64,000 bases of DNA from an uncultured Spirochaetaceae bacterium. GTDB lineage: Bacteria > Spirochaetota > Spirochaetia > Sphaerochaetales > Sphaerochaetaceae. Where the stretch lies: the NCBI GenBank assembly GCA_944389075.1, contig CALXLA010000034.1, forward strand, positions 1-64,000. The letters run 5' to 3'. A program made the position numbers and the translations under genes. Each line of letters opens with the position of its first letter. The first letter of the stretch is position 1. Below, piece after piece: positions 1 to 64,000 of this stretch. A model generated the notes under the pieces. The model saw nothing but the letters and a program-made list of their open reading frames with translations, did not search any database and had not been told where the DNA came from.

Positions 1-32
1 CGGACCATCCTATCTTAGGATAACGGTGGTCT

Positions 33-146
33 CCTGGCGGCCATAGCAGGGCGGCGATACCCGTTCCCATCCCGAACACGGAAGTAAAACGCCCTCGCGC
101 CGATGGTACTGCGGCCAAGTCCGCGGGGGAGTAGGTCGCTGCCAGG
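33..146 (+). rRNA. rrf: 5S ribosomal RNA, copy 1
   Basis: The terminal arms CCTGGC (33-38) and GCCAGG (141-146) pair to close the molecule. The interior holds the bacterial 5S signature CCCGTTCCCATCCCGAACAC and the closing GAGTAGGTCGCTGCCA. The length of about 114 nt fits 5S. Bases 1-32 before it carry a short ATCCT/AGGAT hairpin and may be the spacer behind a 23S gene outside the window. Downstream lie only T-rich bases and two small perfect hairpins. Confidence 0.95.
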
Positions 147-163
147 TTTTTATTTTTTATATC

Positions 164-208
164 GAATGTCTTATGACATTCAATCATCGGTCGGAGAAGC
201 TATTCTCC
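164..208 (+). other. paired hairpins in the 5S-5S spacer
   Basis: Two perfect stem-loops fill the spacer: GAATGTC-TTAT-GACATTC (164-181) and GGAGAA-GCTA-TTCTCC (193-208). Neither is followed by a T run, so processing of a joint 5S precursor is likelier than termination. That role is inference. Confidence 0.5.
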
Positions 209-221
209 TACTATATGATTT

Positions 222-333
222 GCTGGTGGCCATAGCAGGGCGGCGATACCCGTTCCCATCCCGAACACGGAAGTAAAACGCCCTCGCGCCGATGGTACTG
301 CGGTTCGTCCGCGGGAGAGTAGGTCGCTGCCAG
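222..333 (+). rRNA. rrf: 5S ribosomal RNA, copy 2
   Basis: This is a second 5S gene in the same orientation, about 75 bases after copy 1. The core is identical. Differences fall in the terminal helix (GGTGGC here, GGCGGC in copy 1) and in the arm reading GCGGTTCGTCCGC in place of GCGGCCAAGTCCGC, where a UUCG-type loop replaces another loop. A run of seven T (334-340) follows directly, so the terminal helix plus T run probably terminates transcription. Confidence 0.94.
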
Positions 334-388
334 TTTTTTTATTACCCTTGCATTGGACAATTTCCTCGGTAAATGTTAATTATTGCAT

Positions 389-820
389 ATGTTCAGGATC
401 ATGTTCGTGTGTCATGGCAATATATGCCGTTCTCCGATGGCGGAAGCGATATTTCGCTATATTGCATCAGATTCATACTCTGTCAGTTCCGCAGGCGTGA
501 GCAGCGAAGAGTCCGGCAATGATATCTATCCTCCAGCCAAGCGAGTCCTCAAGAAGAATTCCATTCCATTCTCATCACACCGTGCTCATAAAATCACAGA
601 TGCTGATTTTGCATCATCTGATTTGATTGTAGCACTTGATAGTCATAATCTCAGGGCACTGAGAAACCGTTTCGGCAATTCAGATAAGATAATAATGCTG
701 AACGATAAGGACGTTGATGATCCCTGGTACACAGATGATTTCGATACAGCTTATGCTGAAATATACTCCGGCTGCGCAAAGCTTCTGGAGAATCTCAAGC
801 TGATAGTAGCAGAAGATTGA
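389..820 (+). CDS. low molecular weight protein-tyrosine phosphatase
   Basis: This 143-residue protein is of the LMW-PTP/arsenate reductase fold and would dephosphorylate tyrosine on cytoplasmic proteins. The P-loop CHGNICRS sits at residues 8-15, with nucleophile Cys8 and Arg14. The general-acid loop is at 111-114 (Asp-Pro-Trp-Tyr, usually DPYY). Length and layout are normal for the family. The ATG at 389 fits the family N-terminus better than an in-frame TTG at 383. No Shine-Dalgarno sequence is present, and a TTGGAC-17-TTAATT promoter (353-381) ends seven bases before the ATG, so the mRNA may be leaderless. No kinase gene lies nearby, so the substrate is unknown. Confidence 0.85.
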   Translation: MFRIMFVCHGNICRSPMAEAIFRYIASDSYSVSSAGVSSEESGNDIYPPAKRVLKKNSIPFSSHRAHKITDADFASSDLIVALDSHNLRALRNRFGNSDKIIMLNDKDVDDPWYTDDFDTAYAEIYSGCAKLLENLKLIVAED

Positions 821-834
821 TTTTCTGATATAAT
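821..834 (+). promoter_or_regulatory. extended -10 promoter of kduI
   Basis: TTTTCTGATATAAT contains an extended -10 (TGA-TATAAT, 826-834) with no clear -35. The identical 14-mer occurs before metN at 1751-1764. A ribosome binding site AAGGAG at 841-846 precedes the ATG. Confidence 0.65.
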
Positions 835-852
835 TATAAGAAGGAGAATATT

Positions 853-1698
853 ATGGACATTCGCTATTCAACAGGTAAAGAACCATTTAAAAGGATGAAT
901 ACAGATGAGCTCAGGAATGAATTCCTTATTGAGCAAGTCTTCAAGGCTGATGATGTTACAGCTGTGTATTCTCATGTAGATAGAATTGTGACAATGGGTG
1001 CTATGCCAGTCCATCAGGAGCTCTCAATTGACAAGAACATCGACTGCTGGAAGAACTTCGGTGTCACATACCTTCTTGAGAGAAGGGAGCTCGGTGCGAT
1101 CAACATCGGCGGAAAGGGAGCTATCAAGGTAGATGGCACAGTGTATCCAATGGATCACTTTGACGGAATCTATATTCCGATGGGCACAAAGGAAGTCATC
1201 TTCTCATCTGAATCGGCTGATGAGCCAGCTAAGTTCTATATGTGCACGACTCCTGCTCACAAGCCATATCCGATTAAGCTGATTCCTCTAAAGGATGCAA
1301 TCCACAAGCATCTCGGATCACAGCTTACATCCAACGAAAGGACAATCAATCAGTACATCCATCCGGATGTTCTCGATACATGTCAGCTTTCGATGGGCCT
1401 TACCCACCTTGAGCCAGGTTCTGTATGGAACACAATGCCAGCTCATACTCATGAGAGAAGAATGGAAGTCTACTTCTATTTTGATATTCCAGAGGACAAT
1501 GTCGTATTCCACTTCATGGGTGAGCCAGGAGAGACAAGGCACATCGTCATGCATAATGATCAGGCTGTCATCAATCCATCATGGTCAATCCACTCCGGAT
1601 GCGGTACTTCCAACTACACATTCATCTGGGCGATGGCTGGAGAGAACAGAGCTTATGACGATCAGGATGTCCTGAAGACAGATAAGGATCTCAGATAA
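853..1698 (+). CDS. kduI: 5-dehydro-4-deoxy-D-glucuronate isomerase
   Basis: KduI isomerises 5-keto-4-deoxyuronate to 3-deoxy-D-glycero-2,5-hexodiulosonate in breakdown of pectin and glycosaminoglycan uronates. The 281-residue length is typical. The cupin metal site is intact: His198, His200, Glu205 and His247 correspond to His196, His198, Glu203 and His245 of the E. coli enzyme. A strong AAGGAG lies six bases before the ATG. The gene is alone between its own extended -10 promoter and a terminator, with no kduD or lyase gene beside it, so the rest of the pathway must lie elsewhere. Confidence 0.95.
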   Translation: MDIRYSTGKEPFKRMNTDELRNEFLIEQVFKADDVTAVYSHVDRIVTMGAMPVHQELSIDKNIDCWKNFGVTYLLERRELGAINIGGKGAIKVDGTVYPMDHFDGIYIPMGTKEVIFSSESADEPAKFYMCTTPAHKPYPIKLIPLKDAIHKHLGSQLTSNERTINQYIHPDVLDTCQLSMGLTHLEPGSVWNTMPAHTHERRMEVYFYFDIPEDNVVFHFMGEPGETRHIVMHNDQAVINPSWSIHSGCGTSNYTFIWAMAGENRAYDDQDVLKTDKDLR

Positions 1699-1719
1699 GA
1701 TTCCTGTCAATATGAATGG

Positions 1720-1756
1720 CAGCTCCTGCTGAGGGTGGGAGCTGTTTTCTTTTTCT
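1720..1756 (+). terminator. kduI terminator
   Basis: Stem CAGCTCC (1720-1726) pairs with GGAGCTG (1738-1744) and is followed by a T-rich tail TTTTCTTTTT. Confidence 0.85.
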
Positions 1757-1764
1757 GATATAAT
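1751..1764 (+). promoter_or_regulatory. extended -10 promoter of metNI
   Basis: TTTTCTGATATAAT repeats the kduI promoter exactly and partly overlaps the T tail of the kduI terminator. The predicted start near 1771 leaves a leader of about 25 bases, too short for a SAM riboswitch or T-box. Confidence 0.65.
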
Positions 1765-1795
1765 CCATTCAATCCGGTTTCTGAGGAGATGATTC

Positions 1796-2797
1796 ATGCA
1801 GATTACATTGAAAAATCTGAAGCGAAATTATGCATCCCTTCATGCTGTGGATGGGGTTTCACTTGATATCCCATCGAATACGGTTTATGGGATAATCGGT
1901 CGTTCTGGTGCAGGTAAGTCGACGCTTGTCAGGCTTATATCGATGCTTGAGAAACCTGACCAGGGTGAAGTCTACTATGGTGATAAGAGAGTCGATAACC
2001 TTCCTAAAGATGAGCTGATCCAGGAGAGAAGGAAAATCGGCATGATATTCCAGAACTTCAATCTCTTCGCATCAAGGAATGCCGAGGAAAACATCGCATA
2101 TCCAATGGAAATCTGCCACATGGATAAGGAACACATAAAGAAGAGGACGGAAGAGCTCCTTGCGCTTGTAGGACTTGAGGGCAGAGGAAAGGCGCCTGTT
2201 TCCACACTCTCAGGCGGACAGAAGCAGAGAGTCGCGATTGCGCGTGCTCTTGCTGTAGAGCCGCAGATCCTTTTCTGTGATGAGGCGACCAGCGCTCTCG
2301 ATCCTCAGACTACGAGGGCTATCCTTGCTCTCATCAAGGAAATACAGAAGAAGATGAATCTGACAGTCGTGATGATCACACATCAGATGGAGGTTGTCAG
2401 GGATGCCTGTGACAGAGTTGCGGTTCTTGATGCAGGGAAGATTGTCGAGGAAGGCATAGTCTCTGATATTTTCGAGCGTCCTCAGAGTCCGGTGACAAAG
2501 GAATTCATCTCAGCCCTTACGACGGTTCATGATTCCGTCGTCAGATGGTCTGAAGATGGCGGTCACTATACATTGCGTTTCCGCGGAACGAAGACAGGAG
2601 ATCCTATCATCTCTTCCGTGACGCTTAAAACAGGCGCTGTATTCAATATAAGGGCCGCAGGCGTGCAAGAAGTCGATGGAACGGAAATCGGCGTGATGAT
2701 TACGGATATCGGGCCTGATAAGCAGATAGCTGCTGAAGCTATAAAAGCTCTTAGAAATGAAGGTGTCGTAGTCGAAGAGACAGAGGAGGGATTCTGA
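1796..2797 (+). CDS. metN: methionine ABC transporter ATP-binding protein
   Basis: MetN energises uptake of L- and D-methionine together with MetI and MetQ. Visible motifs are Walker A GRSGAGKST (35-43), signature LSGGQ (138-142), Walker B ILFCDE (158-163) and H-loop His196. Residues about 255-330 form the C-terminal NIL domain, which in E. coli MetN binds methionine and inhibits transport. The 333-residue length matches full-length MetN with the regulatory domain. GAGGAG lies seven bases before the ATG. The stop overlaps the metI start by one base, giving translational coupling. Confidence 0.96.
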   Translation: MQITLKNLKRNYASLHAVDGVSLDIPSNTVYGIIGRSGAGKSTLVRLISMLEKPDQGEVYYGDKRVDNLPKDELIQERRKIGMIFQNFNLFASRNAEENIAYPMEICHMDKEHIKKRTEELLALVGLEGRGKAPVSTLSGGQKQRVAIARALAVEPQILFCDEATSALDPQTTRAILALIKEIQKKMNLTVVMITHQMEVVRDACDRVAVLDAGKIVEEGIVSDIFERPQSPVTKEFISALTTVHDSVVRWSEDGGHYTLRFRGTKTGDPIISSVTLKTGAVFNIRAAGVQEVDGTEIGVMITDIGPDKQIAAEAIKALRNEGVVVEETEEGF

Positions 2798-3459
2798 TGA
2801 ACACGATGTTTCAGTTAGTATGGGAAGCAACGCAGCAGACAATCGTGATGGTCTTCCTCTCTACGATTTTCTCCCTCATCCTTGGTTTTCCGATCGGTGT
2901 ATTGCTGCATGTCACAGGCTCTGAAGAGCATGGAGGAATCCTTCCGCATCCTGCTTTCTACGCAGTGATGTCGAGAATCGTGAATATTCTCCGCTCATTC
3001 CCGTTCCTCATATTGATGATTGTACTGATGCCTCTCTCCAGGCTCATCATCGGGACAAGCATCGGAACTATGGCAACTGTCATTCCGCTTTCGATTGCCG
3101 CTGCTCCTTTCGTGGCCAGAGTCATCGAGTCTTCTCTCAAGGAAGTCGATCCGGGCGTAGTGCAGGCTGCGAAGGCAATGGGTTCCACGAACTGGCAGAT
3201 AATCGTAAAGGTCCTGATTCCTGAAGCACTTCCATCCCTTGTATCCGGAGTGACGCTAACGATCATAAATCTCATTGGTTATTCTGCAATGGCAGGTGCT
3301 ATCGGAGGAGGTGGCCTTGGTGACCTTGCCATACGCTATGGTTATCAGCGATTCAGGCCGTCATACATGGTTGCAGCTGTCGTGATCATCATCGTGATGG
3401 TCGAGCTGATACAGTTCATCGGTGACAGAATCAGCGGACATCTGATATCAAGGAGATAA
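2797..3459 (+). CDS. metI: methionine ABC transporter permease
   Basis: MetI is the homodimeric inner-membrane channel of the methionine importer. It is 220 residues with about five predicted membrane helices. The cytoplasmic EAA coupling loop spans about 124-147 and contains QAAKAMGSTNWQ and the IPEALP end. The start overlaps the metN stop by one base. A strong terminator follows, so metQ, which lies 1.7 kb further on after kamA, is a separate transcription unit. Confidence 0.95.
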   Translation: MNTMFQLVWEATQQTIVMVFLSTIFSLILGFPIGVLLHVTGSEEHGGILPHPAFYAVMSRIVNILRSFPFLILMIVLMPLSRLIIGTSIGTMATVIPLSIAAAPFVARVIESSLKEVDPGVVQAAKAMGSTNWQIIVKVLIPEALPSLVSGVTLTIINLIGYSAMAGAIGGGGLGDLAIRYGYQRFRPSYMVAAVVIIIVMVELIQFIGDRISGHLISRR

Positions 3460-3467
3460 GAAAAGAG

Positions 3468-3490
3468 ACCTGCCTTCGGGCAGGTTTTTT
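3468..3490 (+). terminator. metNI terminator
   Basis: Stem ACCTGCC (3468-3474) with a TTCG tetraloop pairs with GGCAGGT, and a run of six T follows. Confidence 0.93.
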
Positions 3491-3529
3491 GATGGTGTAT
3501 AATAGATAGCGGGAGGAAAAGGAGGAATA

Positions 3530-4627
3530 GTGAGGAAATGGGAAACAGATCTGGCAGGATGCTACAGGAGCATTGCCTCAATATGCAAGCGCCTTGGAAT
3601 TTCTCCTGACGAGGCTGCGAAACTTGATTCGATTGCAGAGAAGTATCCTGTATGCATTCCTGAGTATTATCTAGGTGTGATTGATCCAGGGGATCCTGAG
3701 GATCCGATAAGGAAGATGGCAGTGCCATCTGCTATTGAATTCTCAGAAGGCGGTGCAAAAGATACTTCAGGTGAAGCTGATAATACTGTCATACCTGGAA
3801 TGCAGCATAAATACGGCAATACTGTCCTGATACTCTCTACTAACCAATGCGCGATGTACTGCCGCCACTGCTTCAGGAAAAGACTTGTCGGATTATCATC
3901 GGAAGAGGTAGCTGAAGAGCTTCCGCTGATGGCTGAGTACATAGGGAATCATCCGGAAATCGATAACGCCCTGATATCCGGAGGAGATTCATTCCTTAAC
4001 CCAACTTCTGTGATAAGGCAATATCTTGGGACATTCACAGCAATCGATACGATAAGATTCATCCGCTTCGGCACGCGTGTACCTGTCACTTTCCCTCAGA
4101 GAATCACAGAGGATGATGGGGAGCTTCTGGATCTTCTTGCAGAGTATCGCAGATACAGGGAAATCATAGTCGTAACACAGTTCAATCATCCGAAGGAAAT
4201 CACGGGAGAATCTACTGCCGCGATAAATGCGCTCAGAGAGGCTGGATGTATAATCCGCAATCAGACAGTCCTGCTCAAGGGAGTGAATGATGATCCTGAA
4301 ACGTTGTCAGCCCTTATGAATGGCCTTGTGCGCATAGGTGTCATGCCATACTACATTTTCCAGTGCAGGCCTGTTGAAGGAGTCAAGAACCAGTTCCAGA
4401 TCCCTATCCGGAAAGGAGCTGCAATCATAGATGAGGCCAAGAGGACAATGTCCGGACCTGCAAAATCGTTCAGATATGCAATGAGCCATCATACGGGAAA
4501 GATTGAGATCATTGGAGAGTCCGAAGGCAGGATGCTCTATAAGTACCATCAGGCAAAGTATCCTGAAGATAATGCCAGGATATTCAGCCGTCCGCTGAGT
4601 GATGAGTGCTGGTTCCTGAATCCATAA
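3530..4627 (+). CDS. KamA-family radical SAM aminomutase, altered substrate pocket
   Basis: This 365-residue enzyme combines a radical-SAM cluster site CxxxCxxC (Cys107, 111, 114) with the PLP lysine of the lysine 2,3-aminomutase family (Lys324). The counterpart of the carboxylate-binding Arg134 of clostridial lysine 2,3-aminomutase is Arg116. By motif alignment from memory, the two aspartates that hold the lysine epsilon-amino group (Asp293, Asp330) are replaced by Arg280 and Ala317. A 2,3-amino shift is therefore likely, but not on lysine; glutamate or another amino acid is possible. Start is GTG with GGAGG at 3521-3525. EpmB is an alternative, but no epmA or efp lies nearby. Confidence 0.8.
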   Translation: MRKWETDLAGCYRSIASICKRLGISPDEAAKLDSIAEKYPVCIPEYYLGVIDPGDPEDPIRKMAVPSAIEFSEGGAKDTSGEADNTVIPGMQHKYGNTVLILSTNQCAMYCRHCFRKRLVGLSSEEVAEELPLMAEYIGNHPEIDNALISGGDSFLNPTSVIRQYLGTFTAIDTIRFIRFGTRVPVTFPQRITEDDGELLDLLAEYRRYREIIVVTQFNHPKEITGESTAAINALREAGCIIRNQTVLLKGVNDDPETLSALMNGLVRIGVMPYYIFQCRPVEGVKNQFQIPIRKGAAIIDEAKRTMSGPAKSFRYAMSHHTGKIEIIGESEGRMLYKYHQAKYPEDNARIFSRPLSDECWFLNP

Positions 4628-4936
4628 TACTTTCAGATATTAATTGGGATATTTCTTCATGCCTATGTCCGCATGACGAAAACCAATCAATCGGCCATCT
4701 GTCCTGATGCAGGTGTCGATTGATATTTCAGGTTTTGATACCGCCATTTATGCTTTCTGTTTTCTTAGGAGAAAGGTCTGGACATCCGGAAATATCAGCA
4801 AGACAGTTAATGCTGAACGGATTACCGAGTTGTGTTCATCGGATATAATTTCATATTACAGAATAAGTTATATAGGATGATATTGGAATCTGATATCAAT
4901 ATTTTCAGAAATTTGCCGGATTTTACTGATTTTCCA
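4628..4936 (+). other. non-coding spacer between kamA and the metQ leader
   Basis: No convincing gene is visible. ATCAATCG (4686-4693) pairs with CGATTGAT (4717-4724) around an inner CCTG/CAGG hairpin and may close kamA transcription. A TATAAT box at 4844-4849 could be a distal promoter. ATATTG (4880-4885) pairs with CAATAT (4897-4902) and is followed by TTTC. Confidence 0.4.
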
Positions 4937-4965
4937 TTGCATAAACATGCGGCCTTCTGCATAAT
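4937..4965 (+). promoter_or_regulatory. promoter of the metQ leader
   Basis: TTGCAT (4937-4942), a 17-base spacer and CATAAT (4960-4965) form a good sigma-70 promoter. Transcription would start near 4972, giving a leader of about 190 bases before metQ that contains the methionine-rich small ORF. Confidence 0.6.
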
Positions 4966-4982
4966 GTGACCATCAAAAGACA

Positions 4983-5057
4983 GGAGGACACTGAAAATGA
5001 CATTTATCTATACATTCTCAATGTGCATGTCCTCCATGATGATGCCCGTCAGGGCAT
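4983..5057 (+). promoter_or_regulatory. leader RNA structures before metQ
   Basis: The leader RNA holds an eight-base perfect stem (4983-4990 with 5028-5035), a nested ACATT/AATGT stem (5000-5004 with 5020-5024) and a downstream hairpin (5042-5047 with 5052-5057). Bases 5032-5036 (CTCCA) could instead pair with the metQ site TGGAG (5150-5154), which allows a switch. The U tract after 5057 is weak, so translational control is at least as plausible as attenuation. Confidence 0.5.
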
Positions 5058-5059
5058 AA
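4997..5059 (+). CDS. methionine-rich 20-residue leader peptide of metQ
   Basis: This short ORF encodes MTFIYTFSMCMSSMMMPVRA: six of 20 residues are Met, including a run of three. AGGAGG (4982-4987) lies nine bases before its ATG, one of the best ribosome binding sites in the window. GGAGGACA (4983-4990), which contains that site, is exactly complementary to TGTCCTCC (5028-5035), just before the Met run. ATGCCC (5042-5047) pairs with GGGCAT (5052-5057) over the last Met and stop codons. The position before the methionine-binding protein gene suggests that ribosome speed at Met codons senses Met-tRNA and controls metQ. This is inference; I know of no described family for it. Confidence 0.65.
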   Translation: MTFIYTFSMCMSSMMMPVRA

Positions 5060-5160
5060 TATTCTATTTCTCAATTAAGCTACATCTGTATCAGTATCTT
5101 TCCCCTCGATAGGGATAGTCTTACCGGATCAAAACAAAAATACATAGATTGGAGAAAACT

Positions 5161-5964
5161 ATGAAGAAAATATTTGCAGCAATTATCGTATCTGTCCTTG
5201 CTATTTCTGTAGCATTCGCATCTGGCTCAGCAGAAGCTGATCCGAACACAATCAAGGTTGGAGCGACACCTGCCCCACACGCCGCTCTCCTTGCCCTTGT
5301 CCAGGATGATCTTGCAGAGCAGGGAATCACTCTTCAGATTGTAGAGTTCACGGATTATGTGACACCTAATGAAGCTCTTGCGGCAGGTGAGCTTGATGCT
5401 AACTACTTCCAGCACCTTCCGTACCTTGAAAGCTACAATGCAGAGCGTGGCTATAATCTCGTAAGCGCTGGCGGAATCCATATCGAGCCGCTTGCACTCT
5501 ACAGCGAGAAATATGATTCAATCGATCAGATCCCGGCAGGTGCTACGATTGCGATCCCGAATGATCCTACAAATGAGGGAAGGGCACTTCTGCTTCTCCA
5601 GAGCGCAGGTCTTATAACTCTTAAGGAGGATGCTGGACTTGAAGCAATCCCTTCTGATATCGCAGAGAATCCAAACGGATACAAGTTCACTGAAATCGAG
5701 GCAGCATCGCTTCCAAGGATCCTCCCGGATGTAGATGCAGCTGTTATCAATGGAAACTATGCAATTCCTGCAGGCCTTATCGCGACACGTGATGGTCTTT
5801 ATGTTGAAGGTGCAGACAGCCCATATGTGAATGTCATCGCGGTACGCTCAGGAGATGAGACAAGGCCTCAGATCCAGGCTCTCGTAGAAGCTCTCAAGAG
5901 CGATGAAGTCGCAGCATATGTAGCAGAGCGCTATCCGAATGGTGAAGTCATTCTCGTTGACTGA
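5161..5964 (+). CDS. metQ: methionine ABC transporter substrate-binding protein
   Basis: MetQ/NlpA-family periplasmic receptor that delivers methionine to MetNI. The 267-residue protein starts at ATG 5161 with TTGGAG seven bases upstream; the in-frame TTG at 5149 overlaps that site and is rejected. Residues 1-20 form a signal peptide ending AFA. No cysteine follows, so unlike the lipoprotein MetQ of E. coli this one should be cut by signal peptidase I and be free in the periplasm. The NlpA-family features include KVGATPAPH near the mature N-terminus. It has its own leader and terminator, apart from metNI. Confidence 0.93.
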   Translation: MKKIFAAIIVSVLAISVAFASGSAEADPNTIKVGATPAPHAALLALVQDDLAEQGITLQIVEFTDYVTPNEALAAGELDANYFQHLPYLESYNAERGYNLVSAGGIHIEPLALYSEKYDSIDQIPAGATIAIPNDPTNEGRALLLLQSAGLITLKEDAGLEAIPSDIAENPNGYKFTEIEAASLPRILPDVDAAVINGNYAIPAGLIATRDGLYVEGADSPYVNVIAVRSGDETRPQIQALVEALKSDEVAAYVAERYPNGEVILVD

Positions 5965-5986
5965 TTCCCGTTCCCCGAATGCGAAA

Positions 5987-6016
5987 AGGTGGGCAGAAAT
6001 GCCCACTTTCTTTCTT
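5987..6016 (+). terminator. metQ terminator
   Basis: GTGGGCA-GAAA-TGCCCAC (5989-6006) is followed by TTTCTTTCTT. Confidence 0.88.
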
Positions 6017-6148
6017 ATTCGGTATCTGCCGCATCTGCGCATAATGTAGATTTTGATTAGAATTATTGATAGTTTCTGGAGAGTTTTGGTAAAATTTCGA
6101 TGTTATTGCTGGTTCTGTATTTTCAATTTGTTTTATTATAATGAAATG

Positions 6149-6177
6149 TTGAACATTGTCTCATAGAAAGCCATATT
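6149..6177 (+). promoter_or_regulatory. promoter of the response-regulator gene
   Basis: TTGAAC (6149-6154), 17 bases, CATATT (6172-6177). The -10 ends seven bases before the ATG at 6185, so the transcript would begin at or one base before the start codon. Confidence 0.55.
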
Positions 6178-6184
6178 CCAGTTT

Positions 6185-6876
6185 ATGGCTGGTTTATATC
6201 TTGTTGACACTGATGATGAGTTCAGGAGCCGCGCAACTCTATATCTGAGACTTCAGGGGTTTACTGTATTGGAATTCATTTCTCCTAAGGAGGTCTTCTT
6301 CACAGCCAGAGATCATCAGCCTGAATGTTTAATCTCAGAACTTACATTTCCGGAAGATGATGGTTTCAGATTCATAAGAAATCTCAAAATCGAATATTCA
6401 AGACCTGTTGTCGTGCTTTCTGAGAGAAACAGTGAAAGCGATAGGGTGACAGCTTTTGAGATGGGTTGTGATGATTATGTGTCAAAGCCATGTTCTCTGA
6501 AGGAGCTGCAACTCCGGATTAATCGTCTTATACAGCCTCGTTCCGGTAGGAAATGCAACAGTAAGATAGATAATTACTCATTCATGTCATCAATGCTGAC
6601 AATCGTACATGAATCACATCTTGTTTATCTTGATGGTCTTGAAGTTTCATTGACGGTCTCTGAGTGGAAGATTCTCAATAAGCTTGTTAACGCATCGCCT
6701 GCTGTAATGACAAGACAGCAGCTTCTTCTGAATGTTTTCCAGATAGCCTGGATACATATGACAGGATTATCGACAGTTATGTTAAGAACATAAGGACAAA
6801 GCTTGGAGCCTCTGGATTCGATTGGATAGGTGCTGTCCGCGGATATGGTTACAGATTTTCTGGCTCAAAACGCTGA
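6185..6876 (+). pseudogene. OmpR-type response regulator, frameshifted, Glu at the phosphorylation site
   Basis: The first frame encodes a receiver domain (residues 1-115) and the start of a winged-helix domain, then stops at 6793. From 6742 the next frame continues the winged helix (DSLDTYDRIIDSY, then RGYGYRF) to TGA at 6874-6876. One missing base near 6740 would restore a normal protein of about 230 residues. The phospho-acceptor Asp is replaced by Glu52 (LISEL), while Lys101 and Ser79 remain, so the receiver may have been fixed in an active-like state before decay. No kinase gene is adjacent. It lies directly before a porin that is also frameshifted. Sequencing error is an alternative. 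Confidence 0.75.
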
Positions 6877-7022
6877 AAAACTGCAAAAACCACAATTCGT
6901 GCATAAACCGCACATTTCGACATCCAACTCACATTCCCGACGCTATGCCCTCGCATTTTCTCTACACAGGCGCTCCTGATAATGAGAGCAAACTTAGCGA
7001 ATAAAAGGGAGAAAATTCGAAA

Positions 7023-8143
7023 ATGAAAAAAGCTTTAGTTTTGCTGGTGGCGCTTGTTCTGTCTGCTTCAGCAGTGTTTGCCGCAGTGGAATTCTCCGGA
7101 GAACTCGTCGCTGGATACGCATTCCAGAACAATGGATCAGAGTGGACTAACCATATATGGGACAGGATGGCGAAGACACCAATACAACAAGGCTTGATCT
7201 CTCTATTGCAGACGAAAATGGCATATGGGCAGTCACGCTTGATGGCGCATTCGTTTCCGCAGACGATGGCGGAATGGCCGCTGATGTCACAGTAGATGTA
7301 GTCAAGGCAGTCATGGCAGCTATGAATGCCGGGGAGACAGACTGGTTTGCATCAATCAAGCTCGATGTGATGGACAGGCTTGTAGGATATAGAGCTTATT
7401 CTATGGAGAAGGACCTTGATAGAATCAAAACAGCAGAAACAGGTCTCTGGACATCACTTCAGTTCGGATACGGAGATCTTATCAATGTTATGGTTGCCGG
7501 TTCTCCTACAACTCCACTGACAATGGATGAGCTTTATAACCCGATAACGGCAAATGAAGGTGATTTCATGGTTTCTGCTATCACTAACCCAATTAACGGA
7601 CTTTCAGTAAGTGCTACATATGTCCTCAAGGGCGATGCAAATGACAGCGGAAACGATCACGGAACAGATGAATTCGCAAATGGTATCATTGGCGGAACAG
7701 CAAATATCGATATCGGTTCTCTTCTCGGCCTTGACTGGAATATCGGCGTATCAGTTTCCGATAAGTATGATTTCGGTGGCAAGAACAATATCTTTGCAGC
7801 TGCATTCTATACTGGCTTTGATATCCTTGATTTCAAGGTACAGTATGGCCTGAAATCTTATGACCAGTACGATGATGAGCATTTCTTCTATGCAGGAATC
7901 GACTTCAACGTAGTAGAGCATCTTGTTCTCGATATCTATGGCGACGCATATGATCTTTCACATGCGGATGAGAGCTGGTACCTTGGTGGGAATGTCGGCT
8001 ATGAAGTGTCTGGTGTTACATTCAAGCTCGGACTTGAATATGGCGCAGGTGCATCATATGCATACGATGACAACTACTGGAATGATGGAGAACAATCTGG
8101 AAAAGGACTCTGGATTGTCCCAAGTATCTCAGTCAAGTTTTAA
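7023..8143 (+). pseudogene. outer-membrane beta-barrel porin, frameshifted in its N-terminal part
   Basis: A signal peptide (residues 1-20, ending VFA) is followed by an aspartate- and tyrosine-rich beta-barrel sequence that ends in Phe (SVKF), the usual outer-membrane assembly signal. The first frame runs 7023-7295. The rest of the barrel is in another frame from about 7157 to 8143. Removing one AT from the ATATAT tract at 7153-7158 would restore a 372-residue protein. This may be slippage-driven on/off switching, decay or an assembly error. AAGGGAG lies about 11 bases before the ATG. The substrate is unknown. Confidence 0.75.
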
Positions 8144-8171
8144 GCAATAGCTTGATTAATACCCTGGTAGG

Positions 8172-8199
8172 GCAGGACTTAGGTCCTGCTTTGTTTTTT
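8172..8199 (+). terminator. porin terminator
   Basis: GCAGGAC-TTAG-GTCCTGC (8172-8189) is followed by TTTGTTTTTT. Confidence 0.92.
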
Positions 8200-8248
8200 G
8201 ATATCAAAAAGAAATTTCTTTTACCTTAATCTTTTCTTAGGAGAGTAT

Positions 8249-8548
8249 ATGCTGACAGTAAGGGAATATGCTTCGAAACATGGCTTGACTGAGCGGAGAA
8301 TCGCAGGCCTTTGCAAAGATGGGGAGATTGCAGGAGCTGTAAAGAAAGACAGCAGATGAATGATTCCGGAAAAGGCTCTCGCATAGATTTTTTCAAGAAA
8401 GTATGATGCCGCTCTGTCTGATGCTAAGTGCTTTGCTTTCGGAATTGCGTTCTCAGGAAAGAAAGTTGCTGTATCGAGCAAGGATCATCAGATGAGAATC
8501 AATTTTCAGACTGAGCATGAGAAGGATTCGTTCAGCGCAGACAGTAGA
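8249..8548 (+). pseudogene. decayed helix-turn-helix protein with in-frame stops
   Basis: From ATG 8249 the reading runs MLTVREYASKHGLTERRIA, a typical MerR/excisionase-like helix-turn-helix. It then meets TGA at 8357-8359 exactly where Trp is expected (SR-W-MIPEKALA) and TAG at 8384-8386. The same frame stays protein-like beyond (DAKCFAFGIAFSGKKVAVSS) up to the fbpC terminator hairpin. Other genes here use TGA as stop, so recoding is unlikely. GGAGAG lies just upstream of the start. The original C-terminus is unknown. It is probably the relic of a small DNA-binding or hypothetical protein. Confidence 0.6.
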
Positions 8549-8575
8549 AGAGGGGACATTTTAGCAGTCCCCTCT
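8549..8575 (-). terminator. terminator hairpin of the ABC importer operon
   Basis: A nine-base perfect stem, AGAGGGGAC/GTCCCCTCT (8549-8557 with 8567-8575), lies 10 bases beyond the fbpC-like stop. The following bases on the reverse strand (CTTCTACTG) are only moderately T-rich, so termination is likely but not certain. Confidence 0.55.
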
Positions 8576-8585
8576 GTATTCATTT

Positions 8586-9686
8586 CTACTCTTCGCTGCT
8601 CGCGAGAAGCCTTACTCTGTCTGGAGCGAAATCGATTGAGACTTCAGAGCCTTCCGGATACACAGTCTTTGTCTTTGGATCGTCTATCTCTACAAGGACT
8701 TCGCCGAAAGGCGTATCTATGAAGGATTCTATCGATGCGCCAAGGTAGACATTGAGCTTGACTCTTCCATTGATATTCCCTTCATCCTTGTCCTTCAGGC
8801 GCAGGGATTCCGGACGTGCCATGATGACAGCCTTGTCATTGACTCTGACATCATCCGCGGCATGCTTCACATCTACGATCTTAGGACCTAGTGCACACTG
8901 GAAGTGGCCGTTATCATTTCCTTTGACTTCTACATTGAAGAAAGCGGCCTTTCCTACAAATCCTGCGACGAATCTTGAATTAGGGGCTTCATAGATTTCA
9001 GAAGGTGTTCCGATCTGCCTTATGAACCCGTTCTTCATTACGATGACTCTGTCTGAAAGCGACATGGCCTCGGTTCTGTCATGTGTGACGTAGACTGCTG
9101 TGATGCCAAGCTGGCGCTGAATCTTCTTTATCTCGACCCTCATCTGCTCTCTGAGGAGAGCATCGAGGTTTGAGAGCGGCTCATCGAGGAGAAGAACAGA
9201 TGGCGCGACTATCAGAGAGCGGGCAAGAGCGACTCTCTGCTGCTGGCCGCCCGAGAGCTTCGAAGGGGCTCTGTCTCCCATGTCCGCAAGCCCCAGGAGC
9301 GCGAGCATATTATTGACTCTTTCCGTAATCTCTTCCTTTGGGACTTTCCTGAGCTTGAGGCCATATGCGACATTGTCGAATACTGTCATGTGAGGGAAAA
9401 GACCATATGACTGGAACATCGTTGCCGTATCTCTCTTATTAGGAGGCAGCATCGTGACATCATTGTCGCCGATCAGGATCCTTCCTTCTGTCGGGAGTTC
9501 GAATCCTGCGATCATCCTCAGCGTCGTGGTCTTTCCGCATCCTGAAGGTCCGAGCAGTGTGATGAGCTCTCCTGGCTCTATAGTGAAGTGCGAATCATTT
9601 ACTGCAATGACATCTGCTTTGCCTTTTACGTTCTTGAATCTCTTTGTAACATGCTCAAGCGTTACAGATACGCTTTTCTTTTCCAT
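8586..9686 (-). CDS. ABC importer ATPase, iron(III)/phosphonate type
   Basis: This 366-residue ATPase belongs to the FbpC/PotA-like class that powers uptake of ferric iron, 2-aminoethylphosphonate, spermidine or similar. Motifs are Walker A GPSGCGKTT (46-54), signature LSGGQQQR (144-151), Walker B LLLDEP (165-170) and YVTHD with the H-loop His. A C-terminal TOBE-like region follows from about 290. It is the last gene of a three-gene reverse operon (binding protein, permease, ATPase), four bases after the permease. The substrate cannot be fixed from the ATPase. Confidence 0.9.
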   Translation of the reverse strand: MEKKSVSVTLEHVTKRFKNVKGKADVIAVNDSHFTIEPGELITLLGPSGCGKTTTLRMIAGFELPTEGRILIGDNDVTMLPPNKRDTATMFQSYGLFPHMTVFDNVAYGLKLRKVPKEEITERVNNMLALLGLADMGDRAPSKLSGGQQQRVALARSLIVAPSVLLLDEPLSNLDALLREQMRVEIKKIQRQLGITAVYVTHDRTEAMSLSDRVIVMKNGFIRQIGTPSEIYEAPNSRFVAGFVGKAAFFNVEVKGNDNGHFQCALGPKIVDVKHAADDVRVNDKAVIMARPESLRLKDKDEGNINGRVKLNVYLGASIESFIDTPFGEVLVEIDDPKTKTVYPEGSEVSIDFAPDRVRLLASSEE

Positions 9687-9690
9687 ATTT

Positions 9691-11928
9691 TCACCTCGAT
9701 GATATTGTCTTCTCTGTAAGCTTGTCGTCCCTGACTATGAGATTCATCAGGAAGAAGACTCCGAGAACTATTGCGATGAGAACTGTCGAGAGTACCGATG
9801 CGAGACCGAATCTCAGGTTCTCCGAGAAATTGAAGATAAGCACAGTGAGATGATTCCATCTTGCGCTTATGAGGAAGATGATCGCTGATACCGCAGTCAT
9901 CGATCTGACGAACGTATAGCTCATAGATGTGATGAATGCAGGACGTACAAGTGGCATGACTATTGTCCTGAAGACAGTATTCACGTCAGCTCCGAGGTCA
10001 GATGCGGCTTCCTCGATTGCAGGGTCAATCTGATGAAGCGCCGCAATGCCATTCTCGACGCCGACAGGAAGCTCACGTATCACATAATTTATCACGATGA
10101 TCGCTCCTGTTCCCACAAGGAGGATAGGTGGCTTGTTGAATGCGAGAATGTAGCTGATGCCTATCAGTGTTCCCGGGATTGCATAAGGCGTCATTATGAG
10201 GATCTCAAGAAGCCTCTTGCCAGGGAATTTCTTTCTTACGATGAGCATTGCCGCGACCATTGCGAGTATTCCCGCAATCGGTGTCGCGATCGCCGCTAGT
10301 GTTACGGTGTCCCTGATACTTGTCCATCCTCTCGACAGTGCTTCTCCCCAGTTGTCGAGGGTGAATGAGTAGTCAATGCCCCAGTTGCGGACGAAGCAGC
10401 CTGCGAGAATTGTCAGGTAGAGAATCAGGATGAAGCCCATGATTGCCCAGCAGATTCCTGTGAGTGTGAGACGCACAGGCTTGTTTGTCAGGTCCGTAAG
10501 CGTTGTCGATGGCTTTCCTGTGACTGTGACATAGCTCTTCCTCGATACCCAGAATCTCTGCACGAGGAATGCCGTGAGAGTAGGAAGAAGGAGGAGGAAC
10601 GAGAGAGCCGATCCAGCTCCAAGATCGTTTCTTCCGGTTACGAGCATGTATGCTTCTGTCGAAAGCACACGATAGTCTCCTGCAAGAAGGAGAGGGTTCG
10701 CGAAGTCTGCAAGGCTGTTCGTGAATACAAGAAGCCAAGCCGAGAGCACTCCCGGAACAGATAGCGGGAGCGTCACTGTCCTGAATGCCTGCCATCTTGT
10801 AGCTGAAAGGTCAAGAGCCGCATCCTCGACAGTTGAATCAATCTGCTTGAGAACGCCTGAGAGCGTCATGAATGCGATAGGGAATATTCCGATTGTCTCG
10901 ACAAGGACAAGACCTCCGAGTCCATAGATTGATGCATCCATATTGAGTATCTGCTTGGAAATCAGGCCATTGTTGCCGAATAGCAGGATGATCGAAAGGG
11001 ACAGTGAGAATGGCGGGGATATCACAGGCATTGTCGCAAGCGTCGTCATCAGCTTCTTCTGCCTGAATGATGTTCTCTCGATAAGGAATGCGAACAGGAA
11101 TCCGATTATCGTGGAGAACGTGGCTGTCAGGACGCCGAGCTTCAGGGAGCCCCAGAGCGCCACAAGATATGTAGGAGAGAGGCAGTTCTTCCATATTTCG
11201 AATGTGAATGTGCCATTCCGTATGAATGAGAGCCTTATCGCCTCGAAGATAGGGAATGCGACGAAAAGACCCACAATCACGAATAGTGCGAGCACCAGGA
11301 ATCCTGTCATCGGATCTCTTGTGAAGAGCAGTATGAATGCAATCACAAGGAAGATTGCCGATGCGCCTATGAAGAGCGTCCTCATGAGGCTCTCATATCC
11401 TGTTGCCGCAACGCCTGGGACAGCTATCACGATCGCGCCGAGCGTGTATGCTCCGCTTTCGTCTGCTGTCGGCAGGAAGTATATCTGACTCTGTTCCGTT
11501 GCATCCGCAATATCGTCAGGGTCAAGGGAGTAGTCTACATCATAAGGCACTGAAAGCTTCATCGGCTCAAGATAGTAGCAGCTGTCAAGGGCAGAGATGA
11601 ATTCAGGTGTTTCCTTATTCGCCTGATACAGTGAGATCACTGCATCGGAGCCCGTTGTCGGCTCGAAGTCAAAAGTCTCTTCATTATATGTAAGATAAGC
11701 AGAACGCGCACCGGGAATCATTCCGCTTACGCTGGCTGTCCATCTCTGGAGCTCATTTGCTGTAAAGCTTTCATCATAGGTGCGTGCGAAGAGATTTATC
11801 TCATTGAAATTGCGCTCGTCTGCATATTCCCTGAATGATACAGAGAGCTGGTGGTAGATCCAGAACATTGCAGAAAGGAAAAGCACTGCGATTACAATGA
11901 ACTGGATGATCCGGCGTTTAGTGAACAT
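9691..11928 (-). CDS. ABC importer double permease with an N-terminal extracytoplasmic domain
   Basis: This 745-residue protein is a fused FbpB-type permease with two six-helix halves. Each half carries an EAA coupling loop (EDAALDLSATRWQAF and EEAASDLGADVNTVF). An unusual N-terminus precedes them: a membrane anchor at about 9-27, then about 155 residues predicted outside the membrane, then a second helix at about 185-203. That region has many acidic and aromatic residues and no motif I recognise; it could hold the binding protein or sense substrate. AAGGA lies a few bases before the ATG. It sits between the binding-protein and ATPase genes. Confidence 0.87.
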   Translation of the reverse strand: MFTKRRIIQFIVIAVLFLSAMFWIYHQLSVSFREYADERNFNEINLFARTYDESFTANELQRWTASVSGMIPGARSAYLTYNEETFDFEPTTGSDAVISLYQANKETPEFISALDSCYYLEPMKLSVPYDVDYSLDPDDIADATEQSQIYFLPTADESGAYTLGAIVIAVPGVAATGYESLMRTLFIGASAIFLVIAFILLFTRDPMTGFLVLALFVIVGLFVAFPIFEAIRLSFIRNGTFTFEIWKNCLSPTYLVALWGSLKLGVLTATFSTIIGFLFAFLIERTSFRQKKLMTTLATMPVISPPFSLSLSIILLFGNNGLISKQILNMDASIYGLGGLVLVETIGIFPIAFMTLSGVLKQIDSTVEDAALDLSATRWQAFRTVTLPLSVPGVLSAWLLVFTNSLADFANPLLLAGDYRVLSTEAYMLVTGRNDLGAGSALSFLLLLPTLTAFLVQRFWVSRKSYVTVTGKPSTTLTDLTNKPVRLTLTGICWAIMGFILILYLTILAGCFVRNWGIDYSFTLDNWGEALSRGWTSIRDTVTLAAIATPIAGILAMVAAMLIVRKKFPGKRLLEILIMTPYAIPGTLIGISYILAFNKPPILLVGTGAIIVINYVIRELPVGVENGIAALHQIDPAIEEAASDLGADVNTVFRTIVMPLVRPAFITSMSYTFVRSMTAVSAIIFLISARWNHLTVLIFNFSENLRFGLASVLSTVLIAIVLGVFFLMNLIVRDDKLTEKTISSR

Positions 11929-11947
11929 GGATTATATCCTTGGATAT

Positions 11948-11967
11948 GCCCGCCCTTGCGGACGGGC
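11948..11967 (-). other. intercistronic hairpin between binding-protein and permease genes
   Basis: On the reverse-strand RNA, GCCCGTCC-GCAA-GGGCGGGC pairs fully with one G-U. On the forward strand the same position is a C-A mismatch, which supports a role in the reverse transcript. No T run follows in that direction. It may protect the 3' end of the binding-protein message and raise its dose over the permease, as in other importer operons. Confidence 0.6.
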
Positions 11968-11974
11968 TTTTTCT

Positions 11975-12976
11975 TTATCTCATATTTCCGATTTCGTTTG
12001 TCCAGCGATCGAGAAGACGTGTCTTCGTCTCAGGATTTCCATCCCATGCGAAGTCCTGCTTGACTGTCTTGATCTCATCGATTGAAAGAGCATCAGGGTG
12101 CTTCTCAGCTCCATTTGCTACGAGGACCACGTACCATTCCGTGAAGATCTTCTGTGCATCTGTATCGGAAAGGATCCAGTCATAGAGCTTCTTTGCATTC
12201 ACCATGTCAGGACCGCCTGCTACGAGGGACATCGATGCAAGCTCATAGCCTGTTCCCTCAGAAGGTGCATTGATAGCAATATTTGCACCAGCTTCCTTGA
12301 GCTTGACCTGATCATGTGCATAACCGATGGCAATAGGAATCTCGCCAGTTCCGACGCTCTTTCCAGGAGCAGAGCCTGAGCGTGTATACTGGTCGATGTT
12401 CTTGTCGAGCTGCTTCATGTAGTCCATCATCGCATCTTCGCTTCCGAGGACATAGCACATCGTCGTGAGCACGTTATATGCAGTTCCAGAGGAGTTCGGG
12501 TTAGCCATTCTGATGTAGCCCTTGTACTCTGGCTTGAGAAGGTCTGCCCAGGATGTAGGAGGCTCGATGCCGAGCTCAGCAGCTCTGTCGAGGTTCGTGA
12601 CGAATGTGAGAGGTCCTACATAGAGACCGATCCAGTAGTTCTCAGGATCTCTGAATTCCTCAGGTGTGTTCCTTGAATAGCGGCTGACATAAGGTGTTGT
12701 GAGCCCTTTGCCTTTTGCTGTGATGTGGTCGAGGCCTACACCACCTACCCAGATTGAGGCCTGCGGGTTTGATTTCTCAGCCTCAAGTCTTGCGACAGCC
12801 TCGCCGCCAGAGAGCCTGACGAAGTTCACATGGATGCCTGTCTCCTTCTCAAACTGCTCGAAAAGCTTTGCAGCAAGAGGTTCTTCCAGAGTCGTATATG
12901 CGTTAACTGATTCCGCTGCGAACAGAGCAGCCGAAAAGGCCAGAAGTACTGCCAGAACGGCAATGAGTTTCTTCAT
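11975..12976 (-). CDS. ABC importer periplasmic binding protein, iron(III)/phosphonate type
   Basis: This 333-residue receptor starts at the ATG at 12976, with AGGAG seven bases upstream; an in-frame ATG 30 bases earlier lacks that support. The signal peptide is residues about 1-19 (LFAAES). The fold is of the FbpA/PhnS/ThiB class (VGGVGLDHITAKGKG, TSWADLL). The tandem tyrosines that hold ferric iron in FbpA are not visible at the expected place (AIGYAHD), so the ligand may not be bare iron; phosphonate, phosphate ester or a chelate is possible. It is the first gene of the operon. Confidence 0.87.
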   Translation of the reverse strand: MKKLIAVLAVLLAFSAALFAAESVNAYTTLEEPLAAKLFEQFEKETGIHVNFVRLSGGEAVARLEAEKSNPQASIWVGGVGLDHITAKGKGLTTPYVSRYSRNTPEEFRDPENYWIGLYVGPLTFVTNLDRAAELGIEPPTSWADLLKPEYKGYIRMANPNSSGTAYNVLTTMCYVLGSEDAMMDYMKQLDKNIDQYTRSGSAPGKSVGTGEIPIAIGYAHDQVKLKEAGANIAINAPSEGTGYELASMSLVAGGPDMVNAKKLYDWILSDTDAQKIFTEWYVVLVANGAEKHPDALSIDEIKTVKQDFAWDGNPETKTRLLDRWTNEIGNMR

Positions 12977-13063
12977 AGCATTTCTCCTTTTGCTCAATCT
13001 TAACATAGAGTGATGTTTTCTTTGAACTTTTTAAACATCTGCAATAGAGGTATCATCATCAGC

Positions 13064-14314
13064 ATGGAAGTCAATATCGGATATCTTCTGCTTTTCATCG
13101 CTGTGTTTGCGGTCATCAATGCTATATTGCTTATCATCATGATTTCAAAGAAAGGGAAATCACAGTCTGCAGATCTCTCAGGTGTCGAGAAACGTCTTGA
13201 TGACATAAATCATCTTTATTCCGAGCAGATGCAGCTGTTCTTCCAGGAGAACAGAGCATCTTCAGGACGCATAGAGAATGCACAGAAGGAAAGCCTTCAG
13301 GAGATAAGCAATGTCCTTGATGCGATGCGCGATGATAATTTCCGCACTATGGAGAGCGTGATGAAAAGCTCTCATGCGCTTACTGAGGAAGTCAGGCATA
13401 GCATGGACAAGATCAGAGAGGAGAACGCCTCTCAGCTTGACAAGATGCGAATGACTGTCGATGAGAAGCTTCAGTCTACTCTTGAGACCAGGATATCGAG
13501 ATCATTCGAGCAGGTGACAAAGAATCTTGAATCCCTTTACAGATCGATAGGCGAGATGAATAAGATCGCATCTGATGTCTCTTCTCTCTCGAAGATGTTC
13601 TCGAATGTGAAGGCACGTGGCGTCTGGGGGGAGATCCAGGCAGAGAGCATCATCTCTGACATCATGACACCGGAGCAATATGTGAGGAACTATTCCCCGA
13701 AGGGTGGCAAGGGATTCGTCGAGTTCGCGATAAAACTGCCTGGAAAGCGGGAAGGAAGTTCTGTGTATCTTCCGATTGATTCAAAGTTCCCCCGAGAGGG
13801 CTTCATAAAGTATGCGGAGGCCATTGAGAAGTCCGACGAGGATGGCATGCGCATGGCTGTGCGAGAGATAAGGACAAGAGTCTCACAGGAAGCGAAGGAT
13901 ATCAGGGATAAGTACATAGTGCCTCCGGAGACAACGGATTTCGCGATTCTCTTCGTACCTACCGAAAGCCTTTATGCGGAACTTCTGAGGATTGAGGGCT
14001 TTTCGGAAGAGCTTCAGGATAAATACAAGGTCGTCCTCACAGGTCCGACGAATTTCGCAGCGCTCCTCAATTCCCTTCAGCTTGGTTTCCGGACGCTTCA
14101 GGTTGAGAGAAATACAAGGAAGGTATGGGATCTCTTCCGTGACCTCAAGCAGCAGTTCTCGCGCTTCGGAGAGGATCTCGAGAAGACGCAGGCTGCCATG
14201 GAGCGTGCCCAGGATAGGCTCGGGGATGCAGTGAAGAGGAACAATATCATAACAGGCAAGCTCGGCAGGATAGAGCTTCCTGACAACAGCCCTGATGACA
14301 ATCTGCTTGAATGA
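13064..14314 (+). CDS. rmuC: RmuC-type DNA recombination protein
   Basis: This 416-residue protein has one N-terminal membrane helix (residues about 6-28), a long coiled coil (about 40-150) and the conserved RmuC nuclease-like domain (MFSNVKARGVWGEIQ, LPIDSKFPREGF). RmuC proteins limit inversions between short inverted repeats. The start at 13064 is preferred over an in-frame ATG at 13010, because the latter adds a non-conserved tail across the promoter region. TATCAT (13051-13056) ends seven bases before the ATG, which suggests a leaderless transcript, though the -35 is poor. It is divergent from the ABC importer. Confidence 0.87.
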   Translation: MEVNIGYLLLFIAVFAVINAILLIIMISKKGKSQSADLSGVEKRLDDINHLYSEQMQLFFQENRASSGRIENAQKESLQEISNVLDAMRDDNFRTMESVMKSSHALTEEVRHSMDKIREENASQLDKMRMTVDEKLQSTLETRISRSFEQVTKNLESLYRSIGEMNKIASDVSSLSKMFSNVKARGVWGEIQAESIISDIMTPEQYVRNYSPKGGKGFVEFAIKLPGKREGSSVYLPIDSKFPREGFIKYAEAIEKSDEDGMRMAVREIRTRVSQEAKDIRDKYIVPPETTDFAILFVPTESLYAELLRIEGFSEELQDKYKVVLTGPTNFAALLNSLQLGFRTLQVERNTRKVWDLFRDLKQQFSRFGEDLEKTQAAMERAQDRLGDAVKRNNIITGKLGRIELPDNSPDDNLLE

Positions 14315-14341
14315 ATAATTATGCAGTTTGATTAATCGCTG

Positions 14342-14370
14342 TTGACAATTTCTGTATATTTATTTAAAGA
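14342..14370 (+). promoter_or_regulatory. argF promoter
   Basis: TTGACA (14342-14347) with a 17-base spacer to TAAAGA (14365-14370); TATTTA at 14361-14366 is an alternative -10. AAGGAG (14380-14385) precedes the ATG by six bases. Confidence 0.6.
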
Positions 14371-14391
14371 ATTCTGTATAAGGAGCCAGTT

Positions 14392-15396
14392 ATGACACTC
14401 AAGGGAAGAAGTTTCCTAACTCTTAAGGATTATACAAAGGAAGAGATACTTTATCTTATATCTCTCGCATCGGATCTCAAGGCAAAGAAGAAGGGCCAGG
14501 AATATCCTGCATATATTGCCGGAAAACTTCTTGAAGGAAAGAACATCGTTCTTCTTTTCGATAAGACCAGCACGAGGACGCGCTGCTCTTTCGAGGTGGC
14601 TGCTTTCGATGAGGGTGCTTCCGTGACGTTCCTTACGAATTCCCAGATGGGGAAGAAAGAGTCTCTTGAGGATACTGCAAAGGTCCTTGGAAGGCTATAT
14701 GATGGCATTGAGTACAGAGGTTTTGCCCATAAGACAGTAGAGGATCTTGCGCTTTATTCGGGTGTCCCTGTATGGAACGGACTTACGGATGATGATCATC
14801 CTACGCAGGTTCTTGCGGATTTTCTCACAGCCCAGGAGCATCTCGGGAAACCGCTTTCGTCGATGAAGCTCGCTTATGTCGGCGATGGGCGCAACAATGT
14901 CGCGAACGCGCTCATGATCGGTGCTGCCAAGGTCGGCATGGATTATGCTGTGGCGACACCTCATTCTCTTGAGCCATCTGACGAGCTTGTCTCCCAGTGC
15001 AAGGCATGGGCAGATGAGAATGGTTCCTCAATCACGATCACATCAGATCCTCTTGAGGCAGTCAAAGGCGCGGATATCATCTATACGGATATCTGGTGCT
15101 CGATGGGTGAGGAAGACAAGATGGCTGAGCGCATATCTCTTCTCAAGCCATATCAGGTGACTATGTCCCTCTTGAAGTCGACAGGCAGGAAGACTATATT
15201 CGAGCATTGCCTTCCATCATTCCATGATCTGAATACGACAACAGCACAGAGCGTCAAGGAGAAGTTCGGTCTTGATGAGATGGAAGTCACTGATGAGGTG
15301 TTCCGCTCAGATGCATCGGTCGTCTTTGATGAGGCTGAGAACAGGATGCATACGATCAAGGCTGTGATGGTGGCAACGCTTTCTGACAAAATCTGA
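14392..15396 (+). CDS. argF: ornithine carbamoyltransferase
   Basis: Catalyses carbamoyl phosphate plus ornithine to citrulline and phosphate, in arginine synthesis or, in reverse, in arginine fermentation. The 334 residues show the carbamoyl-phosphate loop STRTR (60-64), HPTQ (136-139), the ornithine loop SMG (237-239) and HCLP (272-275). No arcA, arcC or other arg gene lies nearby, so anabolic and catabolic roles cannot be separated from context. It has its own promoter, and no clear terminator is seen before the next gene. Confidence 0.96.
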
Positions 15397-15455
15397 AAAA
15401 TATCTGTTCCAGCAATACGTTTTGCATGGTAATCTCAGCTTGAGGTTTGTGCTGT

Positions 15456-16847
15456 ATGGCTGTGAAAAGCTATGAAATCGATATGTGCCGGGGACCTCTC
15501 CTCGGCAAGATACTGCGTTTCTCGTTTCCGTTGATGCTTTCGTCGATCCTTCAGCTGCTGTTCAATGCAGCTGATGTGATTACGGTTGGCCAGTTTGCCG
15601 GCAAGGAAGCCATGGCGGCTGTCGGCTCGACAACATCCCTTTATAACCTTATCATCAATGTCTTCGTCGGATTAGCTACCGGAAGCAGTGTGCTCATGGC
15701 CCGTTTCTATGGCTCCAAGGACAAGGAAAACTGCAAGGAGATAGTACATACATCTGTCCTTCTTGCCATTGTCTGCGGCATTGCGCTTATTTTCATAGGA
15801 ATTGTCATTTCTCCTGTGCTGCTTTCCATAATGGGAACTCCCGATGATGTGCTTGCCCATGCAGTGCTCTATATGAGGATAATCTTCATCGGCATGCCTG
15901 TGCTGATGCTCTACAATTTCGGCGCGGGAATCCTGAGGGCTGTGGGCGATACGAAGCGTCCGCTTATCTATCTTACGATAGCAGGCATCGTCAATGTAGT
16001 GCTCAATCTCACTCTTGTCATCGTATTCGATATGGGAGTCGCTGGTGTTGCCATAGGCACGATAGTATCGCAGGCCATATCCGCAGTCATGATTCTGCGC
16101 TGTCTTATGAAAGATGAGGGCCTGTATCATCTGAACATCAGGGAGCTCAGGATTGCGAAGGATAAGCTTTCGATGATAGTGAAGGTCGGGCTTCCTGCAG
16201 GAATACAGGGCGCTCTGTTCTCCATATCCAATGTAATACTTCAGGCCTCGATCAATACATTCGGTTCAACTGCCATGGCAGGAAGCGCGGCATCGCAGAA
16301 TATAGAGAATTTCGTATATGTATCGATGAACTCGCTTTATCAGGCATGCATAAGCTTCACAAGCCAGAACTTCGGTGCAGGTGAGAAGAAGAGAGTCCTG
16401 CGCGTCCTCTGGCTCTGTCTTGCTTCTGTTGTGGCTGTCGGTGTCATAACAGGAGGTCTTGCCACGCTTTTCGGCCATCAGCTGCTTTCTATCTATTCGG
16501 GTGAGGCAGATGTCATCGCCTATGGCTATGAGCGTCTTGTGATCGTCTGTCTGCCATACTTTCTCTGCGGTATGATGGATGTCGCATGCGGTGCTCTGCG
16601 GGGTATCGGACTGTCCGTGATTCCTACGCTTGTGTCTCTTGCAGGAGCCTGTGGCCTCAGGATCCTGTGGGTCTGCACGATCTTCCAGCTCGACAGGACA
16701 ATTTTCACTCTCTATATGTCATATCCTGTCTCATGGGCTGTCACATTCGCTGCCCACATGGTCTGCTTCGTACATTACTACAGGCGATGGGCAAATGGTG
16801 AATCGATGCACAGAAGGCACAGGAGTCTTTCTGAGATAGCTCATTGA
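15456..16847 (+). CDS. MATE family efflux transporter
   Basis: This 463-residue inner-membrane antiporter has about twelve hydrophobic helices in two homologous halves. It resembles the NorM/DinF group that exports cationic drugs or metabolites using sodium or proton gradients. Diagnostic stretches are FSFPLMLSSILQLLFN near the N-terminus and GLPAGIQGALFSISN at the start of the second half. The ATG at 15456 has TGAGG ten bases upstream; an in-frame TTG at 15447 is rejected. The substrate is unknown. Confidence 0.9.
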   Translation: MAVKSYEIDMCRGPLLGKILRFSFPLMLSSILQLLFNAADVITVGQFAGKEAMAAVGSTTSLYNLIINVFVGLATGSSVLMARFYGSKDKENCKEIVHTSVLLAIVCGIALIFIGIVISPVLLSIMGTPDDVLAHAVLYMRIIFIGMPVLMLYNFGAGILRAVGDTKRPLIYLTIAGIVNVVLNLTLVIVFDMGVAGVAIGTIVSQAISAVMILRCLMKDEGLYHLNIRELRIAKDKLSMIVKVGLPAGIQGALFSISNVILQASINTFGSTAMAGSAASQNIENFVYVSMNSLYQACISFTSQNFGAGEKKRVLRVLWLCLASVVAVGVITGGLATLFGHQLLSIYSGEADVIAYGYERLVIVCLPYFLCGMMDVACGALRGIGLSVIPTLVSLAGACGLRILWVCTIFQLDRTIFTLYMSYPVSWAVTFAAHMVCFVHYYRRWANGESMHRRHRSLSEIAH

Positions 16848-16878
16848 TATGGGCAGATATCCTATAAAGTCCATATCA
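16845..16878. terminator. possible bidirectional terminator
   Basis: TGATATGG (16845-16852, including the exporter stop codon) pairs with CCATATCA (16871-16878) across an 18-base loop, between convergent genes. It has no strong T run. Confidence 0.35.
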
Positions 16879-16896
16879 GAGTCATTGCACGAGTGA

Positions 16897-17118
16897 TTAT
16901 GCGTTGTTTTCTGAAGTCCTCTCAAGTTCTGAATCAATGGCTTTCTTCATGAAACCATTGATGGAAAGGCCGCTCTTTTCCGCAGCTATGTGAAGCTTGT
17001 CTACGTATTCTTCAGGAAGTCTCATGGAAATCGTCTTGTAAGGGATTTTTATGCCTTTAGGCCTTCCTGCGCCGGCACGTGCTCCGCCTCTTTTTTCAGT
17101 TGCTTTCCCCGTTTCCAT
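16897..17118 (-). CDS. ribbon-helix-helix DNA-binding protein
   Basis: This 73-residue basic protein has a glycine- and arginine-rich N-terminus (RGGARAGAGRPKG) and an Arc/CopG-like ribbon-helix-helix: strand KTISMRLP (about 29-36), then helices through SINGFMKKAI. Such proteins repress their own operons, often as antitoxins. TGGAG lies five bases before the ATG. It starts two bases after the stop of a 26-residue hydrophobic peptide ORF and about 110 bases behind tRNA-Arg. No conventional toxin gene is adjacent, so the partner, if any, would be the hydrophobic peptide. Function is unknown. Confidence 0.7.
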   Translation of the reverse strand: METGKATEKRGGARAGAGRPKGIKIPYKTISMRLPEEYVDKLHIAAEKSGLSINGFMKKAIDSELERTSENNA

Positions 17119-17120
17119 AG

Positions 17121-17201
17121 CTACTCCAGAAGCAATGTTATGAGAAGCATGCAGTTAATGATCTGGAGAATCAGTATCGCAATCTGAAGCCTGTCTCTCA
17201 T
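17121..17201 (-). CDS. 26-residue hydrophobic peptide upstream of the RHH gene
   Basis: This short ORF begins MRDRLQIAILILQIINC and ends LLITLLLE: a charged start and one predicted membrane helix. GGAGGG (17210-17215 on the complement) lies eight bases before its ATG, an excellent ribosome binding site. The stop precedes the RHH start by two bases, so the two are probably co-translated. It begins 26 bases after the tRNA-Arg 3' end, so transcription may read through from the tRNA. A small membrane toxin is one option; a leader that sets RHH translation is another. No homology is claimed. Confidence 0.5.
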   Translation of the reverse strand: MRDRLQIAILILQIINCMLLITLLLE

Positions 17202-17226
17202 TTAGCATTCCCTCCTTCATGATAGT

Positions 17227-17298
17227 TACCCTCAGGCGGAATCGAACCGCCATCCTTCCCTCCGGAGGGGAATGCACTATCCATTATGCTATGGGGGC
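17227..17298 (-). tRNA. tRNA-Arg (CCG)
   Basis: The 72-nt cloverleaf has anticodon stem TTCCC/GGGAA around loop CTCCGGA, giving anticodon CCG. The T arm is GGCGG-TTCGATT-CCGCC, and the acceptor GCCCCCA pairs with TGAGGGT with one mismatch. The discriminator is A, and CCA is not encoded. Confidence 0.92.
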
Positions 17299-17311
17299 AC
17301 TGGCTATGATT

Positions 17312-17629
17312 CTATTCGGCAGGATAGGTATTGTCTACATAGATTCCGAATATCTTTTCTATCAGGATGATGTCCTCTTCATCCGCATGTATGAGTTTCT
17401 GTATGATCCGTTCCTTTCTTCCTGCTGGCGTGCTACTGCAGGGAAACAGAGATTCTGCCTGTACATTCAGGGCCCTCGCGATTTTCATGGCATCCTCTGC
17501 TGAGGGGGCGCGTTTCCTGTATCGCTGATCCATGACTGTATGGTAATTCAGCCCTGCATCAGCACAGAGCTTTCTGAGGGACTTTTCTTTACGGAGCAGA
17601 TCTACACGATGCCAGAATGTGCCATCCAT
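17312..17629 (-). CDS. XRE-like helix-turn-helix regulator
   Basis: This 105-residue protein carries an XRE/Cro-type helix-turn-helix at about residues 14-62 (KSLRKLCADAGLNYHTV, then SAEDAMKIARALNV) and an acidic C-terminal tail. It probably represses a nearby promoter. The start is the ATG at 17629: TATAAT ends only six bases before it and no Shine-Dalgarno is present, so the message should be leaderless. A longer reading from 17689 would run through that promoter. It is divergent from the TetR gene. Confidence 0.72.
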   Translation of the reverse strand: MDGTFWHRVDLLRKEKSLRKLCADAGLNYHTVMDQRYRKRAPSAEDAMKIARALNVQAESLFPCSSTPAGRKERIIQKLIHADEEDIILIEKIFGIYVDNTYPAE

Positions 17630-17704
17630 GCTTGTATTATAGCAGATCCGTGATGACATTTTCCCATTCAGGTGTCTTTTATGACACAATCCGCAACTTT
17701 CGTT

Positions 17705-17732
17705 TTGAATTAATTCCCGGATAGGATATCAT
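17705..17732 (+). promoter_or_regulatory. TetR gene promoter
   Basis: TTGAAT (17705-17710), 16 bases, TATCAT (17727-17732). It ends seven bases before the ATG at 17740, predicting a leaderless message. Confidence 0.5.
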
Positions 17733-17739
17733 CATTTGT

Positions 17740-18336
17740 ATGCCGAAGAAGATTGATCATGAAGAGAGAAAGGAACATATACTGAAGGCCGCTCTTGAGG
17801 TTTTCGCACAGGAAGGCTATACGAACTCGAATCTTTCGCTGATAGCGGAGAAAGCCGGGATTTCAAGGCCTACCGTATATCAGTATTTCCATGATAAGAC
17901 CGAGATCTACTACTATGCCGTGAAGCTGATTACAGGCCGTATGTTCGTTCACTATTCATCTATCGCATGGGATGAGTCGCGGGGAGATGAGGTGGATCGC
18001 ATCCATGCTATCTTCGATGATATAATCGCGACTGCTGTCGATAATGAGTCATCTCTTCTGAATCTTGTTTCCGTGATAATCTCCGCTCAGAAGGAAGGCG
18101 TCGATTTCGCGGAGGTCATCCATAAGCGTACCGCAAAACTCTCCATTCTCTTCAAGCGCCTCATACGGCAGGGAATCGATAGGGGGACAATTGTCTCTGA
18201 GGATATCGACAAGGCATCAACACGGCTTCTCACAATTGCCCAGATGATATGCTTCCAGATTGCATTCTTCTCATCATTCTCCGTTGAACAGGCTCAGGAT
18301 ATCGCATCGCTGGCAATCGACAGCCTCCGCTCTTAA
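17740..18336 (+). CDS. TetR/AcrR family transcriptional regulator
   Basis: This 198-residue repressor has the typical N-terminal helix-turn-helix (LSLIAEKAGISRPTVYQYF, residues about 32-50) and a variable helical ligand domain. No efflux gene is directly adjacent downstream; clpB follows 62 bases after the stop in the same direction. The MATE exporter upstream is a possible target. No Shine-Dalgarno is visible before the ATG. Confidence 0.88.
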   Translation: MPKKIDHEERKEHILKAALEVFAQEGYTNSNLSLIAEKAGISRPTVYQYFHDKTEIYYYAVKLITGRMFVHYSSIAWDESRGDEVDRIHAIFDDIIATAVDNESSLLNLVSVIISAQKEGVDFAEVIHKRTAKLSILFKRLIRQGIDRGTIVSEDIDKASTRLLTIAQMICFQIAFFSSFSVEQAQDIASLAIDSLRS

Positions 18337-18398
18337 CGTTTTCTGTTGCCGTTATTATATTACTGTTGTGCGTTTTGGTTCCCTTATGGGGGTGAAAT

Positions 18399-20966
<2,568 letters not shown>

Positions 20967-21499
20967 TAGCCTTGCATAGGCTTCCGGGGTATCGGCATCG
21001 AGTATGGTGCCGATGCTTCCTTCGAATAAGCCGGTCCTTATGCTCTTCAGGTATTCTTTCAGGGGGAGTCTGCATTCAAGTATACTCTCCCTGTTTTCTT
21101 TTCTGAACATCACAGGGTGACCTGGTGTGCCTTTGTGTTCAGGGCGTACGGCATCATAGCTGCTCAGAAGTTCCATGGCTTTCCTGAAATCGCTTCCTTC
21201 TATCATGGGAAGATCACCGGGGATGATAGCAAAATCATCATTCTCTATAGATTCTATGCCTTTGAGCATGCTTGCCAGCTGACCTTTCCTATAATCAGGA
21301 CAGTAGATTGAATCTATGTTGTATGCTGCTGCGATAGATTCTGTCTGCTCCCTGTCATTTCCTGTCACGACAATTACATGTCCAATGGCGCTGATGGCGT
21401 TCTCTATCGATGATGAGAGTATCGTCTTGCTGCCGAATGGGAGCAGTAGCTTGTTTTTTCCCATTCTCGAGGAAAGTCCTGCCGCCAGTATTATCCCGG

Positions 21500-22198
21500 T
21501 CATTCAGGCCTCCTCAGCATCAGTATTGCAGATAATATGATCAGAAGTGCACTGCACCAGATGGATTTCAGTCCGAAGAAGGGAAGTATGTATGCTCCGA
21601 GCCCTGCTCCTGCAGCGAATGATGCAAGGACAATAAGATAATCCGTTGCTTTTGCTATGCTTTCCTTCTTTTCCTTCCAGCTGTGCATGTGCTCTACGAA
21701 GGCTCTGAGGTTTCCGATGCACATAGTGCTTGCATATGCATTTCCCCTGACAGTCCTGAAGGCTTCCACCTGCATGGCGCACGAGAAAGATGTAAGCGCA
21801 TTTGCTATCTGGCTGTGGTTTTCAGGAATGAGCCCTACTGAGATGAGTAAAAGCACCTCTATATATGCCACTATATGCCTCCAGTGCAGCCTACCGGATT
21901 TCCTGTACAGCCTTTTGATTTCAAGGGATGCGTATATTCCTGCGGCAAATGAGAGTACTGGGATCAGGTAGGAGAGCGCTGAATGTAAATTACCCTGCAG
22001 TACGGATGAGGAAAGAAGCACTATGTTCCCAGTCTGCGCATTCGCGAAGACATGTCCGCGTGCGAAGTATGAATATGAATCCTGCAGGCCTCCTGCAAGA
22101 GTGAGCAGAATGGTGACCGCAATGCTTTCAGAGGCCTGAAATCTGATAAGGGGCTCAGCTGAGCCCCCTGCATTACTGAATTTTCCTTGCATCTTCAA
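21500..22198 (-). CDS. DUF1275 (YoaK) family membrane protein
   Basis: This 232-residue protein has about six membrane helices and the family hallmark FANAQTGNIVLL (about 51-62), where NAQTGN is nearly invariant in YoaK-like proteins of unknown function. The start at 22198 lies inside the glgP end (26-base overlap). No later start is available before the first helix. The 5' coding region contains an 18-base perfect palindrome, which may regulate translation or partly end glgP transcription. Confidence 0.8.
   Translation of the reverse strand: MKMQGKFSNAGGSAEPLIRFQASESIAVTILLTLAGGLQDSYSYFARGHVFANAQTGNIVLLSSSVLQGNLHSALSYLIPVLSFAAGIYASLEIKRLYRKSGRLHWRHIVAYIEVLLLISVGLIPENHSQIANALTSFSCAMQVEAFRTVRGNAYASTMCIGNLRAFVEHMHSWKEKKESIAKATDYLIVLASFAAGAGLGAYILPFFGLKSIWCSALLIILSAILMLRRPE
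22150..22167 (-). other. perfect palindrome at the glgP-yoaK junction
   Basis: GGGGCTCAGCTGAGCCCC is a complete inverted repeat that forms a seven-base stem with an AGCT loop, just after the glgP stop and within the first codons of the DUF1275 gene. The tail (TTATC) is weakly T-rich. It could attenuate transcription after glgP. Confidence 0.6.
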
Positions 22199-24686
22199 GA
22201 ACTGTGTCTGTAGAGGATTTCTTCACCTTGCAAGGCTTGATGTGCCAGATTTCCTCCGCATATTCCCTGATGGTCCTGTCGGATGAGAACTTGGCGCTTC
22301 CGGCGACATTGATGATCGCTTTCCTGTTCCAGTCCGCAGGATTCGTCTTGTAAAGCTCCTGGGCCTGCTCATGGATATCATGATACATCCTGAGGTCAGC
22401 AAGGAGGAAATATCTGTCGCCGTAGTCTATCAGGGACTTCCTGAGAGGCTCGAAGATGTGAGGCTCATTGATGGAGAAGTAACCGGAGTCAATCAGCGAG
22501 AACGTATCCTGGATTTCCTTATCCTTCTCGATCCATTCAAGAGGCCTGTATGTCGGCTGCATTGCGGATATCTCTTCCTCCGTGTGCCCGAAGATGAAGA
22601 TGTTCTCCATTCCGACTTCCTCTGCCATCTCGACATTGGCACCATCAAGAGTTCCTACTGTGAGGGCACCATTTGCCATGAACTTCATGTTTCCTGTACC
22701 AGAAGCTTCGTTTCCGGCTGTCGATATCTGCTCAGATATGTTTGCAGCAGGGATTATCGTCTCTGCCATCGTGACGCTGTAGTTAGGCATGAAGTAGACA
22801 GCGAGCTTGTCCCTTACCGAACTGTCAGAACTGATCACCTTCGAGATGTTGTTGATGAATTTGATGATCAGCTTTGCGTTGATATATCCAGGAGCCGCCT
22901 TTCCGCCGAAGAGGAATGTCATCGGCTGGAATGAATTGTAGTAATCGCTGTCATTCTTGAGTCTGTTGTAGATCATCATGACATTGATTGCATTCAGCAG
23001 CTGTCTCTTGTATTCATGAATCCTCTTGATCTGCACATCAAAGAGCGTATCCGGATCCACGATTATGCCGGATGTGCGCTTGAGATACTCAGCTGCACGG
23101 AGCTTGTTGTCTCTCTTGATTGCAGCGAACTTCTCGGCGAATGCGCTGTCATCCGCGAAGTTCTTCAGCTCGCGGATCTTGTCATAGTCGGTTATCCAGC
23201 CGTCACCGATTGCATCGCTTATGAGAGCGGCGAGCTTCGGATTCGCATCGAGAAGCCAGCGTCTCTGAGTGATTCCGTTTGTCTTGTTGTTGAATCTTCC
23301 CGGGAAGATTGTATTGAATTCAGGGAACATCTCCCTCTTGAGAAGCTCTGAGTGGAGTTCCGCGACGCCATTTACTGAATGAGAGCCAATGATTGAGAGA
23401 TTTGCCATCCTGACCATCTTCGGGTTTGATTCCTCGATGATGGAGATCTTCGCGATCTTGTCGTTCTGCATCGGGAAGTAGGAGACTGCATAGTCGAGGA
23501 AGCGCTGGTTGATCTCATATATGATCTGCATGTGGCGCGGGAGTATCTTCTCGATCATCGGGAGCGGCCACTTCTCAAGTGCCTCAGGAAGAAGCGTATG
23601 GTTCGTGTATCCCATTGTCTTCACTGTGATGTCCCAGGCCTCGTCCCAGCCAAGTCCCTCGTTGTCAATCAGTAGTCTCATAAGTTCAGGGATCGCAAGG
23701 GAAGGATGTGTATCGTTCAGCTGAATTGCAGCTTCTGACGGGAACTTCGACCACTTGTAGTCCGCATTCCTCTTGAATCTCCTGAGGATATCCTGAAGGG
23801 AGCATGATACGAAGAAGTACTGCTGCTTGAGCCTGAGCTCCTTTCCCATGTAGAGCGTATCGTTAGGGTAGAGCACCTGTGAAAGCGTCTCCGCATTGAT
23901 CTTCTTCCTGACTGCTTCTGTGTAGTCGCCGGAATTGAATTCATCGAATGAGAAGCCTTCCGGGGATTGTGCGGACCAGAGCCTGAGTGTGTTTATCGTC
24001 TTGCCGCCATAGCCCACAATTGGCGTGTCATAGGCTATGCCATCGATCATCTCATCAGGAATCCAGCGGAAGACATCCCTGCCGCCTTCGCGCATTTCCC
24101 TTACTTCTCCTCCGAAGTAGACCGGATATACAAGATCAGGCCTCTTGATTTCCCAGGGATTCTCATTCTTGAGCCAGTTGTCAGGTTCCTCTACCTGCCA
24201 GCCGTTCTTTATCTCCTGGCGGAAGATACCATAGTTGTATCTGATTCCATAGCCATAGGCTGGAAGCTCCATTGTCGCAAGGGAATCGAGAAAACATGCC
24301 GCAAGCCTCCCGAGGCCGCCATTTCCGAGTCCTGCATCAGGTTCGACTTCCGCAAGTTCCTCATAAGTATATCCAAGGGACTTCAATGCATCCCTGACGC
24401 TCTTCTCGAGCTTGAGGTTGATGATGTTGTTCGTCATCGCCCTTCCCATGAGGAATTCAAGCGAGAGATAGTAGACTCTCTTCGAATGCTTCTGCCTCTG
24501 TGTTTTCCTGGACAGATCCCACTGATGGATGATCCTGTCGCGGATTGCATACGCGAGGGCCCTGTAGCGTCCTTCCGGTGTCACATGATAGATATCTGAG
24601 TCAAGTGTATATTTCAGCTGCTCTGCGAAATCCTGAGCTATTGCCTTAGCTGAAGAGCCAAAGCGGGTGTTTTCGTTCTTCTCCAC
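22173..24686 (-). CDS. glgP: glycogen/maltodextrin phosphorylase
   Basis: Releases glucose-1-phosphate from glycogen or maltodextrin by phosphorolysis. The 837 residues are full family length. The PLP site GTGNMKF places the Schiff-base lysine at about 668. The N-terminal region has AACFLDSLAT and EFLMGRAM motifs typical of the family. The start is GTG, with AGGAG seven bases upstream. It is the first gene of the reverse operon glgP-yoaK-mobA and is divergent from the AEC carrier. Confidence 0.96.
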   Translation of the reverse strand: MEKNENTRFGSSAKAIAQDFAEQLKYTLDSDIYHVTPEGRYRALAYAIRDRIIHQWDLSRKTQRQKHSKRVYYLSLEFLMGRAMTNNIINLKLEKSVRDALKSLGYTYEELAEVEPDAGLGNGGLGRLAACFLDSLATMELPAYGYGIRYNYGIFRQEIKNGWQVEEPDNWLKNENPWEIKRPDLVYPVYFGGEVREMREGGRDVFRWIPDEMIDGIAYDTPIVGYGGKTINTLRLWSAQSPEGFSFDEFNSGDYTEAVRKKINAETLSQVLYPNDTLYMGKELRLKQQYFFVSCSLQDILRRFKRNADYKWSKFPSEAAIQLNDTHPSLAIPELMRLLIDNEGLGWDEAWDITVKTMGYTNHTLLPEALEKWPLPMIEKILPRHMQIIYEINQRFLDYAVSYFPMQNDKIAKISIIEESNPKMVRMANLSIIGSHSVNGVAELHSELLKREMFPEFNTIFPGRFNNKTNGITQRRWLLDANPKLAALISDAIGDGWITDYDKIRELKNFADDSAFAEKFAAIKRDNKLRAAEYLKRTSGIIVDPDTLFDVQIKRIHEYKRQLLNAINVMMIYNRLKNDSDYYNSFQPMTFLFGGKAAPGYINAKLIIKFINNISKVISSDSSVRDKLAVYFMPNYSVTMAETIIPAANISEQISTAGNEASGTGNMKFMANGALTVGTLDGANVEMAEEVGMENIFIFGHTEEEISAMQPTYRPLEWIEKDKEIQDTFSLIDSGYFSINEPHIFEPLRKSLIDYGDRYFLLADLRMYHDIHEQAQELYKTNPADWNRKAIINVAGSAKFSSDRTIREYAEEIWHIKPCKVKKSSTDTVLEDARKIQ

Positions 24687-24808
24687 AATGCTGCTCCTGA
24701 GTGTTTGTCAACTGAGGACATTCTAAGGAAACTTTTCCAATTTGTGCAATATAAGGAATATGGTTGCGATAAAACAGCCACTCGTGTAATCTTTCCAAGG
24801 AGGGCTGT

Positions 24809-25717
24809 ATGGAGTCCGTAATCATCCGTGCGTCATTCTTTCTGCTGATGATAGTCATTGCCTATCTTCTCAAGCGCGCTGGAGTGCTGAAAAAAGAAGA
24901 TGGTGTCGCTCTTGCCAGAATCGTCATGAATGTGACGCTTCCCTGCGCTATCCTTGTCGGCTTCCGTACTTTCGTATTCGACTGGTCGTATATGATCATC
25001 CCGGTGCTTGGTTTCGCAGGCAATGCCATAATGCTTGCCCTGGGATATTTCATGACGATAGGGAAGGGCAGGAATGAGAGGATCTTCTACATGCTGGAAC
25101 TCCCTGCCTACAATATAGGCAACTTCACTCTTCCATTCATTTCCGGAATGCTTGGTTCTGCAGGCATAGTGGCAGCCTGTCTTTTCGATATGGGCAATTC
25201 CCCGATGTGCCTCGGGCTGAATTTCGCGTTCACGGCCATGGCTGTTGGTGCCTCCACGGGCAAGAATCCGCTGAGGCAGCTTCTTGTCGTGTTCACGAAG
25301 CCTTCGTTTCTTGTCTATGTGATAATGCTCATCCTTGCAGCATGCGGGCAGAGCCTCCCTGATGTGGTTTTTGATTTCGCTGGTCTGATAAGCCCCGCGA
25401 ATGGCCCGATGGCTATGGTGATGGTCGGCCTCATGCTGGAGTTCCGCTTTGACCGCACGAGGATGAAGGAGGCCATAACGGTCAATGTACTCAGGATCGC
25501 GCTGGCGGTGGTGATAGCGGTCTTCTTCTATAATTTCGCACCATTCCCATATGAGATCAGGAAAGCAGTGGCAATCGCCGCATTCGCTCCCATAAGCTCT
25601 GCAAGTCCAGCATTCGCAGCTGAGCTTGATGGTGATATAGCGCTCATAGGATTCGCGTCAACGATATCCATAATATCCGCATTGATACTGATTCCGCTCC
25701 TTGTCGTGCTGCTGTAG
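24809..25717 (+). CDS. AEC family permease
   Basis: This 302-residue membrane protein has about ten helices and belongs to the auxin efflux carrier group, which in bacteria moves malate, malonate or other organic acids or amino acids. Typical features are an N-terminal FLLMIVIAYLLKRAGVLKK and the central YNIGNFTLPF turn, which resembles the substrate-site crossover. AAGGAGG precedes the ATG. The substrate is unknown. Confidence 0.86.
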   Translation: MESVIIRASFFLLMIVIAYLLKRAGVLKKEDGVALARIVMNVTLPCAILVGFRTFVFDWSYMIIPVLGFAGNAIMLALGYFMTIGKGRNERIFYMLELPAYNIGNFTLPFISGMLGSAGIVAACLFDMGNSPMCLGLNFAFTAMAVGASTGKNPLRQLLVVFTKPSFLVYVIMLILAACGQSLPDVVFDFAGLISPANGPMAMVMVGLMLEFRFDRTRMKEAITVNVLRIALAVVIAVFFYNFAPFPYEIRKAVAIAAFAPISSASPAFAAELDGDIALIGFASTISIISALILIPLLVVLL

Positions 25718-25729
25718 GAGCATAGGTAT

Positions 25730-25867
25730 ATGTGGAAAGAGCATGGTGCTTTTCAGATAGCTGGATGGCATGTTCTTGTGGAAGTACATGGATGGAATAT
25801 CGTTCGCTTGATACATCGGAATAGAAATGTTGATTTATCTATTTCGCATGACAAAGCCATGATTTGA
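25730..25867 (+). CDS. possible 45-residue small protein
   Basis: This short ORF begins MWKEHGAFQIAGWHVLV and ends SHDKAMI, soon after the AEC stop. TAGGAG (25715-25720), which overlaps that stop, lies nine bases before its ATG. The composition is plausible for a protein (three Trp, mixed charge), but there is no recognisable domain. It could be a chance ORF. Confidence 0.3.
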   Translation: MWKEHGAFQIAGWHVLVEVHGWNIVRLIHRNRNVDLSISHDKAMI

Positions 25868-25932
25868 GCAGGGATCCTTATCTGTTTCATAGGGAAATAC
25901 CATGGAATGGAAAAGATTTTTTCTTAAACCAC

Positions 25933-25961
25933 TTGATATTACTTGAATAAACGCATATGCT
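25933..25961 (+). promoter_or_regulatory. promoter of the tRNA-Thr/rpmG/secE unit
   Basis: TTGATA (25933-25938), 17 bases, TATGCT (25956-25961), about 20 bases before tRNA-Thr. Confidence 0.6.
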
Positions 25962-25980
25962 TTCAAAGCTGTCGAACAGC

Positions 25981-26052
25981 GCCTTTGTAGCTCAGTGGTA
26001 GAGCACCACCATGGTAAGGTGGGGGTCGGCGGTTCAAATCCGCCCGGGGGCT
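25981..26052 (+). tRNA. tRNA-Thr (GGT)
   Basis: The anticodon arm CCACC-ATGGTAA-GGTGG gives GGT. The T arm is GGCGG-TTCAAAT-CCGCC, the acceptor GCCTTTG pairs with CGGGGGC with three G-U pairs, and the discriminator is T. It is followed by rpmG after 38 bases. Confidence 0.93.
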
Positions 26053-26090
26053 ACAGGAAAAGAAAGACAATAGTCTGAGGAGAATATAGA

Positions 26091-26270
26091 ATGGCAAGCT
26101 CAAAGAAGAAAGGACCGGTAGAGAAGATTGCTCTCCAGTGCACTGAGTGCAAGCAGAAGAACTATACGACTGAGAAGAACCGCCGCAATACTCCAGAGAA
26201 GCTTGAGCTTATGAAGTATTGCCCATTCGAGCGCAAGCATACGCTCCATCGCGAGACAAAGATCAAATAA
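26091..26270 (+). CDS. rpmG: 50S ribosomal protein L33
   Basis: This 59-residue L33 contains Cys17, Cys20 and Cys44, but the fourth zinc-ribbon position is Glu47 (CPFE), so zinc binding is likely weakened or lost. The C-terminal KHTLHRETK is conserved. GAGGAG precedes the ATG. It lies between tRNA-Thr and tRNA-Trp, an arrangement also seen in other bacterial lineages. Confidence 0.95.
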
Positions 26271-26301
26271 AAGCGTATGATGATGTTTCCAGGGTGCGAG
26301 C

Positions 26302-26375
26302 AGGTCAGTAGCTCCAACGGCTAGAGCACTGGTCTCCAAAACCGGGTGTTGTAGGTTCGAATCCTACCTGACCTG
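26302..26375 (+). tRNA. tRNA-Trp (CCA)
   Basis: The acceptor AGGTCAG pairs with CTGACCT. The anticodon arm CTGGT-CTCCAAA-ACCGG gives CCA, the T arm is GTAGG-TTCGAAT-CCTAC, and the discriminator is G. It lies in the conserved rpmG-trnW-secE order. Confidence 0.95.
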
Positions 26376-26414
26376 CTGGCACTCTGGATTCAGATTTTAC
26401 TAAGGGATCGTCAA

Positions 26415-26594
26415 ATGAATAAGATCGGAAGATATTTCAAAGAGTGCTGGCTTGAGATGAAGAAGGTTTCATGGCCTTCAAAGCAGGTCGTTATCCATTC
26501 GACATGGGTTGTCATTGTTTCGACAATTGTCTTTGCAGTTGTCCTTGGCCTTGTTGATACACTCCTTGGTCTTGCCCTTGACCTCATTTTCTAG
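26415..26594 (+). CDS. secE: preprotein translocase subunit SecE
   Basis: This 59-residue single-helix SecE holds the SecY clamp of the Sec channel together. The amphipathic stretch WLEMKKVSWPSKQ (residues 11-23) is the family hallmark, and one membrane helix follows (about 27-55). The short form is usual outside Enterobacteria. It is followed by nusG after eight bases, with GGAG before the nusG start. Confidence 0.95.
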   Translation: MNKIGRYFKECWLEMKKVSWPSKQVVIHSTWVVIVSTIVFAVVLGLVDTLLGLALDLIF

Positions 26595-26602
26595 GAGATA
26601 AG

Positions 26603-27178
26603 ATGGCTAGAGGCTGGTACGTAGTTCATACATACACAGGATACGAGCAGAAAATAGAGAGGATCATCAATAAGCTCCGTGCATCTGATGGCGAATTCGC
26701 TGCATACTGCACTGGAGTCAATGTTCCTATGGAGACGGTCACTGTCCAGAATGAGAAAGGTGAGACCAAGACGGAACATAAGAAGGTCATTCCTGGCTAT
26801 ATTCTCGTTGAGCTTGACCTGCCTGAGAATAATACATGGAGGATGGTGACTGCGAAGATTGCCAGAATCCAGGGCGTTACCGGATTCCTTACGGCTGACA
26901 AGTCGGGACAGGTGCCGCCTAAGCCGCTTAGCGCTAAAGAGCATAGCGATATCCTGCGCCGCACTGGCGAGATGCCTGAGGAGAAGATATTCAGGCCGAA
27001 GCAGGATTTCCTTGTTGGCGAGCAGGTCAAAGTCATATCTGGCCCGTTTGCATCGTTCGATGGAACAATCGATGAGATTGATCTTGCGAAGGGAAGGATG
27101 CGCCTTTCTGTGCAGATCTTCGGTCGTTCTACTCCTGTCGAGGTTGATTTCTCGCAGGTTGAAAAGGTCCTTCCGTAA
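26603..27178 (+). CDS. nusG: transcription termination/antitermination factor NusG
   Basis: NusG binds the RNA polymerase clamp helices and links it to Rho or the ribosome. The 191 residues comprise the NGN domain (WYVVHTYTGYEQKI at 4-17, VPMETV, PGYILV) and a C-terminal KOW domain (EQVKVISGPFASFDG). It stands between secE and the L11 gene in the universal order. Confidence 0.97.
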   Translation: MARGWYVVHTYTGYEQKIERIINKLRASDGEFAAYCTGVNVPMETVTVQNEKGETKTEHKKVIPGYILVELDLPENNTWRMVTAKIARIQGVTGFLTADKSGQVPPKPLSAKEHSDILRRTGEMPEEKIFRPKQDFLVGEQVKVISGPFASFDGTIDEIDLAKGRMRLSVQIFGRSTPVEVDFSQVEKVLP

Positions 27179-27324
27179 GGCAAGGGCTTTGGTTTTTTAC
27201 ATAATCAGCTTTGAAATCTCCCCTTTTCGAAGGGTGGGAGCTCTTCGTTGAAGAGCGTTAATACCAGCGCGGAGTCCCGCATATCGGTCAGCTCAGACCA
27301 GACTCTAAGCGTAAGGAGAAGGAA
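27179..27324 (+). promoter_or_regulatory. rplK leader with hairpin
   Basis: This 146-base spacer contains the perfect hairpin GCTCTTC-GTT-GAAGAGC (27240-27256) and ends in AAGGAG before rplK. In other bacteria L1 binds the L11 leader to repress both; whether this hairpin is that target is unproven. No clear promoter is seen. Confidence 0.5.
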
Positions 27325-27756
27325 ATGGCAAAGAAGAAGGTTACTGCAGTAATCAAGCTGCAGTGTCCTGCCCAGAAGGCTACGCCGGCACCACCAATTG
27401 GTCCAGCACTCGGCCCTCATGGTGTCAGCGCCCCACAGTTTGTCCAGCAGTTCAATGACAAGACAAAGAACTATGAACCTGGACTCATCCTCCCAGTTAT
27501 CATCACAGTCTATCAGGATAAGAGTTTCTCTTTCATCCTCAAGACTCCTCCTGCAGCTGTTCTTATCAAGAAAGCTCTTGGTATCCAGACAGCTTCCGGC
27601 ACGCCTAACAAGACAAAGGTCGGCAAGCTTACTGATGAGCAGCTTACGGAAATCGCCAAGACCAAGTTCGAGGACCTTAATGCAAACGACATGGATGCAG
27701 CTAAGAGAATCATTGCTGGTACAGCCCGTTCTATGGGTGTAGAGGTGGAGAAGTAA
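27325..27756 (+). CDS. rplK: 50S ribosomal protein L11
   Basis: This 143-residue L11 of the GTPase-associated centre carries the proline-rich segment [12 protein letters not shown] (19-30), which contacts 23S rRNA helices 43/44 and thiopeptide antibiotics. It is followed one base later by rplA, with AAGGAGAAGG before its own ATG. Confidence 0.98.
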
Positions 27757-27757
27757 G

Positions 27758-28450
27758 ATGAAGAGAGGAAAGAAATATCAGGAAGCAGTCAAGAAGGTTG
27801 ACAAGACAAAGCTCTACACCCTCAAGGAAGCAGCTGCTCTTGTCAAGGATTGCGCTTATGCGAAGTTCAACGAGACTGTAGAGATTTCTGTTGCACTTGC
27901 TCTCAAGAAGAGCCAGTCAGTAAGAGATACAGTTGTTCTTCCTAATCAGTTCATGGCACAGAAGAGGATCCTCGTATTCGCCAAGGGCGATAAGGCAGAG
28001 GAGGCCAAGGCTGCAGGCGCTGCTTATGTCGGCGATAATGATCTGATCGAGAAGATCCGCGGTGGCTGGATGGACTTTGATGTCGCAGTTGCTACACCTG
28101 ACATGATGAAGGATGTAGGTAGGCTCGGACCTATCCTCGGAAGAAGAGGCCTCATGCCTAACCCGAAGACTCACACTGTCACTAATGATATCAAGGAAGC
28201 TCTTGCTGAACTGAATAAGGGCCGTGTTGAGTTCCGTTCTGATAAGACAGGTGTCGTACATCTTGCAGTCGGCAAGGTCGATATGGATGCAGATAAGATC
28301 GCAGAGAACGCAAAAGTCACAATCGATGAGATTGTCAGAAAGAAGCCATCCGATGCAAAGGGTGATTTCATCGTCTCTATCGCACTCTCATCTACAATGG
28401 GTCCTGGTGTTCCAGTGAATGCCAAGGAACTTGCAGCTGCTGCTGAATAA
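27758..28450 (+). CDS. rplA: 50S ribosomal protein L1
   Basis: This 230-residue L1 of the L1 stalk moves E-site tRNA and in many bacteria represses the L11-L1 message. The conserved [15 protein letters not shown] loop is present. It begins one base after rplK and ends 11 bases before rplJ. Confidence 0.98.
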
Positions 28451-28461
28451 GGAGGAATGTC

Positions 28462-28989
28462 ATGGAGAACTACAAGACACGCATAACTCCTGCTAAGGAA
28501 GATGCAGTGAAGGCTCTCAAGGATGAGTTCGCCGGATACGATGGATTCATCTTCACGGACTACAGAGGCATGACTGTTCAGCAGATCACAGATCTCAGAT
28601 CTGCTCTCAGGAAGGATGAGGCAGCATATCGTGTCGTAAAGAACCGCTATGCGAAGATTGCCCTCAAGGATCTTGAGAAGACAGGTGCTGATGACCAGAT
28701 GAAGGGCCCTACAGCTGTCGCGCTCGTCAAGGGTGATACAGCTAACGTAGTCGCAAAGAAGATCTTCCAGGCTGGAAAGGATGGAATCACCGTAACTGTC
28801 AAAGGCGCTATCATCGGTGACGAGGTCATGACAGCCGAGCAGATTGAGGCACTTTCGAAGCTCCCAACCAAGCTCGAACTCATCGCTTCTCTCATGGGAA
28901 CGATGAAGGCACCAGTACAGAAGCTCGCTGCTACTCTTCTCGCATATGTCGAGTCAAAGGGCGGAGCTCCTGCAGAAGAAGCAAACTGA
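28462..28989 (+). CDS. rplJ: 50S ribosomal protein L10
   Basis: This 175-residue L10 anchors the L7/L12 stalk: an N-terminal rRNA-binding domain (residues 1-125, with DYRGMTVQQITDLR) and a C-terminal helix for L12 dimers. GGAGG precedes the ATG. No long L10 leader is present because rplA ends 11 bases upstream. Confidence 0.97.
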   Translation: MENYKTRITPAKEDAVKALKDEFAGYDGFIFTDYRGMTVQQITDLRSALRKDEAAYRVVKNRYAKIALKDLEKTGADDQMKGPTAVALVKGDTANVVAKKIFQAGKDGITVTVKGAIIGDEVMTAEQIEALSKLPTKLELIASLMGTMKAPVQKLAATLLAYVESKGGAPAEEAN

Positions 28990-29056
28990 TACGGTCATAG
29001 TCTTCACGTAACCTGCTAGGCCGTTAAGGAAAAATAAATCATAAGGAGAAGGTAAT

Positions 29057-29434
29057 ATGGCTACAAAGGAAGAAATCCTCGAATCAATCGCTTCCATGAG
29101 CGTCATGGATGTCGCAGATCTCATCAAGATGATGGAAGAGAAGTTCGGCGTTGTTGCAGCAGCTGCTGCTGTAGCTGCAGGTCCTGCAGCTGGTGGTGAG
29201 GCAGCTCCAGCAGAGGAAGAGCAGACTGAGTTCACAGTCGTCCTCAAGAGCGTTGACGCTGCAAAGAAGATCGCATGCATCAAGGAAGTCAGAGCTGTAA
29301 CAGGTCTCGGACTCAAGGAAGCAAAGGATCTCTGCGAGAATGGTGGAACAATCAAGGAAGGTGTAAGCAAGGAAGAAGCTGCTGCAATGAAGGAGAAGCT
29401 CACTGCTGCAGGTTGTGAAATTGAGGTTAAATAA
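29057..29434 (+). CDS. rplL: 50S ribosomal protein L7/L12
   Basis: This 125-residue stalk protein has an N-terminal dimer domain, an Ala/Gly-rich hinge (about 33-52) and a factor-binding C-terminal domain ([13 protein letters not shown]). AAGGAGAAGG precedes the ATG after a 67-base spacer from rplJ, which may allow separate tuning of its higher copy number. Confidence 0.98.
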
Positions 29435-29455
29435 CACGCCTTCGAGTCTTATTTG

Positions 29456-29506
29456 CCTGGGTCTCCTTTGACCCAGGATATGCCATCGGGCACCCCCGAT
29501 GGCATA
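29456..29506 (+). promoter_or_regulatory. double hairpin between rplL and rpoB
   Basis: Two perfect stems are stacked here: CCTGGGTC/GACCCAGG (29456-29477) and the 12-base TATGCCATCGGG/CCCGATGGCATA (29479-29506). No T run follows, so an RNase III-type processing site or partial attenuator, as known between rplL and rpoB in E. coli, fits better than a full terminator. A third TTCG-capped hairpin (29535-29550) abuts the rpoB ribosome binding site. Confidence 0.7.
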
Positions 29507-29565
29507 GGTGTCTTAAAAAGAATTGGTAGAAAACAAGTACTTCGGTGCTTTATGGAGGTACAGCG

Positions 29566-32500
29566 ATGGCCATCAAAGGCAAAGCCATTAAGAGAGTAGA
29601 CATCGGTTCAGAACTCCCGGAAGTATGCGAACTTCCAGATCTCATCGGAATCCAGACCGAGTCATACAGGAATTTCCTTCAGCTTGACAAGCTTGAAAGG
29701 GGAGAGGCTCCTGATCCTGCTTATGGTCTTGAACACGTTTTCCGCACTACATTCCCAATCGTATCCCCTAATGAGGATATGAAGGTTGAGTACAACGGCT
29801 ATACCGTTGATATGGCAGGAATCAAGTATTCGGAATCCGAGTGCAAGAAGAAGGGAAGGACATTTGGTGTTCCTGTAAAAGCGAAAATTGCTCTCGAGAC
29901 AGTCAAGAACGGACTTATCAAGGAGAAGGAGATCTTCTTCGGTGATTTCCCTTTGATGACGGATCGCGGTACTTTCATCATCAATGGTGCTGAGCGTGTA
30001 ATCGTCTCGCAGATTGTCCGCTCTCCTGGAATCATATTCAAGGAAGGAAAGAAGACTGACGTATCTTCTCTTTCCTATACAGGAACTCTTTATCCATATT
30101 CCGGAACAAAGCTTGAGTTTGTCCTTACCAGGAAGAACGAGAAGGAGTCCGCAGGAAGAAAGGAGACCGAAAAGAAGAAGGTCAACAACATCATCCAGGT
30201 CAACTTCGGCAAGAAGCCATTCCTCGTGACGTTCTTCCTCCGTGTCCTCGGTGTTGATACACGCGAGAAGATTGTCTCCGCGTTCTTCTCTCCGAAGACT
30301 CTTGATCTCACATCGCTTGATATGGGAGAAAGCCACACATACTTCCTTTATAATGATATCCGCAACCAGGAGAACATGTCTGTCCAGTATGTGGCTGGAA
30401 AGCAGGTGGGAAATATCGAGCTGCAGGAGATAAAGGACCTTGGCTACAACGAAATCCAGGTTATCGATACAGATGCAAAGGATCTTGATTCTCCATCGCT
30501 TGCTGTCCTGAAGACGCTTCACAGGGAGTTTGTATATATCGCTGACAGGGATGAGACTGAAGAGACATCAGCCATCTTCCGCGATGAGACATCCGAAGAG
30601 TTCCAGAACCGCTATATCGGAGCGATTGTCGATGCTTGCAGGAATGCTCTCCCGCAGAATCTCAAGACATTCCCTGATCCGAAGAGGGTCATCAGCTATT
30701 TCCAGGAATTCTTCCTCAAGGGAAGAGGCTTTGAGCTTTCCGCTATCGGCCGTCATAAGCTGAACAAGAAGTTCTACAGCATGGATGAGGATAAATACAT
30801 CGAGACAACTGCGCTTACAGTCGATGATGTGATCAACACAGTCAAGTGCCTCATCGATTTCTGCAATGGCACAGGAATCAAGGAAGATGATATCGATGCT
30901 CTTGGTAACAGACGTGTACGTACTGTAGGCGAGCTTCTTGAGAACAATATCTCCGATGCTTTCGCACGCATGGCAAAGGCTGCAAGGGAGAAGATGAACA
31001 TCTCCGATGAGTCAATCAAGCCTCAGGAAGTCATCTCAATCAAGACAATCGTAGGCGCACTCAAGGAGTTCTTCGGATCCTCACAGCTCTCGCAGTTCAT
31101 GGATCAGGTCAATCCTCTTGCAGAGCTCACTCATAAGAGAAGGGTTTCCGCACTTGGTCCTAAGGGCGGACTCTCAAGATCCTCCGCACGTGCTATCTAC
31201 GAAGTCAGAGACGTTCACTATACACATTACGGAAGGATCTGTCCTATCGAGACTCCTGAAGGCTCGAACATCGGCCTTATCCTTTCGCTTGCGAACTACG
31301 CACGCATCAATAAGTATGGCTTCATCGAGACACCTTACAGGAAGGTTGTCGATGGCGTTGTCACAGATGAGGTCGAGTATCTTGATGCCAATGATGAGGA
31401 GAGATACTTCATCGCGCAGGGCAATGCGAAGATCGATGCGAATGGAAGGTTCCTTGAGGATGAGGTCTCCGTCAGACACTATGGCGACTACTCTGTAGTC
31501 ACACCTGACAGAGTCCAGTGGATGGATGTATCTCCTAAGCAGGTAGTATCCGTAGCCACCTCTCTTATCCCGTTCCTCGAACATGATGACGCAAACCGTG
31601 CGCTCATGGGCTCTAACATGCAGCGTCAGGCAGTCCCTCTTGTGTTCCCGGAAGCCCCAAGGGTAGGAACAGGCATGGAGCAGAGGACAGCATATGACTC
31701 AGGAGTGCTCATCAAGGCAAAGAGAGCAGGTACTGTAAAGTATGTATCCTCGACAATAATCCGCATCGTCCCGGATAAGCCTGAGATCAAAGGCGAGGTC
31801 GATGAGTATACAATCCATAAGTTCGAAAGGACCAATCAGGATTCCTGCATGAACCAGAAGCCTATCGTCAATGTCGGAGAGCATGTCGAGGCTGGCGATG
31901 TCCTTGCTGATGGTCCTGCGACAGATCGTGGAGAGCTTGCTCTCGGAAGGAATATCCTCGTGGGGTTCGTGCCATGGAATGGTTACAACTACGAAGACGC
32001 TGTACTTATTTCCGAGCGCGTTGTCAGGGAAGATATCTACACATCAATCCATATCAAGGAATTCTCCATTGATATAAGAGAGACGAAGCTTGGCCCTGAG
32101 AAGCTCACAAGGGATATCCCGAACACATCAGAGAAGGTTCTTGAGCATCTTGATGCAGAGGGTATTGTCTGTGTTGGAACATATGTGCATCCAGGTTCGA
32201 TTCTCGTCGGCAAGGTAACTCCGAAGAGCGAATCCGATACGACTCCGGAGCTCAAGCTTCTCAACTCCATCTTCGGAGAGAAGGCTAAGGAAGTCAGGGA
32301 CGCATCCCTCAAGGTTCCTCACGGAACAGAAGGCACAGTCATTGATATACAGAGGCTCAGGAAGGCTGATGGCGATGAGCTCCAGCCTAACGTAGAGCAG
32401 ACAATCAAGGTCCTGATTGCTACGAAGAGGAAGCTCAAGCAGGGTGACAAGATGGCAGGAAGACATGGAAACAAGGGTGTCGTATCCCGCGTTCTCCCTG

Positions 32501-33198
32501 AAGAGGATATGCCATACATGGCTGATGGCACTCCGCTTGATGTATGTCTCAATCCGCTTGGCGTTCCATCCCGTATGAACATCGGACAGCTTATGGAGAC
32601 ACAGCTCGGCTGGGCAGCAGTAGCGAATGACAAGTGGTACAAGACACCTGTATTCCAGTCTGCATCTATGGAGCAGATCGAGGCTGAGATGGAAGCTGCA
32701 GGACTGCCGAAGAACAGCAAGACGACTCTCTATGATGGCAGGACAGGCATTCCATTCGTGAACCCTGTATTCTGCGGATACATCTACTATCTGAAGCTGC
32801 ATCACCTTGTCGATGACAAGATGCATGCACGTTCTACTGGTCCATACTCGCTTGTCACGCAGCAGCCGCTTGGCGGTAAGGCTATGTTCGGTGGCCAGAG
32901 ACTTGGAGAAATGGAGGTCTGGGCATTCGAGGCATATGGCGCAGCGAATAACCTGCAGGAGCTTCTGACGATCAAGTCCGATGATATGCAGGGCAGAGTC
33001 CAGATATATGAGTCGATTGTCAGGGGCAACCCGACGCAGACAGTTTCTATGCCGGAGGCATTCAACGTGCTTGTACAGGAAATCAGGGGTCTTGCCCTCG
33101 ATATCTCCGTGTACGACGAGAATGGCAGGCAGGTACCTCTCTCGGAGCGTGATGAGGAAATCATCCAGAAGAGAGAGAAAGAGAAAGGCACCTTCTAG
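29566..33198 (+). CDS. rpoB: RNA polymerase subunit beta
   Basis: This 1210-residue beta subunit starts at the ATG at 29566 with GGAGGT seven bases upstream; an in-frame GTG at 29545 precedes that site and is rejected. The rifampicin region reads QLSQFMDQVNPLAELTHKRR, with Ser528 at the position of E. coli Ser531. After ALGP the sequence is KGGLSRSSARAIYEVRD, three residues longer than E. coli in fork loop 2. Conserved GDKMAGRHGNKGV lies in the C-terminal half. rpoC follows after 11 bases. Confidence 0.98.
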   Translation: MAIKGKAIKRVDIGSELPEVCELPDLIGIQTESYRNFLQLDKLERGEAPDPAYGLEHVFRTTFPIVSPNEDMKVEYNGYTVDMAGIKYSESECKKKGRTFGVPVKAKIALETVKNGLIKEKEIFFGDFPLMTDRGTFIINGAERVIVSQIVRSPGIIFKEGKKTDVSSLSYTGTLYPYSGTKLEFVLTRKNEKESAGRKETEKKKVNNIIQVNFGKKPFLVTFFLRVLGVDTREKIVSAFFSPKTLDLTSLDMGESHTYFLYNDIRNQENMSVQYVAGKQVGNIELQEIKDLGYNEIQVIDTDAKDLDSPSLAVLKTLHREFVYIADRDETEETSAIFRDETSEEFQNRYIGAIVDACRNALPQNLKTFPDPKRVISYFQEFFLKGRGFELSAIGRHKLNKKFYSMDEDKYIETTALTVDDVINTVKCLIDFCNGTGIKEDDIDALGNRRVRTVGELLENNISDAFARMAKAAREKMNISDESIKPQEVISIKTIVGALKEFFGSSQLSQFMDQVNPLAELTHKRRVSALGPKGGLSRSSARAIYEVRDVHYTHYGRICPIETPEGSNIGLILSLANYARINKYGFIETPYRKVVDGVVTDEVEYLDANDEERYFIAQGNAKIDANGRFLEDEVSVRHYGDYSVVTPDRVQWMDVSPKQVVSVATSLIPFLEHDDANRALMGSNMQRQAVPLVFPEAPRVGTGMEQRTAYDSGVLIKAKRAGTVKYVSSTIIRIVPDKPEIKGEVDEYTIHKFERTNQDSCMNQKPIVNVGEHVEAGDVLADGPATDRGELALGRNILVGFVPWNGYNYEDAVLISERVVREDIYTSIHIKEFSIDIRETKLGPEKLTRDIPNTSEKVLEHLDAEGIVCVGTYVHPGSILVGKVTPKSESDTTPELKLLNSIFGEKAKEVRDASLKVPHGTEGTVIDIQRLRKADGDELQPNVEQTIKVLIATKRKLKQGDKMAGRHGNKGVVSRVLPEEDMPYMADGTPLDVCLNPLGVPSRMNIGQLMETQLGWAAVANDKWYKTPVFQSASMEQIEAEMEAAGLPKNSKTTLYDGRTGIPFVNPVFCGYIYYLKLHHLVDDKMHARSTGPYSLVTQQPLGGKAMFGGQRLGEMEVWAFEAYGAANNLQELLTIKSDDMQGRVQIYESIVRGNPTQTVSMPEAFNVLVQEIRGLALDISVYDENGRQVPLSERDEEIIQKREKEKGTF

Positions 33199-33209
33199 GA
33201 GGAAGAGGT

Positions 33210-36200
33210 ATGAAGGAAATACAGGATTTCAGTTCAATCAGAATCAGGCTTGCATCCCCTGAGCAGATCAAGGAATGGTCCTATGGTGAAGTCAAGAAGC
33301 CTGAGACAATAAATTACCGCTCTCTCCGTCCGGAGAGGGACGGCCTCTTCTGCGAGCGTATCTTCGGTACGACAAAGGCATGGGAATGCTGGTGCGGAAA
33401 GTTCAAGTCAATCCGCTACAAGGGCGTTGTCTGTGACCGCTGCGGAGTAGAGGTCACAGATACGAAGGTCCGCCGTGAGCGTATCGGGCATATCACTCTC
33501 GCAGCTCCTGTCGCGCATATCTGGTTCTACAGGTCCACGCCGTCGATCATGAGCTATCTTCTCAACATCAAGAGATCTGCCCTCATGGAGATTCTCTCCT
33601 ATGAGAAGTATGTCGTTCTCGATCCTGGTATGGATACAGGCCTTGAGAAGTTCCAGGTCCTCACAGATAGCGAATATGAAGATGCATACCGTGAATATGG
33701 TGACTCATTCAGAGCTGGAATGGGTGCCGAGGCTATCTATGAGCTTCTCCGCTCACTTGATCTTGATGCTCTCTCAAAGGAACTCAAGGAGCAGCTTGCA
33801 GAGAAGGAGAAGGCCAACGTCAAGATCGATCCGAAGCTCCTGAACAGAATCAAGTTCTGCGAGTTCTTCAGGACAAGCGGAAACAAGCCGGAGTGGATGA
33901 TCCTCAAGGTCATCCCTGTGATTCCGCCAGAACTCAGGCCTATGGTACAGCTTGATGGCGGACGCTTCGCCACAACAGACCTCAATGAGCTTTACAGAAG
34001 GGTCATCAACCGCAACAACCGTCTTGACAGGCTTATAAAGATCTCAGCTCCTGATATCATCATCCGCAATGAGAAGAGGATGCTTCAGGAAGCTGTCGAT
34101 GCGCTCTTCGACAACTCGAAGACCGCGAATCCGACAAAGGGAAGCAGCAAGAGGGATCTCAAGTCGCTTTCCGATGTTCTCAAGGGCAAGCAGGGAAGAT
34201 TCAGACAGAATCTTCTCGGAAAGCGTGTTGACTACTCAGGCCGTTCCGTTATCGTTGTAGGCCCTGAGCTCAGGATGCACCAGTGCGGTGTTCCTTCAAA
34301 GATGGCACTTGAGCTTTTCAAGCCATTCATCATGCGCCGCCTTGTCCAGAAGGAGATCGCACAGAACATCAAGAGAGCGAAGACTCTTGTCGAGCAGGAA
34401 GCGCCAGAGGTATGGGCAGTCCTTGATGAGGTAGTCAAGGAGCATCCTGTAATGCTCAACAGAGCGCCTACGCTCCATCGTCTTGGTATCCAGGCATTCG
34501 AGCCTGTGCTTGTCGAAGGAAAGGCTCTCAAGCTCCATCCTCTCGTATGTCATGCATTCAATGCTGACTTCGATGGAGACCAGATGGCTATCCATGTCCC
34601 TCTTACTCAGGCTGCTCAGCTTGAGTGCTGGACACTTATGCTCTCGACGACGAACCTCCTTGACCCTGCAAACGGAAAGCCTATCGCATTCCCATCGCAG
34701 GACATGGTCCTCGGCATCTTCTATCTTACGAAGGAGAGGACAGATCTCGATCCTGACCGCAGAGTCAAGAGATTCGAGTCCATCGCGGAGATCGAAGCTG
34801 CTATTGATGCAGGATCCGTCTCTTATAACGAGGGTGTCTACTACCGCCTGAAGAAGGGCCTTGAGATCATCGATGCTGATGGCAAGTCCGAGATAGCTGA
34901 TGGCAAGTCATGGGTATGGACGACTCCGGGAAGAATCATCTTTAATTCCGCAATTCCGGAAGGTCTTCCGTATCAGAACTACTGCCTTGGCGACAAGCAG
35001 CTCAGGAAGCTTATCGGAAAGACTCTCCATGAGCATAAGCCATCTGTGGCTGTAGAGCTTCTTGACTCCGTTAAGGATCTCGGGTTCAAGTATGCTACTC
35101 TCTTTGGTGCCACAATCGGTCTTTCCGACATGGTTGTTCCTGAAGAGAAGAGCCAGCTTATCGAGGAAGCTAACAAGAAGCAGTCTGTCGTCTTCCAGCA
35201 GTTCCATGATGGACAGATCACACAGGAAGAGAGATACAACAGGATCATCGAAGTCTGGACAGAGACAAATGAAGAGCTTACTGACCGCCTCATGAAGACA
35301 CTGAGGGAAAGCCAGCATGGTTTCAATCCTCTCTATCTGATGGTCGATTCAGGTGCTAGAGGATCCAAGAACCAGATCAGGCAGCTTGGTGGTATGAGAG
35401 GACTTATGGCTAAGCCTAATGGCAAGATCATCGAGCTTCCTATCAAGTCCAACTTCAAGGAAGGACTTTCGATCATGGAGTTCTTCATCTCATCCAACGG
35501 CGCCAGAAAGGGTCTTACGGATACAGCTCTCAAGACTGCAAAGGCTGGTTACCTCACACGTAAGCTTGTCGATGTAGCTCAGGATGTTGTCGTTTCCGAG
35601 GAAGATTGCCATACAATCAACGGTATCTGGACATCAGCTGTAAAAGATGGTGATACGGTTGTCGAATCGCTTGCTTCCAGAATCGCAGGCTCCTGTCCTG
35701 TCGAGGATGTCCTCCATCCATTCCTCCGCACAGAGGATGGAAAACCTGTCGTTCTTGCGAAGGCCAATGAGGAGATTTCCGATGAGGTCGCAGAGGAAAT
35801 CGAGAAGGCAGGTGTCGAGAAGGTCCTTCTCCGCACGGTCCTTACCTGTGAGGCGGAGCATGGTGTATGCCGCAAGTGCTATGGACGCAACCTTGCCACA
35901 AACCGTCCTGTCGAAATCGGAGAGGCTGTCGGAATCATCGCTGCTCAGTCAATCGGTCAGCCAGGTACACAGCTTACGATGCGTACTTTCCATGTAGGTG
36001 GTACAGCTTCCACATCAACAAAGGAGAACAAGCTTTCCTTCTCTTATCCTGTCATCATCCGCAGCATGAAAGGCATGGTGATCACGGATACGGCAGGGAA
36101 CCGCATATTCCCGAGAAAGGGACACATAACGGTATCGAAGGTGTTCCAGGAGATCACAGGCAAGTTCGATGAGCTTCTTGTCGAGAATGGCAATCCTGTC

Positions 36201-37595
36201 GGAAAGGGATATCCGATCTACAGGAAAGATGGCCAGGATGTCCTTGCTGACGAGAATGGAAGGCTCTATATCGATCCAGATAACAGGGTGTTCGTGGTAG
36301 CATCTCCTGCTGAGTACTCAGTACCTGCAGGTTCTGAGCTCAAGGTAAGGGAAGGACAGGTCGTCGATGCTGATGAGACGATCATCACATTCGATCCATT
36401 CTCTGAACCTATCATCGCAGAGGCATCTGGTGTCGTAGAGGCAATGAATGACTTCGTCGAGGACAAGTCCTATAAGAAGATCTTCAACGAAGCCGGTGAT
36501 ATGGATATGATTGTCGTTCCTGCAGCACAGCTCGGCGGCTATCGTCCTAACATTCTGATTCACTCAGATGATGGAGAGGACAATATCTATCAGATTCCTG
36601 GCGGTGCTTACATGCTTGTCAAGAGAGCAGGGGAGCGCGTCAATGTAGGTGATGTTCTCGCAAAGGTCTCGAAGGACAGCATGACGACTAAGGATATCGC
36701 TGGCGGTCTTCCGCAGGTTGACTCTCTCTTCGAAGCACGTCATGGCAAGCTCTCGACATCAAGCAAGGCAAATCCGATTATCCTCTCAAGGGAGACAGGA
36801 ACTGTCACAAGCGTTGTCACATCGTCGAATTCCACTTCGATGGTGACTATCGTCGATGCATTCGGAGTACCGCATCCGCATAAGGTATATACAAAGGATG
36901 CTATTCTCCTTGTCCGTGAGGGCGATGAGGTCAAGGCTGGCGAGCCGCTCTGCGACGAGCCTGTGACTTCAAGGGAAGTTCTCGATGTACTCGGAGAGAA
37001 TGCGGTCCTCTCGTTCCTTGTAGATGAGATCCAGAAGGTCTACAGAATGCAGGGTGTAGAGATCAACGAGAAGCATCTCGGAATCATCATCCGTCAGATG
37101 CTCCGCAAGGTTGAGATCGTCCGCGCAGGCGATACTGATTTCGTCAAGTGCCAGAAAGTCGACAAGCATCTCTTCGACAGGGTCAATGATGAGATCAAGA
37201 AGGCCGGTGGTTCTCCTGCTATCGGACGTCCGATTCTCCAGGGTGTATCAGACGCAGCACTCAGCGTTGATTCGTTCATCTCAGCCGCATCCTTCCTTTC
37301 AACGACGAAAGTCTTGACAGAAGCTGCAATTGCTGGTAAGAAGGATGAGCTTAGAGGACTCAAGGAGAACGTCATCATCGGTCATCTCATTCCTGCCGGA
37401 ACCGGCATGAAGAGATACAGGAACGTGCGCCTTGAGGAAGATGAGAAGCTCCTTGAGCTCCAGAAGGAAATCGACAGGGCTAGAAAGGAAAGCAGAGTTG
37501 CCGATCCTCAGCCTGATCTGGATATCGAGGAATTAGCAGATATGGAGACAGTGGGAGTTCCTGCTGAGGCAGAAGAAGCCCCATCTGAGGAGTGA
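33210..37595 (+). CDS. rpoC: RNA polymerase subunit beta'
   Basis: This 1461-residue catalytic subunit has the N-terminal zinc site Cys60, Cys62, Cys75, Cys78. The active-site loop NADFDGDQM is at 451-459, with the three aspartates that hold magnesium. The second zinc site CxxxxxxCxxC lies in [11 protein letters not shown], and bridge-helix and trigger-loop sequences follow ([19 protein letters not shown]). GGAGG precedes the ATG. The glutamate-rich tail ends 137 bases before rpsL. Confidence 0.98.
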
Positions 37596-37732
37596 GGTGC
37601 CTGTCGGCATCCCATTCCGGGGTCTTGTCAGCAGAACTCATGCTGACCCTGTCTTTACATAGAGGTGCCGCTTGTGCGGCACATAGCCTTCCGGTGTGAG
37701 AACGGAAGACAGACAAAGGAGCGTATCGAAAG
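37596..37732 (+). promoter_or_regulatory. rpsL leader with three hairpins
   Basis: Three stem-loops lie between rpoC and rpsL: GTCAGCA/TGCTGAC (37627-37647), GTGCCGC-TTGT-GCGGCAC (37665-37682) and CTTCCG/CGGAAG (37688-37708). None has a T run. An S7-type autogenous target or processing site is possible but unproven. AAAGGAG stands before the rpsL ATG. Confidence 0.5.
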
Positions 37733-38107
37733 ATGCCTACTATAAATCAGCTGATCAGAAAGGGCAGACAGAGCACAAAGTCGAAGACAAAGTCTCCAGC
37801 TCTCCAGGGCTGCCCTCAGAAGAGAGGAGTATGCACAAGGGTAATGACAGTTACTCCTAAGAAGCCTAACTCCGCTCTTAGAAAGGTAGCGAGAGTCCGC
37901 CTTTCGAATGGAATCGAAGTAACCGCATACATCCCAGGTATCGGCCACAACCTGCAGGAGCACTCTGTTGTTCTCATCAGGGGTGGAAGAGTCAAGGACC
38001 TTCCTGGTGTAAGGTATCACATCATCCGTGGTACAAAGGATACACTCGGTGTAGCCGACAGGAAGAGATCGCGCTCTAAGTACGGCGCTAAGAAGCCAAA
38101 GGCTTGA
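37733..38107 (+). CDS. rpsL: 30S ribosomal protein S12
   Basis: This 124-residue decoding-centre protein has conserved [11 protein letters not shown] and [12 protein letters not shown]. The lysines whose replacement gives streptomycin resistance are both unchanged, so a streptomycin-sensitive S12 is predicted. It is followed by rpsG after 15 bases; fusA, which normally comes next, is absent. Confidence 0.98.
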
Positions 38108-38122
38108 GGGAGGCGGTAAGAT

Positions 38123-38593
38123 ATGTCAAGAGATAGAAAAGCTCCAAAGAGACCAGTATCTCCGGATGCAGTCTACCACAGCACAGTTGTCGAGAAATTC
38201 ATCTGCCGCATGATGGTCGATGGAAAGAAGAGCGTCTCCACACGTATCCTCTATACAGCAATGAGCACAATTGCTGAGAAGAGCGGTCAGGAAGCTCTCG
38301 ATGTCTTCACAAAGGCTATCGACAATGTGAAGCCACAGGTTGAGGTAAAGTCCAGAAGAGTCGGTGGTGCTACTTATCAGGTACCTGTCGAGATCAGGGA
38401 AGAGAGAAGGGAAGCACTTGCAATGCGCTGGATCATCAATGCAGCACGCTCACGCAGCGGAAAGGCTATGAGCGAGAAGCTCGCTGATGAGCTCCTTGAT
38501 GCATTCAACTCAACAGGTTCAGCATTCAAGAAGAAGGAAGATACACACAGAATGGCAGAGGCAAACAAGGCCTTCTCCCACTTCCGCTTCTAA
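38123..38593 (+). CDS. rpsG: 30S ribosomal protein S7
   Basis: This 156-residue primary 16S-binding protein organises the 30S head. Conserved features include the N-terminal [23 protein letters not shown] and the beta hairpin [16 protein letters not shown]. It is the last gene of the unit, as a terminator follows directly, so tuf and the S10 cluster are transcribed separately. Confidence 0.98.
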
Positions 38594-38612
38594 TAGCAAT
38601 AGAGCTTATAAG

Positions 38613-38640
38613 GGCCTCCCTGATGGGAGGTCTTTCTGTT
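38613..38640 (+). terminator. rpsLG terminator
   Basis: GGCCTCCC-TGAT-GGGAGGTC (38613-38632) is followed by TTTCTGTT. The T-rich tail overlaps the -10 of the next small gene. Confidence 0.85.
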
Positions 38641-38651
38641 ATCATGATGCC

Positions 38652-38987
38652 ATGTTTGATTTAGATGATTTTTATTCGCTTACATCATACGCATCCCGTT
38701 TCCTGAAGGATCCCGATACATTCATAACGCTGTATTTCAGCCAGAAATCAACAGCGGCCGCTGTAGCTGCATGCGAGATGAAGTCAGGCGATGGCTCATC
38801 ATTCCGCCAGGATATGCTTCCTGTGCTCTTCGAGAGGGCAGAGCGCGATGAGATGACAACAGCCCGTGAGTTCATAGCGCTCACAGGCTGCGGATGTGTA
38901 TCTGTGGATGATGGCGAAGTCTCTGCGGATATCGCCATATACAATGATTTCGTGGCTTATCTCACAGCTACCGGGATCAATGGCTGA
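38652..38987 (+). CDS. hypothetical 111-residue protein
   Basis: This acidic cytoplasmic protein has no domain I recognise (MFDLDDFYSLTSYASRF at the N-terminus, CGCVSVDDGE near residue 80). An extended -10 TG-T-TATCAT (38637-38645) ends six bases before the ATG and there is no Shine-Dalgarno, so it may be leaderless. An open frame runs further upstream through the rpsG terminator, but it has no sensible start. The 3' end overlaps the convergent TSCPD gene by 11 bases. Confidence 0.6.
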   Translation: MFDLDDFYSLTSYASRFLKDPDTFITLYFSQKSTAAAVAACEMKSGDGSSFRQDMLPVLFERAERDEMTTAREFIALTGCGCVSVDDGEVSADIAIYNDFVAYLTATGING

Positions 38988-39231
38988 GAGCCTCTGCTAT
39001 AGCCTTTGAGAGCTGGTCCGGGCAGGATGTGGATTTCATGCCGCAGGTATTGCCTGCGAGTATCGATGCGATCTCTGAGGCATCCTTTCCCTCGCATAGC
39101 TTCGATATTCCCTTGAGGTTGCCATTGCAGCCTCCGTGGAATGCTATGTTGTGAAGCTTCTTCTCATCGTCGAGGTCGAATTCGATTTCCCTTGAGCATG
39201 TTCCCTTTGTCTTATATGTGTAATGAGTCAT
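38977..39231 (-). CDS. TSCPD domain protein
   Basis: This 84-residue protein ends with TSCPDQLSKAI, the motif naming the TSCPD family, and has CNGNLKGISKLCEG, shared with the C-terminal region of some ribonucleotide reductases. The cysteines (about 11, 35, 46, 63, 69) suggest metal binding; the function of the free-standing domain is unknown. AAGGAG lies seven bases before the ATG at 39231; a longer frame to 39327 overruns the tuf promoter and is rejected. Confidence 0.82.
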   Translation of the reverse strand: MTHYTYKTKGTCSREIEFDLDDEKKLHNIAFHGGCNGNLKGISKLCEGKDASEIASILAGNTCGMKSTSCPDQLSKAIAEALSH

Positions 39232-39309
39232 GTCTTTTCTCCTTGCGAGAGGATACAGCAAAACAAAATGCCGATGCAATCCTTTCATCTGCAAATAATT
39301 AACAACTAC

Positions 39310-39338
39310 TTGACAAGCTCTTTCCATTTCCTTATATT
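39310..39338 (+). promoter_or_regulatory. promoter of tuf and the S10 cluster
   Basis: Near-consensus sigma-70 promoter: TTGACA (39310-39315), 17 bases, TATATT (39333-39338). It is the best promoter in the window and suits the ribosomal protein array that follows. Confidence 0.85.
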
Positions 39339-39344
39339 GGTCAA

Positions 39345-39587
39345 GGTGTCTGGCTATGCCCTTTGGGATAGCTGGCAGCGAGCCAAACCGATTGCTTCGT
39401 GCGATAAGGTGGTTCCGGAAAAAGATAGATCTTTATCATCTAAGAAGCTCTATTGTCGATACCGGTAATGGATACCGACCTCTGGAAACCTGTTTTACCC
39501 GCTTAGCAATCAGTCTGCTTGAAAGCAATAAGGGATTTTCCCTTATGGAATAATTTTGTTTGTGGCATAGGCCACAAGGAGGAACTG
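39345..39587 (+). promoter_or_regulatory. long structured leader of tuf
   Basis: About 243 bases separate the predicted start from the tuf ATG, without a convincing ORF. ATAAGGGA-TTT-TCCCTTAT (39528-39546) and TTGTGGC-ATAG-GCCACAA (39560-39577) are perfect hairpins. The second abuts the ribosome binding site AGGAGG (39577-39582). Such a leader before the tuf-S10 cluster suggests autogenous control, for example by L4 or EF-Tu, but no known leader family is recognised. Confidence 0.6.
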
Positions 39588-40778
39588 ATGGCTAAGGAAA
39601 AATTCGAAAGAACGAAGCCACATGTGAACGTAGGTACTATCGGACACGTCGACCATGGTAAGACTACTCTCACAGCAGCAATCACAATGCACTGTGCAAA
39701 GCTGTTCGGAGACAAGGCTCTTGCTTATGATGCAATCGACAATGCACCAGAGGAAAAGGCCCGCGGTATCACCATCAACACAAGACACGTTGAGTATCAG
39801 TCCAAGAACAGGCACTATGCTCACGTCGACTGCCCGGGACACGCTGACTACATCAAGAACATGATCACAGGTGCAGCTCAGATGGATGGCGCTATCATCG
39901 TTGTTGCTGCAACAGACGGTGCTATGGCACAGACAAGAGAGCATCTTCTTCTTGCTCGCCAGGTTGGTGTTCCAGCAATCATCGTATTCATCAACAAGTG
40001 CGACCAGGTAGATGATCCAGACCTCATCGATCTCGTCGAGGAAGAGATGAGGGATCTCCTCACAGAGTATGGCTTCGATGGAGCTAATGCACCTGTCATA
40101 AGGGGATCTGCATATCTTGCAATGACAAAGCCAGACGATCCAGAGGCAACAAAGTGCATCGACGAGCTTCTCGACGCAATGGATGAGTACATCCCACTTC
40201 CGGAGAGAGCAGTTGATCAGCCATTCCTCATGCCAATCGAAGACATCTTCTCGATTTCTGGCCGTGGAACAGTTGTTACAGGTAGGGTAGAGCGCGGTGT
40301 CATCCACCTCAATGATCCAGTTCAGATTGTTGGTATCAGAGAGACACAGAACACTGTCGTAACAGGCATCGAGATGTTCAACAAGCTTCTTGACGAAGGC
40401 CAGGCTGGCGATAACATCGGAGCACTCCTCCGCGGTATCGACAAGAAGGAAGTCGTAAGAGGCCAGGTTCTTGCAAAGCCAAATTCAATCACACCTCACC
40501 AGAAGTTCACAGGAACTGTATACGTGCTTTCAAAGGATGAGGGTGGAAGACACTCACCATTCTTCGATGGCTACAGACCACAGTTCTACTTCAGGACAAC
40601 TGATATCACAGGCACAGTCCACCTCCCAGCAGGAAAGGAAATGGTAATGCCTGGTGATCACACTGAGATCAACGTCGAGCTTATCCACCCAGTTGCTATG
40701 GATAAGGGGCTCAGATTCGCTATCCGCGAAGGCGGCAGAACAGTCGCTTCCGGACAGGTAACTGAAATCGTAGAGTGA
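39588..40778 (+). CDS. tuf: elongation factor Tu
   Basis: This 396-residue GTPase delivers aminoacyl-tRNA to the ribosome. G1 GHVDHGKT is at 19-26, and G3 DCPGH and G4 NKCD follow; the effector region contains ARGITINT. The start is the ATG 3' of the hairpin-flanked AGGAGG; upstream in-frame starts lie inside the leader. It heads the S10 cluster, as in other spirochaetes, and does not follow fusA. Confidence 0.98.
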
Positions 40779-40784
40779 TTTCGC

Positions 40785-40812
40785 TTTCTGCCGGGGCTGT
40801 CCCCGGCGGAAA
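40785..40812 (+). promoter_or_regulatory. tuf-rpsJ intercistronic hairpin
   Basis: A 12-base stem, TTTCTGCCGGGG with CCCCGGCGGAAA (one G-U), is followed nine bases later by GTTTTTTGG. This is a partial terminator or processing signal that could let tuf be made in excess over the ribosomal proteins. Confidence 0.65.
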
Positions 40813-40839
40813 ATATCGTTTTTTGGAGATTTTTGGAAA

Positions 40840-41148
40840 ATGGCAAATGAAAGAATCCGGGTTAAGCTGAGAGGATTTGACGTTGAGCTGGTAGAGCAGA
40901 GCTCAAAGGCTATCGTTCAGACAGTTGTGAAGGCGGGCGCTAAGGTTTCCGGCCCAGTACCTCTCCCGACTCGTATCAACAAATATACTGTCCTCAGGTC
41001 GCCACATATTAATAAGAAGGCTCGTGAGCAGTTCGAAATGAGAACACACAAGAGGTTGATTGACATTCTGGATCCCACACAGAAAGTAGTGGAAGCCCTG
41101 ATGAAACTTGAACTCCCTGCAGGTGTGGACGTAGAAATCAGACAGTAA
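40840..41148 (+). CDS. rpsJ: 30S ribosomal protein S10
   Basis: This 102-residue S10 of the 30S head is also the NusE partner of NusB and NusG in antitermination. Conserved: [17 protein letters not shown] and RTHKRLIDI. It begins the ribosomal protein array proper, 61 bases after tuf. Confidence 0.98.
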
Positions 41149-41162
41149 AGTTGAGGTAAGAG

Positions 41163-41783
41163 ATGTTAGGGCTTATCGGCAAAAAAGTTGGAATGACACA
41201 GGTGTTCGATGCTAATGGCAGACTTACTCCTGTGACTGTTATCAAGATAGAGGACAACGTAGTAGTCGCAAATAGAACCGAAGAGAAGAATGGCTACTCA
41301 GCAGCTGTGCTTGGATCTGGCGAAGTAAAGAAGAACAGAGTCACAAAGCCATATGCTGGCCAGTTCAAGAACGTCGGCGACGTTAAGAAGACTATGATTG
41401 AGTTCAGGGACTTCGAGAATGAAGTTGCACCTGGCGATCACCTTGGTGTTGATCTCTTCAAGGATGTCACATATGTTGACGTGACTGGAACATCCAAAGG
41501 CAAAGGCTATCAGGGCGGTATGAAGCGCTATGGCTTTGGCGGCGGAAGAGCTACTCATGGTTCGAAGTTCCACAGGGATCTCGGTGGTACAGCTATGTCA
41601 TCGACACCTTCCCATACATTCAAGGGCCATCGCATGGCTGGCCATATGGGCAATGTCAGGACAACTGTGCAGAACCTCAAGGTGGTTGCAGTCGACAGCG
41701 AGATGCAGGTTCTTATGGTCAAGGGTGCTATTCCAGGCCCAGCTCAGAGCACTGTAGTCGTAAAGAAAGCAGTAAAGAAGTGA
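41163..41783 (+). CDS. rplC: 50S ribosomal protein L3
   Basis: This 206-residue early assembly protein near the peptidyl transferase centre has the long loop [17 protein letters not shown] and [12 protein letters not shown], which reach the active site. GAGG lies before the ATG; rplD follows after 10 bases. Confidence 0.98.
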
Positions 41784-41793
41784 GAGGCAGATA

Positions 41794-42423
41794 ATGGAAC
41801 AGAAAGTATACTCGGTAAACGGAAAGGAAACCGGAACAATCGAGCTTTCGGATGCAGTCTTCAATATTGAAGTCTCCACAGGTTCGATTTACCATGCCAT
41901 AAGAAACGAGGCTGCGAATAATCGTGTTGGAACAGCTTGCACGAAGACACGTTCAGAAGTGAACTACAGCAACACGAAGCCATACAAGCAGAAGGGTACA
42001 GGTAATGCCCGCCGCGGTGATAAGAAGTCTCCTGTCGCAGTCGGTGGTGGCACGATCTTCGGACCAAAGCCAAGAGATTATTCCTATTCGCTCCCGAAGA
42101 AGGTCAAGAGACTTGCTATGAAGAGTCTTCTTACCCTTGGAGTCCAGGAAGGCAGGCTTACGGTTGTTGAGGACTTCACATCAGAGAATGGCAAGACAAA
42201 GGATGTCGTGGCAATACTCAAGGCATTCGGTGTGGACAAGGAGCGCACGCTCATCGTCATCGGAGGAAACGATTCGATGCTTCGCCGTGCAGCAAGGAAT
42301 ATCCCATTCGTCCATGTCCAGGCTTTTGACAAGCTCTCAGCCAAGGAGCTCCTCTATGGAAGGAAGATACTTGTTCTTAAGGGAGCTGCTTCGAATCTCA
42401 ACAGCTTCTATGGTGAGAGATAA
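41794..42423 (+). CDS. rplD: 50S ribosomal protein L4
   Basis: This 209-residue L4 has the tunnel-lining loop [16 protein letters not shown] and [13 protein letters not shown]. In E. coli L4 represses the S10 operon; here it would have to act through the long tuf leader or another site. It starts 10 bases after rplC. Confidence 0.97.
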
Positions 42424-42435
42424 GGAGAGACGGAA

Positions 42436-42738
42436 ATGAGAGCAGATAGAGTAATCATTGAGCCGATCCTCAGCGAGAAGACGAATCTCATGAGGGAAGG
42501 CGACTGCAAGAAGTATGTTTTCCGCGTGGATCCAGCTGCCAACAAGTTCGAGATCATGGCAGCAGTAAAGGAAATCTTCAACGTTGACTGCGAGAAATGC
42601 AACGTGATGAATGTCGGCGGGAAGCCGAAGTTCTCCAGAGGTAAGGGTGGTTATATCAAGGGCTATACCCCAAGCTGGAAGAAGGCAATTGTGACCCTGG
42701 CCAAGGGACAGTCGATCCAGGCCATCGAAGGTGTATAA
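42436..42738 (+). CDS. rplW: 50S ribosomal protein L23
   Basis: This 100-residue L23 at the tunnel exit docks trigger factor and the signal recognition particle. N-terminal [13 protein letters not shown] and C-terminal [13 protein letters not shown] are conserved. It lies between rplD and rplB. Confidence 0.97.
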
Positions 42739-42752
42739 GGAGAAAAGGAAGA

Positions 42753-43577
42753 ATGGCTCTTAAGAATTATAAACCAAACACACCTGGACTCCGCCAGAGG
42801 ACTGTGCTTGTACGCTCTGAGATCACTGCCCAGAAGCCAGAGAAGTCTCTTACGGTCAGCCTCAGCAAGAAGGCAGGACGTGATACATTCGGACGCATCA
42901 GCGTGCGTCGCCGTGGCGGTGGCCATAAGAGAGCATACAGGATCATCGATTTCAAGAGGGACAAGTATGGCGTTCCTGGAATCGTGAAGACCATCGAATA
43001 TGACCCGAACAGAAGCGTTAATATCGCACTCGTGTTCTATAAGGACGGCGAGAAGCGCTATATCCTCGCTCCTAAGGGCATTGCAGTGGGAACTCAGATC
43101 GTATCAGGACCGGCAGCTCCTATTACTGTAGGAAATGCTCTTCCTCTGAAGAATATCCCACTCGGTGTTCAGGTCCACAATGTAGAGCTCACACTTGGCC
43201 GTGGTGGACAGCTTGTCCGCTCTGCAGGTCTCACAGCTGATGTCGTGGCTAAGGAAGGAGACTATGTTACGCTTCGTCTTCCTTCTGGTGAGATGAGAAT
43301 GGTTTTCGGCGAGTGCTATGCGACAATCGGCGTTCTCGGAAACGAAGACCATATGAACATCTCTCTTGGAAAAGCAGGTGCATCAAGGCATCTTGGCAGA
43401 AGACCAAAGGTCAGAGGTGTCGCCATGAACCCGATCGACCATCCACATGGTGGTGGTGAAGGCAAGACAGCAGCTGGACGTCATCCAGTTACTCCATGGG
43501 GCAAGCCGACCAAGGGTGCTAAGACTCGTTCGAAGAAGAAGCCTTCAAACAGCTTCATAGTCAAGAGACGCAAGTAG
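42753..43577 (+). CDS. rplB: 50S ribosomal protein L2
   Basis: This 274-residue L2 is needed for subunit joining and peptidyl transfer. The near-invariant [19 protein letters not shown] includes the histidine that reaches toward the active site, and the C-terminus is lysine-rich. GGAG precedes the ATG. Confidence 0.98.
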
Positions 43578-43591
43578 TCAGGAGATAGAAA

Positions 43592-43864
43592 GTGGCAAGA
43601 TCGATTAAGAAAGGTCCTTTCATTGAAGCTAAGCTTCTCAAGAGGGTCGAGGAATCAAATAAGACTGGTCAGAAGCAGATGATCAAGACATATTCCCGTA
43701 GCTCCATGATTATCCCGGAAATGGTTGGTTTCACTATTTCCGTGTATAACGGTAAGACATGGATTCCAGTTTATGTGACTGAGAACCTTGTAGGTCACAA
43801 GCTCGGTGAATTTGCTCCTACCCGCGTTTTCCGCGGCCATGCATCTGACAAGAAGGTTAAGTAG
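43592..43864 (+). CDS. rpsS: 30S ribosomal protein S19
   Basis: This 90-residue 30S-head protein partners S13 at bridge B1a. [14 protein letters not shown] and [15 protein letters not shown] are characteristic. It lies 14 bases after rplB. Confidence 0.98.
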
Positions 43865-43872
43865 TAGGTGGT

Positions 43873-44232
43873 ATGATGGAAACTAAGAAAGGTTACAGAG
43901 CAATTGCCAAGTATATCCTGGTTTCTCCTTCTAAGGTACGCCCTGTCGCTGACCTTGTCAGGGGCAAGGGTTATGAAGAGGCTGTTGCCATTCTCGAGGC
44001 AATGCCGCAGAAGGGCGCTAGGCTTATTCTGAAAGTTCTCAAGTCCGCAGGTGCCAACGCATTGAATCAGAACAGGAAGCTTGATGAGGAGTCTCTTTAC
44101 GTCTCCTGTCTGAAGATTGATGAAGGTCCACGTCTCAAGAGAGTCTGGGCGCGTTCTCATGGAAAGCGCGACATACTTCTCAAAAGGATGTCTCATATTA
44201 CTGTAGTCGTAGACGAGAAGGTGGGAAGATAA
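43873..44232 (+). CDS. rplV: 50S ribosomal protein L22
   Basis: This 119-residue L22 has a beta hairpin that lines the exit tunnel. Conserved YILVSPSKVRPVADLVRG and SCLKIDEGPRLKRVWARSHGK. The ATG at 43873 is immediately followed by a second in-frame ATG at 43876; either may serve. The stop overlaps the rpsC start by one base. Confidence 0.97.
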   Translation: MMETKKGYRAIAKYILVSPSKVRPVADLVRGKGYEEAVAILEAMPQKGARLILKVLKSAGANALNQNRKLDEESLYVSCLKIDEGPRLKRVWARSHGKRDILLKRMSHITVVVDEKVGR

Positions 44233-44942
44233 TGGGTCAGAAAGTTAATCCGATTGGACTTAGATTAGGAATCAACAAGACCTGGGATTCGAAGTGGTAT
44301 GTAGACCCTAGGGAGTATGCAGATACGCTTCATGAAGATCTCAAGCTCAGGAAGGCTCTCCTTGCAGCTCCTGAGGTCAATGGCGCAGAAATCAGCGATG
44401 TTGAGATTATCCGCAAGCCTCAGAGAGTGACTCTTGTCGTAGGAACTGCTCGCCCTGGCATCATCATCGGCACAAAGGGTGCCAATGTTGAGAAGCTTTG
44501 CGAGAAGATGCAGAAGCTTACAGACAAGAAGGTCCAGATCAAGATCAAGGAAATCAAGAAGCCAGAGTGCAATGCTCAGATTGTCGCTCAGAATATCGCT
44601 CGTCAGCTTGAGAACCGCGGTGCATTCCGCCGTGCTATGAAGAATGCTATCTCCAGAGCTAGAGCTGCTGGCGTAGAGGGAATCAAGGTAAGGTGCTCAG
44701 GCCGTCTCGGCGGTGCAGAGCTCTCCAGGACAGAGTGGATGAAGGAAGGACGTGTACCTCTCCACACACTCCGTGCTGATATCGATTATGGCTTTGCAAC
44801 TGCATACACATCATTCGGTACTCTCGGCATCAAGGTGTGGATCTTCAATGGTGAGATCTATGACAATGCCAAGGCTGAGGATGAGACTATTGGCACTCTT
44901 GTGAAGAAGAAGACAGCTGAGACAGCTGAGGCAAGGAGCTGA
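44232..44942 (+). CDS. rpsC: 30S ribosomal protein S3
   Basis: This 236-residue S3 at the mRNA entry has the start [13 protein letters not shown] and a KH domain with [15 protein letters not shown]. Conserved [11 protein letters not shown] lies in the C-terminal domain. The one-base overlap with rplV implies coupled translation. Confidence 0.98.
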
Positions 44943-44946
44943 TAAG

Positions 44947-45363
44947 ATGCTTAGTCCTAAGAGAATAAAGTATAGAAAGAAGCAGCGTGGAACACGTGAT
45001 GCGGTTGCACACAGAGGCAACACACTCGCTTTCGGTGAGTTTGGCCTGATGGCTACAGAGCCAAGATGGATCACAAACCGCCAGATCGAGGCTGCTCGTG
45101 TTGCTATGACACGTCATGTCAAGCGTGGTGGTAAGATCTGGATCCGCATCTTCCCTGATATGCCTTACACAAAGAAACCTGCCGAAACAAGACAGGGTAA
45201 TGGTAAGGGTAGCCCGGAAGGATGGGTAGCAGTCGTCAAGACAGGAGCAATCATGTTCGAGATGGCTGGCGTTGATGAGGAACTCGCAAGAGAAGCTCTT
45301 ACGCTTGCTGCATCCAAGCTTCCTATCAAGACGAAGTTCGTCGTCCGCTCGCAGATGGAGTAG
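44947..45363 (+). CDS. rplP: 50S ribosomal protein L16
   Basis: This 138-residue L16 near the A-site tRNA elbow has conserved [28 protein letters not shown] and [13 protein letters not shown]. It follows rpsC by four bases and precedes rpmC by four. Confidence 0.98.
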
Positions 45364-45367
45364 TGTA

Positions 45368-45574
45368 ATGAAGAAGTCATATAAGAATCTCAGCTACAAA
45401 GAGCTTGAGGCAGAGCGCGACAAGCTCAGAAAGGAACTGGTCAATATGAGGCTGCAGAAGGTTCTCGGTCATCTCGATAACCCAATGGCGCTCAAGACTA
45501 CCAGAAGGGATATCGCTCGTCTTAACACCCGCATCCATGCAATAGATATCGGGATCGCTAAGGCATCGAAGTAG
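45368..45574 (+). CDS. rpmC: 50S ribosomal protein L29
   Basis: This 68-residue two-helix protein at the tunnel exit has [17 protein letters not shown], then the conserved RRDIARLNT. The start at 45368 follows the rplP stop by four bases; the open frame extends upstream inside rplP, but that part is unrelated to L29. Confidence 0.97.
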
Positions 45575-45583
45575 GAGTAGGCA

Positions 45584-45835
45584 ATGCAGGCTAATAAGAA
45601 GAAGATGACAGGACTGGTTGTAAGCGACAAGATGGACAAGACCATTGTCGTGGAGGTCACAAACAGGACTCTCCATCCGATATACAAGAAGTATGTCGTC
45701 ACTACCAAGAAGCTCAAGGCACATGACGAGAACAATGATGCTCATATCGGAGACACAGTCCGTGTTGTTGAGTCTCGCCACATCAGCAAGGATAAGTGCT
45801 GGAGACTCGAGGAAATCCTCGAGAGAGCACGCTAA
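45584..45835 (+). CDS. rpsQ: 30S ribosomal protein S17
   Basis: This 83-residue OB-fold protein is an early 16S binder. [15 protein letters not shown] and HPIYKKYV are diagnostic. It lies nine bases after rpmC. Confidence 0.97.
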
Positions 45836-45847
45836 AGGAGATTGGCA

Positions 45848-46213
45848 ATGGTACAGATGCAGACTTATCTGAACGTCGCAGACAACAGCGGTGCAAAGCG
45901 TGTGCAGTGCATCAAGGTTCTCGGCGGCAGCCATCGCTATGTTGCTGGCGTTGGCGATATCATCGTAGTTGCAGTGAAAGACGCTCTGCCGAACGGCGCT
46001 ATCAAGAAAGGTGACGTCCTCAAGGCAGTTATCGTCCGCACAAAGAAGGAATACCGCAGACCTGACGGTACCTATATCAGGTTCGATGACAACGCATGCG
46101 TGATCATCGATGCCAACAATAACCCACGTGGTAAGCGTATCTTCGGACCAGTCGCAAGAGAGCTTCGCGATTCGTTCATGAAGATTGTTTCACTCGCGCC
46201 GGAAGTGTTGTAG
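45848..46213 (+). CDS. rplN: 50S ribosomal protein L14
   Basis: This 121-residue L14 at the subunit interface is the docking site of silencing factor Rsf[18 protein letters not shown] starts it and [18 protein letters not shown] ends it. The ATG at 45848 is preferred over the TTG six bases earlier because of the conserved MVQ start and the GGAG spacing. Confidence 0.97.
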
Positions 46214-46223
46214 GAGACAGAGA

Positions 46224-46523
46224 ATGAGACTGAAGAAAGACGACACAGTCATGATCATTGCTGGCAAGGACAAAGGTAAGACCGGCAAGATCGTCAAGAT
46301 TGACCCATCTTCCGAAAGAGTCTATGTCCAGGGTCGTAACATGGTTAAGAAGACACAGAAGAAGAGGACTCAGCAGGACAAGGGCGGCATTGTGGAAATC
46401 GAGGCTCCGATCCATGTTTCCAACGTCATGGTTATCTCAAAGGATAAGCCATCAAGGATCGGATATGAGTTCAGGGACGGAAAGAAGGTCCGCATTGCAA
46501 AGAAGACAGGAGAGGTGCTCTGA
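46224..46523 (+). CDS. rplX: 50S ribosomal protein L24
   Basis: This 99-residue KOW-domain assembly initiator has [19 protein letters not shown]. The ATG at 46224 has GGAG at 46213-46216; an in-frame start at 46185 lies inside rplN. The stop overlaps the rplE start by one base. Confidence 0.97.
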
Positions 46524-47080
46524 TGGCAGAGGAAAAGTTCGTACCGAATTTCAAGAAAAAGTACATGGAGACTGTGGCACCTCAGCTTATGAAGGATTTC
46601 GGCTATAAGTCTGTGATGCAGATTCCGAAGCTTGAGAAGATCACTGTCAGCGTCGGCGTAGGTGAAGCTACTACGAACAAGAAGCTTCTCGAAGCAGCTG
46701 TCAAGGAGCTCGAGCAGATTACCGGCCAGCATGTTGTCAAGACAAAGGCCAGGAAGTCTATTGCAAACTTCAAGGTCAGGGAAGGAATGGAAATCGGCGC
46801 TATGGTTACGCTCCGTGGCGATAACATGTGGTATTTCCTCGAGCGCCTCATCTGCATTGCGCTTCCTCGTGTTAAGGACTTCAAGGGAGTCAATCCTAAT
46901 GCTTTCGATGGCCATGGAAACTATTCGCTTGGTATCACAGAGCAGATTATCTTCCCTGAAATCGACTACGACAAGATCGAGAGAATCAGCGGCATGAACA
47001 TTGCCATCGTCACAACTGCTGTGAATGATGAGCAGGGCTTTGCTCTTCTCAAGGCTCTTGGAATGCCGTTTGCAAAATAA
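46523..47080 (+). CDS. rplE: 50S ribosomal protein L5
   Basis: This 185-residue L5 carries 5S rRNA and contacts P-site tRNA. Conserved [35 protein letters not shown] and [13 protein letters not shown]. The ATGA overlap with rplX suggests coupling. Confidence 0.98.
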
Positions 47081-47093
47081 GGAGCTGTAGAAG

Positions 47094-47279
47094 ATGGCAA
47101 AGAAGTCTCTGATTATAAAGGCTAAGAAGAATCCGAAGTTCTCGACTCGCAGCTACAACCGCTGCAGAATCTGTGGACGCCCACGTGGATATATGCGCCA
47201 GTTCGATATGTGCAGAATCTGTTTCAGGGAACTGGCAAGCAAGGGCCAGATTCCTGGCGTGACGAAGTCGAGCTGGTAG
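47094..47279 (+). CDS. rpsN: 30S ribosomal protein S14, zinc-binding type
   Basis: This 61-residue short S14 has an intact zinc site (Cys24, Cys27, Cys40, Cys43). It is the zinc-dependent form, in contrast to the neighbouring-cluster L33, whose fourth ligand is Glu. It lies 13 bases after rplE. Confidence 0.97.
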
Positions 47280-47289
47280 GAGATAGAAT

Positions 47290-47688
47290 ATGGCAGTTAG
47301 TGATCCAATTGCAGATATGCTGACTAAGATCAGAAATGCTAGTCAGGCTAAGCATGAGAAGGTAGATGTATCTGCTTCGAATCTTAAGCTTCAGATCGTG
47401 AAGATCCTTAAGAACGAAGGCTTCATCAAAAACTTCAAGAAGGTTACCAAGGACGATGTGAACTACATCAGGATCTTCCTCAAGTACACAGAGGATCAGA
47501 AGCCTGTGCTCCACGGCCTTGAGCGTATCTCCACACCTGGCAGACGCGTCTACTGCGGCTACAAGGATATGCCTTCCGTTTACAATGGAATCGGCGTTGT
47601 GGTTGTCTCTTCTTCAACAGGTGTCATCACAGGCAAGAAGGCTAAGGAAGCCAGGGTCGGTGGTGAGCTGATCTGCACAATCTGGTAA
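47290..47688 (+). CDS. rpsH: 30S ribosomal protein S8
   Basis: This 132-residue S8 is a 16S central-domain binder that represses the spc operon in E. coli. [27 protein letters not shown] and GGELICTIW are diagnostic. AGGAG precedes the ATG. Confidence 0.98.
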
Positions 47689-47697
47689 GGAGGAAGC

Positions 47698-48240
47698 ATG
47701 TCAAGAATAGGTAAGCTTCCGGTGCAGATTCCGGAGAAGGTAACAGTAACAGTCGATGGACAGAACGTTACGGTAACAGGACCTAAGGGAACTCTTTCCC
47801 TCGTCACGAGACCAGAGGTGAAGGTCGAGGTCAAGGACAACGAGGTCCTCGTCACAAGATTCAACGATGAGAAGCTTTCAAAGAGCTATCATGGGCTTTA
47901 TCGCCAGCTTGTCCACAACATGGTCGTAGGCGTTTCCCAGGGCTATCAGAAGTCGCTCCTTATCAATGGTGTTGGCTACAGGGCTGAAGTCAATGGAAAC
48001 ATTGTTCTTCTTACTCTTGGCTATTCTACTCAGATTGAGTACGTGATTCCTGAAGGCATCTCAATTGCTGCTGAGGGACCTGCAAAGCTCATCATCAGCG
48101 GTATCGACAAGGCCAGAGTAGGCAAGGTCGCTGCTGAAATCCGCTCACTGAGAGGACCAGAGCCATACAAGGGTAAGGGAATCAAGTACGAAGACGAGAC
48201 AATCCGCCGCAAGGTTGGTAAGTCCGGTGGTAAGAAATAA
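47698..48240 (+). CDS. rplF: 50S ribosomal protein L6
   Basis: This 180-residue two-domain protein near the sarcin-ricin loop has MSRIGKLPVQIPEKV at the start and GPEPYKGKGIKY in the second domain. AAGGAGG precedes the ATG. Confidence 0.98.
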   Translation: MSRIGKLPVQIPEKVTVTVDGQNVTVTGPKGTLSLVTRPEVKVEVKDNEVLVTRFNDEKLSKSYHGLYRQLVHNMVVGVSQGYQKSLLINGVGYRAEVNGNIVLLTLGYSTQIEYVIPEGISIAAEGPAKLIISGIDKARVGKVAAEIRSLRGPEPYKGKGIKYEDETIRRKVGKSGGKK

Positions 48241-48253
48241 GGCGGTTTAGAGT

Positions 48254-48613
48254 ATGAACAGAATGGTTGATAAAAGAAGAAGACGTCTTAAGAGGAAGGC
48301 TCATATCAGGAAGAGCATTTCCGGAACAGCTTCAAGGCCAAGAATGACTGTCTTCAGGTCAAACTACCATATGTATGTCCAGGTCGTTGACGATACAGTA
48401 GGCCACACACTTGTCGCTGCTTCTACTGTTGAGGCTGACCTCAGGAACCTCAGGAACACAGTTGCTGATGCTGAGAAGCTCGGTGAGATCGTCGGAAAGA
48501 GGCTCCTCGAAAAGAATATCGACACTGTCGTGTTCGACCGCAACGGTTATATCTACCACGGCATCGTGAAGAGCATCGCTGACGGCGCAAGAAAGGCCGG
48601 AGTCAAGTTCTAG
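48254..48613 (+). CDS. rplR: 50S ribosomal protein L18
   Basis: This 119-residue 5S-binding protein has [32 protein letters not shown] and [21 protein letters not shown] second Met at residue 4 could also serve as start. rpsE follows after eight bases. Confidence 0.96.
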
Positions 48614-48621
48614 GAGATTGT

Positions 48622-49131
48622 ATGGATAAGTCAAAAGATAGAGATAACAACAAGGACGGAGCAATCGAGAAGCTTGTAAAGCTCAACCGCGTTGCAAAAG
48701 TCGTAAAAGGCGGAAAGAGATTCTCCTTCTCAGCTCTTGTTGTTGTAGGTTATGGCGATGGCCGCGTCGGATATGGCTTCGGCAAGGCAAATGATGTTAC
48801 CGATGCAATCAGGAAGGCAACAGAGAAGGCTAAGAAGAGCCTTATCACTGTGCCTCTCAAGGGAACAACAATCCCTCACGAGATTGTCGGTCAGTTCAAA
48901 AGCGCTTCCGTTCTTCTCCGCCCAGCAGTTCCTGGTACAGGAGTCAAGGCTGGTGGCGCAGTCCGTCTTGTCTGCGATGCAGCAGGAATCAGGGACGTTC
49001 TCTCGAAGTCCCTCGGTTCCAGGAACGGAATCAATACTGTGAAGGCTACATTTGATGCTCTCGAGAATATGTTCGATGCAGCAGCTGTTGCCAAGACAAG
49101 AGGCAAGACTCTTAAGGAAATGTGGAGCTGA
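48622..49131 (+). CDS. rpsE: 30S ribosomal protein S5
   Basis: This 169-residue S5 at the mRNA entry controls accuracy. [17 protein letters not shown] and the [16 protein letters not shown] loop are diagnostic. The N-terminal 20 residues are highly charged. AGGAG precedes the ATG. Confidence 0.97.
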
Positions 49132-49133
49132 GT

Positions 49134-49316
49134 ATGGCGAACCAGATTAAGATAACACTCGTTAGAGGACTTTCTGGAACACTTCCGAATCAGAGAAAGA
49201 CCGTAAAGGCTCTCGGACTCGGTAAGATTTCCAGCTATGTCGTTCGCGAGGCCACTCCGGCCACGCTTGGCATGGTCCGTGTCGTTTCCCACCTCGTGAA
49301 GGTGGAGGAGGTCTGA
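49134..49316 (+). CDS. rpmD: 50S ribosomal protein L30
   Basis: This 60-residue L30 contains [20 protein letters not shown] and LGLGKISS. The ATG at 49134 lies two bases after the rpsE stop; upstream codons in the same frame belong to rpsE sequence. rplO follows one base after the stop. Confidence 0.95.
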
Positions 49317-49317
49317 G

Positions 49318-49758
49318 ATGGCTGAAATCGTAAAACCACTTGGTGCAACTAAGAAGAAGGTGATTGTCGGACGCGGTGCTTCTTCCAAGGGCAGAGCATG
49401 CGGACGCGGCCACGATGGACAGAACAGCCGCTCAGGTGGCGGTGTCCGTCTTGGATTCGAAGGCGGCCAGATGCCTCTTTACAGGCGCATCGCACGCCGT
49501 GGTTTCTCAAATTACCCATTCAAGATTGAGAGACAGGCAATATCTCTTGCAGCTATCAGCCACGCATACAGCGATGGTGAGACAGTCAGCGATGAGACAC
49601 TCAGGGCTAAAGGGCTTCTCAAGGGCAAGGATGAGGCAAAGATCCTCGCAGACGGAGAGCTCGATAAGAAAATCATCGTTGATGGTGTCCGCGTGAGTGC
49701 TTCTGCTGCTGAGAAGATCAAAGCTGCAGGTGGCGAAATCAAGACTGTAGAAGAGTAA
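49318..49758 (+). CDS. rplO: 50S ribosomal protein L15
   Basis: This 146-residue late assembly protein has the glycine-rich GRGASSKGRACGRGHDGQN and GFEGGQMPLYRRIARRGF. It is followed by secY after 11 bases. Confidence 0.97.
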   Translation: MAEIVKPLGATKKKVIVGRGASSKGRACGRGHDGQNSRSGGGVRLGFEGGQMPLYRRIARRGFSNYPFKIERQAISLAAISHAYSDGETVSDETLRAKGLLKGKDEAKILADGELDKKIIVDGVRVSASAAEKIKAAGGEIKTVEE

Positions 49759-49769
49759 GAAGGAACGCA

Positions 49770-51071
49770 ATGGCAAACACTCTGGTAGAAATATTCAGAA
49801 TGAAAGATATCAGGAAGAAGATTCTCTTCACCCTTGGCATCCTCGCGGTGACCAGGGTGGGAGCCGCTCTTCCTATACCTGGAATCAATCCAAGTGCGGT
49901 TCTTTCATACTTCGAACAGAATTCCAATTCCTTCACGGATTATCTGAACTTCTTCTCCGGTGGAGCTTTTTCTAACTTCTCTATATTCATGCTTGGCGTA
50001 ATGCCGTACATCAGCACTCAGATCATCATGCAGCTGCTGATGCTCGTCATTCCCTCGCTGAAGAAGCTTGCACAGGATCCACAGGGCTCGAAGAAGATCC
50101 AGCAGTATACTCGCTACGGCACGGTAGTTGTCTGTATCCTTCAGTCGCTTGCTGCTTCTGTATATGCAAGAAGCATTCCGGGTGCAATCCTGATGGGACA
50201 TGTCCCATTCATGATTGTCTCCATCATTTCAGTGACGGCAGGCTCAATGCTGATGGTATGGCTTGGCGAGAGAATCACGGAGAATGGTATCGGAAACGGC
50301 ATCTCCCTCCTGATCTTCGCAGGTATCGTAGCTCGTATTCCTTCTGCTGTTTACACAATGGTGACTGAAATCGCTGCTGGCAGGATGAATCCGATTGGAC
50401 TGATTCTCGTAATCATCATGTTCTTCTTTGTCGTTGCGCTTGTCGTCTATGAGGAGAAAGGACAGAGGAAGATCCCGGTACAGTATTCAAGGCGTGTTGT
50501 CGGAAGAAGGATGTATGGTTCACAGAACTCCTTCATCCCATTCAAGATAAACCCGTCTGGTGTTATCCCTGTCATCTTTGCATCAACACTGCTTTCGCTC
50601 CCTCTTCAGCTTGGCTATAACTCAAATATCGGCTGGCTCAGGGCGATTGCTGACTTCCTCAATCCTCAGGGAGTTCCTTACCTGATTATCTATACAGCGC
50701 TGATCATCGCATTCGCGTTCTTCTATACTCAGGTAAGCCTCAATCCGATTGAGATGGCAAAGAACATCAGAGACAATGGCGGCTCGATTCCCGGAGTAAG
50801 GAACGAAAAGCTTGAGGAGTATCTTACGAAGGTGCTTAACCGCATCGTCCTCCCAGGTGCTATCTTCCTTGCATTCATCGCATTGATCCCGACTCTGATT
50901 CAGATGTTCTTCGATTTCCCGACCAACGTGGCTATGCTCTTCGGAGGTACTTCGCTCATCATCCTGGTAGGCGTTGACCTTGAAACGATGAGACAGCTTG
51001 ACGCTTTGATGAAGATGCATCATCATGATGGATTCGTGGACGCCCGCAAACGCAGGTTAAAGAAATTCTAA
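49770..51071 (+). CDS. secY: preprotein translocase subunit SecY
   Basis: This 433-residue protein has ten membrane helices and forms the protein-conducting channel. Near the N-terminus are [16 protein letters not shown] and the plug region; [10 protein letters not shown] lies in the second half. The C-terminus ends RKRRLKKF. In many bacteria adk, map and infA follow, but here rpmJ starts 13 bases later. Confidence 0.98.
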
Positions 51072-51084
51072 GGAGCTTAGAGCT

Positions 51085-51198
51085 ATGAAAGTTAGAGCAA
51101 GTGTCAAACCGATTTGTGACAAGTGCAAAGTAATCAGACGTGCAGGTGTTGTACGCATTATCTGCGAGAACCCGAAGCACAAGCAGAGACAGAAATAG
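51085..51198 (+). CDS. rpmJ: 50S ribosomal protein L36
   Basis: This 37-residue zinc ribbon has ligands Cys11, Cys14, Cys27 and His32. AAGGAG precedes the ATG. It links secY to rpsM without infA. Confidence 0.96.
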
Positions 51199-51210
51199 AG
51201 GAGGCCGTGG

Positions 51211-51576
51211 ATGGCACGTATCGCGGGTGTTGACCTGCCGAACAAGGCAGTGAAGATAGCACTTACATATATCTATGGTATCGGCAGGGTATCTGCTGCC
51301 GATATCTGCAAGAAGACCAATATCGATCCAGATGTCAGGATCAATACCCTGTCATCTGATGAGCTTGCCCTTCTCAGAAAGGTAATCGAAGAAGAGTACA
51401 AGATCGAAGGTCATCTGCGCACAGAAGTTGCCCTTAACATCAAGAGATTGATGGATATCGGCTGCTACAGAGGACTCAGGCACAGGAAGGGTCTGCCTGT
51501 CAGAGGTCAGAGAACCAAGACTAACGCAAGAACCAGAAAGGGTCGCAAGAAGACTGTGGCCAACAAGAAGAAGTAA
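51211..51576 (+). CDS. rpsM: 30S ribosomal protein S13
   Basis: This 121-residue head protein contacts P-site t[23 protein letters not shown] starts it, [20 protein letters not shown] is diagnostic, and the tail is lysine-rich. Confidence 0.98.
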
Positions 51577-51589
51577 GGGCAGGTGAGAA

Positions 51590-51967
51590 ATGGCAAACGT
51601 TAAGAAGAAGACTAAGAAGACCGTTATCGAAGGCAATGTCTACATCCAGGCGACCTTCAATAATACGATCATCACGATTACTGACATCAACGGAAACGCT
51701 ATTGCATGGTCATCAGCCGGTGGCCTCGGATTCCGTGGTGCAAAGAAGTCTACTCCTTATGCAGCACAGACAACATGCGAAACTGCTGCTAAGAAGGCTA
51801 TGGATTTCGGCCTCAGGGAAGTTAATGTCTTTGTAAAGGGCCCGGGAGTCGGCCGCGAGAGCGCAATCAGGACTCTTGGCGTACTCGGACTCAAGGTCCG
51901 CACGATCAGAGACGTAACACCTATTCCGCACAACGGCTGCCGTCCTCGCAAGACCCGCCGTGTCTGA
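51590..51967 (+). CDS. rpsK: 30S ribosomal protein S11
   Basis: This 125-residue platform protein contacts m[21 protein letters not shown] and [12 protein letters not shown] are diagnostic, as is the end [12 protein letters not shown]. rpsD, the usual next gene, is missing; rpoA follows after 43 bases. Confidence 0.98.
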
Positions 51968-52010
51968 TTTACTGCGGGATTATCCCGCAGCTGATGTATA
52001 AGGAGCAATA

Positions 52011-53069
52011 ATGGCTAGGAAAAATCTTCTCAAGGGATTCAAGAGACCAGGCGCAGTAACATGCGATCATGCGGTTTCGACATCCGACTACGGCAAGTTC
52101 GTGGCATATCCATTTGAGAGGGGATTCGGAACAACTGTAGGAAATACGCTCCGCCGTGTCCTGCTGTCTTCAATCCAGGGATATGCAGTGACGGCAATCC
52201 GCTTTACGACCTTCGGAGGCGATGGACAGAGCGAACCTCATCTTGTCACATCCGAATACGAACCCCTTCCAGGTGTGAGAGAGGATATCAGCGACATCAT
52301 TGCGGCTATCAAGAAACTGCAGATCAGCATGCCTGAGGAAAGCGAGGGTACTGTCATCACGCTTTCATGCAAGGGCCCTGGAGTCATTACTGGTAAGGAT
52401 TTCGAGCGCAATCAGATTGAGATCACCAATCCTGACCTCCCGATCTTCACCATGATGGATGACTGCAATCTTGAAATGGAAGTCCAGATCGATCTTGGAA
52501 GGGGCTATGTGCCTTCTGAGCTGAGCGACAAGTACACGGAAGAGCTGGGGACAATCTCAATTGATGCATTCTATTCGCCAGTCAAGAGAGTGAAGTATTC
52601 AATCGAGCCTACACGCGTTGGCCAGAGAAATGATTACGAGAAGCTTACTCTTGAAGTATGGACAGATGGAACCATCACTCCAGACAATGCACTTGGCGAA
52701 GCTGCTAAGATCATCAAGGAGCATTTCACCATCTTCATCAATTTCGATGAGGATAAGGTCTGCACTACGGAAGAAGCTGATGAAGAAGAAGCAAGGATCA
52801 GGGATCTGCTCAATACTCCTGTTGAGGAACTTGAGCTCACTGTCCGCTCTTCGAACTGCCTCAAGAATGCCGGCATCAGGACAATCGGAGATCTGGCAAG
52901 AAAGACTGAGGATGAAATCGCCAAGACAAGGAATTTCGGAAAGAAGTCTCTTTCTGAGATCAAGGAGAAGCTCAGAGAATGGGGTCTCACACTTGGCATG
53001 ACAGACTTCAGTGTTTTAAAGACGTCTATCAAAGTTCCAGAGAACAAGGAAGATAACAATGAAGCATAG
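52011..53069 (+). CDS. rpoA: RNA polymerase subunit alpha
   Basis: This 352-residue alpha subunit has an N-terminal dimerisation domain ([19 protein letters not shown]) and a C-terminal DNA-binding domain ([32 protein letters not shown]). The tail is slightly longer than in E. coli. AAGGAG precedes the ATG. The last 11 bases overlap rplQ. Confidence 0.98.
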
Positions 53070-53463
53070 GATTGGATTCAATGCGCTTTCCCGCAAGTCA
53101 AGTCAGCGCAAGGCGCTCAAGCGCAGCATGGTTACATCGCTTCTCAAGTATGAGAGGATCGAGACAACCAAGGCTAAGGCTCTTGAAGTAAGGAAGATGG
53201 CTGAGAAGCTGATTACACGCGGCAAGACTGATTCTGTACACAACCGCCGTGTTGCAGCACGCTACATCTATGATGAATCAGTCGTCACAAAGCTCTTCAA
53301 GGAGATCGGACCTCTCTTCGCAGAGAGAAATGGCGGATATACCCGCATACTCAAGACTGGAAACAGGCTTGGCGATGCAGCTGAGATGGTTATTCTCGAA
53401 CTGGTCGAGAAGACAAGCAAGGAAGAGAAGTCTGCATCCAAGGACAAGAAAGCAAGCAAGTAA
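53059..53463 (+). CDS. rplQ: 50S ribosomal protein L17
   Basis: This 134-residue L17 starts [18 protein letters not shown], and [19 protein letters not shown] is diagnostic. The C-terminus is a lysine/serine tail. The 11-base overlap with rpoA is longer than usual and implies coupling. A terminator closes the array 40 bases later. Confidence 0.97.
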
Positions 53464-53502
53464 TGCTTTCGCTTAACTGAAAGAGAGCTCAGAGCTCTGA
53501 AG

Positions 53503-53525
53503 CCGTCACATTGTGGCGGTTTTTT
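53503..53525 (+). terminator. terminator of the ribosomal protein array
   Basis: CCGTCAC-ATT-GTGGCGG (53503-53519) is followed by six T. An AGAGCT/AGCTCT hairpin lies just before it. Confidence 0.92.
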
Positions 53526-53535
53526 GTTCTCTTTA

Positions 53536-53562
53536 TTGACAGTTGTCGAAGTTTGCTACAAT
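53536..53562 (+). promoter_or_regulatory. rny promoter
   Basis: TTGACA (53536-53541) and TACAAT (53557-53562) with a 15-base spacer; a TG one base before the -10 (TGC-TACAAT) makes an extended -10. Confidence 0.65.
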
Positions 53563-53590
53563 ATCAGAACATTCAAGGAGGAATTAATCT

Positions 53591-55123
53591 ATGGGAACTG
53601 TGGTTATTTCTCTCCTGTTGATATGCTTTGGTGGCGTAATAGGTTTTCTAGCCAGATGGTTCTATGCGAAGTCGAAGCTGACTTCCGCAGAGCAGAAGGC
53701 TCAGAGATTGTCTGAAGATGCGGTAGCTAATGCTGAATCGCAGTCCAGGGAAATGATCCTCGAAACCAGGGCCAAGCTCCTCAAGGAGCAGCAGGCTCAG
53801 GAGAAAGAGGCTAGAGAAAGACGTTTGGAGCTGCAGAAGACTGAGAGAAGGCTTTTGCAGAAGGAAGAAAATCTAGATGGCAGGCAGCAGGAGATAGAGA
53901 AGCTTAAGCAGTCTCTGCTCGAAAGAAGCGAGGCGCTGAGCGTCAAGGAAAAGGAAGCTGAAAGCAGGGAAGCTGAGCTTCTTGCGGAACTTGAGCGCGT
54001 TGCATCGATGTCGGAAGAGGATGCGAAGAACCTCATCATCGAGCGGATGAAGCAGGAAGCTGAGCATGATGGTCAGGTTTATGTGAACAAGATAGAGCAG
54101 GAGGCTCAGGTTCAGGCCGATAAAGTCGCCCGCGATATCATCGTCACATCGATCCAGAGGCTTGCGACAGAGGTTTCAGGAGAGATCACGACTGCATCTG
54201 TATCGCTTCCGGGCGATGAGATGAAAGGCAGGATCATCGGAAGGGAAGGGCGCAATATACGTACTCTGGAGACGCTTACAGGTGTCGATATAATCATTGA
54301 TGATACTCCGGAAGCTGTTGTCATCTCCTGTTTCGATCCTGTGCGCAAGGAAATCGCGAGAGTCGCTCTTGAGCGTCTTGTACAGGATGGCCGCATTCAT
54401 CCTGCCCGCATCGAGGAAGTGGTCAACAAAGTCTCCAAGGAGATCGGTCGCGTAATCGTCGATGAGGGTGAGAAAGTAGTCTTTGATCTCGGCATACATA
54501 ATATGGGAACTGAGATGATCAGGGCACTTGGGCGCCTTCATTTCAGGACCTCATATGGTCAGAACGTGCTTCTCCATTCAAAGGAAGTTGCAATACTCGC
54601 AGGCATGATTGCCTCTGAGGTAGGCGCCGATCCTGAGATTGCGAAGAGGGCGGGACTTCTCCATGATATCGGCAAGGGCGCTGAGACGGAAAGTGAGGCG
54701 AACCATGCAGAAATCGGCGGAGAGCTTGTCAAGAGACTTGGTGAGGATCCTCGTGTCGTCAATGCGGTCCTTTCCCATCACAATGATATTGAGCCATCTT
54801 CAATCGAGGCCATCATCGTGCAGATCGCAGATGCGATTTCCGCTGCAAGGCCCGGTGCACGCCGTGAGTCGCTTGATAACTACATCAAGAGGCTTGAGAA
54901 CCTTGAGAATATCGCGAAAGGATTCGAAGGCGTTGATAATGCATTTGCGATACAGGCAGGCCGCGAGCTGAGGATCATGGTCAACAGCGAGAAGATCTCG
55001 GATGACGAGGCGAAGAAAATCGCAAAGGGAATCGCGGAGAGAATCGAAGCTGAGCTCAGGTACCCTGGGAAGATCAAAGTCACGATAATACGTGAGACAC
55101 GATTCATTGAATACGCAAGATAA
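53591..55123 (+). CDS. rny: ribonuclease Y
   Basis: RNase Y is a membrane-bound endonuclease that starts mRNA decay in organisms lacking RNase E. The 510 residues contain an N-terminal membrane helix (1-21), a long coiled coil (about 28-190), a KH domain with GREGRNIRTLE, and an HD domain with HDIGKG. AAGGAGG precedes the ATG. Its terminator-like hairpin lies before the next gene, which is ymdB-like, the same neighbour as in Bacillus. Confidence 0.97.
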   Translation: MGTVVISLLLICFGGVIGFLARWFYAKSKLTSAEQKAQRLSEDAVANAESQSREMILETRAKLLKEQQAQEKEARERRLELQKTERRLLQKEENLDGRQQEIEKLKQSLLERSEALSVKEKEAESREAELLAELERVASMSEEDAKNLIIERMKQEAEHDGQVYVNKIEQEAQVQADKVARDIIVTSIQRLATEVSGEITTASVSLPGDEMKGRIIGREGRNIRTLETLTGVDIIIDDTPEAVVISCFDPVRKEIARVALERLVQDGRIHPARIEEVVNKVSKEIGRVIVDEGEKVVFDLGIHNMGTEMIRALGRLHFRTSYGQNVLLHSKEVAILAGMIASEVGADPEIAKRAGLLHDIGKGAETESEANHAEIGGELVKRLGEDPRVVNAVLSHHNDIEPSSIEAIIVQIADAISAARPGARRESLDNYIKRLENLENIAKGFEGVDNAFAIQAGRELRIMVNSEKISDDEAKKIAKGIAERIEAELRYPGKIKVTIIRETRFIEYAR

Positions 55124-55128
55124 CAGAT

Positions 55129-55152
55129 GCCAGGTGATGAGCCTGGCTTTTT
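55129..55152 (+). terminator. rny terminator or attenuator
   Basis: GCCAGG/CCTGGC (55129-55134 with 55142-55147) is followed by five T. It lies directly before the ymdB ribosome binding site, so partial readthrough is likely. Confidence 0.7.
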
Positions 55153-55165
55153 CCGGAGGATTGCT

Positions 55166-55948
55166 GTGAAGGAAGATACTGTACGTGTCCTGATGCTGGG
55201 AGATGTCTCAGGCTCTGCAGGAATGAGTGCGCTTTTCATAGGCCTTTCATCGCTTGTGAGGGAGACAAAGGCCGATATCGTCATAGTCAATGGCGAGAAT
55301 GCCGCAAATGGTTTCGGCATTTCCGAAGAGAACTACAGGACATTCAAGCAGCTGGGAGTAGATGTCATTACAAGCGGCAACCATATCTGGCAGAAGGAAG
55401 AGATTTATCATACGCTTGATAATTCGGATGACCTGATTCGTCCCATCAATTATCCTGATCCATGCCATGGCAAGGGCTATACAATCAAAAGGAAAGGCTC
55501 AGTTGTGTATGGCGTGATCAATGCGCAGGGGCGTCTGATGATGAATCCCATAGATGATCCTTTCAGGAAAATCAATGATGCGATCAGGGAGATCAGGAAG
55601 GAGGCCCATCTGATCTTCATCGACTTCCATGCAGAGAGCAGCGAGGAGAAGGAAGCCGCGGCTTTCTTCTTTGATGGGAAAGCCACTGCGCTTGTCGGTA
55701 CTCATACGCATGTGCAGACAGCAGATGAGAAGATACTTCCAGGAGGAACCGCATATATAACGGATCTCGGGATTACAGGCGTAAGGGATGCGGTGATTGG
55801 CTCAGATCCTGCAAAATCGATAGAGCGTCAGCTGACACAGCTTCCTATAAAAAGCGAGCCAGCTTCTGGCAAAGGTTCAATACAGGGAGTCTTGATAACG
55901 GCGAATAAGGATACTGGCAAAGCCATTGCGATTGAGCGCATATCATGA
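55166..55948 (+). CDS. YmdB-like metallophosphoesterase
   Basis: This 260-residue di-metal phosphodiesterase resembles Bacillus YmdB, which acts on 2',3'-cyclic nucleotides and influences development. Metal motifs are GDVSGSAG, NGENAANG, TSGNHIW and GTHTHVQ. The start is GTG at 55166 with GGAGGA upstream; an earlier in-frame start would run through the rny terminator hairpin. The rny-ymdB order is conserved in distant bacteria, which suggests linked roles in RNA turnover. Confidence 0.88.
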   Translation: MKEDTVRVLMLGDVSGSAGMSALFIGLSSLVRETKADIVIVNGENAANGFGISEENYRTFKQLGVDVITSGNHIWQKEEIYHTLDNSDDLIRPINYPDPCHGKGYTIKRKGSVVYGVINAQGRLMMNPIDDPFRKINDAIREIRKEAHLIFIDFHAESSEEKEAAAFFFDGKATALVGTHTHVQTADEKILPGGTAYITDLGITGVRDAVIGSDPAKSIERQLTQLPIKSEPASGKGSIQGVLITANKDTGKAIAIERIS

Positions 55949-55950
55949 TT

Positions 55951-55980
55951 TTGACAATGCATTCAGGCAGGGACTAGAAT
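55951..55980 (+). promoter_or_regulatory. ptsI promoter
   Basis: TTGACA (55951-55956), 18 bases, TAGAAT (55975-55980). The -10 ends six bases before the ATG, so the message should start at the A of the start codon. Confidence 0.7.
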
Positions 55981-55986
55981 CATCAT

Positions 55987-57696
55987 ATGAGCAAGGCAAA
56001 TGGAATCGGGGTATCTTCAGGTGTTGCGATGGGAGAGGCTTTATGCGTAAGGCATACAGCTCCTGATGCAAGTCATGTCCTGATTTCCGATAAGGAAGCC
56101 GAGCTGAGGAAAGCCGATGCCGCAATAGCTGATGCCAGGGAAAAGCTGAAGAATATAGTGCCTGGGTCAGAAGATGAGAAGGCCATGCTTTTCGTGGCTA
56201 TGAGCTTTCTTGAAGATCCTGAGTATATTGCCCTGATCCATTCGAATATCAAGGAGCTGTCATATAGTGCTGCATGGGCTGTCGAAGCTGCAAGCGAGCG
56301 CTATTCCTCCTCCCTGGAGAAGCTGGGAGATGAATACTTCAGGGAACGTGCAAGCGATATCCAGAATGTGAAGGCGAGTATTCTCGCATCCCTTGACGGA
56401 GTCTCTGACAAGATAGAGCTCAGTCAGCCATCTGTCATTGTCGCTGATTATCTTACGCCTGCAGAGCTTATCTCTCTTCCAAGGGGCAATGTCCTTGGTA
56501 TCGCATCCGATAAAGGCGGACTCACAAGCCATATTGCGATCCTTGCGCGCTCGGCGAACATACCTGCGGTGCTGGGACTGGGTGACTTCTCGTCTAAGGT
56601 ATCCGATGGTATGCTCGTTGCCGTGAATGCTGATGAAGGAACAGCAGTCTCGGATCCTGACAGGAAGACGCGTTCGCATATGAAGAGTCTCATAAACCGC
56701 AATCTGCGCTATGACATGGAGCTGAAGAAGGGTGCCGAAGGTCCGGCCATGACTGCAGATGGCAGGAGGATCCACCTTCTCAGCAACATCGCAGGCCCTC
56801 AGGGAGTCAAGCCTGCCATAGAAGCTGGAGCCGAGGGCATCGGGCTTTACCGTACCGAATTCCTTGCCCTCCACAAGGATTTCCTTCTTTCCGGTGCTAA
56901 GGAGGAAGAGCTGTATATCGAAGCGGCAAAGGAGATGGGGCCATATGGTCCTGTGACATTCCGCACATTCGATTTCGGCGGAGATAAGCAGATAGAGTGG
57001 ATGAATCTCAATGAGGAGAATCCAATACTCGGCTGGCGTGCCGTACGTTTCTGCATGGAGAGAAAGGATATCTTCGCTCACCAGCTTGCCGCGATTCTCA
57101 AAGCCTCCGCATATGCCGATGATGTGAGGATCATGTTCCCGATGATCTCAGGAATAGAGGAACTCAAGTCAGTGCTCGCCTTCTTCGATGAGGTGAAGGC
57201 GATATGCAGGGCCTCAGGCGTGAAGTTCAATGAGGATATGCAGATCGGTACGATGATTGAGGTGCCTTCCGCTGCAATCTGCTCTGATATCCTTGCGGAC
57301 TACGTCGATTTCATGTCCATCGGAACGAATGATCTGATTCAGTATACGCTGGCCGTCGACAGGGGCAATGATAAGATTTCCTATCTGTATAAGCCACTTC
57401 ATCCTGCAGTGCTGCGCCTTATCAAGTATGTCGTGGATTCTGCCAAGGCAAAAGGCGTGACCGTGTCAATGTGCGGAGAGATGGCTGGAATGCCAGAGTA
57501 TCTGCCGATTCTCATCGGAATGGGATTTGATGAGCTGTCTATGGCCAACCATTCCGTGCTTGTCGCGAAAAAGCGCATGAGGGAGCTGGACAGCATCAGT
57601 TGCACCCGGCTTGTAAATCATGTACTCTCACTTCCGGATGCTTCTTCTGTAGAGGAAGCACTTAAGGAATTCAATTCACAGTATGGAAAAGCTTGA
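55987..57696 (+). CDS. ptsI: phosphoenolpyruvate-protein phosphotransferase (enzyme I)
   Basis: Enzyme I transfers phosphate from PEP to HPr at the head of the sugar phosphotransferase system. The 569 residues show the active-site His182 in GGLTSHIAI, the PEP-binding TEF and GTNDLIQYTLAVDR motifs, and the C-terminal CGEMAG cysteine. No ptsH or EII gene is adjacent. There is no Shine-Dalgarno sequence and a promoter lies right at the start, so leaderless translation is predicted. The last 14 bases overlap der. Confidence 0.96.
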   Translation: MSKANGIGVSSGVAMGEALCVRHTAPDASHVLISDKEAELRKADAAIADAREKLKNIVPGSEDEKAMLFVAMSFLEDPEYIALIHSNIKELSYSAAWAVEAASERYSSSLEKLGDEYFRERASDIQNVKASILASLDGVSDKIELSQPSVIVADYLTPAELISLPRGNVLGIASDKGGLTSHIAILARSANIPAVLGLGDFSSKVSDGMLVAVNADEGTAVSDPDRKTRSHMKSLINRNLRYDMELKKGAEGPAMTADGRRIHLLSNIAGPQGVKPAIEAGAEGIGLYRTEFLALHKDFLLSGAKEEELYIEAAKEMGPYGPVTFRTFDFGGDKQIEWMNLNEENPILGWRAVRFCMERKDIFAHQLAAILKASAYADDVRIMFPMISGIEELKSVLAFFDEVKAICRASGVKFNEDMQIGTMIEVPSAAICSDILADYVDFMSIGTNDLIQYTLAVDRGNDKISYLYKPLHPAVLRLIKYVVDSAKAKGVTVSMCGEMAGMPEYLPILIGMGFDELSMANHSVLVAKKRMRELDSISCTRLVNHVLSLPDASSVEEALKEFNSQYGKA

Positions 57697-59224
57697 TATC
57701 AGAAACAAAGCAGATATAGACACATCCCTTCCGCTCATCTCGATAGTCGGAAGGCCTAATGTAGGGAAGTCTACGCTCTTCAATAGGCTTATTGGCAAAA
57801 GGCGCGCCATAACGGATCCTACTCCTGGAGTCACCCGCGACCCGATTCCGGAAAGATGGCTTCTGGGAAACAATCCCGTGACGCTTGTCGATTCAGGAGG
57901 TGTGAAGCTTGATAAGGAGGGCATCGACTATGCAGTGAGCGATAAGTCTCTCTCACTCCTTCCTGTCAGCGATGCGATCATCTTCCTGATGGACTGCATG
58001 GAAGTGACAAGGGAAGACCAGATGCTTATCGAAGAGCTCAGACCTTATGCTGATAAGGTGGTGCTTGCGGTGAATAAGGTGGATGACCCGAGACGTGATG
58101 ACCTTGTCTGGAATTATTTCTCATATGGCTATCAGCGTGTCGTAGGCATATCCGCAGCCCATGGGCTTGGAATCGAGGAACTTGAGGATTCGCTTCTCGG
58201 GATGCTTGATCTTGAGAGGACCGAGGAGATTCCGGATGAGCCGGAAACCATAAAGCTCGCAATACTCGGCAAACCTAATACAGGAAAGAGCACGCTTACC
58301 AATCTCCTTACAGGCCGTGATATCTCGATCGTCTCTCCGATTGCAGGGACGACCCGCGATGTGATGAGAGGCACATTCATCTACAGGAATACCGAATACA
58401 CAGTCCTCGATACAGCTGGGATAAGGCGCAAGAGCAAAGTCGAGGAAGATGTTGAATACTATTCAGTGAACAGAGCCATCAAGACAATCGATGAGGCTGA
58501 TATCGTATTCCTGATGATGGATGTCACTGAAGGTCTCTCGGATCAGGATAAGAAGATAGCCAATCTCATTGTCAGAAGAGGAAAGGGAATCATCCTCGTC
58601 ATGAACAAGACCGACCTTCTGAAGGGAATCCCAAATGAGATGGAGGCGATAAAGGACAGGGTACGGTTCCTTTTCCCGATTCTCTCGTTTGCGCCTGTAA
58701 TGCCTATATCCGCGCTCAATGGAACAGATATCGGAAAGCTTCTTGATATGGCATGGAGCGTCTGGCGCCAGCTCCAGAAAAGAGTCGATACATCAACCCT
58801 GAATACTGCTCTTGCGAAGTGGACTGCTGATAATGAGCCTCCACGCGGGGCACAGGGCCATTATAAGGTGCTTTATGGGACTCAGGTATCGGCAGCTCCT
58901 GTAAGATTCCTCTTTTTCGTGAACAGGGTCCATGGCTTCCCAGAGCCTTATGTGTCATATCTCAAGAACATGATCCGCAGGGACCTTGGATTCACATCTG
59001 TTCCTGTCGAGATATCACTGAGGGAGAGAAGACGCAATCCAAGTCTTAATGAGAAGGGACCTGCGAAGACCGAGCAGGAGATCCAGAAGGTAATGAAGGC
59101 TTCTGTTTCTTCCAGAAAGGCATCGGGAGGCACGGCCCGCAAACCTGGTGGAAAGGCCCGTATGGGAAAGGCCCGCGAGCGTGCTGAGAAGATCGTTCGC
59201 AATCAGAAGCAGAAGAGACGATAG
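57683..59224 (+). CDS. der: ribosome-associated GTPase Der (EngA)
   Basis: Der is a double-GTPase needed for 50S maturation. The 513 residues contain G domain 1 with GRPNVGKS (23-30), G domain 2 with GKPNTGKS (about 196-203), NKVD and NKTD base-recognition motifs, and a C-terminal KH-like domain. A basic tail of about 40 residues, rich in Lys, Arg and Gly, extends beyond. The start overlaps ptsI by 14 bases, and the HAD gene follows after one base. Confidence 0.97.
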   Translation: MEKLDIRNKADIDTSLPLISIVGRPNVGKSTLFNRLIGKRRAITDPTPGVTRDPIPERWLLGNNPVTLVDSGGVKLDKEGIDYAVSDKSLSLLPVSDAIIFLMDCMEVTREDQMLIEELRPYADKVVLAVNKVDDPRRDDLVWNYFSYGYQRVVGISAAHGLGIEELEDSLLGMLDLERTEEIPDEPETIKLAILGKPNTGKSTLTNLLTGRDISIVSPIAGTTRDVMRGTFIYRNTEYTVLDTAGIRRKSKVEEDVEYYSVNRAIKTIDEADIVFLMMDVTEGLSDQDKKIANLIVRRGKGIILVMNKTDLLKGIPNEMEAIKDRVRFLFPILSFAPVMPISALNGTDIGKLLDMAWSVWRQLQKRVDTSTLNTALAKWTADNEPPRGAQGHYKVLYGTQVSAAPVRFLFFVNRVHGFPEPYVSYLKNMIRRDLGFTSVPVEISLRERRRNPSLNEKGPAKTEQEIQKVMKASVSSRKASGGTARKPGGKARMGKARERAEKIVRNQKQKRR

Positions 59225-59225
59225 C

Positions 59226-59909
59226 ATGGGACTTGCAGAAGAGTGGGGTATTAAGGCAATAGCTTTTGATATCGATGGGACTCTTTATCCGAAGAGGCAG
59301 ATGCTGTTCCGTCTCTTTCTTTCATCACTGCCATGCATTCCTTTTGCATTGCGCTATAATACAGTAAGGCAACGTATCCGCAAGGAAGATGGCACAGGTG
59401 GAGCAGGAGGATCTTTTCAGGATCTGAGGCGACGTGAGTGCCTGATGATGTATGGCACGGCGGACAAGCTTGATGCATTCATCCGTAAAGAGGACAGATT
59501 CTTCCGTAGAAGATGGGAGAAGAGCTTTTCATCTATAAGGGCCTATCCTTTCATGGCGGAGGCCCTTAAGGCTGCCAGCGGCAGATATAAGCTTGCGATC
59601 CTTTCTGATTTCCCTCTTGGATGCAAGCTCGATGCGCTTGGGATCTCTGGTCTTTTCTGTTTTGAGGCATCATCCGAGGAGTTCGGCGCCCTGAAGCCAT
59701 CAGGAATCCCTTTCCGCGCGATGCTTGATGCCCTGGGCCTGCAGCCTGAAGAGGTTCTTTATGTCGGAGACTCAGAGTCCAAGGATATAAGAGGTGCTTC
59801 TGCCGCGGGAATGCGCTCTGCGCTTATTTCTACTTCCTGTGGTAAGATGTATAGTAGAGCTGACTTTATATTCTCCTCCTGGAAGGAGTTCATCGATAAG
59901 GTTCTATAG
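59226..59909 (+). CDS. HAD superfamily hydrolase
   Basis: This 227-residue phosphatase-like protein has motif I DIDGT (nucleophile Asp15, acid Asp17), motif II LSDF, a Lys in GALKPSG (motif III) and motif IV GDSESKD. It resembles haloacid dehalogenase-like phosphatases; the substrate is unknown. The ATG at 59226 follows the der stop by one base, and no separate promoter is seen. It is probably co-transcribed with der and the coiled-coil gene. Confidence 0.85.
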   Translation: MGLAEEWGIKAIAFDIDGTLYPKRQMLFRLFLSSLPCIPFALRYNTVRQRIRKEDGTGGAGGSFQDLRRRECLMMYGTADKLDAFIRKEDRFFRRRWEKSFSSIRAYPFMAEALKAASGRYKLAILSDFPLGCKLDALGISGLFCFEASSEEFGALKPSGIPFRAMLDALGLQPEEVLYVGDSESKDIRGASAAGMRSALISTSCGKMYSRADFIFSSWKEFIDKVL

Positions 59910-59920
59910 AGGTAGCTGCA

Positions 59921-61723
59921 ATGCAAGGGAGTTCGCTTACAATTGTTCTGGTAATCGCTATTTCGGTTATGATCAATCTGATTCTGACATTGATCATCAG
60001 GAGAAAGGATAAATCCCAGAAGACAATCAAGAATATAAACAACCAGATACAGACATTCAGGAGCGATGTCACGACTCTTTCGGAACGTATCCGCGCTCTT
60101 GGGCAGGAGACCCTGCAGAATGTCGATGCGAAGGCCTCTGTCGTCCGTGATATGCTTGAGAAGGTCGAAGATGAACTTTCATCGCTTTCGGAGCACAGCC
60201 AGGATCTCTCTGCGCTTCAGTCTGTCTGCATAAGCTACAAGAATGCACTCGATAAGCTCCGTATCGCGACAGATCAGGCAGAAGCCAGGATCAGGGCTGT
60301 CCAGGAAGAAGTCGAGAAGGCAGAGAGCGTGAATGATTTCATCCGCGCTTTCCAGAGTGATGCAGAAGCGCTGACCGGACAGCTTGGCACATTGCGCGAT
60401 GAGTATACCCGCCTTGTTTCTTCTACGGAAGAAAGCCTGCGGCAGGCTGCTGAAAGCCAGAAGAATGAGAATCAGGATATGCTTCAGGAGTTCGCGGTAT
60501 CCCTTGAGAACTTCAAGAGCAGATTCTCTGAGTTCGCGGCGTCCGAACGTGAAGCCCTTGAGGCATGTTACCAGGAGAACTCACTGAAGGCCGCAGAAGC
60601 AACCGAAGCTGCAGAAGAGCAGAGGAACAGCATACTTAAGGCTATTGAGGATGGCCGTGCAGAACTTGAGAATTACAGGAACTCGATTGATACAGCTGCC
60701 GCAGATACGAGAGAGGCCGTGGAATCTCTTGATGCCAAGGCAGCATCTGTCATAGAGGATGTCCAGAAGACTGTGGAGGATGAGAAGAATATCCTTACGA
60801 CCCATGCGGAGGATTGCATGAGGCTTCTTTCCGATAAAGCTGACAGCGTCACGGAATCTGTCGCCAGATCCGTACAGGAGGCTGCTGATTCAATGGAGAG
60901 GGAAAAGGCTGCTCTTGCTGAATCCAGCACGAAGCTTCTTGATGAGAATAAGGCTGCCATTGCTGCGGAGCTCTCATCTGTCGATTCATCCGTGGCCGAT
61001 GAGAAGCAGAAGCTTGAGAATATCATTGCGGAAGCTGAAGCTGATGCTGCCAGAGCCGCAGAGTCCATAAGGGCAGTATCCTCAGAAAGCCTTGAGACGA
61101 TTGAGGGAGCACGCAGGGGCCTTGATGATGCGAGGGATGCATTCATTTCCTCAGCTTCCGAGTTCTTCCGCTCCGAGTATGAGAAGCTCCTGTCTTCTGT
61201 CAAGGAAAGCTATGATGGAATCAGGATTGATGCTGAAGCAATGTTTGAGAAAGTAGCCGGTACCCTTCTTGAGACAAGGGAGACTATCTCCATACTTTCC
61301 GAAGGTGAGACCGAGAAGATCGCGGATATCGTAGAGCGCCTTGAGAGCCTCAGCGGCAAGATAAAGAGCTCAGAGTCGCAGCTCACAGCCCTTCAGGAGA
61401 AGATAACCGCCACAAAGGAGGAGATCTTCAATGCGCAACAGGAGAGAGGACGCCTGAGCAATGATATAGACCAGCATCAGAAGACGCTGCAGGATATGGA
61501 GCAGCAGCTTTCGGACTGCAGACGGGAGATGGATGAGAAGAAAGCCGAGATTGTCCGTCTGAAAGTCGAACGTGATAAGATCAGCAGGACATTGCAGGAT
61601 AAGGAAGACAAAGCGCCTGATGAGAAGAAGAGCAGATTCCAGGACATGATCCAGGAATTCCCCGAGGATATCTTCACAGGAGCTGTTGAGGATGTCGACC
61701 TCTCTGATGAGGAGAACAGCTGA
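59921..61723 (+). CDS. membrane-anchored long coiled-coil protein
   Basis: This 600-residue protein has one N-terminal membrane helix (residues about 7-26), then a basic RRKDKSQK stretch and almost continuous heptad-rich, Glu/Ala/Ser-rich sequence to about 575. It has few aromatics. The layout matches the spirochaete coiled-coil family (named SpiroCoCo in some annotations) of unknown role; cytoskeletal or envelope-scaffold functions are plausible. It sits between the HAD gene and grpE. RmuC has a similar helix-plus-coil layout but has its own nuclease-like domain. Confidence 0.72.
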   Translation: MQGSSLTIVLVIAISVMINLILTLIIRRKDKSQKTIKNINNQIQTFRSDVTTLSERIRALGQETLQNVDAKASVVRDMLEKVEDELSSLSEHSQDLSALQSVCISYKNALDKLRIATDQAEARIRAVQEEVEKAESVNDFIRAFQSDAEALTGQLGTLRDEYTRLVSSTEESLRQAAESQKNENQDMLQEFAVSLENFKSRFSEFAASEREALEACYQENSLKAAEATEAAEEQRNSILKAIEDGRAELENYRNSIDTAAADTREAVESLDAKAASVIEDVQKTVEDEKNILTTHAEDCMRLLSDKADSVTESVARSVQEAADSMEREKAALAESSTKLLDENKAAIAAELSSVDSSVADEKQKLENIIAEAEADAARAAESIRAVSSESLETIEGARRGLDDARDAFISSASEFFRSEYEKLLSSVKESYDGIRIDAEAMFEKVAGTLLETRETISILSEGETEKIADIVERLESLSGKIKSSESQLTALQEKITATKEEIFNAQQERGRLSNDIDQHQKTLQDMEQQLSDCRREMDEKKAEIVRLKVERDKISRTLQDKEDKAPDEKKSRFQDMIQEFPEDIFTGAVEDVDLSDEENS

Positions 61724-61730
61724 GCGTGGT

Positions 61731-61758
61731 TTGACGCTGCCTATTATCCTGATTATCT
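61731..61758 (+). promoter_or_regulatory. grpE-dnaK promoter
   Basis: TTGACG (61731-61736) and TTATCT (61753-61758) with a 16-base spacer. The predicted start near 61765 places the hairpin GTGCCCG-ATAG-CGGGCAC (61766-61783) at the extreme 5' end of the mRNA. No CIRCE element is seen. Confidence 0.45.
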
Positions 61759-61765
61759 TCAGTAT

Positions 61766-61783
61766 GTGCCCGATAGCGGGCAC
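61766..61783 (+). other. hairpin at the 5' end of the grpE message
   Basis: The stem has seven perfect base pairs and an ATAG loop, is GC-rich, and is not followed by a T run. It could stabilise the heat-shock mRNA or act as a weak terminator for the upstream unit. Confidence 0.55.
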
Positions 61784-61830
61784 TGCTTATTGTGATAATG
61801 AAAAGAAAAAACAGCAAAGGCAGGATAAGA

Positions 61831-62406
61831 ATGTCAGAAGAAGAAAAGAAAGAAGTAGCTGAAGAGATCCCCGTCGAAGAGAATCAGCAGGAAGCAAAGG
61901 CCGCAGAAGATGATGCGCCTTCTGCGGAAGAGCTGCTTAATGCACGTGTCAAGGAGCTTGAGGAAGAGCTTGCTTCCGTGAAGGATAAGGCTCTCAGGGA
62001 TGCTGCAGATACCGAGAATTACCGCAAGAGGCTTCGCCAGGAAAAGGAGAATGCCGTCAAGTATGCAAATGAGTCGATTATCAGGGATCTGCTTGATCCG
62101 CTGGATAATTTCTCCAGGGCAATCGAGGCATCTGAAAAGACGAATGATTTCGAAACTATGAAGCAGGGCGTCGTCATGGTCCAGGACCAGCTGGTCAACA
62201 TACTCAGACGCAACTGGGGACTTGAGCAGTTCTCCCCGGAGGGAATGCCTTTCGATCCGGCAAAGATGGAGGCATGCATGATGCAGGAAAGTCCTGATGT
62301 GGATACTGAGACAGTTTCCCAGGTTTTCATGAAGGGCTACATCCTGAATGGGAAAGTCATCAGGCCTGCAAAAGTCGTTGTCGTAAAACCGAAGAAGGAT
62401 AATTGA
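61831..62406 (+). CDS. grpE: nucleotide exchange factor GrpE
   Basis: GrpE releases ADP from DnaK. The 191 residues comprise an acidic N-terminus, a long helix (LKELEEELASVKDK-like register, about 35-75), DPLDNFSRAIEAS, and the C-terminal wing ending RPAKVVVVKPKKDN. The ATG at 61831 has CAGGA upstream and gives the usual MSEEE start; earlier in-frame GTG/ATG codons add a basic tail that is unlikely. dnaK follows after 80 bases. Confidence 0.95.
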   Translation: MSEEEKKEVAEEIPVEENQQEAKAAEDDAPSAEELLNARVKELEEELASVKDKALRDAADTENYRKRLRQEKENAVKYANESIIRDLLDPLDNFSRAIEASEKTNDFETMKQGVVMVQDQLVNILRRNWGLEQFSPEGMPFDPAKMEACMMQESPDVDTETVSQVFMKGYILNGKVIRPAKVVVVKPKKDN

Positions 62407-62486
62407 CGATTTAGCCTGGCTTTATTATTTTCCGTTTGATGGGCAGAGGCCCGTCCTGAAACAGAATAACAACATGGAGAGATAAA

Positions 62487-64000
62487 ATGGGAAAGATAAT
62501 AGGTATAGACCTTGGAACTACAAACAGCTGCGTTGCCGTGATGGAAGGCAGCGAGCCGGTCGTAATCGCAAATAGCGAAGGCGACAGGACAACTCCATCT
62601 GTAGTTGGATTCACGGAGTCCGACCGCCTTGTAGGAAAGCCTGCAAAGAACCAGATGGTTACCAATCCGCAGAATACTGTCTATTCAATCAAGAGATTCA
62701 TGGGCAGGAAGTACCACGAGGTTTCTGAAGAGATCTCGATGGTTCCATACAATGTCATAGCCGGTGCTGGTGATGAGATCAAGGTTGACATCAGAGGCAA
62801 GCAGTATTCTCCTCAGGAGATTTCCGCAATCATCCTTCAGAAGATGAAGAAGACAGCGGAAGATTATCTTGGAGAGCCAGTCACAGAGGCTGTCATCACA
62901 GTTCCTGCATACTTCAATGACGCACAGCGTCAGGCTACAAAGGATGCGGGCAGAATCGCAGGCCTTGATGTGAAGAGAATCGTCAATGAGCCGACAGCTG
63001 CAGCTCTCGCTTATGGCTTCGGCAAGGACAAGAGCGACAAGGAAGAGACTATTGCTGTTTATGACTTCGGTGGCGGTACATTCGATATCTCGATTCTTGA
63101 GCTCGGCGATGGTGTCTTCGAGGTAAAGTCGACAAACGGCGATACACACCTCGGTGGAGATAACATCGACCAGTGCCTCATCGACTGGATGGTCGCTGAC
63201 TTCAAGGCAAAGAACGGAATCGACCTTTCAAAGGATACGATGGCTCTTCAGAGACTGAAGGAAGCAGCAGAGCAGGCCAAGATCGTACTTTCGTCTTCAA
63301 CGAATACTACTATCAACCTTCCATTCATCACAGCAAACGCGAATGGTCCGCTTCATCTTCAGATGGATCTCTCAAGAGCGAAGTTCGAGCAGATGATCGC
63401 TCCGCTCGTAGAGAGGACGAAGGTACCATGTCTCAACGCTCTCAGAGATGCAGGAATCAATGCATCGGATGTCGATGAAGTCATCCTCGTCGGCGGTTCA
63501 TCGAGAATTCCTTGCGTACAGGAACTTGTAAAGGAGCTGTTTGGCAAGGAGCCGCATAAGGGCGTGAACCCTGATGAGGTCGTTGCAGTCGGTGCATCAA
63601 TCCAGGGTGGTATCCTCAAGGGTGATGTAAAGGATGTTCTTCTCCTTGATGTCACACCGCTTTCTCTTGGTATTGAGACACTCGGCGGCGTCTGCACGAA
63701 GCTCATTGAGAGGAATACCACTATTCCTACAAGGAAGAGCCAGATCTTCTCGACAGCAGCTGATGGACAGACAGCAGTATCCATCCATGTCCTTCAGGGC
63801 GAAAGGGAGCTTGCTTCCCAGAACAGGACTCTCGGGACATTCAATCTCGAAGGGATCGCCCCTGCTCCTCGTGGAGTACCTCAGATCGAGGTCACATTCG
63901 ATATCGATGCCAATGGTATCGTCCATGTATCCGCAAAGGATCTCGGCACTGGAAAGGAGCAGAAGATCAGGATCGAATCCTCCTCAGGTCTTTCCGAGCA
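62487..64000 (+). CDS. dnaK: chaperone DnaK (Hsp70), truncated by window end
   Basis: The ATPase domain starts [14 protein letters not shown] and includes [29 protein letters not shown] and LVGGSSRIP. The substrate-binding domain begins near residue 390 ([16 protein letters not shown]). About 504 codons are present; the C-terminal lid lies beyond the window. GGAGA precedes the ATG. It works with GrpE next to it and with ClpB at 18.4 kb. Confidence 0.98.

Follow-up and report, generated by a model that had tools for sequence, protein, structure and literature searches.

A methionine-rich leader peptide before metQ in Sphaerochaetaceae, probably a ribosome-mediated attenuator

Introduction

Why should a reading frame of 20 codons, six of which specify methionine, stand with a ribosome-binding site of its own directly before the gene for a methionine-binding protein? 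The question is raised by a contig of an uncultured spirochaete of the Sphaerochaetaceae, of which a stretch of 64,000 nucleotides (the window) was analysed here. Leader peptides have been described for several amino acids (Trp, His, Leu/Ile/Val, Thr, Phe and Cys among them; PMC1262725, PMC10272879). The control of methionine genes is listed as SAM riboswitches, methionine T-boxes and the protein regulators MetJ, MetR and SahR (PMC4239095), none of which is known to sense by translating Met codons. The first-pass annotation of this DNA had proposed a Met-tRNA-sensing leader that raises metQ expression when methionine is scarce. That proposal is supported by conservation, covariation, linkage to methionine genes and the existence of a His version, while the sign of the response and the level at which it acts are presumed from sequence. 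This paper discusses the leader, its relatives and the explanations that compete for it.

The leader at the metQ locus

The elements of the locus are as follows, in window positions and with the evidence for each.

4937-4965, + strand: promoter, TTGCAT (4937-4942), 17-base spacer and CATAAT (4960-4965), predicted RNA start about 4972; sequence, same layout in relatives.
4982-4990, + strand: leader Shine-Dalgarno AGGAGG (4982-4987) and 5' arm of helix P1, GGAGGACA (4983-4990); sequence, covariation.
4997-5059, + strand: leader ORF, 20 codons and stop, MTFIYTFSMCMSSMMMPVRA*; translation, in-frame conservation, frame statistics.
5021-5044, + strand: Met codons 9 (5021-5023) and 11 (5027-5029) and the run 14-16 (5036-5044), presumed stall site; sequence, conservation.
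5028-5035, + strand: 3' arm of P1, TGTCCTCC, in codons 11-13; covariation with the leader Shine-Dalgarno, exceeding the synonymous-codon control.
5042-5057, + strand: hairpin P2, ATGCCC-GTCA-GGGCAT, beginning at the last Met codon and reaching the stop's first base; invariance in the genus, compensatory change.
5058-5080, + strand: U-rich tail after P2, presumed termination zone; position profile.
5101-5115, + strand: small variable hairpin in the spacer, found in many but not all relatives; RNAalifold.
5151-5155, + strand: metQ Shine-Dalgarno GGAGA, for which no covarying leader partner was found; sequence, negative covariation test.
5161-5964, + strand: metQ, methionine ABC transporter substrate-binding lipoprotein, presumed controlled gene; NCBIfam MetQ models.

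The ORF and its AGGAGG site were described correctly in the first-pass annotation, translation of 4997-5059 giving Met at 6/20 codons, and the observation as a whole lies far outside what chance would give. The promoter-like layout that it placed upstream recurs in 44/44 genus sequences having the leader Shine-Dalgarno; a consensus promoter scan missed 4937-4965 because of the poor -35 box. The metQ product matches NCBIfam MetQ models with E 3.3e-67, below the curated cut-offs. In a scan of this genome with a Shine-Dalgarno/anti-Shine-Dalgarno pattern only the metQ site resembles a leader, and a covariance-model search of the same genome gave one match.

In this genome metQ is separated from metNI because an ORF at window 3530-4627 intervenes; by eye, this ORF, between metI and metQ, resembles a lysine 2,3-aminomutase-type radical SAM protein. 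Upstream of metNI lie two tandem 5S rRNA genes (window 33-147 and 222-335), and an apparent 5S rRNA end was also seen by eye just before metN in several genera with a metNIQ operon.

A reading frame kept in relatives

The annotation had suggested asking whether the Met-rich ORF and the complementary segments are conserved while the rest diverges. Forty-eight genomes of the same genus were searched, nearly all of which have metQ orthologues, and the ORF is present before metQ in 45/45 loci having upstream DNA, including L045, where the ORF is kept without a clear Shine-Dalgarno. The genus leaders mostly have 20 codons, with Met typically at codons 9, 11 and 14-16, and end in MMMPxRA* or near it; the ORF and its Met codons are kept, the first half of the ORF diverges and P1 covaries. 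Across the family, peptide lengths run from 17 to 27, 20 being the commonest, the Met codons vary in number and place, and the peptide may end at MMMP*.

That this is a reading frame is indicated by its statistics. In 89 distinct leaders ATG accounts for 26.2% of internal codons when they are read in frame, whereas the two other frames have 0.6% and 0.1%, which bears out the remark that Met use here is far above the usual. In addition, close-pair substitutions in the variable codons number 86/78/140 at positions 1/2/3. Two traits of leader-peptide attenuators are present at the locus: the gene is preceded by a short, presumably translated ORF that has a ribosome site to itself, and the codons conserved in this ORF belong to the amino acid that the product of the next gene handles.

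Beyond the genus, diverged leaders (e.g. SMCMPWRA, MTMCMAMCMPSRA) were found upstream of metQ in six more genera of the family: g2, g7, g12, g13, g14 and g21. With E up to 0.1 allowed, the covariance model R1 matches 85/139 family genomes and 9/22 genera; chance accounts for some of its weakest matches, and the match in genus g18 is a His leader, not a Met leader. The covariance model R2 gave 0 matches outside the family among 395 genomes sampled from the class. In genera with metQ directly after metI (e.g. g16) a leader before metN was not found. The Shine-Dalgarno/anti-Shine-Dalgarno pattern scan was rejected as a leader detector within the genus, a reversed control pattern also giving many matches.

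Outside this locus the family leaders precede metN (L240), a MetA homologue (L248), an O-acetylhomoserine sulfhydrylase gene (L244), genes for MetQ-like proteins (L236-L239, L243, L250-L253) and, in L245, a putative dehydrogenase gene followed by a methionine-aminotransferase-like gene. The element is one of gut and rumen relatives of Sphaerochaeta, standing before genes of methionine uptake and of methionine making. In L241 and L242 it precedes a gene for an OppA-like protein, which is not known as methionine-specific, and this counts against reading the element as a methionine attenuator. In L236, L237, L238, L239, L243, L250 and L253 the MetQ-like gene is followed by one for an M20-type amidohydrolase, and the first part of these MetQ-like proteins resembles the C-terminal half of MetQ while a later part resembles its N-terminal half, an order like that of a circular permutation.

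Two conserved helices and a U-rich tail

The segment GGAGGACA at 4983-4990 contains the leader ribosome site and is the perfect complement of TGTCCTCC at 5028-5035, just before the Met run; this pairing (P1), noticed in the first pass, proved to covary. Each leader's Shine-Dalgarno pairs with its own codons 10-14 better than with shuffled partners (z 8.6). In 92 family sequences there are 113 cells with two-sided changes, against 33 in shuffles, on an alignment that was fitted to the structure and is biased that way, and on the same structure-fitted alignment of 92 sequences the covariation score of P1 is 0.346, against 0.017-0.130 for slid partners. P1 pairing also exceeds that of synonymous-codon controls (19.2 observed against 13.6). 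On the genus tree one pair has 3/3 concordant changes and another has a discordant change; the events counted on this tree are too few for any single pair to reach significance.

The second hairpin claimed for this leader, P2 over the last Met codon and the stop, likewise stands and is kept in relatives. Its stem is invariant within the genus, L251 and L252 have the compensatory stem ATGCGC/GCGCAT, L035 and L041 retain the stem with the stop codon in the loop, and L128 retains the stem core in a different codon phase. The compensatory support for P2, as read from these sequences, is thinner than that for P1. Taken together, P1 and P2 pair in 97.3% of cells on a MAFFT alignment, against 39-54% with slid partners. 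RNA folding with covariation, the other computational check suggested, agrees: unguided RNAalifold on 17 Met-leader sequences predicted P1, P2 and one further small hairpin, and the covariation of P1 lies above that of shuffles. As a whole the leader has an unremarkable folding energy (z -0.36), and the case therefore rests on comparison.

Downstream of P2, the profile of 92 leaders shows a tail that is T-rich from position 5 and almost G-free at positions 4-15, and in the genus C exceeds G across the next 40 bases past the tail, unlike the DNA upstream of the promoter. P2 was flagged as terminator-like in a scan of the window for which the chance expectation is 0.7. Its U-tract begins about 5 bases past the stem, unlike that of the terminator after metQ, and this displacement speaks against P2 as a standard intrinsic terminator. 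The composition of the tail fits a weak intrinsic terminator or termination with Rho, and rho is present in this genome.

The first pass had also suggested that CTCCA at 5032-5036 could pair alternatively with the metQ site TGGAG. The complementarity is real; the pairing is unsupported (covariation z -0.7). Neither codons 10-14 nor the tail covary with the metQ Shine-Dalgarno, and on this ground both pairings were rejected. Furthermore, neither the covariation tests nor RNAalifold found a competing helix with covariation, that is, an antiterminator excluding P2 as in the classical trp type. The leader does have conserved RNA structure of the kind expected in an attenuator, and judging from footprint geometry this structure would depend on the position of the ribosome.

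A sister leader with His codons

A weak match of the Met model carries His codons instead, ending VLHHGLHHAR*, before the gene for an amino-acid ABC transporter binding protein. Within the family, this His ending pattern is confined to genera g14 and g18, where 7/7 genomes have it.

L286-L289, L294, L307 and L357, genera g14 and g18: His leaders with the same P1/P2 layout.

P1 has 10 pairs in three of them and is shorter in the others, P2 lies over the last codons and the stop, and a U-rich tail follows; unguided RNAalifold on the His leaders gives P1 and P2. The best family names for the transporter are lysine/arginine/ornithine and cystine, with histidine lower and all under the cut-offs. 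A joint covariance model of Met and His leaders was dropped owing to poor alignment. The conserved elements that Met and His leaders share are P1, P2 and the tail only, and therefore P2 and the tail are the most likely seat of the output. There is about an even chance that these leaders represent a modular type of attenuator belonging to one bacterial family. In it a single hairpin on the stop codon would do the switching, leader initiation would be coupled by a second helix to where the ribosome stands, and a swap of the codon run (Met for methionine genes, His for another transporter) would change the amino acid sensed, all without an antiterminator.

Proposed mechanism

The metQ leader probably senses charged Met-tRNA, as a ribosome-mediated attenuator. 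The reading is built on features seen in the sequences themselves (the ORF, the Met codons, P1, P2, the tail, the promoter layout, the link to methionine genes and the His counterpart), to which stalling, a response that switches on under methionine shortage, and an output by termination are added as presumptions. The leader ORF would be translated from its own Shine-Dalgarno. When methionine is plentiful, the ribosome would pass the Met codons and depart, P1 would then close over the leader Shine-Dalgarno and stop fresh ribosome loading, P2 would form across the stop codon, and P2 with the U-rich, G-poor tail would cut most transcripts off short of metQ, acting as a weak intrinsic terminator or with Rho. 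When methionine is scarce, the ribosome would stall on codons 14-16 with its footprint, about 30 bases (PMC4824070), over the 3' arm of P1 and the 5' arm of P2, preventing P2, and RNA polymerase would read into metQ.

A ribosome waiting at codon 9 would leave P2 free, as would stalls at codons 9-11 generally, and a ribosome at the stop would cover P2 and free P1. Folding with the ribosome-covered stretches held open does no more than restate this geometry. If P2 and the leader Shine-Dalgarno are both open, the ribosome would be stalled at the terminal Met run, and for that reason P2 is the likely off-state; since a ribosome at the stop would also cover P2, that off-state needs release, or no loading, before the polymerase passes. 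A ribosome on or beside a terminator can block it, which applies next to a translated stop (PMC4824070). Both the stalls at codons 9-11 that leave P2 free and the covering of P2 by a ribosome at the stop count against the model, as do the displaced U-tract of P2 and the negative outcome of the search for an antiterminator.

Other explanations

The same sensing of Met-tRNA by a stalled ribosome might act on translation or RNA stability, through access to the metQ site or protection of the RNA and without termination. The missing standard U-tract of P2 points that way, and so do two published cases: the cysteine leader peptides of Actinobacteria, whose description includes no obvious terminators (PMC1262725), and the Xanthomonas met 5' UTR, with its mainly translational effect (PMC6230763). 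This output is nevertheless rather unlikely here: the metQ Shine-Dalgarno does not covary with the tail or with codons 10-14, and nothing beyond P1, P2 and the tail is conserved in common with the His leaders. If instead the nascent peptide, with free methionine or S-adenosylmethionine, arrested the ribosome near MMMP, the Met-Met-Met-Pro near the end and the common length of 20 residues would be accounted for, and, Met having one codon, effects of codon and residue are inseparable by sequence. However, the non-Met residues diverge, Met positions shift, lengths range from 17 to 27, the peptide can finish at MMMP*, and the His version has the same architecture with different residues, all of which makes such an arrest improbable.

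The strong paired structure, and ATG repeats that could be an RNA motif, might suggest an RNA-only element such as an undescribed riboswitch, with the ORF incidental. Against it, ATG is enriched in a single frame, substitutions are commonest at third codon positions, the number and placing of the Met codons differ between leaders, His replaces them before another transporter gene, and Rfam has no match beyond chance; we consider it very improbable. At the locus there is no match to any Rfam SAM family and none to a T-box, a relaxed Rfam threshold gives chance matches only, and this genome has no SAM-I match. Hardly credible, finally, is a functional Met-rich small protein (e.g. a metal-binding one) encoded before metQ by chance: a short Met-rich peptide with a good ribosome site would suit it, whereas its length and sequence are far from constant, covarying RNA helices run across the ORF, and the copies mostly precede methionine-linked genes.

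The one T-box match of this genome, leader L354 (G000:C4:3485-3715, minus strand), precedes thrS. SAM-I riboswitch matches (L192-L215) occur in just 22/139 family genomes, this one not among them, and methionine control is therefore patchy in the family.

Relation to known leaders and significance

The trp, his and ilv attenuators likewise have a short ORF rich in codons of the amino acid handled downstream, with the position of the ribosome presumed to set the RNA structure. The same likeness extends to the ilvB uORF motifs of Corynebacterium and Leptospira (PMC10272879). Unlike all of these, the metQ leader would sense methionine, its Shine-Dalgarno pairs with codons of its own ORF, its effector hairpin overlaps the stop, and an antiterminator was not found. 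The metQ leader would work like a leader-peptide attenuator and is not classed as the trp type because no antiterminator of the classical kind turned up.

The closest described layout is that of uORFC-8-2 before cysS in Rhodobacterales, a short peptide with Cys codons usually at 14-15, within a stem, a U-run at the 3' end, and presumed read-through when charged tRNA is short; it differs in the amino acid (cysteine), the phylum and the gene, which encodes a tRNA synthetase, and pairing of the Shine-Dalgarno is not mentioned in the parts of that paper drawn on here (PMC8632094). In the LEU element before leuA of Actinobacteria a leader codon run also pairs with a Shine-Dalgarno, although the partner there is that of the structural gene, in a pseudoknot (PMC1262725), whereas in the metQ leader it is the leader's own. 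The 5' UTR of the Xanthomonas met operon likewise responds to methionine in a Gram-negative bacterium, but a leader peptide is not mentioned and control is mainly translational (PMC6230763). The first-pass annotation had judged that a methionine leader peptide would be new, and none was found in the open-access literature searched; the claim of novelty extends to that literature only.

If the reading is true, methionine, so far missing, would join the amino acids with leader peptides, and the element poses the question of how a leader senses methionine when initiation itself needs methionine. The Met and His versions on one scaffold would be natural swaps of the sensing codons. Moreover, the element would mark a methionine regulon in mostly uncultured gut spirochaetes.
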